Shown here: piece by piece, positions 1 to 35,560 of the stretch
Position numbering within the stretch: the first letter of the stretch is position 1
How the letters are laid out: each line of letters starts with the position of its first letter
IMG/VR virus record: IMGVR_UViG_3300025132_000132
Coordinates: 1-35,560 of that record
Reading direction: 5' to 3' (one strand)
From: a virus
DNA length: 35,560 nt
Notes under the pieces: model-generated
Databases searched by the model: none
Seen by the model: only the letters and a program-made list of their open reading frames with translations
What the model was told of the DNA's origin: nothing
Made by a program: the position numbers and the translations under genes

Positions 1-63
1 GCATGGGTTTACAAATCCCGCAAGCGCAATGGTAAACGGATAACATGGAGCATATCGAAATGA
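1..63 (+). CDS. C-terminal end of a truncated unknown protein
   Basis: An open frame enters from the left edge and ends at TGA 61-63. It encodes about 20 residues rich in Lys and Arg, ending in TWSISK. The only support is its ATGA overlap with the next start at 60, an arrangement seen repeatedly among the real genes here. If the contig ends were joined directly, the frame would meet a stop a few codons upstream with no start. Either sequence is missing on the left or this is not a gene. Confidence 0.35.
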   Translation, partial: AWVYKSRKRNGKRITWSISK

Positions 64-155
64 CATTTATCACAATTTTAATTCTTGCAGTCTTTGGGTT
101 TACTGTAGTAGTATCCCTAATGAATTTAATCTCGTTGATGAAGGAGGACAACTAG
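60..155 (+). CDS. Tiny single-span membrane protein
   Basis: The 31-residue product has a hydrophobic run at about residues 2-22 (ITILILAVFGFTVVVSLM) and a charged tail, KEDN. An in-frame ATG at 45 also exists, but GGAG at 47-50 lies 9 bases before the ATG at 60, which favours 60. It sits 2 bases before the next gene in a tight early operon. One transmembrane helix in the host inner membrane is the only prediction I can make. Small early membrane proteins of phages often modify the host or exclude other phages, but nothing here shows such a role. Confidence 0.55.
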   Translation: MTFITILILAVFGFTVVVSLMNLISLMKEDN

Positions 156-157
156 TC

Positions 158-775
158 ATGTTAGTAAAAGAAGCATTGGAATTCGGCAAGGTATCAAAAG
201 GCAATACCAAAATGCCGGGCACATCGTATGCGGTTGATGCTTTCGCATGTAATGTCGGAAGTAAGTTAGCGCAAATCAAGGGAACACCTTGTCATGGTTG
301 CTACGCTAGACGCCTTCAAAAGATTAGGCCTAGCGTCGATAAGGGATATAAAGCTAATCTGCACAAGTGGCGCACAAGTGATCCCGAATTGTGGATTGAA
401 GCTATGGTGTTTCAAATCCTACGGAGTGGTGAAAAATACCATCGCTGGTTCGACAGTGGGGATTTACAGTCTCGCGCAATGCTCAATCAAATTATTGAGG
501 TATGCAAACGAACCCCTAACGTAAAGCATTGGTTGCCTACGCAGGAACGGACCATTGTTGACGGAGTAGCATTGCCATCGAACCTTGTTGTGCGTTTATC
601 AGGTAGCAAGGTTAATGGACGTGCGCCTAATTCGCCCAACACTAGCACGGTATTCGATAAACAAGGTGAGGCAATAGGACAAGAGTGCCTAGCGTATACC
701 AGGGGAAATAATTGTGGCGATTGTCGCGCATGTTGGAACCCTAAGGTAAAAAATGTCAGCTACAAAAAACATTGA
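158..775 (+). CDS. GP88-like Cys-rich phage protein
   Basis: This 205-residue protein starts at an ATG 10 bases after AAGGAGG. It has Cys at positions 31, 45 and 48 (TPCHGCYA), a central HWLPTQER segment, and a C-terminal Cys cluster (ECLAY...NNCGDCRACW). This arrangement matches my memory of the phage 'gene product 88' family, in which an N-terminal CxxCY and a C-terminal CxxC may bind metal or an iron-sulfur cluster. The biochemical function of that family is not known to me. It belongs to the early + operon, between two tiny membrane proteins. Confidence 0.65.
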   Translation: MLVKEALEFGKVSKGNTKMPGTSYAVDAFACNVGSKLAQIKGTPCHGCYARRLQKIRPSVDKGYKANLHKWRTSDPELWIEAMVFQILRSGEKYHRWFDSGDLQSRAMLNQIIEVCKRTPNVKHWLPTQERTIVDGVALPSNLVVRLSGSKVNGRAPNSPNTSTVFDKQGEAIGQECLAYTRGNNCGDCRACWNPKVKNVSYKKH

Positions 776-787
776 TTGGAGCAAATT

Positions 788-868
788 ATGAAACGTGAGA
801 TTTTTCTTGACATGGTGAAACTAATGTTGATAATGGGATCACTCTTGGCATTACTTTTGGTTACATAG
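788..868 (+). CDS. Tiny single-span membrane protein
   Basis: A 26-residue ORF with a TTGGAGC ribosome site 6-12 bases upstream. A charged N-terminus (KREIF) is followed by a hydrophobic helix, MLIMGSLLALLLV. It fills the gap between two larger genes and its stop lies just before the AGGAGG of the next gene. The composition indicates a single membrane helix; function is unknown. Its shortness leaves real doubt. Confidence 0.45.
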   Translation: MKREIFLDMVKLMLIMGSLLALLLVT

Positions 869-876
869 GAGGAACC

Positions 877-1365
877 ATGAATATATTCTATTTACATTCG
901 GACCCAGTAACATGCGCTAGGATGCACTGTGATAAGCATGTAGTTAAAATGATCCTGGAATATAGTCAGCTATTATCAACGGCGCACCATGAACTAGACG
1001 GGACACCGGCTATAGAGTGCTATAAACCGACACATAAAAACCATCCCAGCACCATATGGGCCAGAGAAAATAGGCACAATTACCGTTGGTTGTGGCAATT
1101 ACTAGACGCTACTCAAAAAGAATATACACACCGTTACGGAAAGGTACACGCCACAAAACGAAAAGGAATTGTTGACAATCTGAGGTATTGTCCTTATGAA
1201 TTACGGGAGGGTATGGACATGACACATATGCCACAGTGTATGCCTGATGAATACAAAACACTACAGTCTAGCATACAGGCATATCGAAACTACTACCGTG
1301 GTGACAAGGCATACATGGCGAAGTGGACTAATAGAGAAATACCGCATTGGATGGAGAGAGCATGA
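877..1365 (+). CDS. Conserved phage protein with HCDKHVVKM motif
   Basis: The 162-residue protein is preceded by AGGAGG. The N-terminus reads MNIFYLHSDP and contains MHCDKHVVKMILEYSQLLSTAH, a highly conserved block I recognise from hypothetical proteins of T4-like cyanophages and other marine phages. Later blocks HKNHPSTIWAR and NYRWLW, and the tail NYYRGDKAYMAKWTNREIPHW, are also typical. Conserved His, Cys, Asp and Lys residues suggest an enzyme or a metal site, but I do not know an established function. The last codon overlaps the next gene (ATGA). Confidence 0.75.
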   Translation: MNIFYLHSDPVTCARMHCDKHVVKMILEYSQLLSTAHHELDGTPAIECYKPTHKNHPSTIWARENRHNYRWLWQLLDATQKEYTHRYGKVHATKRKGIVDNLRYCPYELREGMDMTHMPQCMPDEYKTLQSSIQAYRNYYRGDKAYMAKWTNREIPHWMERA

Positions 1366-1520
1366 TGACTTACGACGAATGGTGCCGAATGATGGAATTA
1401 AAGTATGATTTTATGCCCCAGTGGTGGTGGAATAAGGCAACACGGATGAAGTCTTATGAAGCCTATGCCGAAGCGTTCAAAAACTTCGGAACAAAACCGG
1501 ACAATATGGAAGAGGGATAA
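1362..1520 (+). CDS. Small hypothetical protein, Trp/Met-rich
   Basis: The start overlaps the stop of the preceding gene (ATGA at 1362-1365), suggesting translational coupling. The product has 52 residues with WWW at residues 21-23 and an acidic end (NMEEG). No family is recognised. GAGAGAG just upstream could serve as the ribosome site. Coupling and clean packing between neighbours are the main reasons to call it a gene. Confidence 0.6.
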   Translation: MMTYDEWCRMMELKYDFMPQWWWNKATRMKSYEAYAEAFKNFGTKPDNMEEG

Positions 1521-1521
1521 C

Positions 1522-1632
1522 ATGAAAGATAAAATAGTTCAGGGTTTGGTTACCCTGCTACGCGATGATTGGTTTCAAATTACGTTCCAACTGGTGATGA
1601 TATATGTCCTCATTCGTTGGGGCGGCAAGTAA
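1522..1632 (+). CDS. Tiny membrane-associated protein
   Basis: The 36-residue product starts one base after the previous stop, with GAGGG upstream. The first half is amphipathic and charged; residues 18-32 (FQITFQLVMIYVLIRW) are hydrophobic enough for one membrane span, ending in GGK. It is the third tiny membrane-type protein in the first 1.7 kb. Function unknown. Confidence 0.5.
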   Translation: MKDKIVQGLVTLLRDDWFQITFQLVMIYVLIRWGGK

Positions 1633-1644
1633 AGGGGAAGTAAT

Positions 1645-1809
1645 ATGCGTTGTATTATTTGCGACACTAAACTATTCGGAAGTGAATTACTTAGTAAGGA
1701 CGTAAGGACGGGAAAGTTTCTTGACACATGCGGGACTTGCATGGCTGAGATCAACCAATCTCTGGCAGAACTACCTGAAAAAATAGTTCTTGACACTGAG
1801 GAAGAATAG
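1645..1809 (+). CDS. Small zinc-ribbon protein
   Basis: The 54-residue protein has two CxxC pairs: RCIIC at residues 2-6 and CGTC at about 29-32. This is the classic four-cysteine zinc knuckle. The C-terminus is acidic (DTEEE). AAGGGGAAG precedes the ATG. A structural zinc site is a fair inference. Such phage mini-proteins are often nucleic-acid or host-factor binders, but no specific role can be given. It is the last gene before the structured intergenic region. Confidence 0.6.
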   Translation: MRCIICDTKLFGSELLSKDVRTGKFLDTCGTCMAEINQSLAELPEKIVLDTEEE

Positions 1810-1828
1810 CATTAGGATACTAATGAAA

Positions 1829-1872
1829 CCTAGGGAGTTAATTATAATTATCATTATGAATTATTCCCTAGG
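1829..1872 (+). repeat. Inverted repeat CCTAGGGA / TCCCTAGG
   Basis: A perfect 8-bp inverted repeat (1829-1836 and 1865-1872) encloses an AT-rich 28-base loop with partial further pairing. It lies 20 bases after a stop codon. It could be a hairpin in the transcript or a protein-binding site. No U-tract follows, so it is not a canonical terminator. Confidence 0.55.
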
Positions 1873-1877
1873 TATTC

Positions 1878-1892
1878 CTGGGATGGTCCCAG
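1878..1892 (+). promoter_or_regulatory. Short palindrome CTGGGA-TGG-TCCCAG, copy 1
   Basis: Six-bp arms with a 3-base centre, followed on this strand by a run of seven A. Related copies occur at 3529, 7038 and 11998. The A-run would be a T-run 5' of the hairpin on the other strand, so this is not a standard terminator in either direction. It may be an operator or an mRNA stability hairpin. Confidence 0.5.
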
Positions 1893-1902
1893 AAAAAAAC
1901 TA

Positions 1903-1961
1903 AGGGTGTTGTAAGGGGAACCTGAGAAGGTGAGTGCATGTCCCGATAGCAACAACACTTT
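1903..1961 (+). ncRNA. Candidate structured leader RNA of the replication operon
   Basis: The outer stem pairs 1903-1912 with 1952-1961, a perfect GTGTTGT/ACAACAC core extended by G-T wobbles. Inside it, GGGA (1916-1919) can pair with TCCC (1941-1944), and ACCT-GAGA-AGGT (1920-1931) forms a hairpin with a GNRA tetraloop. No ORF is convincing here, and it lies 70 bases before the first gene of the replication operon. This is consistent with a leader RNA, riboswitch or small RNA. I do not recognise a known class. Confidence 0.4.
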
Positions 1962-2030
1962 ACCTCTTGACCTTATATGGGGCGATTAGGGGCAACACTC
2001 TTAGTTTATTTTTTAGAGAAAGGAAGGGTT

Positions 2031-2207
2031 ATGTCTACTAGAAAGAACCAACGTACTCGTAAGGAATCACCGAAGAAACGAAACCCAATTGCGAGACATA
2101 TGAACACGTTTAATAGTCCCAAGGTATTCCGGGGCCGTCGCAATGAATTGATTGCCAAAGAGGCAGACAAGGAAATAGACGAGTTTTTAAAGGGAGGGGA
2201 CTTCTAA
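2031..2207 (+). CDS. Small basic hypothetical protein
   Basis: The 58-residue product starts at the ATG 3 bases after AGGAAGG(GTT). A longer frame opens at 1977, but that start has no ribosome site and lies in the structured leader. The N-terminal half is Lys/Arg-rich (TRKNQRTRKESPKKR), the C-terminal half acidic (EADKEIDEFLKGGDF). It may bind nucleic acid. It is the first gene of the replication operon and overlaps the next start in a TAATG. Confidence 0.6.
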   Translation: MSTRKNQRTRKESPKKRNPIARHMNTFNSPKVFRGRRNELIAKEADKEIDEFLKGGDF

Positions 2208-2488
2208 TGTTGCAGCCTCTATGGTTTACCGATGAGTCCTCCAAGGTGGGAAGCGGAGTGCGTATGGTACGGGTGAAGACACGGGGTAGAAAGTGGACTC
2301 ACCTTGAGTATTTCCCTGGTGGTCTTGAGGGTCACAAAGTCAATGTGAAACTCAAGAAAAGTTTGTTTGAACTGATGGAGAGGGACACGGAAAAGCAAGT
2401 AGGATCGTGGCATCCCTTCTACAATCAGACTGAGGGGAAAGAGGACGCCGACGATGGATGGAATGAATTGGAGGGTTTACTGTCATGA
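2207..2488 (+). CDS. Hypothetical protein, 93 aa
   Basis: The start overlaps the previous stop (TAATG) and AGGGAGGGG lies 9-17 bases upstream, so translation initiation is well supported. The protein is mixed alpha/beta in appearance (VRMVRVKTRGRKWTHLEYF) with an acidic C-terminus. No family recognised. It ends in an ATGA overlap with the next gene. Confidence 0.65.
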   Translation: MLQPLWFTDESSKVGSGVRMVRVKTRGRKWTHLEYFPGGLEGHKVNVKLKKSLFELMERDTEKQVGSWHPFYNQTEGKEDADDGWNELEGLLS

Positions 2489-2664
2489 GTGAAGAAGTAT
2501 GGGTTGTATTCGGATACGATGGCTATGACTTTGCTGCCGTCTATGCCGTGTTCAAACATGAGGCCGATGCCCTCAAGCGGAGGGACAATCTTAACGATAC
2601 GGAGCTTGGCGTCAGTACGTACTACGTGAAGAAGTATGAAGTTCTTGAAACGGAGGAGGACTAA
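2485..2664 (+). CDS. Small hypothetical protein with WVVFGYDGYDF motif
   Basis: Starts in an ATGA overlap at 2485 and ends directly before the next ATG at 2665. The 59-residue product begins EEVWVVFGYDGYDFAAVYAVF and continues with a helix (KHEADALKRRDNL) and YYVKKYEVLE. This resembles small phage proteins that carry a beta-strand, helix, beta-strand fold, but I cannot name a family. GGAGGG lies upstream. Confidence 0.65.
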   Translation: MSEEVWVVFGYDGYDFAAVYAVFKHEADALKRRDNLNDTELGVSTYYVKKYEVLETEED

Positions 2665-2952
2665 ATGAAAAACCCAATGGGCAAGGGACGTTCAGTGGAA
2701 AATCCATATGCCATCTTTAGGATGCGTGACTTTGAGTTACGAGTCCTTAAGACCTATCAACTACCGAAGAACGAGAAGGGTTTAGCTAGGTGGTTCACTG
2801 TAGCCAGGTCCCCCATGACCTTCGGTAGTTGGGAGTACGGAGACACGTACAAGGCAGAAGTTGTCGATAACTTCCGTCTAATTGAGGCAACCCCTGAGTT
2901 CAAAGAGGCGTACCCGGAATTAATTGTTGACATCCCGGATATCGTAGCTTAA
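2665..2952 (+). CDS. Conserved phage hypothetical protein
   Basis: The 95-residue product starts immediately after the previous stop, behind GGAGGAC. Segments such as RMRDFELRVLKTYQ, RWFTVARSPMTFGSWEYGDTY and the C-terminal ELIVDIPDIV suggest a compact beta-rich fold. It lies just before the SSB gene, so a role in early DNA metabolism is possible but not shown. Confidence 0.65.
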   Translation: MKNPMGKGRSVENPYAIFRMRDFELRVLKTYQLPKNEKGLARWFTVARSPMTFGSWEYGDTYKAEVVDNFRLIEATPEFKEAYPELIVDIPDIVA

Positions 2953-2987
2953 TATAGTAGAGTAAACAGAAACGAAGGAGATTACAT

Positions 2988-3371
2988 ATGATCACTGAAG
3001 GTATTGTAGCTTTCTCAAACCTTGAAGAGACTGAGCGGTTCAATGGTCAGGACACTGGCAAGTATTCCATCGTCCTCACCCTGGAATCCGAAGAGGCGGA
3101 GAAGCTCACCGAAGAGGGTGTTAAACTCCGGGAGTACAAGAACCAGCCGCAACGTAAGTTCGTAACCAAGTTCAGTGGGTTCTCCGTACTGGACGCCGAT
3201 GGTGAATCATTCGGCAGCAAGTACATCCCCTATGGTTCCAAGGTTCGTATCCTCTGGGAACCCGGCAAGCCGCATCCGACACACGGTGTAGCTCCATACT
3301 TCAAAAAGATTAAAGTATTGGAGTTGGCCGAAGGTGGTTCAGGTGACGGTGGAGATGATGAGGACTTCTAA
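2988..3371 (+). CDS. Single-stranded DNA-binding protein (T7 gp2.5-like)
   Basis: The 127-residue protein has an OB-fold-like pattern: GIVAFSNLEE, then GKYSIVLTL, KFVTKFSGFSV, SKVRILWEP. It ends in a strongly acidic tail (GDGGDDEDF) closing with an aromatic residue, the hallmark of phage and bacterial SSBs that recruit replication partners. GAAGGAG precedes the ATG. It would coat single-stranded DNA at the fork and sits directly before, and overlaps, the primase-helicase gene. The fold is inferred from pattern and context. Confidence 0.78.
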   Translation: MITEGIVAFSNLEETERFNGQDTGKYSIVLTLESEEAEKLTEEGVKLREYKNQPQRKFVTKFSGFSVLDADGESFGSKYIPYGSKVRILWEPGKPHPTHGVAPYFKKIKVLELAEGGSGDGGDDEDF

Positions 3372-4998
3372 CTTTATCAAGAAGGGACCCTGTCCCGCAT
3401 GTCGTAAGGATGGTGAGGACTCCTCTGGAGACAACCTCGCCATCTACGACGATGGGCATGGGTTCTGTTTCAAGTGTGGTCATGTAACCTCGTCGGATTT
3501 CTCTGAGATTGATGACCTCGTTCAAAACATGGGACCGTCCCATAAATCAACAAGGAAACTAGAGATGCTAGGTACACCTGGACCAATCACTGATCGGAAT
3601 ATCTCCCAGAGAATAGTGGAGAAATTCGGAGTTACTCTGGAGTCCAACAAGCACCACTATCCCTACTTCGATAGGGACAGTAAGAATGTAGTGGGGACTA
3701 AGGTTCGCTCATGTGAAACTAAGGACTTCCATACCACTGGAACGATGGACAATACCATGCTGTTTGGTCAACAGTTGTGGTCATCCGGTGGGAAGTTTGT
3801 GACCATAACCGAAGGCGAGTTGGACGCCATGGCAGTGTCCGAAATGTTCGACGGGAAGTACCCTGTCGTAAGCATTAAACGTGGTGCCGCTGCCGCATCA
3901 AAGGACATCAAAGAAAATCTTGAGTGGCTGGAAACTTTTAACAAGGTAGTCCTTTGTTTTGATAACGATGCCGCAGGGAAGAAGGCTTCCCAGGAAGCGG
4001 TGCGTCTGTTCTCTCCCGGAAAGGCCAGGGTTGTTACCCTACCCATGAAGGATGCCGGTGATATGTTGAAGGCCGGTAAGGTTCAGCAATTTGTGAAGGC
4101 ATGGTGGGATGCCGATGACTACAAACCAGCCGGGGTTGTGTCCCTGTCGGATGAGAGCTGTTGGGATGCCTTTGTTACCCGTGGTAAAGCGGAGATCATA
4201 CCCTTTCCATCGTCCTTTGGTATGCTGAATAAGATGATGAACGGTGGGATGGGAGCAGGAGAGGTTACTGTCATTGGTGCATTAACTTCCGTAGGTAAGA
4301 CTACGTTTGTCACTAATCTTTTGTACGGTATGTACAAGGAAACGAACCGTAAGATCGGAGCGGTATTCCTTGAGTCCTCCATTGGAGAAACTACGGAGAA
4401 CGTAGTCGGTGTAGTTGGTGGGACTAATATCAAGGTGATACCTGAGGAGGAACGAGAGTACGACAAGTACCGTCCCTACTACGATGAGCTACAGGAGTCG
4501 GATCGTATACACCTGGACGATCATGCGGGGTCCTCCGACATTGACGATCTGTTCTCTCGTATGCGTTACCTAATCAAAGGCATGGACTGTGAAGTTATTA
4601 TTCTTGACCCATTACAGGCAGCGGTGCAGTCCAATGAGAACGGGATGATTGATGAGTTCATGGATCGTTGTCTTAAGATTGCGAAAGAAACCAACGCCGC
4701 CATTATCATTGTGTCCCACCTTAGGAAGCCAAGTGTCAAGGACCCTCATGATGTCAACGAGTACGACATGAAGGGTTCGGGTTCGATCAATCAGATAGCA
4801 TTTAACACGATCCTTTTGAGCCGGGACAAGATGTCGGACGATGAGTACGCCAGGAATTGTACTAAGGTACAGCTAGTGAAGTGTCGAAGGACGGGACGTA
4901 CTGGACATGCCGGTTGGTTGTACTATGAAACCGATACAAGCCGGATGGTTGCGGGAGTTTCTCCAGACGTAAAGGTAGTGGAAGATGAAGAGTTCTAG
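3355..4998 (+). CDS. DNA primase-helicase (T7 gp4-like)
   Basis: This bifunctional replisome enzyme makes primers and unwinds DNA ahead of the polymerase. Zinc-binding cysteines C13-C16 and C38-C41 form the primase zinc ribbon. The Toprim domain shows TEGELDA near residue 153 and FDNDAAG from D203. The RecA-like helicase shows Walker A GALTSVGKT (K315) and Walker B IILDP (D418), then IIIVSHLRKP. The length of 547 residues is close to T7 gp4 (566). A GTG at 3334 opens the frame earlier; ATG 3355 (or 3358) is preferred because AGGTGA and GGAG lie just before it and the added residues precede the zinc ribbon without homology. The start lies inside the end of the SSB gene, so the two are coupled. 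Confidence 0.93.
   Translation: MMRTSNFIKKGPCPACRKDGEDSSGDNLAIYDDGHGFCFKCGHVTSSDFSEIDDLVQNMGPSHKSTRKLEMLGTPGPITDRNISQRIVEKFGVTLESNKHHYPYFDRDSKNVVGTKVRSCETKDFHTTGTMDNTMLFGQQLWSSGGKFVTITEGELDAMAVSEMFDGKYPVVSIKRGAAAASKDIKENLEWLETFNKVVLCFDNDAAGKKASQEAVRLFSPGKARVVTLPMKDAGDMLKAGKVQQFVKAWWDADDYKPAGVVSLSDESCWDAFVTRGKAEIIPFPSSFGMLNKMMNGGMGAGEVTVIGALTSVGKTTFVTNLLYGMYKETNRKIGAVFLESSIGETTENVVGVVGGTNIKVIPEEEREYDKYRPYYDELQESDRIHLDDHAGSSDIDDLFSRMRYLIKGMDCEVIILDPLQAAVQSNENGMIDEFMDRCLKIAKETNAAIIIVSHLRKPSVKDPHDVNEYDMKGSGSINQIAFNTILLSRDKMSDDEYARNCTKVQLVKCRRTGRTGHAGWLYYETDTSRMVAGVSPDVKVVEDEEF
3529..3543. promoter_or_regulatory. Short palindrome ATGGGAC-C-GTCCCAT, copy 2
   Basis: A perfect palindrome with 7-bp arms around one base, inside the primase-helicase gene. 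It matches the copy at 11998 over 13 bases and is related to those at 1878 and 7038. Being inside a gene, it may be coincidental or an internal regulatory site. Confidence 0.4.
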
Positions 4999-5461
4999 GA
5001 ATACTAGAAAAAACAATACTATATCAATGGAAAGAGGGAGAAGAAATAGGTCCTTATATATTAAGAATAGAACAGGCTATCGGTGCGAATGTTGTGGCGA
5101 GGAATTTCCAGAGGAAGTTCTTGAGTTTCACCATCGTAATCCGGAAACTAAAAAGTTTGGTCTTGATGCTAAAGTATGGCGTAGAAAGTTAGCTTACCTA
5201 TACAATAAAGATGTTATTGCGGAAGCAGATAAATGTGTGATACTATGTAGTAACTGTCACAGGCTAGAGCATGTAGCTATAAAAAATGGTGAGACATTGA
5301 TAGATGACAAAGACGCTTATCATAGATATAGAAACCACCGTTATCCCTGTGAAGAATATATGGATGGTGGGAACTATGGACTTAGAGACAGGGATCAAGG
5401 AGAACTTTTTGAATCCCTCCCTAGAGAAACAAAAGATACAGGAGATGATAAATGGATTTGA
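4985..5461 (+). CDS. HNH endonuclease, likely free-standing homing enzyme
   Basis: The 158-residue frame carries a typical HNH nuclease: CECCGEEFPEEVLEFHH, then CVILCSNCHRLEH, with two CxxC zinc pairs around the catalytic HH and NCH. It starts 14 bases inside the helicase end and runs 158 bases into the polymerase gene in another frame, so its last ~52 residues are overprinted. Its AT-rich, AGA/ATA-rich codons differ from both neighbours, indicating later insertion. Such genes cut a phage lacking the insert and spread by repair. An ATG at 5026 is an alternative start without a ribosome site. Confidence 0.85.
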   Translation: MKSSRNTRKNNTISMERGRRNRSLYIKNRTGYRCECCGEEFPEEVLEFHHRNPETKKFGLDAKVWRRKLAYLYNKDVIAEADKCVILCSNCHRLEHVAIKNGETLIDDKDAYHRYRNHRYPCEEYMDGGNYGLRDRDQGELFESLPRETKDTGDDKWI

Positions 5462-7034
5462 TTGCGTGGTTGGTCACAATATTATTGGGTTCGATTTACC
5501 TGTTCTAAGGGAGCATTTGAATCTTAACTTTGACCAAGTTAAACTAGTCGATACTCTTATAATGTCCCGCTTGGACAACCCACAACGAGACAACGGACAT
5601 TCATTACGAGCATGGGGGGAAAGACTAGGGTTTCCCAAAGGAGATCATGATGATTGGTCCAAGTTGTCAGATGAGATGATTGAGTATTGTGAGAGGGACC
5701 TTGAAGTTACTGCCAGACTATACAAAACTCTTAGGGAATCCCTTGGTAATTTTCCTGGAGAATCTCTTGAGTTAGAACATAAGGTACAGGAAATTATAAC
5801 TGAACAAGAACAGAATGGATGGAAGTTAGATGTTGAAAAATCTTTTGGACTACTGGCTAAACTCAAAGAGCGAAGCATCCAGGTTGAACGAGATGTACAT
5901 AGGAGGTTTACTCCGCTTCCCACGTTTGTACGTAGAGTCACGCCCAAGGTTAAGAAGGACGGTACTTTCAGTACAGTCGGTATTAAGTTCCTTGGGGATA
6001 CTCTTCATACTGTGGCTGGCGATTTCAGTAGGGTTGATTGGCCTGAATTTAATCTAGGTTCTCGTCAACAAATAGGCAGACACTTACAGTTCTTCGGATG
6101 GAAGCCCACTAACTTTACGGAGAAGGGGCAAGCCATAGTTGACGAGGGAACCCTATCCAAAGTGGACATACCTGAGGCCAAGTTAATCGCTGAGTACCTT
6201 ATGATTCAGAAGCGTGTGGCACAGGTACAGTCCTGGATTGATGCGGTCCAGGAGGACGGGAGAGTTCACGGCAGGGTTAATCCAATAGGTGCCGTCACTG
6301 GACGTATGACCCACAGTAGTCCTAATTTAGCCCAAACACCCGCATCATATTCCCCCTACGGTGCTGACTGTAGATCATGTTGGACAGTACCGAAGGGATA
6401 CAAACTGGTTGGAGTTGACGCCGCTGGTTTGGAGTTACGAATGTTGGCCCACTACATGAATGATGAGGAGTACACAAATGAAATCATCAACGGAGATGTA
6501 CATGCAGCAAACCAGAAAGCTGCTGGACTTGCAACAAGAGACTCTGCTAAAACTTTTGTCTATGCTTTCTTGTACGGAGCCGGGGACGGAAAGATTGGCT
6601 CCATCGTCGGTGGTACTGCTACAGATGGAGCAAGACTTAAAGCATTATTTCTCCAGAACACACCAGCTCTTAGAGATTTACGAGAAAGAGTTTCAAGGGC
6701 CTCTCGCCGGGGACATCTAAGGGGACTCGACGGTAGGAAGTTAGTAATAAGAAGTGAACACGCCTGTCTTAATACACTTCTACAGTCGGCAGGAGCAATC
6801 GTTATGAAGAAGGCATTGACGTTGCTCTATGAATATGCTATCCTACATAATATAGAGTTTAAATTCGTAGGTAATATTCACGATGAGTTCCAGGCAGAAG
6901 TCAGGGAAGATCATGCCGATAAATTTGGATGGCTGGCAGTGGAATGTATTAAGGCAGTTGAGGACAGGTTTAACTTGCGTTGTCCTTTGGATGGTGAGTA
7001 CAAAGTCGGAGACAATTGGGCAGCTACTCATTAA
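5304..7034 (+). CDS. Family A DNA polymerase (T7-like) with 3'-5' exonuclease
   Basis: The replicative polymerase, 576 residues, shorter than T7 gp5 (704). Exonuclease motifs: Exo I LIIDIETT (D8, E10), Exo II VVGHNIIGFDLP (about 56-66) and Exo III YCERD (Y128, D132). Polymerase motif A is GVDAAGLELR (D372), motif B RDSAKTFVYAFLYG (R412, K416) and motif C NIHDEF (H526, D527, E528). All catalytic residues are present. GGTGAG lies about 10 bases before the ATG. The first 158 bases are shared with the HNH gene in another frame, yet the exonuclease start is intact. Confidence 0.95.
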   Translation: MTKTLIIDIETTVIPVKNIWMVGTMDLETGIKENFLNPSLEKQKIQEMINGFDCVVGHNIIGFDLPVLREHLNLNFDQVKLVDTLIMSRLDNPQRDNGHSLRAWGERLGFPKGDHDDWSKLSDEMIEYCERDLEVTARLYKTLRESLGNFPGESLELEHKVQEIITEQEQNGWKLDVEKSFGLLAKLKERSIQVERDVHRRFTPLPTFVRRVTPKVKKDGTFSTVGIKFLGDTLHTVAGDFSRVDWPEFNLGSRQQIGRHLQFFGWKPTNFTEKGQAIVDEGTLSKVDIPEAKLIAEYLMIQKRVAQVQSWIDAVQEDGRVHGRVNPIGAVTGRMTHSSPNLAQTPASYSPYGADCRSCWTVPKGYKLVGVDAAGLELRMLAHYMNDEEYTNEIINGDVHAANQKAAGLATRDSAKTFVYAFLYGAGDGKIGSIVGGTATDGARLKALFLQNTPALRDLRERVSRASRRGHLRGLDGRKLVIRSEHACLNTLLQSAGAIVMKKALTLLYEYAILHNIEFKFVGNIHDEFQAEVREDHADKFGWLAVECIKAVEDRFNLRCPLDGEYKVGDNWAATH

Positions 7035-7037
7035 ATC

Positions 7038-7050
7038 TGGGATCGTCCCA
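7038..7050. promoter_or_regulatory. Short palindrome TGGGA-TCG-TCCCA, copy 3
   Basis: Lies between the polymerase stop and the ribosome site of the nuclease gene. Five-bp arms with centre TCG. It matches the copies at 1878, 3529 and 11998 and is intergenic, which favours a role as operator or transcript hairpin. Confidence 0.5.
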
Positions 7051-7068
7051 TAAATTTAGGAGAGACAA

Positions 7069-7959
7069 ATGACAAAAACATTAGATACTCTAGTTCAAGA
7101 TATCTATAAGCTGATGAAGGATCGTAACTCCGGGAAGGATGTCGATGTTGAGGCAGAGATAGATAAATTTGGAGAGTCTATGAAGGACCTCATGCGTAAA
7201 GAGTTTCTCCCAGGTTCTCCAAGGGACGGACGGAAGCTGCGGTTGTCTGCCGTAGGTAGAAACGATCTTGTTCAATGGTTCTCCTACAACGGATACCGTG
7301 GTGAGAGGATCAAACCTCATACCCTAATTAAGTTCATGTACGGCCATCTGATTGAAGAGATGTTGCTTTTCTTTGTACGTCTTACGGGACATGAAGTGAC
7401 CGATGAACAGAAGCAAGTGTCCGTTGGTGGAATAACGGGACACATGGACTGTAAGATTGATGGGGTTGTTACCGATGTAAAGTCCACAACCAAGTACGGA
7501 CTCATGAAATTTGAGGACGGAACCCTGGCAAAAAGGGATGACTTTGGTTACGTCGATCAGCTTAAGGCCTATGCCCATGCAGAAGGGGATCGGAAGTGGG
7601 CATGGTTAGCCATGGACAGGGACAGTGGTAAACTTTCCGTCCTTGAGTATGATCTGGACAACAAGGATCACCCAATGTATAAGCATTATTCCGGGGACAT
7701 TGAGGAAAGGATAGATCACGTAAAAAAGTTAGTAGAGCAAGCAGACCGCCCCTCACGATGCTATTCTCCCGTCGAGGATGGCAAGTCAGGCAACTTAAAA
7801 CTTGGTACTACTTGCTCCTATTGCCAATACAAGAAGATTTGTTATCCAGAAGTCCGCGCCTTTCTAACTGGATCAGGTCCAAAGTTTTTAACCACCGTGG
7901 TAAACGTGCCTAAGAATAGGCAGGGTAAACCACATCCTGAACTTAACTTAGAGGAGTAA
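7069..7959 (+). CDS. PD-(D/E)XK exonuclease, RecB/Cas4-like
   Basis: This 296-residue nuclease has the core GHMDCKIDGVVTDVKST, with D127, D136 and K138 matching the GxxD...(D/E)xK active site. The YVDQLKAYAHA helix matches the QxxxY motif of RecB-family nucleases. CSYCQYKKIC (C249, C252, C258) may complete an iron-sulfur cluster with an upstream Cys, as in Cas4/AddB types. It replaces the T7 gp6 exonuclease position after the polymerase and likely degrades host DNA or processes phage DNA ends. AGGAGA precedes the ATG. Confidence 0.85.
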   Translation: MTKTLDTLVQDIYKLMKDRNSGKDVDVEAEIDKFGESMKDLMRKEFLPGSPRDGRKLRLSAVGRNDLVQWFSYNGYRGERIKPHTLIKFMYGHLIEEMLLFFVRLTGHEVTDEQKQVSVGGITGHMDCKIDGVVTDVKSTTKYGLMKFEDGTLAKRDDFGYVDQLKAYAHAEGDRKWAWLAMDRDSGKLSVLEYDLDNKDHPMYKHYSGDIEERIDHVKKLVEQADRPSRCYSPVEDGKSGNLKLGTTCSYCQYKKICYPEVRAFLTGSGPKFLTTVVNVPKNRQGKPHPELNLEE

Positions 7960-7966
7960 TACAATT

Positions 7967-8146
7967 ATGATAGAATTTAAAGCTGTAAGCACACCTAGAC
8001 ATGATAGGTTTGAAGAAACAATTACAAATCTTTTAAATGAGGGATGGGAATTACATGGTAGTCCTTTTGTATCTCAGAGCGGTGCCATGACACAGTCGTT
8101 AACCCGTACTATAAAGACTTCTAACCCTGTTAAATCTAAAAAATAG
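7967..8146 (+). CDS. DUF1737-like small protein
   Basis: The 59-residue product shows FKAVSTPRHDRFEETITNLLNEGWELHGSPFVSQ followed by QSLTR, matching the compact DUF1737 pattern (beta strand, helix, EGW-x-L-x-G-x-P, QAL). Function of the family is unknown; it is common in phages. GAGGAG of the previous gene end lies 12-17 bases upstream. The tail is Lys-rich. Confidence 0.7.
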   Translation: MIEFKAVSTPRHDRFEETITNLLNEGWELHGSPFVSQSGAMTQSLTRTIKTSNPVKSKK

Positions 8147-8154
8147 ATACTCTT

Positions 8155-8520
8155 GTGGTTAAGTATCGTAACAAGTTTGAAGAAACGGCAGGGGTTCTCT
8201 TGAAGGACTTATGCAAGTATGAATCTGAGAAAATTCCCTACGTCATTCACAAGAATTATATCCCTGACTTTGTGGGACGTAATAATAAAAACAGAATAGA
8301 TATTCTTGTGGAAGCTAAAGGATACTTTAGAGTAGGGGATACTCAGAAATACAAGGCAATAAGGGACAGTCTTCCAAAGAAAACTCAGCTTGTTTTCCTT
8401 CTGTACAACCCAAATAAAAAACTACGTAAGGGGAGTAGGATGACAATGGCAGAATGGTGTGAAAAAGAAAACATTAAATGGTACACTTTGGAGGACATTA
8501 GAAATGCCTTTACCAGTTGA
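8155..8520 (+). CDS. Holliday-junction resolvase (T7 endonuclease I-like)
   Basis: A branched-DNA-cutting enzyme of 121 residues. It aligns by motif with T7 gp3: KYRNKFEE (E9), YIPDFV (D38) and VEAKG (E53, K55) reproduce the E...D...ExK active site, followed by KYKAIRDSLP and EWCEKENIKW. It starts at GTG, since no ATG is in range and the family begins at this point. In T7, this enzyme resolves replication junctions and helps break host DNA, consistent with its position among replication genes. Confidence 0.85.
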   Translation: MVKYRNKFEETAGVLLKDLCKYESEKIPYVIHKNYIPDFVGRNNKNRIDILVEAKGYFRVGDTQKYKAIRDSLPKKTQLVFLLYNPNKKLRKGSRMTMAEWCEKENIKWYTLEDIRNAFTS

Positions 8521-8695
8521 ACAGTTCCTAAAAAGATTAGCGGTAGTCACTGATCCAGATTCTCTATGTGAGTTCTTAGATATCGAAAGTGGGGACATAA
8601 TAGAACGCTTCGATGATTTAATAGAGCAGAACATGGATAAACTCCGGGAAGAATTTGATATTGATTTTGATGAGGAGGAAATCCATGAAGGTTAG
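8504..8695 (+). CDS. Small acidic hypothetical protein
   Basis: The 63-residue product starts at ATG 8504, with GGAGGAC 9-15 bases upstream, inside the end of the resolvase gene. A longer frame from 8459 has no such site. It is mostly helical (PLPVEQFLKRLAVV; LCEFLDIESGDIIERFDDLIEQNM) with an acidic tail, FDIDFDEEE. Such acidic small proteins can be DNA mimics or partners, but I do not recognise a family. Its end overlaps the thyX start by 11 bases. Confidence 0.65.
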   Translation: MPLPVEQFLKRLAVVTDPDSLCEFLDIESGDIIERFDDLIEQNMDKLREEFDIDFDEEEIHEG

Positions 8696-9356
8696 TTACA
8701 TAGACCACATGGGTAGTGATCTACGTGTCGTTAATGCAGCCCGTGTATCCTTTGACAAGGTAAGCACATGGGAAAGAAGTGATTATAATCTTAACGATCA
8801 ATCTCTGGTAAATGTGTTACTGGATAAGGACGCTAAACTTATATGGTATCTGGCAAAGCACAAACACTGGACTCCTTTTGGTCACTGCCAAGCTACCTTT
8901 CGTATTCAAGCACCTATTTTTGTGGCCCGTCAGTTAGGGAAACATCAGGTAGGTATGGTGTGGAATGAAGTTAGCCGTAGGTATGTAGATAGTGACCCTC
9001 GATTTTACCGGCCTACTGAATGGAGAAAACGTGCTAAGAATATAAAGCAAGGTAGTAGTGATGAAACTATTAATTACTCTGCTGCACCGTTGTACGCATA
9101 CGCTTTGCAATGCTACTCAAATATGATAGCTGATGGCATCTGCCCTGAACAAGCCCGTATGGTGTTACCACAAGCTATGTATACCGAATGGTACTGGACA
9201 GGTTCCCTAGCTGCATGGGCCAGAGTATGTAAGCTAAGACTTGACCCCCATACACAAAGGGAAACCCAAGAAGTTGCTAAGATGCTTGACAAAGAGATGG
9301 TTAAGCTATATCCTATTAGTTGGAAAGCATTAATGGAGATGGACAATGACAACTAG
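8685..9356 (+). CDS. thyX: FAD-dependent thymidylate synthase ThyX, phage-type
   Basis: ThyX converts dUMP to dTMP using methylenetetrahydrofolate and FAD. The 223-residue length is typical. The signature region (residues 82-100) reads RQLGKHQVGMVWNEVSRRY. The NEVSRRY half is conserved, while the canonical RHRxxS half is KHQVGM with one extra residue, a variant I recall from marine phage ThyX. HWTPFGH earlier is also family-typical. The ATG at 8685 follows GAGGAGG; a frame opening at 8655 is rejected. It pairs with the RNR downstream for dNTP supply. Confidence 0.9.
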   Translation: MKVSYIDHMGSDLRVVNAARVSFDKVSTWERSDYNLNDQSLVNVLLDKDAKLIWYLAKHKHWTPFGHCQATFRIQAPIFVARQLGKHQVGMVWNEVSRRYVDSDPRFYRPTEWRKRAKNIKQGSSDETINYSAAPLYAYALQCYSNMIADGICPEQARMVLPQAMYTEWYWTGSLAAWARVCKLRLDPHTQRETQEVAKMLDKEMVKLYPISWKALMEMDNDN

Positions 9357-9630
9357 AATGGAAAAGCTACGGGAAGCAGCGGGAGTAGATAAAGAAGAAG
9401 AAGAAAAATTGGACATGGTCAATAGCCCTCCTCATTATAATCAAAGGGGAGTCGAAGCTATAGATGCCATCCGTGCAGCTACGGATGATGGGTTTGAGTA
9501 TTACCTTCAAGGTAACATCATGAAGTACCTGTGGCGCTATCGTTATAAGAACGGTGTAGAGGATTTGAAGAAGGCTGAGTGGTATCTTAAAGCTCTTATA
9601 GAGGAGAAGTCCGATGGAAGAAGAGGTTGA
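9346..9630 (+). CDS. DUF3310 protein
   Basis: The 94-residue product shows NSPPHYNQRGVEAIDAI, GNIMKYLWRYRYKNGVEDLKKAEWYLKALIEE, the clear DUF3310 pattern (also called SaV-like). It is common in phage nucleotide-metabolism clusters, often beside thymidylate synthase as here; its reaction is not established. The N-terminus is acidic (KEEEEK). It overlaps thyX by 11 bases and the next gene by 17. Confidence 0.85.
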   Translation: MTTRMEKLREAAGVDKEEEEKLDMVNSPPHYNQRGVEAIDAIRAATDDGFEYYLQGNIMKYLWRYRYKNGVEDLKKAEWYLKALIEEKSDGRRG

Positions 9631-9832
9631 ACTTGAATACTTCAAAGGTCTTATTAAGGACGGCCTTGATCCCAAAGTCCTAATCTTTTTAAAGACCCTG
9701 GCAGATATAAATAACCAGCCCGTGACGTACTTCGTAAAGGCATCACTAGAAGAATTTGTAGCTTACTTAAGTCAGGACTCTAACGTAGGGGACGAGGAGG
9801 AATTTAACGAACTCTTTCCCACAAGACATTAA
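9614..9832 (+). CDS. Hypothetical protein, 72 aa
   Basis: The product is helical and acidic (EEEVELEYFKGLIKDGLDPKVLIFLKTLADIN; FVKASLEEFVAYLSQ), ending ELFPTRH. AGGAGAAG precedes the ATG at 9614, inside DUF3310. No family recognised. It stands between DUF3310 and the RNR and may be a small regulator or partner, which is inference from position only. Confidence 0.6.
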   Translation: MEEEVELEYFKGLIKDGLDPKVLIFLKTLADINNQPVTYFVKASLEEFVAYLSQDSNVGDEEEFNELFPTRH

Positions 9833-9850
9833 TATAAGGGAGAATGTAGA

Positions 9851-11551
9851 ATGTATGGTAAGAACTCTGTAGGACCAGCACTCAAGGCCTGTGACGATCT
9901 TCACGCAATGAAGTACCGATTACCCAATGAAAGTTTTGAGGAAGCAATCAATAGACAAGCAGGAGTAATGTCAGATGATGAAGAACATCGTAGAACGTAT
10001 AAAGAAATTACAATGGACATGCGGTTCCTTCCAGCGGGGCGTGTACAATCTGCTATGGGAAGTCCACGCAAGGTTACGGCGCTCAATTGTTTTGTTAGTG
10101 GGGTTATCGAAGACTCTATGGACAGCATCATGGCTAGAGCATCTGAAGCTGCTGAGACTATGCGGAGAGGAGGCGGCATTGGCTACGATTTCAGCCGTAT
10201 TCGCCCTCGCGGCAGCAGGATTGTCTCTCTTGACAGTTCTGCTAGTGGTCCCGTTTCGTTTATGTATATCTATGATGCAGTGTGCAGGACGATTGTTTCG
10301 GCGGGGCATCGACGTGGCGCGATGATGGGAATCCTTCGGGTAGATCATCCAGATATTGAGGAGTTTATCCGGGCCAAGAAGAACGATAACGATCTGACTA
10401 ACTTTAATATCAGTGTCGGAGTTACCGATGAATTTATGACGGCAGTAGAGAAGAACTCTACTTTCGATCTCAAGTTTAACGGGGAAGTCTACAGGACAAT
10501 CAACGCCGGTATGCTTTGGGATGAGATCATGAGGAACAACTGGGATTGGGCAGAACCCGGAGTTGTCTTTATTGACAGGGTTAATGAGGACAACCCTCTA
10601 AACTATTGTGAAGTTATTGAGGCAACCAATCCCTGTGGTGAACAACCACTACCACCCTTTGGATCGTGCCTTCTAGGAAGTTTCAACCTGGTTAAGTACG
10701 TCAACCCGGAGGACAAGACCTTTAACTTCCGTAAGTTTAAGGGGGACATTCCTCCCGTAGTACGTGCCATGGACAACGTAATTGACAGGACTGAGTACCC
10801 TCTGGACGCACAACAGAGGGATCATAAGAACAAGAGGCGTATGGGTTTGGGAGTTACTGCCCTAGCCAACGCTCTTACGCTTATGAATATTCGATATGGT
10901 TCTCCCGAATCCGTAAAGATTACTAGGAAGATCATGAAGACCCTTGCCTGTGTGTCCTATGAGGCAAGTTCAGACCTTGCGGTAGAGAAGGGTTCATTCC
11001 CTATGTTCAAAGCAGACAAGTATTTGAACAGTGGGTTTGTCTCTAGGTTACCTAAGGACTTACGAGAGAAGATACGAAAGCAGGGCATGAGGAATAGTCA
11101 CCTCACTTCCATAGCTCCCACTGGAACCATTAGTTTCACTGCCGATAATGTGTCCAGCGGTATCGAACCTGTGTTTGCACTACAGTACGACAGGACTGTA
11201 CAGTTAGAGGAGGGTCCCGCTGTAATGCCCATGAAGGACTACGTATATAACTTGTATGGGATAAAGGGAGAGACTACGGAAGACCTGGGTACTAATGACC
11301 ATCTTAATATTCAGATAGCAGTACAGCCCTACATTGATAGTGCCTGTTCCAAGACGATTAACGTAGGGGACTCCGTAACCTTTGAGGAATTTAAGGAGGT
11401 TTACTTTAAAGGATGGAAAGGGAAACTAAAAGGGGTAACGACATTCCGACTAGCCGGTAAGAGGTACGGTGTACTTAATACTACAGAACCAGACGGCGAG
11501 GGTGCCGCATGTTTCATTGATCCCGAAACTGGTCAGAAAGAGTGCGGGTAA
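9851..11551 (+). CDS. nrdJ: Class II (adenosylcobalamin) ribonucleotide reductase
   Basis: Reduces ribonucleotides to deoxyribonucleotides. The 566-residue enzyme has C80 (LNCFVSG) as first redox cysteine, RRGGGIGYDFSRIRPRG, and NPCGEQPLPPFGSC with N260, C262 and E264 as the radical-site residues. It also has TSIAPTGTISF and SSGIEPVFALQY. The last 15 residues contain a second cysteine pair (ACFIDPETGQKECG), likely the thioredoxin-reducible tail. No R2 or activase gene is present and the SSGIEPVF region is class II in type, so B12 use is inferred. This makes the host or its medium a B12 source. The stop overlaps the next start (TAATG). Confidence 0.9.
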   Translation: MYGKNSVGPALKACDDLHAMKYRLPNESFEEAINRQAGVMSDDEEHRRTYKEITMDMRFLPAGRVQSAMGSPRKVTALNCFVSGVIEDSMDSIMARASEAAETMRRGGGIGYDFSRIRPRGSRIVSLDSSASGPVSFMYIYDAVCRTIVSAGHRRGAMMGILRVDHPDIEEFIRAKKNDNDLTNFNISVGVTDEFMTAVEKNSTFDLKFNGEVYRTINAGMLWDEIMRNNWDWAEPGVVFIDRVNEDNPLNYCEVIEATNPCGEQPLPPFGSCLLGSFNLVKYVNPEDKTFNFRKFKGDIPPVVRAMDNVIDRTEYPLDAQQRDHKNKRRMGLGVTALANALTLMNIRYGSPESVKITRKIMKTLACVSYEASSDLAVEKGSFPMFKADKYLNSGFVSRLPKDLREKIRKQGMRNSHLTSIAPTGTISFTADNVSSGIEPVFALQYDRTVQLEEGPAVMPMKDYVYNLYGIKGETTEDLGTNDHLNIQIAVQPYIDSACSKTINVGDSVTFEEFKEVYFKGWKGKLKGVTTFRLAGKRYGVLNTTEPDGEGAACFIDPETGQKECG

Positions 11552-11994
11552 TGTTAAAATATTGGGACATACCTTTAGTTCAAGTAGGGATAGGACTTAT
11601 TGTATTTTACTTTGGACTAAAGATGTTTGCTGGTGGTATGAAGTCCATGGGAAATGTGGAACATTTAGAATGGTTTGTCTCTAATCCATATTGGATGTTT
11701 CTTGGAGGAATTATCTGTACACTATTATGGCAATCAAGTTCTCTTAGCACTACAGCAATTATAGGTTTGGTTGCTAGTGGATTTCTCCCGCTACCTAGTG
11801 CGATAGCCGCTGTACTTGGAGCAAACATTGGAACCACAGGAACAATTTGGTTAGCTGGGTTACTTGTTTCCGATGGGATGCCTAAGGGAGATACGTTAAG
11901 AATAGCAATGGTTCATACAGGAGCTAATCTATTTATGGCTATATCGTTATTACCATGGGTGCATCATATCTCTAGGTTTGTAGGCCGCTTTTAA
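11551..11994 (+). CDS. Half-size Na/Pi cotransporter-like membrane protein
   Basis: The 147-residue protein matches one repeat of the Na/Pi-cotransporter family (PF02690, NptA/YjbB). It shows GLIVFYFGLKMFAGGMK at about 15-31, the hallmark QSSS at 61-64 followed by STTAIIGLVASGFL, and GANIGTT at 90-96. About four hydrophobic segments are visible (8-31, 47-80, 83-106, 118-140). Host members usually have two such repeats, often with a PhoU domain. This one has a single repeat and could act only as a dimer or modulator. It is translationally coupled to nrdJ and is the last + gene. Phosphate uptake during infection is inferred. Confidence 0.8.
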   Translation: MLKYWDIPLVQVGIGLIVFYFGLKMFAGGMKSMGNVEHLEWFVSNPYWMFLGGIICTLLWQSSSLSTTAIIGLVASGFLPLPSAIAAVLGANIGTTGTIWLAGLLVSDGMPKGDTLRIAMVHTGANLFMAISLLPWVHHISRFVGRF

Positions 11995-11997
11995 ATA

Positions 11998-12010
11998 TGG
12001 GACCGTCCCA
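11998..12010. promoter_or_regulatory. Short palindrome TGGGAC-C-GTCCCA, copy 4
   Basis: Lies 3 bases after the last + strand stop, in the convergent gap between the two arms. It is identical over 13 bases to the copy at 3529. It may be part of a boundary hairpin. There is no clear U-tract on either strand, so termination by intrinsic mechanism is doubtful. Confidence 0.5.
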
Positions 12011-12015
12011 GGAAA

Positions 12016-12135
12016 TTAAACATCCCACCACTTAATTTTAATTATCTTGGAACCACAACGGGGGCAGAGAAATCTGTCCTCGTTTTCTTTTGGCTTCTCA
12101 TGGCCTCTGAAGAAACATATAATTCTATTCTTCAT
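12016..12135 (-). CDS. Small zinc-ribbon protein (DUF1660-like pattern)
   Basis: The 39-residue product begins MKNRIICFFRGHEKP and continues FLCPRCGSKIIKIKWWDV. The C-x4-H spacing followed by CPRCG resembles DUF1660-type phage mini-proteins with a C/H/C/C zinc site. It begins 2 bases after the stop of the large virion gene and ends 5 bases from the palindrome at the operon junction. No strong ribosome site is seen, so coupling is assumed. It is the last gene of the late operon. Confidence 0.6.
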   Translation of the reverse strand: MKNRIICFFRGHEKPKENEDRFLCPRCGSKIIKIKWWDV

Positions 12136-12137
12136 TT

Positions 12138-15100
12138 TTAAAGAGGAATCTTGGATTGATCTGAAAACTCTTGACCAAGTTTGTTCATTATCTCTCCGAT
12201 CTGTTTCGCAGTAAAGTTTTTCCTCCGTAAAGTTTGTAGAGTAGCGTTAGTCAGCACATTGTCCGGTATATATACTTGGTCTTGTAAACCTTTTATAATA
12301 CGAGAATTAAGTCCTCCGGTAAAGTTTCTAGTTGCTGCCTGAATAACTCTAGCTATTCCCACTCGTTCATTAACTACTTGAGTTTTCCCTTTTACTTTTC
12401 TAATGACTTGAACTGGAGTATTGGCAAACACATTGACTTTCCTTGCAAGTTTCTTCATGACCGCACGACTTCTATTTTGACTATCCCTATATACTCCTAC
12501 AAACTCATCTATCTTTTCAGGAGTTATTAACTGAGGGTCCATTTCTGTAATGGCTCTCTGTAGCCTAGCCTGTGACTCATTTAAAGGTTTAATATCTTGG
12601 TATAAATTCCAACCCATTTCTTTTGTAAGGTTTCTTGTGTTGGGTCTTCCCCCGGTAGCTGCCCAGAAATATAGATCATCTTTAGTCATGGGCCTACCAC
12701 TGGCTCTTTCTGCATTACCAAGCCCCAAGAGTTCTTCGGCAGATAGCGTCTTCTGATAGTCATCCCAAATTTTCTTAGTACCACCAGCATACACAGGTTT
12801 TAATAGCTCATCTATGCCGTTATTTATCTTTTCTAATAAGGTAACTCCCGCATAACTATCATAGATAGGCCTACCTGTTCGGTTGTCTATCCCTGTAAGG
12901 ACATTCATAGCGGCCTGGACAGCCATCTTAGGAGTCACAAACTGACCGGCAATCTGACTACCCAAAGTTCCATATGCTTCCTCAAGTTCTGCGTCGGACA
13001 TAATCTCGCTCCCAAGTACCTTACCCGTAACTGTTTTGGCAATACGAGAAATGTAGTCCAAAGTATTTAAAGCGGCAGAGTTTAAAGTCCTAGTCCTGAT
13101 ATGCGGAGTGTAGGTTGCCTTCTGTTCTTTAACAGTCTTCGCTATAAACTGATCGTAAGTCCCTTTAAACTGGAGCCGCTCCTTTATTGCTCCCCAATCC
13201 TCCTTAGGAAATTGAGACTTTGCCGTGGCGGGAGTAATCTTATCCGCACCAGTTTCATCTATGTACACTGGTTCCATAAAGTAATCCGTTGATCCCCTGG
13301 CCCACTCTGGATTAAGAATAGACATTGTACGTTGGTGATCGTCAGTAATGCCATAGTGATCCCTAAGGCGTGTCGCTGCATGTTCCATACCTACAGCTAG
13401 TCCACTCAGCCCTGCTAACCTACGCATACCTGTGGCTATCTGCCTAGCATTTCCCGTAGCAGTACCCTGTGCAATGTCTTGGAGTCCGTACTTAATTATA
13501 TTTTTTGAAGTCCTGACAAGTTCCACAGGAAATAACGTATAGTTACCTACAACGGGAATTTTTGCAGACCATCTAAAAGCTGCCGGTGCAGAACCGTAAG
13601 TAGGCATAGTGGCCTTTACGATCTCAGCGGCTCTTGTATTTATCCACTCTTCGTTTTTCCCCGGATGAATAGCTCTTTGTGCGGCCTTCTCTGATTCAAA
13701 GGCTACGAGTTTACCATATAAGTCGGGTTGTCCATAGGCTTTACCGAACTTTTCCATTGCTGTAGAATAGGCTCTTGATGCAATGTTTCCCTGTCTATCT
13801 CCGAATATTCTGGAGTTCTGAACAATCATTTCACCCGTTACGTCCTGGTCAATTACGCCAAGACGTTTTAACATTGCCAATTTCTTTAGTGATTCGGGGT
13901 TGCTTCTTCTTAATTGTTGTGACCAGGTTCCCATTTCCTTTATGGCCCTGACATAATTTTTAGGATTAAGAGGATGTCCGTTGGCAACTAACATTTGAAC
14001 CATACCGGAAGTGTTTAGGACATAAGCAGGAAGGTCTAGGGTAGTCTGAAGGGCCTGACCAAAGGAAGAAACCTTCCCTAATCCTCTCATAAAACTTCCA
14101 GAATTTGCAGGGTCAAAAACATCCAAACCTTTTGAAATCATAGTGGCAAAGTATTCACTAACGTAAGGATCGGAAAGCACTTTGTTTGGCGTACTACCTC
14201 CGAATCTACCTAGGGACTTCTGAATAATCTCACTTAGTCTTACGTCCCCTGCCTTTGGATCAACTCTAAAGGCCTCTCTACGTGAGGGTAAAATAGGAAC
14301 TAATCCGGGAAGTTTTAGGGGTTCTCCTGCGGAGTCTGAGGCAATCCTACGTATATCGTCAAAGTACCTTAGTTGCGACAGGACTTGGCTCTGGTTCATT
14401 AGAGTAGACTGAAGCCCTTTGTAGGGATCGGAGACTTCTCCAAAGAATAACCGGAGTTCCTCAGGTATCTTCTTACGGGACTTAAGAACTTTACCAGCCG
14501 CTTCTGTTACTTGTCCCCTAAACTTATTTGATACTCCCTCAAATACACTTCTGTACCAACCTCCTTCGGGCTTGGTCATGTTGTCCAGCATACGTTCAAG
14601 GACGTAACTTTGTTCTCCAGGTGTCATTTTGTTATCTGGATCAATGACCCTTAAGGCTCCCGCAATCCTACTGTCAAGATCAGCTTCCTTTATAGGGACT
14701 CCCTTTTCATGTTGACTGATTGCGCCTTGTAATCTTTTTCGATCCTTGGGACTTAGGGCGGCAGAGTATTGGCGGGTAATATAAAAGTCCTGTCCCTGTG
14801 TCCTGACTCCTATCTTACCCTCACCTGGTTTCATTCCAAGTAATCTGGCTATTTCCCTTTCGTTGCCACTAATTTCTTTAGTTAAACTATCTACGGCTTT
14901 TTTTACGTCGGGATCAATTTCCCCCTTTCCAGTATTAAAGTACCTAGCAAAATCGGCGTCGGAAACCCCATGTTGCTTCTGGAGATTTCTTAATTCACGC
15001 ATCTTCTCATTAATTACAGACTCAAAATACTTGTAATCATTTTGCCTTATTACAGCGGGTCCGTAGATTTCATCGTTTAATGCAGCCCTAGAAGTGAATA

Positions 15101-16220
15101 TCCTTCCAAGATCGGTATTTAATTTTGCGACACTCTTTGGTATTATCTTAGTACCTGTATCAAGAACTGCCTTACCGGCTCTTGTGTTGGCAGTGGCCTG
15201 ACCTATGTTCTTAAGGCCCTTTGCTCCGTACCTAGCTGCTAGAATAACACCGTTTACAGCGGCAACCAAGGGTATGTCCAGAAGGGCAGCATCGCCGTAC
15301 TGTTTTAACAACCTAGTCTTATCGTCATCTGTCTCCGCAATCTCTAGCTGTTTTGAAAGTTCCACTAACTTATCAGTTACGGGAACATTCTCGACTATAT
15401 GTTTAACTTCATCCGGGAAAGTTTCAATAAGTTTCTGTACAATTTGCAAGTCTTCTGGTCGAGTCTGAACGTCTGCCTGTATAGCCGCTACAGATGCACC
15501 AGTTCCAGAGGATACTTTAACAGCAACCTTTTGTCCTTTAGTGTAGAAGTCTGTCTTCTTCCCTCCCATTATTTTATTCATTTCAACGGCAACTTTTTTT
15601 GCCTTCTTATGTCCCCACTTATCTATGATTAATTCCATGCCCTCCTTAAATGCCTTTCTACCTAGACCGGCCACAGTTATCATAGTAAGTACGTTACTTG
15701 CAATTTGTTCATTGGGAGTTAAGTCGGGACGCATGGACTCTAGTTTAGCAGAAAACGCCTTTCCAAATCCAGACTCCTTTATTGCCTGGATTGTTTCGGA
15801 ATCCGTCACGGTTCCAATAGCGTCCACAATTTCAATGGGAGTTGATGCCATATCCATAAGGGCATTTACGGCAATCTTACTTGATACTTTCTGGGCTTCC
15901 CTTTCGACTTCCTGTGCAGTAGCCAAGGGGTCCACAATATTCTTTTTGATAAAGGCAGTTGCGGAATCTATAAAGTTGGATGTATCAGTAAGTTTACTTT
16001 CCGTTTCAACTGCCGCCGCTTCTTTCTTATCTTCTGGTGTTTTGGCAGCAGAGGGAGTAACAGAAGAAGAGTCTTTGCTAATAACCCATGTTGACCCATT
16101 CCAAATAGCTAGTTGTCCCTTTTCTTTATTAAAAGTGACTTCAGTAGGAATCCAAGATTGGCCGTCCCAACGAACAGCCTCTCCAGTTTCCGGGTTATAA
16201 GCGGTAGTATTCTCAGCCAT
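12138..16220 (-). CDS. Large internal virion / DNA ejection protein, 1360 aa
   Basis: The largest protein in the window. The N-terminus has two imperfect WxGxxW repeats (VRWDGQSWIP, LAIWNGSTWV), as found at the start of several phage virion proteins. Long helical stretches follow, with short hydrophobic stretches such as VLTMITVAGLG and IPVVGNYTLFPVELV. Position at the end of the tail gene run, after three other Ala/Gly- or Pro-rich proteins, matches T7 gp16-like ejected proteins that form a channel across the envelope. I see no lytic transglycosylase motif. The middle part recalls large polyvalent-protein domains, without certainty. Start in TAATG overlap with the preceding gene. Confidence 0.65.
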   Translation of the reverse strand: MAENTTAYNPETGEAVRWDGQSWIPTEVTFNKEKGQLAIWNGSTWVISKDSSSVTPSAAKTPEDKKEAAAVETESKLTDTSNFIDSATAFIKKNIVDPLATAQEVEREAQKVSSKIAVNALMDMASTPIEIVDAIGTVTDSETIQAIKESGFGKAFSAKLESMRPDLTPNEQIASNVLTMITVAGLGRKAFKEGMELIIDKWGHKKAKKVAVEMNKIMGGKKTDFYTKGQKVAVKVSSGTGASVAAIQADVQTRPEDLQIVQKLIETFPDEVKHIVENVPVTDKLVELSKQLEIAETDDDKTRLLKQYGDAALLDIPLVAAVNGVILAARYGAKGLKNIGQATANTRAGKAVLDTGTKIIPKSVAKLNTDLGRIFTSRAALNDEIYGPAVIRQNDYKYFESVINEKMRELRNLQKQHGVSDADFARYFNTGKGEIDPDVKKAVDSLTKEISGNEREIARLLGMKPGEGKIGVRTQGQDFYITRQYSAALSPKDRKRLQGAISQHEKGVPIKEADLDSRIAGALRVIDPDNKMTPGEQSYVLERMLDNMTKPEGGWYRSVFEGVSNKFRGQVTEAAGKVLKSRKKIPEELRLFFGEVSDPYKGLQSTLMNQSQVLSQLRYFDDIRRIASDSAGEPLKLPGLVPILPSRREAFRVDPKAGDVRLSEIIQKSLGRFGGSTPNKVLSDPYVSEYFATMISKGLDVFDPANSGSFMRGLGKVSSFGQALQTTLDLPAYVLNTSGMVQMLVANGHPLNPKNYVRAIKEMGTWSQQLRRSNPESLKKLAMLKRLGVIDQDVTGEMIVQNSRIFGDRQGNIASRAYSTAMEKFGKAYGQPDLYGKLVAFESEKAAQRAIHPGKNEEWINTRAAEIVKATMPTYGSAPAAFRWSAKIPVVGNYTLFPVELVRTSKNIIKYGLQDIAQGTATGNARQIATGMRRLAGLSGLAVGMEHAATRLRDHYGITDDHQRTMSILNPEWARGSTDYFMEPVYIDETGADKITPATAKSQFPKEDWGAIKERLQFKGTYDQFIAKTVKEQKATYTPHIRTRTLNSAALNTLDYISRIAKTVTGKVLGSEIMSDAELEEAYGTLGSQIAGQFVTPKMAVQAAMNVLTGIDNRTGRPIYDSYAGVTLLEKINNGIDELLKPVYAGGTKKIWDDYQKTLSAEELLGLGNAERASGRPMTKDDLYFWAATGGRPNTRNLTKEMGWNLYQDIKPLNESQARLQRAITEMDPQLITPEKIDEFVGVYRDSQNRSRAVMKKLARKVNVFANTPVQVIRKVKGKTQVVNERVGIARVIQAATRNFTGGLNSRIIKGLQDQVYIPDNVLTNATLQTLRRKNFTAKQIGEIMNKLGQEFSDQSKIPL

Positions 16221-17065
16221 TATGGGTTTGGGTTTACTGGTGTTGGTGGGACAAAACCTGGCGGTGGTGGTGCCGAGGTAGAACCACCGCTACTAGTAGG
16301 TTGAGGAAGTTTAGCAGTTATGGCAGATTTAATATAATCTTGAACGGCTAGATATCCTGGGGCACCTCCTTGAGCGCCTGTGTAGGCTATAACGGCATTT
16401 CTAATATGATTGTTTATATCTCTAAGCATTGTATTATCTAAGGGTTTATTATTAATTGTAATTGATCTAACCGTTACACCATCAGGCTCATATTGAATCA
16501 TAGCACCGGTAGCTGTCTTTATATCTTCAGCTATCCTCTTCATTTCAGCGGGTTTCATTTTATTTTCTTTTGTGGCTTTTCTTAGGGCCGCTTGTGAACT
16601 GTTCAAAGCCGCATCTGCCTTCTTATCTTCTCGTACTTCTGTACGCATACTTTGGGCCATGGCAAGAAACTCTTTTGCTTCCTGTACGTATCCCTTTTTT
16701 AACAAAGCACTATATCCTAAGTTAAGTTCCTTGTCTGAAATATTAGCACCTCCCGTTGAGTTGGGATCATTAAAACCCTCAAGCATCGTAAGGATTTCCT
16801 GACGATCCCTATCACGTTTAATTGCCTGGGCCATCCTTGGGTCCATACGTGTCTCAACACCCATCAGTCCCGTAAGTCCCTTGCCTATACCACCAATGGC
16901 TTCCTTCATGCCCTGAGTAGATCGGGCAGCGGCGGCAACTAGAGGGTCCATTCCCTCTCCTGCCATACGAATACGAGCGTCACGCTCTAACTGTTGTTGA
17001 CGCCGTTGTGCATCCGTGGCCGATGCCGGTCCTTTAAAGAGTCCACTCCAATCATTAGTAGCCAT
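16220..17065 (-). CDS. Putative internal virion protein, 281 aa
   Basis: The first 100 residues are helical with charged repeats (TDAQRRQQQLERDARIRMAGEG) and a Gly-rich stretch (IGGIGKGLTGLMG). The C-terminus is a Pro/Gly linker (SSGGSTSAPPPPGFVPPTPVNPNP). No family recognised. Its place between two other presumed ejection proteins and the overlap of its stop with the large protein's start suggest a shared particle role. AGGAGTAAAGA precedes the ATG. Confidence 0.55.
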   Translation of the reverse strand: MATNDWSGLFKGPASATDAQRRQQQLERDARIRMAGEGMDPLVAAAARSTQGMKEAIGGIGKGLTGLMGVETRMDPRMAQAIKRDRDRQEILTMLEGFNDPNSTGGANISDKELNLGYSALLKKGYVQEAKEFLAMAQSMRTEVREDKKADAALNSSQAALRKATKENKMKPAEMKRIAEDIKTATGAMIQYEPDGVTVRSITINNKPLDNTMLRDINNHIRNAVIAYTGAQGGAPGYLAVQDYIKSAITAKLPQPTSSGGSTSAPPPPGFVPPTPVNPNP

Positions 17066-17068
17066 TCT

Positions 17069-18418
17069 TTACTCCTCTAATCCTTGGTCTTCTGAGGGAT
17101 CAGGGTCCATTCCGTAACCACTTCCCCCAAAATCGTCCATTATTGAATCCATAAATTCATTAGATACTTTTGTTTCATAAGCTGCCTGACCAGCAGGGGT
17201 AGTTGTAAATCCAAAGTTATACGTTCCCTCTTGTGGAGTTCCTCTGGCTCCTCCCACTACCTGTCCTAACGCATTAACGGCAACCGGCATACCTATTCCA
17301 GGTACATTAGCATATCCAGCAATAGTAGTGTCCGTTACAGTAGGACCTGATCCAAGAGGACCTCCCCAGTAATCTTCCATAACAACTCCAGGTTGTCCCT
17401 TTTGACCCCAAGCAGAATCACCAAAACCCTCAAACAATCCCTTTAGTTCTTTTGATACGTTGTCTATCCCTAACATTTTTGATAAGTCAAAGGGTTCATT
17501 TTTTGATTGAAACTGAAGCCCTATGTGATGCCCGTCACGAACCCAACCCTGGGCGGATGCCTCCATCTCAGGTACGCCCCATTCGGTTTGAAGTCCACCC
17601 CCTTGAAGAGTTATAAGTGTTTCTGGAGCAATTTCTTTTACACTTTCAATAAAATTTCCTATAGTTTCTGGAGTATAATATGCCAAACCTCCGGTCTGCC
17701 TTGCTGCGTCTTCAGGATTAGATACAGGAGTATCTGTACCTGACCATTGAACTCTTCCGCTATCTAAATCAATAGTTATGTCCTTATCAAACTGAGGATC
17801 AAAATCATGATATGCACCCATGGCATTTAATGCGGTTCCTAACATTGAAACGGGAGTAAAAGCTGACGTTGCCATTGATCCAAGTCCCACTATTGACGCA
17901 CCTACTTTACTTGCGGTATCTAAAGTAGGATCACTCAAAGCCCTCCCCATCATACCAAAGGGTCCTGCGTTCATTATAGTTATGGGATCACCTGGTTTAG
18001 GAGCGTCTAAAGACTCAAAGATATTTTTGGCTCCCTGAGATATTTTCTCCCCTATTGCTCCAAGGTCTAAATCGAAACCAGAAAATAATCCCTTCGTAGG
18101 TTCTGATTCTTTTGTTTGTTGCCCTTGTAATATACTTTTTAAGTCTTGAATTGTAGATAAAGTTCGACCTGATACATCCAGCAATTGGCTTCGTGCCTCT
18201 TCTTGGGTTATTCCAGGAGGCATAGGAGATACCGGAGACATCAAAGAAGAAGTGTCTTCCCCGGACTCAGTAGGCATTTGAGCAAACCTTAGGGGTCCTG
18301 TCTGTCGAGATGGCATAGGCATGGGTTGAAAAGAGGAAGCGGGTTCCTGTTCCTGTGTCCTACCAAAAAGGCCACGCTCCGATAACCATTGCTCTAACCA
18401 GTTTGCAGTAGTAGCCAT
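17069..18418 (-). CDS. Putative internal virion protein, 449 aa
   Basis: Low-complexity N-terminus rich in Met, Pro and Gln (EQEPASSFQPMPMPSRQ; SPVSPMPPGITQEEARSQLL). A central hydrophobic Gly/Ala/Ser region, DTASKVGASIVGLGSMATSAFTPVSMLG, could insert in a membrane. The end is acidic (DPDPSEDQGLEE). No homologous family recognised. It lies in a run of four presumed ejection proteins with a 3-base gap downstream and a TAATG-type overlap upstream. Confidence 0.55.
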   Translation of the reverse strand: MATTANWLEQWLSERGLFGRTQEQEPASSFQPMPMPSRQTGPLRFAQMPTESGEDTSSLMSPVSPMPPGITQEEARSQLLDVSGRTLSTIQDLKSILQGQQTKESEPTKGLFSGFDLDLGAIGEKISQGAKNIFESLDAPKPGDPITIMNAGPFGMMGRALSDPTLDTASKVGASIVGLGSMATSAFTPVSMLGTALNAMGAYHDFDPQFDKDITIDLDSGRVQWSGTDTPVSNPEDAARQTGGLAYYTPETIGNFIESVKEIAPETLITLQGGGLQTEWGVPEMEASAQGWVRDGHHIGLQFQSKNEPFDLSKMLGIDNVSKELKGLFEGFGDSAWGQKGQPGVVMEDYWGGPLGSGPTVTDTTIAGYANVPGIGMPVAVNALGQVVGGARGTPQEGTYNFGFTTTPAGQAAYETKVSNEFMDSIMDDFGGSGYGMDPDPSEDQGLEE

Positions 18419-19191
18419 TATCTACTTCCTAGTTTATCGCTTATAAACTGTCCCGCTCCCATTAAGGCAGTTGGGAATAACCCTGGAGCTTGGGCTTGCG
18501 TTTGAGCCAGTAGTTTTTGAGCCGCTGCCTGAGAAGCAAGACCGGCCCCTGCAACCGTTCCCAAGTCTCCTCCGATACCTCTACCAAGTTTAGCTTGTTG
18601 TAGCGGAATATCTAAGAGTCCAATGGCCTGTGCAATATCACCACGCTCTCTACCAATTAACCCATCAATCAATGCCTGTGCCCTGGAAAATGCAGCAGTT
18701 CTCCTACCCTGTTGTCCTCTACCAATGGCCTCTTCAAGAGCCTGTTGTTCAGTGGCACCTCCAGTTCCCCCAAGCCTTCCTTGAGCCAGAAGGCGGGTTT
18801 CCAGATCAGTTCTTTGGCGTTGCTCTTGTTGTTCATAGTAGGGTTGTTCCTGTTGATAAAAGAGATCGGCGGCTGCAAAGGGGTCCATCATGGCATATTG
18901 AGATGCCTGACCTCCAAAGAGTCCACTCCGAGTTAATGCCCCTTGATATATGTTTTGAAGTTCAGGAGAAAGCTGAAGTAAAGCTGCCTTTGATTCCGGG
19001 TCAAACTCCGCTACTCCACCCAGACTTGCCGTGGTATAGGGAGTTCCTGCATCAATAGCCGCTGCACTGGCCGCTCCCGCTGCTTCTGCTTGCATCCTTG
19101 CGGCGTCTAAGGCAGCATCACCAGCCTCACTTTGCCCCCAAAGACTTAACCCTGCTCCTACTAAATCACCAGCAAAATTCCATAATGACAT
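18418..19191 (-). CDS. DNA transfer / internal core protein, Ala-rich
   Basis: The 257-residue protein begins with a hydrophobic Gly-rich segment (FAGDLVGAGLSLWGQSEAG), followed by Ala-rich helices (AALDAARMQAEAAGAASAAA) and Gln/Arg-rich stretches (QQEQRQRTDLETRLLAQGRLGG). This build is characteristic of podovirus proteins ejected with DNA (T7 gp14-like or P22 gp7/gp20-like). GAGAGA weakly precedes the ATG. It directly follows the tail protein gene, as in T7-type gene order. Confidence 0.6.
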   Translation of the reverse strand: MSLWNFAGDLVGAGLSLWGQSEAGDAALDAARMQAEAAGAASAAAIDAGTPYTTASLGGVAEFDPESKAALLQLSPELQNIYQGALTRSGLFGGQASQYAMMDPFAAADLFYQQEQPYYEQQEQRQRTDLETRLLAQGRLGGTGGATEQQALEEAIGRGQQGRRTAAFSRAQALIDGLIGRERGDIAQAIGLLDIPLQQAKLGRGIGGDLGTVAGAGLASQAAAQKLLAQTQAQAPGLFPTALMGAGQFISDKLGSR

Positions 19192-19218
19192 TTTATTTCT
19201 CTCTTTCTATTGTAGTTA

Positions 19219-20862
19219 TCATCTAATCTTTCCTTTTTTAGTAAGTAGGGTCGTATTAACCAAACTAGAGTAATTACCCTTAACTTCAAAAGTCATCTTA
19301 ATTCGTATTGTTTTACCTGTTCTTGCCAGGGGAACTTTATATTCTTTAGGTCCCGCTGCCGGTGCGTACTTAGCCGCTCCGTATAGAGAAGCACTACTGC
19401 CCCATAAATAAGTTATTGCGTCACTAACTAAATTAAAAGTTTTGGAGTATTGTGAACCCTCTTCGTAGTCCTTATATATCTGAATGGTAGCGGCTGCACC
19501 ACCTCCTCCAGTAATCGTAAGTAACCCTGACTTAATAATCTTAGAAGATACGGGATCACCTAAGTCCAACCAGGGGGATTGAAACTCCCAACTGTAGTCC
19601 GTATTTGTAGTTGTCCAGCATTTTGATCCGTCCCAAGTTCCTCCCGCCGTCGAACAGGCTCCAGACGTACCGTGACTAGACGTAGAATCTACAAGGGAAA
19701 CATCATAGTAATTGGAATACTCAGCTACGGAATCTGAAGTTCCCATGTAGAGACTTCCTGAAATAGTGCTTACGGCACATAGGGGTTCCTTACCCGCAAA
19801 AGTCCAAGTAGTAATCCTTGGAAATTCTTTTTTACCTATCGAAAAGTCAAAGACATAGGCCTTATCATTGTCGGGCATAAAGGTAATTATCATACCTTCC
19901 TTTTGATAGTAAACACTTTTAATATTACCTACGTCTGCCTGTGTTAATATCCTTGTTAAATCATTACGAACTGTAGTGGACAGTCCCTCAAGAGGAGCTT
20001 TACCATCAGTTTGCTGTATACGTTGCATGGACTGTAGACCTTCGTAACTCATAAACACTAGGTCTGCTCCTACATATACTACATTGTCCCTTCCTGCTAG
20101 TCCTGTGTCCCGTATAAGTTCATCTAATGTCATCGTGGCTGGATTGAGCGCACCGCTGTATATGGCGATATTCTGTTTACCAAAGATAACAATTTTATTT
20201 TCCAGGGAAGCAAGCCCTACGATTTCGTCATTACCCCATACAGTCTTTAAATCAAGAGAACCGGCAGCACCACCGTTAAGTTTTTCTCCGATTAAGTTAT
20301 CGGAATAAAATAAGGTTCCCTTGTCTTCGGTAATTCCTCCGTACCACATACGTCCAAAATCACCAAGAGCGCAATTGGGATCAAAAGTAGTTACACCGGC
20401 AGGAGCCGCATAGGCACCTAAGTCCTCAACATCGTACCAGTTTGTCCCGTCGTAGTTAATTGCCTTGTGACTTTTTTGTACTCCCCAGAACTCGTCATTA
20501 AAATTAACCCACTGCCAATTGCTATCACTAATAGTTTGAGGAGTACCAGAGAAAGACTGAGTAGTTAAAGAATCTGGAGCCGTACTTGTGTCTAGTTTTA
20601 CAATAGTGGCTCCTGATCCAGCATAGTATTCTCTAGTACGATCTGACTTAACAAATTCCCCAATAGACTTAAGGGGACTTGCGACAGTCTTGGTTATTTG
20701 TTTAATCCCCTTACGAGGACCCATTCGACCCTCAAGATCATATACTATATTATTGGCTATAGTTAGCCATTCTGGGCCTAGAGTAGCACTCTGAGCCTGA
20801 GTATTAAGGCCCCTAGAACCTAGGCCCGTAAGAAGAATAGGGGATATGGGTCTAGCTGGCAT
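19219..20862 (-). CDS. Tail hub / DNA stabilisation protein (tail tubular B- or P22 gp10-like)
   Basis: 547 residues. The N-terminus (ISPILLTGLGSRGLNTQAQ...WLTIANNIVYDLEGRMGPRKG) is a pattern I know from podovirus tail proteins annotated as stabilisation or tail tubular protein B. The rest alternates short strands with Gly/Asp turns (VNFNDEFWGVQKSHKAINYDG; DFGRMWYGGI; FDFSIGKKEF), consistent with a beta-propeller. A Cys-containing loop (SGACSTAGGTWDGSKCW) interrupts the C-terminal part. It directly follows the neck protein gene with an 11-base overlap, supporting a tail location. Confidence 0.65.
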   Translation of the reverse strand: MPARPISPILLTGLGSRGLNTQAQSATLGPEWLTIANNIVYDLEGRMGPRKGIKQITKTVASPLKSIGEFVKSDRTREYYAGSGATIVKLDTSTAPDSLTTQSFSGTPQTISDSNWQWVNFNDEFWGVQKSHKAINYDGTNWYDVEDLGAYAAPAGVTTFDPNCALGDFGRMWYGGITEDKGTLFYSDNLIGEKLNGGAAGSLDLKTVWGNDEIVGLASLENKIVIFGKQNIAIYSGALNPATMTLDELIRDTGLAGRDNVVYVGADLVFMSYEGLQSMQRIQQTDGKAPLEGLSTTVRNDLTRILTQADVGNIKSVYYQKEGMIITFMPDNDKAYVFDFSIGKKEFPRITTWTFAGKEPLCAVSTISGSLYMGTSDSVAEYSNYYDVSLVDSTSSHGTSGACSTAGGTWDGSKCWTTTNTDYSWEFQSPWLDLGDPVSSKIIKSGLLTITGGGGAAATIQIYKDYEEGSQYSKTFNLVSDAITYLWGSSASLYGAAKYAPAAGPKEYKVPLARTGKTIRIKMTFEVKGNYSSLVNTTLLTKKGKIR

Positions 20863-21508
20863 ACCATGTATTCTCGTCTACGGTTCTGTCGTTGTCCTGT
20901 GCAATCGCATCTTGAAGAGCTAAAGTAAATCTTTGAGCAACCGTATCTGATCCTGCTCCCCCATCTTCTCCTCGTTCATTTAAAGCCAAGGAGTACGCTC
21001 CCAAGACTACAAGGTTTTCAGGTACAGAAAAAGTATCTGCGGCAAGAGTTCGATCTGTTTGAGGGATAACCACGTTTATTTTAATGTCGTATGTTCCTCC
21101 GGGAATGGGCCAAAAGTGAATATCGTTATCTTTAAGTCTATAATAAGACGGTTGCCCTGTTTGTGTATTTCCAATATAAGTATAATTAAAAAAGACATCA
21201 TCACTAATTTGTCTAAGTATTGAATCATTAGTGTTGTCTATAACTTGTAAAATACGGGACCTACTTGTTACATTTGACATATCATATGACGCCGTAGAAG
21301 CCGAAGTAGTTACAGTTTGTATTGATCTTAAGACTGTCCAATTCCAAGCGTCCTCGATAATATCTTTTGATTCATTAACCAATTCACCAATAAGTTTTTG
21401 GTAATCATCTAAAGAAGATGTCGAGGAAATAGTTCCCGTCCAATCTGCCCCAATAGTGTCCTCTCGTAATCTAGTTAGAACCTTATCAATAACTGTTCTG
21501 TAACTCAT
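20852..21508 (-). CDS. Head-tail connector / tail tubular A-like protein
   Basis: 218 residues, starting TVIDKVLTRLREDTIGADW and KLIGELVNESKDIIEDAWNW, a helical bundle opening typical of connector proteins (T7 gp11, P22 gp4). Then strands and YYRLKDNDIHFWPIPGGTYDIKINVVIP, and a late helix region with ALQDAIAQDNDR. The motif NESKDIIEDAWNW with later 'PSYY..' resembles tail tubular A proteins. It is placed between lysozyme and hub genes and overlaps both by a few bases. Confidence 0.7.
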   Translation of the reverse strand: MSYRTVIDKVLTRLREDTIGADWTGTISSTSSLDDYQKLIGELVNESKDIIEDAWNWTVLRSIQTVTTSASTASYDMSNVTSRSRILQVIDNTNDSILRQISDDVFFNYTYIGNTQTGQPSYYRLKDNDIHFWPIPGGTYDIKINVVIPQTDRTLAADTFSVPENLVVLGAYSLALNERGEDGGAGSDTVAQRFTLALQDAIAQDNDRTVDENTWYAS

Positions 21509-21975
21509 GTTGTTCCCTCATTTAAAAATAAATCTTTTTCGGCGGCTCTACGTAAAACTAATCCCCTAAGTATTTTTCCTCCTGCTCTGCGCCACTTTTT
21601 AAACTCATTAGCAGCGGCAAGTCTTTCATTCCTGTTTAATTTAGAACGTAGTGTAGAATTTTGTAAGTTTCCTAGTCCTAAATTATATGAGAATGATATT
21701 AGGGCTGCATGTTCATTCGGATTTAAATTTACTCTAATAAGTCTTTTAACTCCCAAGGCAAACTTTTGTAAATCAAAAGCAAGGATACCTTCTGCCTGTT
21801 CCTTTAAAATATCCGGGTCATCCATTGTTACTCGTTTACCATTTGGATATCTAGTGGCTCCGTAACCTATTGTGGGAACTTTAGCTGGACAAAGGTAAGG
21901 ATAAAGATGGCACCCCTCAAAATGTTTTATTACCGGAATTGCAATGTTAATTGCCTGGTCTATTTCTGATTCCAT
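21505..21975 (-). CDS. GH24 lysozyme (endolysin)
   Basis: A T4-lysozyme-type muramidase of 156 residues that cuts peptidoglycan at the end of infection. Active-site region: HFEGCHLYPYLCPAKVPTIGYGAT, with catalytic E20 and T35; the usual Asp is replaced by C29, a variation seen in other phage GH24 enzymes. LISFSYNLGLGNLQNSTL is the family's second conserved block. There is no N-terminal signal, so it should need the holin encoded next to it. It overlaps the holin gene by 16 bases and the connector gene by 4. Confidence 0.9.
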   Translation of the reverse strand: MESEIDQAINIAIPVIKHFEGCHLYPYLCPAKVPTIGYGATRYPNGKRVTMDDPDILKEQAEGILAFDLQKFALGVKRLIRVNLNPNEHAALISFSYNLGLGNLQNSTLRSKLNRNERLAAANEFKKWRRAGGKILRGLVLRRAAEKDLFLNEGTT

Positions 21976-22421
21976 TTAGATACCATACGATTTCCAAACC
22001 AAAAACTAATGACGGCAGAAAATAACATTTGGATGTCTTCATTCCACACAATTGTAACTGCATCTCCAGCGGATAATCCCGATGCGGTAAGTGCTATGTA
22101 TGCACTAATTTCAACAAATGCAAACAAACCAAAGAAGCAGTAAGTTATTACAGGTCTAACTGATGCCGACAAAGATGAAGTCCAAGAGGCAGCGTTCTTA
22201 TGTAGATTAGCGTCATGCCTATACATAGCCTTCATTTGATCTATGTCTGCTTGTGTATTTATTTCCTCTAGTCGTTGCACATGAGCATCAGACTGAGCCT
22301 TCATCTGAAGGTCCATAACCTTTAACTCATGGGCCTTATCCGCACGATCCTGAAAATAGTCCATTACTTTAGGGAGGAAGGACGTACCAAATCCCAGAAC
22401 TGATCCTAATAAACTAAGCAC
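21960..22421 (-). CDS. Holin, GTA 3TM-type
   Basis: 153 residues. The N-terminus is amphipathic (LSLLGSVLGFGTSFLPKVMDYF), followed by a charged helical middle (RADKAHELKVMDLQMKAQSD). SVRPVITYCFFGLFAFVEISAYIAL forms a membrane hairpin with IQMLFSAVISFWFGNRM. The SxRP...FWFGxR pattern matches the GTA holin 3TM family. It would form the inner-membrane lesion that releases the lysozyme. Directly upstream of the lysozyme, as in most lysis cassettes. Confidence 0.8.
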   Translation of the reverse strand: MLSLLGSVLGFGTSFLPKVMDYFQDRADKAHELKVMDLQMKAQSDAHVQRLEEINTQADIDQMKAMYRHDANLHKNAASWTSSLSASVRPVITYCFFGLFAFVEISAYIALTASGLSAGDAVTIVWNEDIQMLFSAVISFWFGNRMVSKWNQK

Positions 22422-22677
22422 CTATTGATTTTCCCTTTTCTAAAAACTCTTTTATTTTTTCTTTTTGAAACTCTCTGTCTTCTTTATCTTCTAGCGGTTT
22501 AAATTCTACAGGAAAACAAAATGCAGCCCAACTTAAAAATTCTCCATTTTTCTGCCTAGAATCCATATCTTCTCTTAGGACTTCCTGAGGAGGACATACA
22601 TCAACCTCAATAATTTTATAAGTAAAACGAGAGTCTAACTGTATAGCCATAATTAAAAGGACTGTCTTAACTAACAT
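22414..22677 (-). CDS. Small lysis-cassette protein with N-terminal hydrophobic segment
   Basis: The 87-residue product starts MLVKTVLLIMAIQLDSRF, which could be a signal or anchor, then a soluble part with two Cys (C28, C54) and a charged helical tail (EDKEDREFQKEKIKEFLEKGK). Secretion with a disulfide is possible. No family is recognised. Its place between a coiled-coil membrane protein and the holin makes a spanin-like or holin-regulating role possible, but there is no lipobox. Overlaps both neighbours. Confidence 0.6.
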   Translation of the reverse strand: MLVKTVLLIMAIQLDSRFTYKIIEVDVCPPQEVLREDMDSRQKNGEFLSWAAFCFPVEFKPLEDKEDREFQKEKIKEFLEKGKSIGA

Positions 22678-23008
22678 TAGTAGGATGCTTTCCGTTGTGC
22701 ATGTGTCTAAGTGTAGATACTTCAGAAGTAACCAAATCTAGTGATGCCTTTAGTGATGCCAGTTCTCTATGTTGTGCCTCTAGTTTTCCTGGGGAAAGTA
22801 TTGTGGAAAACACTTTATTCTGATGTTTAATTACTGCCCTGTCTGCATCGGCTTGGTCTATACGAGTATTCATTTCAGTAAGGACTTTTTCTATTTGAGC
22901 AATGTCCTGAATAACTCTGGACAGTTGTGACTTAACTACTGCAAATGCGCCAGCTAATGAAGCTAATAGTGTACCAAATTGTACAAGTTCTCTAATACCA
23001 AATTCCAT
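22667..23008 (-). CDS. Membrane-anchored coiled-coil protein (possible spanin-like)
   Basis: 113 residues with an N-terminal hydrophobic helix (LVQFGTLLASLAGAFAVV, about residues 8-25) and then heptad-rich helices (VIQDIAQIEKVLTEMNTRIDQADADRAVI; HRELASLKASLDLVTSEVSTLRHM). This is the layout of inner-membrane spanins, which link membranes in the last step of lysis. The identification rests on topology and neighbourhood only. Confidence 0.6.
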   Translation of the reverse strand: MEFGIRELVQFGTLLASLAGAFAVVKSQLSRVIQDIAQIEKVLTEMNTRIDQADADRAVIKHQNKVFSTILSPGKLEAQHRELASLKASLDLVTSEVSTLRHMHNGKHPTNVS

Positions 23009-23009
23009 G

Positions 23010-23546
23010 TTAGCTCACTGCTGGTCCCGATGTTGCTGCCCAATATAAAAACCAACCAATTCCACCGGCAATAACTATAACAGCTAAACCCTTGGCAATT
23101 TCAAATAAAATAGCTTTCCTATGTTCAGCACGTTCTTTAGCATCAATCTTTTCCTGCTTCTCACGTTTCTTCTTATCGGCAATTCGTTTCTCACGTTCTT
23201 CCAGTATTAAATCCCAAGTAGATTTTTCACCTGGCTTAGACGGCCACTTTGAGTTAATCTCTGTCTTAAGATCATCAAGTTGTTGTTTAAGTTGTTTTTC
23301 CTCTATAACCGCAGCAGCGGCAGATGACATTGAAGTTTCTGATCCATCATCTTTAGCTCGTTTTTGTAGAATACTTTTGTTTTTTCTACCTATTGAGCTA
23401 CCGGCTTTGTGATCCTTATTCTTTTCATGTTGTTCTTTTGCTTGAAATAAACCATCTAAACCATGAGCAATTTCCTGAACACCTTTAGCGGATTTTACTA
23501 GAGTTTTAGTGGCAGCTATTGCGGCAGCTATAGTAATTGGGTCCAT
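23010..23546 (-). CDS. Coiled-coil protein with C-terminal membrane anchor
   Basis: 178 residues. The N-terminus is Ala/Val-rich (PITIAAAIAATKTLVKSAKGV), followed by highly charged helices (ILEEREKRIADKKKREKQEKIDAKERAEHRK). A clear membrane helix near the end reads LAVIVIAGGIGWFLYWAA. This 'spacer then C-terminal anchor' form is common beside phage tail-fibre and lysis genes; a virion or lysis role is possible. It lies 1 base from the next gene, in the same operon. Confidence 0.6.
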   Translation of the reverse strand: MDPITIAAAIAATKTLVKSAKGVQEIAHGLDGLFQAKEQHEKNKDHKAGSSIGRKNKSILQKRAKDDGSETSMSSAAAAVIEEKQLKQQLDDLKTEINSKWPSKPGEKSTWDLILEEREKRIADKKKREKQEKIDAKERAEHRKAILFEIAKGLAVIVIAGGIGWFLYWAATSGPAVS

Positions 23547-23549
23547 ACA

Positions 23550-26261
23550 CTATCTCGCTCTTGCCTGTGCCACACCTGAGCCACCAAAGGGGCGCAGACC
23601 CCACGCCCACACTAACATGGGATCATCAGCGCCGCTGCCAAAAGCCGACCCGGCACTAGGACGCATCTTATATCCGTTGGCAGTTACATCTCCAATCGTA
23701 ATGCCGCTGTAACCTTTTTCGCCGTTGCTCCAGTTATAACGAATGTCCGTAGGGTTGCCGTTGCCGTTGCTGGTGTACGATGGAAATGTTGCAAAGAAAT
23801 CGTTGGAATTAGAAGAATCAATATTTCTCCATGCGACTAGGGACGCTGATCCACCGAAATGAATATAAGGACCATCACTCAACCCATTATGGGAATAGCC
23901 TACAAACGCGCTGAACCCTTCAATTTGCTCCCATACAATGACCCGATAGGTTCCGGACGCGAAGCTACTATTTAGTGTGACGTTGGTTCCATCTACCGTT
24001 ACAAGTTCGCTGGTTGACGCCTCTTGTACGTTAAAGCGGATGTTGGCCGAAGACATGTTTGGGTGTGACACATACCAATCGCCCGTACTATCTGACCTTT
24101 TCGCAACAGCTGTTTTTGCGCCACTCCCTAGACTATGGGCTTGGTTTGTCGCCGAGCCGTTACTATGGCTAATCTCTGCCGTGTAACACCCGTAAGTCGC
24201 ACCTACACGCCACGACCATGCAGAGTAGTTTACGCCTGACGCTAGGGTTAAGTCTGACCCTGCGGCGGCGTTTGTATTGAAGTGCATTGAATTCCCGCTG
24301 TCATCAGAAAACCGAACATCGTAATCTTCATTAGTTCCATCCTCACGCTTAAATACGTCGATAAATCCGCTCCACCCTGCACGTGCGTTGGCTAGGCTGG
24401 CTTCGATGGTATTCCCGTTTTCTAATGTGATTAACGCAAACCCATCATCAGGGTTATTCACCGTGGGAGCCGCAAGATTGGCGGTGTTTAAAGCAACCCC
24501 ACTGCCTTTTGCGCTATGGGTCCAATCTGCTGGATCAGCAAGAATAGTAACGTCTGTTTGACCACCGCCATCATTATTAAAGATTGAGTAGGCGTGACCA
24601 TCAGACGGCTTGTTATTAGCTAAAGTTAATGCACTACCGCGTATGCTGTCGTTGACATAAAAACTTACCTGATCGTTGGTAAGGTCCATGTCAATTCCAA
24701 TAATGTCTCCGTTGCTTAGTGACGCGCCGTTATTTTGCAGGACGTTATTATTGTATGTGTCACCGGCACTATCTATCCAAACACCAGTGCTTGAATTTGC
24801 CAAATAACCCATATAACCAACGCCAACAGGATTGTTGTGCGTTACATCATTGTACTTTAATTCAACGTAATACCTTCCAGAACTAACTCCCAAAGTGGCA
24901 AAGTGTGCGCTTCCGGCATTAAGACCTGATGAGAAGCGATTGGTGTTACCATATCTTAATATTGCATTACCTGTTCCAGCTTTGTGAATCGGATTCCACG
25001 TTATGTAATTACCAATGTTGCTACTAGCATTATCAGTGCATGTATCAGTGACTTGCTGCGCTGTGGTCATGCTGTTATCGGTAAAGTTGTTAGCAAAACG
25101 TGAAGAGTCACCAGTATAAAGACGCAACCCACTATACCAACCGTTGCCAGTTGCATCAGTGCTATCAATAGAAAACCGCCAATACCTATGAGCAGTTTGA
25201 CCAGTAATTAGGGTGCGTTGCTCACCCATTGGAGTGGCATTATCCGCAACGGTTAAGTTTTGATTTGTGTCAGTCCAATCACTACCATTGTCAGAATAGA
25301 ATATAGACCAAACTGCTGCTTGGTCATTTGATCCATCGTTTTCAACGATCCATCCGGCCCCTGTAATTGCCAAATCATTACCACTACCGAGGTCTACATC
25401 AACAGTTTGATTAGCCTCATCTCCTGTTAAATAGAAGCCATCTTGCGCTGTGTCATCATCAAGCACACCTGAACCACTAAAGTTATGTAACCCACCACCG
25501 GGATTAGTTGCTGTTCCACCTGAGATGTTTTGCTTGACGCCACCTCCCACTGCATCTGTGCCAGCGCCATTGCCTGTGCCAGGGGCTACTTTAAAATCTA
25601 GGTGGAATCCGTTTGTTCCGAAAGTTAGTCCAGACGGGTCTTTCGGAACCCAGACACCGTTATCGTCAAGTTCTCCAAAATCTGTAGAATCTAAATTATT
25701 CCCATCTATAAATACCATTTCGGCAATATAGCCATTCCAAAGATTATTATTTGAAAGAGCATAACGACCTACTTCGTGGTCAAAAGAGTTGCCTAAAGCA
25801 AATTCAAAATCCTGTACCGGATAGGTCTTAGTAGACAAGTCAGCGTCTTGTACTTGAACGCCGTTGATATAGAGCTTGATCGTTGAGACACTTGGAGTGA
25901 CGCTGTCGGTATTTGCGGATAAAACCAAGTGGGTCCAAGCTGTCGGGTCACGCAACACTCGCGACGTAATTAAATTTAATTTGTTTGTACTGTCTTGATA
26001 ATTGGCAATACGAATTGTGCCATCGGATTGCACCCAGAACATAAATTCCTTGTCACTACTGGTATCATCGCAGCTTAACAAAGTGCCAGTTGCGCCTAAT
26101 GCGCCTAGCTTAAACCAGCATGAAAATGTAAATTTTTTGCGGTTAGTGCCAGTGCCGCTAAATGTTTTATTTAGATAGTCAGAAGACCCATCTAACCAGA
26201 TAGCGTTTTCGATGGTGTAGCCAGCAGCACCAGTAGGTATCCCTGTAGGATAAACTAACAT
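23550..26261 (-). CDS. Tail adhesin / fibre with LamG-like and other lectin-type domains
   Basis: 903 residues, beta-rich and low in charge. Residues about 1-215 have the LamG/concanavalin form (WLDGSSDYLNKTFSGTG, FTFSCWFKLGALG, AWTHLVLSANT, IKLYINGVQVQ, YIAEMVFIDG). Next come a discoidin-like stretch (WSIFYSDNGSDWTD, YWRFSIDSTDA) and a SPRY-like stretch (GRYYVELKYNDV, GIDMDLTNDQVSFYVND). The C-terminal part ends in a Gly-rich DPMLVWAWGLRPFGG tail. Many Gly-Asn repeats suggest a carbohydrate-binding, trimerising fibre. The AT-poorer, more GC-rich codons of its last part differ from the rest. Host recognition is inferred. Confidence 0.7.
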   Translation of the reverse strand: MLVYPTGIPTGAAGYTIENAIWLDGSSDYLNKTFSGTGTNRKKFTFSCWFKLGALGATGTLLSCDDTSSDKEFMFWVQSDGTIRIANYQDSTNKLNLITSRVLRDPTAWTHLVLSANTDSVTPSVSTIKLYINGVQVQDADLSTKTYPVQDFEFALGNSFDHEVGRYALSNNNLWNGYIAEMVFIDGNNLDSTDFGELDDNGVWVPKDPSGLTFGTNGFHLDFKVAPGTGNGAGTDAVGGGVKQNISGGTATNPGGGLHNFSGSGVLDDDTAQDGFYLTGDEANQTVDVDLGSGNDLAITGAGWIVENDGSNDQAAVWSIFYSDNGSDWTDTNQNLTVADNATPMGEQRTLITGQTAHRYWRFSIDSTDATGNGWYSGLRLYTGDSSRFANNFTDNSMTTAQQVTDTCTDNASSNIGNYITWNPIHKAGTGNAILRYGNTNRFSSGLNAGSAHFATLGVSSGRYYVELKYNDVTHNNPVGVGYMGYLANSSTGVWIDSAGDTYNNNVLQNNGASLSNGDIIGIDMDLTNDQVSFYVNDSIRGSALTLANNKPSDGHAYSIFNNDGGGQTDVTILADPADWTHSAKGSGVALNTANLAAPTVNNPDDGFALITLENGNTIEASLANARAGWSGFIDVFKREDGTNEDYDVRFSDDSGNSMHFNTNAAAGSDLTLASGVNYSAWSWRVGATYGCYTAEISHSNGSATNQAHSLGSGAKTAVAKRSDSTGDWYVSHPNMSSANIRFNVQEASTSELVTVDGTNVTLNSSFASGTYRVIVWEQIEGFSAFVGYSHNGLSDGPYIHFGGSASLVAWRNIDSSNSNDFFATFPSYTSNGNGNPTDIRYNWSNGEKGYSGITIGDVTANGYKMRPSAGSAFGSGADDPMLVWAWGLRPFGGSGVAQARAR

Positions 26262-26827
26262 TAGTCAGTCCACTTTTCGTCAGCGCGCCAATTTAAATCT
26301 TTGTGATTAAGAGCATCCAAGTCCATACCATTTGCAGATGTTTCCAATTCATCCGACTTGATTCTAATATCGGTAACTTTTTTCCACTCTGTAGCTGCCG
26401 CTGCCTTTGTGTCTGCATCGTCGGAGGACAGATCGGCAATTACATTCCGTTGTTTCCATTCAGGCACGGCTGCAATAATACGTTTATGTGCTTCCATTTT
26501 AATAATCGCTACAGCATTATTTTTAGCTCGTTGAAGATCGGACACTGGAGTAGGGGCAACGTAGTCAGGATCATTAACCCAGGTTGCCTTACGGATTACG
26601 ACAAAACCATCTACTGTATCCGACTTATCGCCTTCCTCAAGTTTACCTGTGGGGACTGAAGGTTCCTCGAAACGAACTACGTTATGTTCCTTGAGTTCTT
26701 CTTGTGACCACACTTGACAAATGTTGGCCTGGTAAGAAAGGTTATCACGTTTACCAAGAGCAATCGCAACGGATCGGGAGTTATTGTGAAGAGATGCTAT
26801 AGCACCGTCAGAAAGTATTGCAAACAT
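26261..26827 (-). CDS. Tail-fibre-associated protein, 188 aa
   Basis: A mixed protein: a beta N-terminal half (FAILSDGAIASLHNNSRSVAIALG; VDGFVVIRKATWVND) and a helical C-terminal half (DLQRAKNNAVAIIKMEAHKRIIAAVPEWKQRN). The helix resembles 'DUF4376'-like tail-fibre accessory proteins in which a helix ends in xxAVPEWKQ. It stands beside the adhesin and shares a TAATG-type overlap with it, so a fibre-assembly or adapter function is likely but not proven. Confidence 0.55.
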   Translation of the reverse strand: MFAILSDGAIASLHNNSRSVAIALGKRDNLSYQANICQVWSQEELKEHNVVRFEEPSVPTGKLEEGDKSDTVDGFVVIRKATWVNDPDYVAPTPVSDLQRAKNNAVAIIKMEAHKRIIAAVPEWKQRNVIADLSSDDADTKAAAATEWKKVTDIRIKSDELETSANGMDLDALNHKDLNWRADEKWTD

Positions 26828-26840
26828 TGTTATCTCCTAA

Positions 26841-27377
26841 TTAAGCAACTGCTAGGGATTGACCCACAAGGTACATATTTGTTCCATTGGAGCGGAAAGT
26901 AAGCTCATCCTGTTCGGATGCGGTTGTAGTAAGCGTAGGAGCCGTATCGGAAGGCCATTTAAATACAGCGTTCCATGTTATTGTACGTGATCCCGTACCG
27001 TCCTGAATAATCGTAAGATGATAAAAAGCACCGTCTACTTGGTTCGTAGGTGCAGCCATTGTGCGATTACCAGCAAGTGTAACTTTACATACTTGGTTAA
27101 TAGAGGCGTCCCAAGCTATCGTTGCACCGTCAGTTAAAGTTGTGGCATTGAAGTTCTGCGTCTTAGAGTATTCATTAGCTACATCTTTTTTTACAGTATC
27201 GGCATCGTATTGTTGAAGTGTTACCCCTAAGTCATCGGAATCGTACTTACTATTTACTGCCGTCCTAACTGCCGAAAACTCTGTATTAAAGTCTCCACCA
27301 GAAATAATCTTATTTGAATCGGAGTCAGCTAGACTATCTTTACCGGACCAACTAACTTGAATTGTATAATCGCTCAT
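26841..27377 (-). CDS. Tail fibre / receptor-adaptor protein, 178 aa
   Basis: Begins SDYTIQVSWSGKDSLADSDSNKIISGGDFNTEFSAV, then a shaft-like middle and a beta-rich end (WDASINQVCKVTLAGNRTMAAPTNQVDGAFYHLTIIQDGTGSRTITW). This end block, with TLAGNRT and IIQDGTGSRT, is widespread in marine phage tail proteins. AGAGGTAC precedes the ATG. A fibre near the adhesin is the likely role. Confidence 0.65.
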   Translation of the reverse strand: MSDYTIQVSWSGKDSLADSDSNKIISGGDFNTEFSAVRTAVNSKYDSDDLGVTLQQYDADTVKKDVANEYSKTQNFNATTLTDGATIAWDASINQVCKVTLAGNRTMAAPTNQVDGAFYHLTIIQDGTGSRTITWNAVFKWPSDTAPTLTTTASEQDELTFRSNGTNMYLVGQSLAVA

Positions 27378-27389
27378 TGTGTACCTCTT

Positions 27390-27566
27390 TTATCTTGATG
27401 AATATTTAGCTGCGCCATAAAGTGATCTTGCGTCCCCGAATAAGTAGGGTTCTCTCTCGTTTTGTTTTTGGTTTGACAACTTAATAAATAGTTGCTGTTG
27501 TTTCCACGTATGTTGACTTGCTCTGGGAAACGGTTTAACAAGTGGGCGTATTCTACCACGGGGCAT
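27390..27566 (-). CDS. Small basic protein, 58 aa
   Basis: The correct frame here opens at an ATG whose TAATG overlaps the previous stop (27564-27568). It gives MPRGRIRPLVKPFPRAS..., ending LFGDARSLYGAAKYSSR. An alternative overlapping frame (27374-27559) has a GTG start and a less convincing product. The product is rich in Arg, Gln and Lys, with C-terminal aromatic/Gly content. It belongs to a run of small basic proteins in the late operon and may bind DNA in the head. Confidence 0.6.
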   Translation of the reverse strand: MPRGRIRPLVKPFPRASQHTWKQQQLFIKLSNQKQNEREPYLFGDARSLYGAAKYSSR

Positions 27567-27679
27567 TACGCATGTATCCTACGTTGAGAAACCCGTCGAG
27601 CTTTCTTTTGTTTCTTTGTGCTGCTCTCTTTAGGTTTGTCCTTAACAATTTTACCAGCAATTCTATTTTTAATTTTCAT
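27566..27679 (-). CDS. Small Lys/Arg-rich protein, 37 aa
   Basis: Starts in a TAATG overlap with the previous stop (27679) and ends in a TAATG overlap with the next start (27566). The product KIKNRIAGKIVKDKPKE... continues STKKQKKARRVSQRRIHA. About 40 percent of residues are Lys or Arg. The double coupling supports a real gene. A nucleic-acid-binding role is inferred from charge only. Confidence 0.6.
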   Translation of the reverse strand: MKIKNRIAGKIVKDKPKESSTKKQKKARRVSQRRIHA

Positions 27680-28248
27680 TAGAGAATAACTCCAAACTCT
27701 TTGTTTCTCTGTTCAACTAAAGCAAGTAGCTTAGATCGTTCCGCTTCCCAAATATCTTTTAACTCTTTAGTTTTTACTGTGGGTGCATCATCAATAATAC
27801 GTTTAATTTTACCTGTCGGTGTTTGTAATGCCTTTGTTTTTGGTCTGCTTTGTGCATCTTTAGGTGTAAACAAACCTCCTGTCGGTAGCTTTAAATCTGT
27901 AGTTATAGGAGCGGTAGTCCTTTCGCTAGATTTACTTTTAAGTTCCTTACCACTTTCCACGTCAGGAGTTTCAAAAGATTTGTTTTTAATTTCGTCTAAT
28001 TCATCTTCCTTACCCAGTAAGTCCAACATTGTCTCTAGGTCATCAGCTTCCTCGTCAAACCCAGTACCTTTAAACTCTAGTTCGTTTGCCTCTAAAAACT
28101 CTTCTATCTGTTCTGGAGTAGCATTAGGATTAGCAGCTTTAAAAGTTTTAACTAACAGTTCCGTGTACAATTTTTGTATTTTATTCTTAATCTTTTCAAG
28201 TTCCATGTCGTAACTTGTGTCGGCAAAAGCTGCTTCTATAGTTAACAT
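27679..28248 (-). CDS. Hypothetical virion-operon protein, 189 aa
   Basis: Mainly helical, charged: MELEKIKNKIQKLYTELLVKTF and NPNATPEQIEEFLEANELEF, an acidic patch (DEEADDLETMLDLLGKEDELDEIKN), then a flexible Ser/Thr/Lys region and a helical end (LKDIWEAERSKLLALVEQRNKEFG). An EF-like 'D-x-D-x' is not evident. An internal Met at residue 15 is an alternative start. No family recognised. It lies between the zinc-ribbon gene and two tiny basic genes. Confidence 0.55.
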   Translation of the reverse strand: MLTIEAAFADTSYDMELEKIKNKIQKLYTELLVKTFKAANPNATPEQIEEFLEANELEFKGTGFDEEADDLETMLDLLGKEDELDEIKNKSFETPDVESGKELKSKSSERTTAPITTDLKLPTGGLFTPKDAQSRPKTKALQTPTGKIKRIIDDAPTVKTKELKDIWEAERSKLLALVEQRNKEFGVIL

Positions 28249-28478
28249 TACTCTGTCCTAACACCATTTCCTCGACTTTCATGTTCCTTAACCCATCTAG
28301 AGTGGGCAGCAGTAAAGTCAGGGTTTGATCCATCCAGTAAAATAGTTGGAGCCGATACAGTTAAAGTTGATTTACTACCACACTTAACACATTCCGTTTT
28401 CTTTTTACGTTCACACATACAACGCCATTCGGTTTGAATATGTTCACAAGAGGTACAAATGTAGTTATAATTTGGCAT
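28248..28478 (-). CDS. Zinc-ribbon protein (FmdB-like)
   Basis: 76 residues. The N-terminus PNYNYICTSCEH, then CMCERKKKTECVKCGSKS, gives CxxC (C8, C11) and CxxC (C30, C33) plus C20 and C22. This FmdB-type ribbon is common in phages, just downstream of the capsid. GGAGTTTCC precedes the ATG. The role is not known; it may aid nucleic-acid or protein binding. Coupled to the next gene by a TAATG-type overlap at 28248. Confidence 0.65.
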   Translation of the reverse strand: MPNYNYICTSCEHIQTEWRCMCERKKKTECVKCGSKSTLTVSAPTILLDGSNPDFTAAHSRWVKEHESRGNGVRTE

Positions 28479-28500
28479 GGAAACTCCTTAGTTAAGTAGC

Positions 28501-28529
28501 GGGGAGGCCTGTATTATTAAGACCTCCCC
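28501..28529 (-). terminator. Terminator-like hairpin after the capsid gene
   Basis: GGGGAGG at 28501-28507 pairs with CCTCCCC at 28523-28529, with an AT-rich 15-base loop. Outside, AAGTA (28494-28498) pairs with TACTT (28535-28539), which overlaps the capsid stop. There is no long U-run, so it may be a partial terminator that limits expression after the capsid, as phages often need far more capsid than the proteins encoded beyond it. Confidence 0.7.
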
Positions 28530-28537
28530 TATGTTAC

Positions 28538-29470
28538 TTAGGCGGCGGGAACAGCAATCGCAACACCAGCGGTATCGCGAAGTTCACCTACACCATACAG
28601 GGTATCGGCAGTGAAGAGATCGCCAAGATATTCCTGCTTGTATTGGGTCTGAGAACGCACACCCATTTGCTCAACCAGAGCAAGAGCGTCTTTGTGCATC
28701 ATCACACCAAAGCGAACAGCAACGGAGTTCGTCGTTGTTCCTGATGGGCAGTTACTAGAAACAAATACGTCCATGCCGTAGATGCTACCAATTTTACCCG
28801 TCTTAATTGCATCACCGTCACCAATGAACTGTTGCTCAGTGAAACGGTTAATACCAAGCATATCGTTGGCTGCAACCGGAGGAATAACCATAACACGATT
28901 ATCCATCGGAACATCGGCGTTGTCCAGAAGAAGAATCATCTTCCGAATACCAGCATCCGCAATGTCGGCAGCGTTAGACGTACCACCTACAAAGTCCGTA
29001 GTACCATCACTACCAATCTTTGCTTTTTCAAAGAGTGACGCACCTGAACCACCTACGGTTCCACCTTGAAGACCTTCGATCAAAGTAAACAAGTCCGTAT
29101 CTACTTGCGTAGCAAGTGCATACCCAGCATCGTCGGTGTAGAACCGGCGAAGCGATTGGAGGGCCTGAACTTCAACAATGTCTTCAATGACTACGGAATA
29201 TTCGTAGTGCTTATTGATGGACAGTTGAACTTCATTATGCGTATCACCTTGCAGCGTAACTTGCGTGTTTGCTGCTTTAGCGTTAGCGGAACCACGTACT
29301 GGCGCAGGAATGTGAATCGTGTCACCTTTCTTACCAGCGTGATTAATTTTAGTAACGACATTACCCAGGACAAGATTTTTCTTGTACCCTGCAATAACTT
29401 CGTCTGACCACAACTCAGGAATAAATTTCGCTGCCGTTGTCGTAGTTTGTTGTGCAGTACCCAAAGCCAT
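28538..29470 (-). CDS. Major capsid protein
   Basis: 310 residues, HK97-fold type: N-terminal arm ALGTAQQTTTTAAKFIPELWSDEVIAGYKKNLVLGNVV, then KGDTIHIPAPVRGSANA, KHYEYSVVIEDIVEVQA. The P-domain and A-domain patterns RVMVIPPVAANDMLGINRF and SIYGMDVFVSSNCP, and MMHKDALALVEQMG, are typical of podovirus and other phage coat proteins. A strong AAAGGAGA lies before the ATG. It sits after the scaffold and before a terminator-like hairpin, as in other head modules. Confidence 0.88.
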   Translation of the reverse strand: MALGTAQQTTTTAAKFIPELWSDEVIAGYKKNLVLGNVVTKINHAGKKGDTIHIPAPVRGSANAKAANTQVTLQGDTHNEVQLSINKHYEYSVVIEDIVEVQALQSLRRFYTDDAGYALATQVDTDLFTLIEGLQGGTVGGSGASLFEKAKIGSDGTTDFVGGTSNAADIADAGIRKMILLLDNADVPMDNRVMVIPPVAANDMLGINRFTEQQFIGDGDAIKTGKIGSIYGMDVFVSSNCPSGTTTNSVAVRFGVMMHKDALALVEQMGVRSQTQYKQEYLGDLFTADTLYGVGELRDTAGVAIAVPAA

Positions 29471-29497
29471 TTTATTTCTCCTTTAGCTCTTTATAGG

Positions 29498-30292
29498 TTA
29501 TTTGACTCTACCTTCCGCATAAGCCTCTAGGATTTCATCTTGGAGTGCTTCATAACGAGAAGGTTGTGTTGTTTTAAGTCTGATTAGATCAGCCCTACGG
29601 TAGATTTTTTTACCGGATGTAGATTCAGAGTTAGTTTTAGATACACCCTTTCCTGCCTTCATGGCTTGTTGTCTTTGATCTGCTTTAACTGCCTCTGCCT
29701 CACTTGTATTATTAATTAGAGACCGTTCTTTCCAATTATTCATAAGTTCCATGGCGGCATCTAAATTATAATTATGAGCAGCGACAAACAGATTTTGTCG
29801 GATGTTACTTTCCTGAACCCACTCCTGAAACTTAGAGTTTGCTACAACTTCCAAGTAATCAGGATGCGCCTGTTTCAGTCGTTGAGTTGTAACTTCTGCC
29901 ACTTGGGCTTTCTGTTGCTCCTCGAACTGACGGAACTTTGGATGATTTTCGATGGCCTTGTTGACTGCTTTATCAGGGTCTTCAAAAAAATCTAACTCCT
30001 CTGTAGGCGTTTCTATTGTTCCGTTATCTTGTGCGGTAACTTGTTGCTGAAGAATACTATCGGTCAGCTTACGAAGTTCTCCTAGTTCTTGACCTTTTCT
30101 CCCAAGTTCTTTTTCAAGGTTTTCGTATGAAGAAAGAATGTCCTCCATCGACTTACCCTGAAATTTTGTGGGCACTTCTATTGCTTGTTCTTCTTGAGGT
30201 TGTTCCATTTCGGATAGGGCCTCTTCGACATTCGCATATTGTGCCGCTTCTTCAGGAGTTTCTTTATTTTCTTCTACAACAATACTATCCAT
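29498..30292 (-). CDS. Scaffolding protein
   Basis: 264 residues, very acidic and helical at the N-terminus (EENKETPEEAAQYANVEEALSEMEQPQEEQ). GKSMEDILSSYENLEKELGRKGQELGELRK is a coiled coil found in many scaffold proteins. The C-terminus is basic (KKIYRRADLIRLKTTQPSRYEALQDEI), which could bind the coat protein. Position directly before the capsid gene is standard. GGAGGAT lies before the ATG. Confidence 0.8.
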   Translation of the reverse strand: MDSIVVEENKETPEEAAQYANVEEALSEMEQPQEEQAIEVPTKFQGKSMEDILSSYENLEKELGRKGQELGELRKLTDSILQQQVTAQDNGTIETPTEELDFFEDPDKAVNKAIENHPKFRQFEEQQKAQVAEVTTQRLKQAHPDYLEVVANSKFQEWVQESNIRQNLFVAAHNYNLDAAMELMNNWKERSLINNTSEAEAVKADQRQQAMKAGKGVSKTNSESTSGKKIYRRADLIRLKTTQPSRYEALQDEILEAYAEGRVK

Positions 30293-30345
30293 ATTACCGA
30301 TCCTCCGTCCCTTATAAAGATTGTGGAGATTAAATTATGTTGGGA

Positions 30346-30576
30346 TTAGACATCTAACTCTAATTGATCCAACGCTAGTTTGGTGGTTTCCTCTAAATTA
30401 ATAATCATATTTAGCATGTCCACCTGGCCCTTCCTAAGAAAAAGGGTCTTTTCGTCGCTTATCGTTCGGATGTTTTCCAGTGATTCCGCCATGTCTGCCA
30501 ATTCATTTGTAAAGGTAGACCAGGCATCGCTTGAAAATAATTCTAAACGATCTTCAAGAATTTCTCTATCTGTCAT
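30346..30576 (-). CDS. Conserved small phage protein
   Basis: 76 residues, helical: TDREILEDRLELFSSDAWSTFTNELADMAESLENI, then LFLRKGQVDMLNMIINLEETTKLALDQL. I recall similar proteins beside portal genes in marine phages, without a known function. Its start overlaps the preceding gene's stop region (30573-30576). A 69-base gap with no obvious signal follows before the scaffold gene. Confidence 0.65.
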   Translation of the reverse strand: MTDREILEDRLELFSSDAWSTFTNELADMAESLENIRTISDEKTLFLRKGQVDMLNMIINLEETTKLALDQLELDV

Positions 30577-30776
30577 TTTTTAATTTTAGATTTCTTTTTT
30601 TGTTCTGGATATGCAGGGTATCTAGTAGTATCACTATAAACATTAAATAATTGGGTTCTCATTGTTCCTCCAAGATTTTCCCAATCATTTTTATTCCTAG
30701 CCCAACCACCGGATGCTAGTTCCATACGGACTCTTCTAGGTAAACTACCCCAACTTCTTTTAACTTTTTCGCTCAT
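30573..30776 (-). CDS. Small basic conserved protein
   Basis: 67 residues: KVKRSWGSLPRRVRMELASGGWARNKNDWENLGG..., ending EQKKKSKIKK. It is rich in Lys and Arg. Overlaps the next gene by 4 bases (ATGA). In the run portal, tiny basic protein, this, scaffold, a head-associated or accessory role is possible, inferred from place only. Confidence 0.6.
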   Translation of the reverse strand: MSEKVKRSWGSLPRRVRMELASGGWARNKNDWENLGGTMRTQLFNVYSDTTRYPAYPEQKKKSKIKK

Positions 30777-30792
30777 TATTAAAAACTCTGTA

Positions 30793-30870
30793 TTATTTTT
30801 TTTTCTTGCTGTAAACTCGTCGTTTATTAGTCGTACTTTTTGATTTACTTTTTGGTTTTGAATAATACAT
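30793..30870 (-). CDS. Tiny Lys-rich protein, 25 aa
   Basis: The ATG lies 1 base after the portal stop (TAAATG), a coupled start. The product MYYSKPKSKSKSTTNKRR... ends VYSKKKK, with about half of its residues Lys or Arg. The final Lys codons are a run of A that could cause slippage. Short length limits confidence, though conservation of such genes in related phages would support it. Confidence 0.5.
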   Translation of the reverse strand: MYYSKPKSKSKSTTNKRRVYSKKKK

Positions 30871-30871
30871 T

Positions 30872-32833
30872 TTACGACCCTCCGCTGTTTTGTTGAGACC
30901 TTGCTTTAGCAAGATTAAGAATTGTTTCTGACTGCAAATGTTCTATTTCCGGGTAGTTTCTCATTGTTTCGGATTGAACATTTTGAGTTTCGACACGAAG
31001 TTTTTCAATACGAGCCATCTTTTCTGCAAGTTCTATTTGTAGTTTAGCGACATCAATCTCAGTATTATCTTCTTGGGCTTCAGCCTGGAGTTTAGCTGCA
31101 TGAGCCATGTCCTTCATCGCACCGGCTTTCATCTCTTCAATTTCCATTTGCAATTTCATTAATTGTAATTGCTGAACCATTTGTTGAATTTGTTGTTGTT
31201 GAGGATCGGGCTGCATTGTTTGAGACAAAGCCACTTTCATTTCGTCCCTATTTGGAACGGAACTATTTTCAAAAATGGACATAAGAAGCATAGAGTGTGG
31301 AGGAGTTCCCGGTTGTGTCATGGACATTAATTGAACCAACTGAGTCATTTCTAATTCTTTCGCCATAATACCCATAGAAGAGTATGGTTTAAATTTATAG
31401 TCTCCTGCTGGATAACGAGCGGGATTAAATTGAATATATCGCCATACAGCTTTTTCAATTAAAGGAATTAAAAAGTTTTCTTGAAAATTCATTATGGTTC
31501 GTTTTTGGCGTTTAATGGAAGCGGCCTGTAGCATAGACATCCCGGAAGCCGTAGAGTTTCTAGGGTTAGAAAAGTTACTGTTGGCTCCGTCCATGGCCCC
31601 TGTACCCATTTGAACCATTCTTTCTAGTTCAGCACTCTCCGTAAACGTAGAGTTGGCTACGTTACCAAAGTTTAAGGGGAACAAGGTTGACCTGGGATCA
31701 CCGTTTGTAAGAATTGTCTTACCGGCTTTAACCTCAAACTTGACTCCCCTAGGGAGGCGGGTAGCGTCTACACCCATCATAGGATGTGTCGTAAGGGCTA
31801 GGGCATCAATCCTTGCTCTAAGCTCTGCATCAAGAGCCTTCTGAGGATTGTAGCCTTTCTCTGCCACACCACGCCCCCAAAACTTGTTGGGAACTCTGTC
31901 TAGTTGGAAGGACACAAAAGGACGATCTTCCATTAAGTACGGATTTTCAGCGGCTTTAAGCACTACCGAGTCGTTAGCAATAACTACAACTGCTTCTACT
32001 AACTCATCGTCCTCGTACTCAAACTCCTCGTACATACTATCATTACGATTTACAAGGTATTTTTTCGGAACCCTTCCCCAATACTCAACAATTTTAACTT
32101 TGTCCATATCTGAGTATTCGCCAGTAGATTCCTCGTTAAACCCTAAGTCTATTTTGTCATAACTTCCTAAAGGTTTATCTTCATAAATACCTTCTTTTAT
32201 TCCTTCAATTATTTCATATTTAGGTTTTGTAACTATCTGTGCTACACCTAAAGCATCGTTAATGGAAGTTACACAGGGATCAATTACAAACTCTTTTGGA
32301 GTTAAGGAATCTACTTTTACTGAAGTTAGTTCGTTGTTCAAAATTTGTACGTCGGTAGTAAGTGTATCGGGAACTGGAGTTTCTGTTGGAATTTTTTGAA
32401 TTTCATCCACTACATTAATCTTTGCAATTCCTGTACCGTAAATTGCAGCGTTAAGCAAACATTCTACAATTGCATCTTTTACATGACATCTGTTTAAATC
32501 TTCTTGAAGAAGAAGTTTAATTACTGTAGCGTCAACTGGATTTTTATCTGCAACATCATCACGTAAATCAAACCAAGTGTCTCGTCCAAATATAGCTTCT
32601 TCTAATTCCGAAACAGTAGATTCAACCGCTTGTTGAGTAGCCGGGGATATTAATTTAGAACTTTCCGATTGGCGGGATTTATCTTCATGGGACCATACAC
32701 CTCTCCAAATTCTATAGTATTCGTCCCACTTAGTCATGTAGTTTACGTTTCGATGGTTTTCCCATTCTTCTACTTTTGACATAACCCAAGAAACTAGAGA
32801 AGCCTGAGGGTCCTTATAAATAGTATTGTCCAT
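30872..32833 (-). CDS. Portal protein
   Basis: 653 residues, the dodecameric vertex through which DNA enters and leaves the head. N-terminus MDNTIYKDPQASLVSWVMSKVEEWENHRN, YYRIWRGVW, and KLISPATQQAVESTVSELEEAIFG match T7-like and related portals. A central region shows PFVSFQLDRVPNKFWGRGVAEKG and 'NSTASGMSMLQAASIKRQKRTIMNFQENFLIPLIE'-type helices. The C-terminal third is Gln-rich and coiled (QQQQIQQMVQQLQLMKLQM), the portal barrel. Lies 3 bases from the terminase gene. Confidence 0.85.
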   Translation of the reverse strand: MDNTIYKDPQASLVSWVMSKVEEWENHRNVNYMTKWDEYYRIWRGVWSHEDKSRQSESSKLISPATQQAVESTVSELEEAIFGRDTWFDLRDDVADKNPVDATVIKLLLQEDLNRCHVKDAIVECLLNAAIYGTGIAKINVVDEIQKIPTETPVPDTLTTDVQILNNELTSVKVDSLTPKEFVIDPCVTSINDALGVAQIVTKPKYEIIEGIKEGIYEDKPLGSYDKIDLGFNEESTGEYSDMDKVKIVEYWGRVPKKYLVNRNDSMYEEFEYEDDELVEAVVVIANDSVVLKAAENPYLMEDRPFVSFQLDRVPNKFWGRGVAEKGYNPQKALDAELRARIDALALTTHPMMGVDATRLPRGVKFEVKAGKTILTNGDPRSTLFPLNFGNVANSTFTESAELERMVQMGTGAMDGANSNFSNPRNSTASGMSMLQAASIKRQKRTIMNFQENFLIPLIEKAVWRYIQFNPARYPAGDYKFKPYSSMGIMAKELEMTQLVQLMSMTQPGTPPHSMLLMSIFENSSVPNRDEMKVALSQTMQPDPQQQQIQQMVQQLQLMKLQMEIEEMKAGAMKDMAHAAKLQAEAQEDNTEIDVAKLQIELAEKMARIEKLRVETQNVQSETMRNYPEIEHLQSETILNLAKARSQQNSGGS

Positions 32834-32836
32834 AAA

Positions 32837-34117
32837 TTAGTATCCTGCTACAGTGTCCATGGGTTCCCACTCGTCTACTTCAATTGATTGTGCAAAGTCC
32901 GCTACGGAAACTTGATCTATATACGCTAGTGAGTCCAATAAATCGTCGTGAGATAATGAGCTTGGAAAATCTAACATCTGACTAATAAAAGCATGGTTCC
33001 AATTGTCCTTACGAAATTTTATTTTACCATGCTCAAGTCGTCCTTGTAATGCCCAGACTATCCTATCTTGTTTCCTTTTACCTCCGTGGGTAACGTCAGT
33101 TATATTTAACCATCTATTTCTTACTCTCATCTCGTCTTCGATGTAGGGCATAATAGCATTTTTAAGTGCGCCAGCTTCAATTCCTACTGTAGTGGCCTTT
33201 ACATCATCAGATATTGTAATAATCTTTTCCGCCGTTTCTTTAATGTTCCACCTACCATGGTGAATATCCTTAACTAACCACTCATCTCCTACAATCTTAA
33301 CTACTGAAATAGCCGTTTCATCAAGTTTTGAAGACTTAAGACCTCTCCCCTTATCCGCTCTCTCAAATCCTGCCGGGTCAACCGAAACCACATAATGGCC
33401 CGTTTGAGTTGCAGTTTCATCATCAAATTCTTTATCGTCTGCATAACGAATCCACTCTTCTTGAAAAACTCCCCCAGAAAAACTTTCAAATGTCGCTTCA
33501 AATTCCTGGCGAAAGGCCTGAGTCGACATGTTTTTCTTGGCGGCGTCGATCTCTTTGGGGTCCAAAAAAGGATTATCTGTTGAAACAAACTGATAGGCCT
33601 CCCAATCCTCTTCGTTTTCTTTTAGTTGTGCGTCTATCCATAGTCTATGAAAATGATTTTTACCTGACGGAGTTCCTATAAATAACGCACCACCCTTAAC
33701 GTCTGCTAGTGTAGGTCTTAAGATCATCTCCCACACTTCGGGTTTCATTGAGGCGTATTCGTCCATTACAACATACGCTAAACCTACGCCTCTTAAGGTA
33801 TCTGGCCTGTCCGATCCCTTTAAATATATCTTTCGATCATTAACTAGAGTTATTGTTGCGGTATTTTCGTGAGTAGTTTTAATTACGTTTTGGCCTACGT
33901 CTTTTAAGATAGACCAAAGAATGTCCTTGGCTTGTTGAAATGTGGGGGCAACATAGAAGACATCTTTATCCTCACTTTGGAGTGCCTTAATAATTAGCAC
34001 CCATGCCGCTAAATAACTTTTTCCAAATCTTCTACCGCAACTTGCCACCTTAAATCTTTTTGGTGACTTAAAAATTTGCATCTGAGCGTCATGAAGAGTA
34101 ACTTTTAGGTCAGTCAT
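32837..34117 (-). CDS. Terminase large subunit
   Basis: 426 residues. ATPase: Walker A CGRRFGKSYLAAW (K33) and Walker B LAYVVMDEYASM (D119, E120), with coupling motif LFIGTPSGKNHFHRLW. Nuclease: YVVSVDPAGFE provides the first acidic residue, with TTVGIEAGALKNA and HDDLLDSLAYI near the end. It drives DNA into the prohead and cuts the concatemer. It overlaps the small subunit gene by 8 bases and directly precedes portal, the common order. Confidence 0.93.
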   Translation of the reverse strand: MTDLKVTLHDAQMQIFKSPKRFKVASCGRRFGKSYLAAWVLIIKALQSEDKDVFYVAPTFQQAKDILWSILKDVGQNVIKTTHENTATITLVNDRKIYLKGSDRPDTLRGVGLAYVVMDEYASMKPEVWEMILRPTLADVKGGALFIGTPSGKNHFHRLWIDAQLKENEEDWEAYQFVSTDNPFLDPKEIDAAKKNMSTQAFRQEFEATFESFSGGVFQEEWIRYADDKEFDDETATQTGHYVVSVDPAGFERADKGRGLKSSKLDETAISVVKIVGDEWLVKDIHHGRWNIKETAEKIITISDDVKATTVGIEAGALKNAIMPYIEDEMRVRNRWLNITDVTHGGKRKQDRIVWALQGRLEHGKIKFRKDNWNHAFISQMLDFPSSLSHDDLLDSLAYIDQVSVADFAQSIEVDEWEPMDTVAGY

Positions 34118-34493
34118 CTTTGGTTACTTCATGGAACTCTGCTTCAAATACCTTTTGTTCCTCGGCTTCCTGGGCCTCTACTGCCTTGACACCCTCAATA
34201 ATAATATTTATACCTAAATCTTGGTGTTCATGAGTAATTTCTACTGCTTTCGAGGTAGGAATAATACGATCCATACACATTTTAAGGCAATGTCTATCTC
34301 CCTCTAAGGCCAACTCAACAACTTTGTTTACAATTTCTGGGCCTTTAGAAGACATAAGTTCTCTGGATAACTGGGTATATTTGTTAAGAGAACCTTTAGG
34401 TCTTCCCGAAGGATTTAACGGTTTCATTCCTTTATGAAAATTAGGATTTCCCCGTGGTTTTTTTTCAGATGTTGGTTCATCTTTTGTAGACAT
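34110..34493 (-). CDS. Terminase small subunit (DUF5681-like)
   Basis: 127 residues. The N-terminal block GNPNFHKGMKPLNPSGRPKGSLN resembles the DUF5681 motif of phage small terminase-type proteins. A helical core (YTQLSRELMSSKGPEIVNKVVELALEGDRHCLKMCMDRI) and an acidic end follow. It should bind the pac site and start packaging. AGGGGGA lies before the ATG. Its position directly before TerL supports the call more than its sequence does. Confidence 0.75.
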   Translation of the reverse strand: MSTKDEPTSEKKPRGNPNFHKGMKPLNPSGRPKGSLNKYTQLSRELMSSKGPEIVNKVVELALEGDRHCLKMCMDRIIPTSKAVEITHEHQDLGINIIIEGVKAVEAQEAEEQKVFEAEFHEVTKDD

Positions 34494-34532
34494 ATATTCC
34501 CCCTGGCTTTGCCCTACATTGTAGGAAGACAG

Positions 34533-34712
34533 TTACGACTTTTTACTTTTTGCTTTTTTCTTTGCTGTTGCCGAAAGATCAGAAAAATGAAAAAGTTTTT
34601 TACTGCTGTTAGTATGGCGAGAACCGCTGTGCATATCACCGTTGGGCATTTTATGTGTCCCGCCTGTGTGCTTAGTACCGTCTCGAAAATAATGAGGAAC
34701 GCCTTTTGCCAT
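34533..34712 (-). CDS. Conserved small phage protein, His/Lys-rich
   Basis: 59 residues: MAKGVPHYFRDGTKHTGGTHKMPNGDMH..., then TNSSKKLFHFSDLSATAKKKAKSKKS. The pattern of GTxHxGxxHKMPNGxxHSG followed by SSKxLFHFxxLS is one I recognise from many marine phage genomes, function unknown. Starts directly after the previous stop (TAAATG). It is read in a different frame from the longer open frame at 34514-34738, which looks like chance. Confidence 0.7.
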   Translation of the reverse strand: MAKGVPHYFRDGTKHTGGTHKMPNGDMHSGSRHTNSSKKLFHFSDLSATAKKKAKSKKS

Positions 34713-34838
34713 TTAACTTTCTCTCTTTTTCCAACCACTTTGCATATCTTTGTAGGCTTTAGAAGTAACAGTAGATTTACTTTTGGGATTACAAGTTCCC
34801 ATTTTTCTACATTTTCTAATGTTTGCTACAAGAGACAT
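34713..34838 (-). CDS. Small conserved phage protein, 41 aa
   Basis: Product MSLVANIRKCRKMGTCNPKS... continues KSTVTSKAYKDMQSGWKKRES. Basic, with two Cys six residues apart. Similar tiny proteins (SLxxNIxxRKKAGTSxxKSKSTVSxKAYxxMxxGW) occur next to terminase genes in marine phages. Ends directly at the next start. Function unknown. Confidence 0.65.
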   Translation of the reverse strand: MSLVANIRKCRKMGTCNPKSKSTVTSKAYKDMQSGWKKRES

Positions 34839-34842
34839 ATCA

Positions 34843-35094
34843 CTACCATTTTTTACAGGACCAATAACGAGCCGTCAGTTTACCTGGTGGTCGGCTATCG
34901 CAACCATGACGAGACCTAAAACTTTTTCGTCTTGTCGGTTGATCCTTTTTAATTGACATATTGGGATCGCCAAAGCGAACTAAACGTACAGTATCTTTTT
35001 CTTTGGCAAGAACGGCAAACTTTTTGTTCTTATTCTTGGGAGTTCTCTTAGGTTTATTGTACCCGGAAAACTTTTCCCCTCTGTAAGTTATCAT
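34843..35094 (-). CDS. Conserved phage protein, first gene of the late operon
   Basis: 83 residues: TYRGEKFSGYNKPKRTPKNKNKKFAVLAKEKDTVRLVRFGDPNMSIKKD, then RRKSFRSRHGCDSRPPGKLTARYWSCKKW. This sequence (FAVLAKE..VRLVRFGDPNM, RRKSFRxRHxC, RYWSCKxW) is very conserved across phages of several groups. I believe it corresponds to a DUF6321-type family, function unknown, often close to head or terminase genes. CGGAG precedes the ATG, and the near-consensus promoter lies about 125 bases upstream. Confidence 0.75.
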   Translation of the reverse strand: MITYRGEKFSGYNKPKRTPKNKNKKFAVLAKEKDTVRLVRFGDPNMSIKKDQPTRRKSFRSRHGCDSRPPGKLTARYWSCKKW

Positions 35095-35124
35095 TCCGTA
35101 ACTCCGAAACTGTTAAGAGCGACC

Positions 35125-35139
35125 AAACCTTACAGGTTT
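35125..35139 (-). other. Leader hairpin AAACCT-TAC-AGGTTT
   Basis: Six-bp perfect stem and 3-base loop in the 5' untranslated part of the late transcript, about 30 bases before the first gene. It could stabilise the mRNA 5' end. No U-run follows on the - strand. Confidence 0.45.
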
Positions 35140-35151
35140 GTGTACTTAAGT

Positions 35152-35266
35152 AGTCCTAAGGATTCTTTAAGTATGTTCTTTAATTAATAACTTAAAGGAT
35201 TAACCTATAGTATGACTATATTATATCATATTTAGTTCCTAAAGTCAACTTAAGTTCCTTAGGACT
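35152..35266. repeat. Inverted repeat AGTCCTAAGGA flanking the late promoter
   Basis: AGTCCTAAGGA (35152-35162) is repeated in inverse at 35256-35266 (TCCTTAGGACT). CTTAAG occurs nearby at 35145, 35249 and 35291. The arms bracket the promoter at 35220-35248, so they may be operator sites or allow a DNA loop. The TTAGG elements at about 35260-35272 are near-direct repeats. Confidence 0.6.
35220..35248 (-). promoter_or_regulatory. Sigma-70 promoter of the late operon
   Basis: On the - strand, TTGACT (35243-35248) and TATAAT (35220-35225) are 17 bases apart, close to the ideal housekeeping promoter. The -10 is preceded by TGA. Transcription would begin near 35213 and run into the late genes. 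This suggests host RNA polymerase is sufficient for late transcription. Confidence 0.8.
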
Positions 35267-35271
35267 TCTTA

Positions 35272-35300
35272 GGAATACCGCGCTTGACCCCTTAAGTCAA
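35272..35300 (-). promoter_or_regulatory. Second, weaker sigma-70-like promoter
   Basis: On the - strand, TTGACT (35295-35300), a 17-base spacer, then TATTCC (35272-35277), a poor -10. It lies upstream of the main promoter and repeats its AGTCAA/CTTAAG element, so it could be a tandem promoter or a duplicated regulatory site. Confidence 0.4.
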
Positions 35301-35418
35301 CCTTTATTTTTATTTGGGAGTTCTTTTTTATATAATTCATGGACTCCAAATTGCTTCTGATGTGGTCATGAGGGTTTATTATATAAAGCCAGCGGCCATG
35401 GGTCCCTCCCCGGGTCAA

Positions 35419-35513
35419 CCCAGGGAAACAAATGATCCCAGGGAACTTCTCAGGTTTTCCCAGGGATCACCAAGGGAACAGCATCCATGGGATTTCATGG
35501 GAATTCATGGGAT
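35419..35513. repeat. Cluster of seven CCAGGGA/CATGGGA-like repeats
   Basis: Nine-base units of form CCMWGGGAW: CCCAGGGAA at 35419 and 35437, CCCAGGGAT at 35459, CCAAGGGAA at 35470, CCATGGGAT at 35485, TCATGGGAA at 35495 and TCATGGGAT at 35505. Spacings are near 10, 10, 15, 11, 22 and 18 bases, so several fall on the same face of the helix. Such an array suggests iterons of an origin or operator. No known iteron type is recognised. Confidence 0.6.
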
Positions 35514-35560
35514 ACCTTGAGAAGTACAAAAGAAAGAACCCATGATAGTGGTTCTCAGGA

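Follow-up and report, generated by a model that had tools for sequence, protein, structure and literature searches.

The sodium/phosphate cotransporters of the SLC34, NptA and YjbB type have two inverted repeats in a single chain. In the SLC34 (NaPi-II) proteins, represented by the solved SLC34A2a (9z60) and related structures, the chain contains extra helices in addition to the two repeats. The YjbB/YqeW-type proteins of bacteria (TIGR00704, NF037997) are 310-590 residues long and often carry a PhoU domain, and each of their two repeats has a fixed charge bias opposite to that of the other. Two-repeat transporters are thought to stem from doubled ancestors that paired with themselves, and single-repeat proteins of dual topology are rarely observed (PMC9574504).

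Genes of this family are known from phages. PF02690 genes are present in eight genomes of HMO-2011-type subgroup I phages, for which phosphate uptake was proposed (Qin et al. 2022; PMC9038755), and yjbB is counted among the phage phosphorus genes in soil and estuary studies (PMC10987575). The gene described here is likewise a PF02690 gene carried by a marine phage, with phosphate import as its proposed role, and several of its relatives adjoin primase/helicase and polymerase A genes. The eight genes may belong to the family described here; the searched passages of PMC9038755 do not mention a single-repeat size, a missing second half, a large spread or T4-like phages. For the earlier note, no half-size gene of this kind was known. 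Its claim of novelty appears to stand for the half size, of which the searched passages of PMC9038755 and PMC10987575 contain no description, but not for phage-borne PF02690 genes as such. What appears to be new is the single repeat as a fixed and selected trait, its spread over phage lineages, the balanced charge and the fact that a second half is lacking.

The stretch of DNA analyzed (the window), an IMG/VR virus record that comprises 35,560 bases and is listed as linear, reads as the genome of a short-tailed phage. The early genes are situated on the + strand between 158 and 11994 and encode a GP88 protein, a primase/helicase, polymerase A, an endonuclease I-like protein, thyX, a DUF3310 protein and nrdJ, with the half-size Na/Pi gene as the last of the run. 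The late genes, which encode the terminase, portal, major head protein, lysozyme and a 1360-residue protein, occupy the - strand from 34493 to 12138. The polymerase (576 residues) is closest to that of pelagiphage HTVC104P (52%); its Pfam matches are limited to polymerase A and an exonuclease-type domain. A polymerase A that includes part of a DnaJ domain marks the HMO-2011-type phages, and such a partial domain might fall below the threshold here. Neither tRNA genes nor Rfam elements were found in the window. The features surrounding the transporter gene are the following.

8655 to 9356, + strand: thyX, flavin-dependent thymidylate synthase, upstream on the same strand (PF02511, E 5.3e-45)
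9346 to 9630, + strand: DUF3310 protein in the nucleotide-metabolism run (PF11753, E 1.9e-19)
9851 to 11551, + strand: nrdJ, class II (B12-dependent type) ribonucleotide reductase (PF02867, E 1.4e-119; phage class II RNR matches at 51-58% identity)
11549 to 11553, + strand: TAATG, in which the stop codon of nrdJ overlaps the start codon of the transporter, read from the sequence
11551 to 11994, + strand: half-size Na/Pi-cotransporter-like protein (single PF02690 repeat, E 1.6e-17; hundreds of viral contigs encode relatives of this size)
11728 to 11757, + strand: codons of WQSSSLSTTA (residues 60-69), the hairpin tip motif, which is identical in each of the 130 distinct phage proteins and aligns with the two QSSS motifs of SLC34A2a
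11818 to 11844, + strand: codons of GANIGTTGT (residues 90-98), invariant or nearly so in the 130 proteins and aligned to GSNIGTTTT of SLC34A2a repeat 2
12057 to 12084, + strand: terminator-like stem-loop of 12 pairs with a T-rich tail, 3' of the transporter and before the converging late genes (consensus scan only)

The ATG of the transporter and the TAA of nrdJ have one base in common (at 11551), an arrangement that probably couples the translation of the two genes. The join, already pointed out in the earlier note, is real both here and in the nearest relatives, where contigs L001, L002 and L014 have a TAATG, TAGTG or ATGA-type overlap with nrdJ. In L003 and L006 the stop-start linkage is carried by a 57-codon ORF that is inserted between nrdJ and the transporter and overlaps both genes. 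This ORF, at about 4825-5000 of the two contigs, encodes a small protein without assignment. Terminator-like sites were identified by a consensus scan, which found four in the region where 2.5 are expected.

The transporter gene is an open frame for a protein of 147 residues. It has one match to PF02690 (Na_Pi_cotrans), which spans positions 2-108 of the 137 in the model and scores 64.3 bits, well above the curated cut-off of 29.1. The QSSS hairpin and the G-x-N-I-G-T motif of the family are both present, so that the QSSS...STTA and GANIGTT signatures and the single repeat described in the earlier note are confirmed. The protein is thus a member of the PF02690/SLC34 fold family that has one repeat in place of the two inverted repeats of the SLC34, NptA and YjbB chains; neither a second PF02690 repeat nor a PhoU domain was detected by profile search in the window. 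The cut-offs of the NCBIfam Na/Pi models are not reached (54.7 of 210.1 bits for TIGR00704, 48.1 of 50 for NF037997 and 38.3 of 306.2 for TIGR01013), as would be expected of a half-size protein.

A profile of the phage family matches SLC34A2a (E 5e-20) in two stretches, residues 84-214 (41.4 bits) and 394-474 (38.8 bits). The phage protein therefore corresponds about equally to each SLC34 repeat, with which it shares the QSSS and G-N-I-G-T motifs. Both repeats of the YjbB/YqeW-type proteins are matched as well, with means of 35.2 and 30.6 bits over 29 two-repeat proteins from bacteria and bacterial-like viral contigs.

All 130 distinct proteins share the stretches WQSSSLSTTAI, LGAN and GTTGTIW without change, together with H122 and N126, and the gene is under purifying selection (median dN/dS of 0.13 in 121 unsaturated pairs). 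The Na3 site proposed for NaPi-IIa consists of Gln417, Ser418, Ser419, Thr451 and Thr454 (PMC6325988). When mapped through the SLC34A2a alignment, these residues appear to correspond to Q61, S62, S63, T95 and T98, respectively, all five of which are invariant in the phage family.

A single-chain structure prediction made with a deeper alignment (mean pLDDT 89.8, pTM 0.79) places helices at residues 8-32, 46-60, 63-75, 81-106 and 113-145. They would form three membrane spans and one hairpin, in agreement with the helix plan of the repeat unit in the published NaPi-II models. Since the spans are odd in number, a second copy could lie inverted in the membrane. Neither SLC34 nor DASS was among the structure-search matches of this model, all of which were weak and uninformative. 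An earlier model built from 17 close sequences had a pLDDT of 77.9, and fold searches with it gave nothing useful.

Proteins of dual topology can be recognized by a rule based on their Lys/Arg bias (PMC9574504). The sides of the membrane were assigned by combining the helix prediction with the topology published for NaPi-II. The core of the phage protein has a bias of +0.2 (range -2 to +2), whereas at the same alignment positions bacterial repeat 1 has +4.75 and repeat 2 has -2.64. When the C-terminal tail with its near-invariant R142 and R146 is included, the phage value is +2.2 (0 to +4), at or beyond the usual limit for dual topology. The sequence features fit the antiparallel dimer suggested in the earlier note, as the core is balanced in the way expected for an antiparallel homodimer with one chain in both orientations and no partner half was found in the records searched, but the tail makes the case borderline. 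The phage protein, with the antiparallel pairing proposed here, would resemble EmrE, the SMR proteins and similar dual-topology transporters in being a small transporter of one repeat. It has an unrelated fold, and its orientation is what we infer from the charges.

A scan of IMG/VR revealed relatives of the gene in no fewer than 516 stretches; the best 80 of them have 76-90% identity, and a second query added more divergent members of the family. The occurrence of relatives of the same size in so many stretches excludes chance. The 214 complete copies extracted from the fetched loci, representing 130 distinct proteins, are all 143-153 residues long, and their longest stop-to-stop frame is 202 codons. 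The uniform length together with the dN/dS of 0.13 rules out a truncated pseudogene. An assembly artifact, considered in the earlier note as a gene restricted to one contig with a chimeric junction, is likewise ruled out: the gene is found in hundreds of contigs, and the nrdJ junction recurs in contigs of several metagenomes.

Each of the 34 gene-bearing records searched, including those of 134 and 177 kb (one being the MAG of L082, described below), contains exactly one PF02690 match. Since only this one copy is present in records of up to 177 kb, a second half of the transporter was not seen elsewhere in these genomes, some of which are fragments. The C-terminal PhoU domain of the YjbB type is missing as well (no PF01895 match in the 17 records checked).

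The neighborhood of the gene varies. The flanks of 138 distinct copies fall into 63 left and 66 right clusters, forming 94 different pairs, and nrdJ is the left neighbor in five of the 138. The proposed tie of the transporter to nrdJ and dNTP synthesis consequently holds in the window genome but is local, not a general rule. In other settings the gene adjoins a T4-type major capsid protein, a T4-type DNA polymerase or a primase/helicase and polymerase A, or is found near class I RNR genes. From this pattern, the gene behaves as one that is passed among phage lineages. In L173 and its relatives the left neighbor, a protein of about 340 residues that resembles enzymes of the aminoacyl-tRNA-synthetase or asparagine-synthetase type, is a recurring one (11 distinct copies). 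There is no matching family in PHROGs v4 and no close relative among 50,697 phage records, in which the best matches have 33-44% identity and belong to unannotated records; routine phage annotation therefore probably misses the family.

Among 84,980 species genomes one close relative was found, L082, which is 73% identical and comes from a contig binned into a Chloroflexi MAG. This contig has phage-like neighboring genes, and a 99% identical copy is carried by the IMG/VR contig L159. The L082 contig also encodes isocitrate lyase-like and IMP dehydrogenase-like proteins. The cellular two-repeat relatives found are all distant (about 42% identical at best). The matches listed for 101 Chloroflexota and 149 Bacillota genomes belong almost without exception to frames of 270-720 residues. 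One of the rare shorter frames, L244, was rejected as a cellular half-size gene because it is a split gene whose second repeat is encoded by the adjacent ORF; two others are of 125 and 153 residues.

A phylogeny of the repeats unites the phage proteins in a clade of their own (99/98), separate from the repeat-1 clade (96/93) and the repeat-2 group of bacteria. It is therefore unlikely that they were recently shortened from the bacterial types sampled, which do not include marine Pseudomonadota. The SLC34 repeats lie near the phage clade on long branches, a placement that is not taken as a relationship. The phage form may be either ancient or derived.

In the reading favored here, which we hold to be about evenly balanced between right and wrong, the protein is a PhoU-less Na/Pi transporter of one repeat that pairs with itself and would raise phosphate uptake in infected cells. 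It would be a minimal yet complete protein of the PF02690/SLC34 fold, with three membrane helices and one re-entrant hairpin. Most likely, two copies in opposite orientations would pair and so rebuild a two-repeat transporter, to which each subunit would contribute a QSSS hairpin and a GANIGTT helix break; the Na+ sites would then be symmetric, and phosphate would lie on the axis. Lacking PhoU, the transporter would escape shut-down by the phosphate control of the host. Early synthesis alongside the DNA-precursor enzymes of the window genome would increase Na+-driven phosphate uptake during DNA replication, and the imported phosphate would feed nucleotide and DNA synthesis. The dimer, transport itself and its substrate, direction, timing and benefit are what we infer, the motifs pointing to phosphate as the putative substrate. 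A broader proposal, held with somewhat less than even confidence, is that this widespread family of marine phages keeps a self-pairing, one-repeat state of the SLC34 type, a functioning stand-in for the form before duplication and fusion, and that it is passed between unrelated phages as a PhoU-free gene for phosphate uptake.

The substrate and direction of transport could differ from this reading, since the family match defines a fold and Na+-site motifs but not a substrate, and the functional cut-offs of NCBIfam are not reached. As the cellular two-repeat relatives are all distant, the function could have drifted. In E. coli, phosphate export has been linked to YjbB-type proteins. An export or leak function, or the transport of a different anion, is nevertheless rather unlikely, because the protein has the QSSS and GANIGTT cores found in Na/Pi members, including the solved SLC34, and lacks the PhoU domain of the YjbB-type members. 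A use unconnected with transport, such as a block to superinfection or a change of the host membrane by a mere descendant of a transporter repeat, appears improbable. It would agree with the accessory-like movement of the gene between phage genomes and the absence of a fixed functional neighbor. However, the strictly invariant ion-site residues and the low dN/dS argue for a retained transport mechanism, and exclusion proteins usually vary fast.

The phage half might also be inserted in one orientation and pair with a repeat of a PF02690 protein of the host, which would thereby be changed in activity or released from control by PhoU. The one-sided charge bias obtained with the tail speaks for such a partner, as does the abundance of full two-repeat transporters in cells. 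Against it, the phage protein combines characteristics of the two repeats and retains the full set of five Na3-site residues, and no close sequence fit to any single bacterial repeat was seen. A specific host partner would, moreover, hardly serve a gene carried by such different phage lineages, and pairing of this kind is unlikely.

If the favored reading is correct, a natural one-repeat protein of the SLC34 type would make the idea of a self-pairing ancestor testable in a medically studied family, with 147 residues instead of several hundred. Phages of several lineages would then carry a sodium-driven phosphate importer of their own, beyond the usually counted pstS and phoH, in waters where phosphate can limit growth.

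Several other observations were made in the course of the analysis. Two full-length bacterial-type Na/Pi genes lie in tandem at 173-3677 of L152, a 79.7 kb virus-collection contig, and may represent flanking host DNA. A bacterial-type Na/Pi match is present in unannotated sequence of OR844989.1 and OR849875.1, which are named Staphylococcus phage; one of these records is 282 kb, and the matched sequence is possibly bacterial DNA. In the window, the terminase (32837-34117, - strand) and the major head protein (28538-29470, - strand) are matched in the 50,697 phage records by distant relatives only (at best 49% over half of the protein and about 37%, respectively), and these are therefore virion genes of a poorly sampled phage group. 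The late 903-residue protein at 23550-26261 (- strand) has laminin-G-like, DUF7483 and weak F5/8-type C matches and is probably a host-contact appendage. The right end of the window (35300-35560) contains few ORFs and several CCCAGGGA/CCATGGG-like motifs, which could be regulatory or related to replication.
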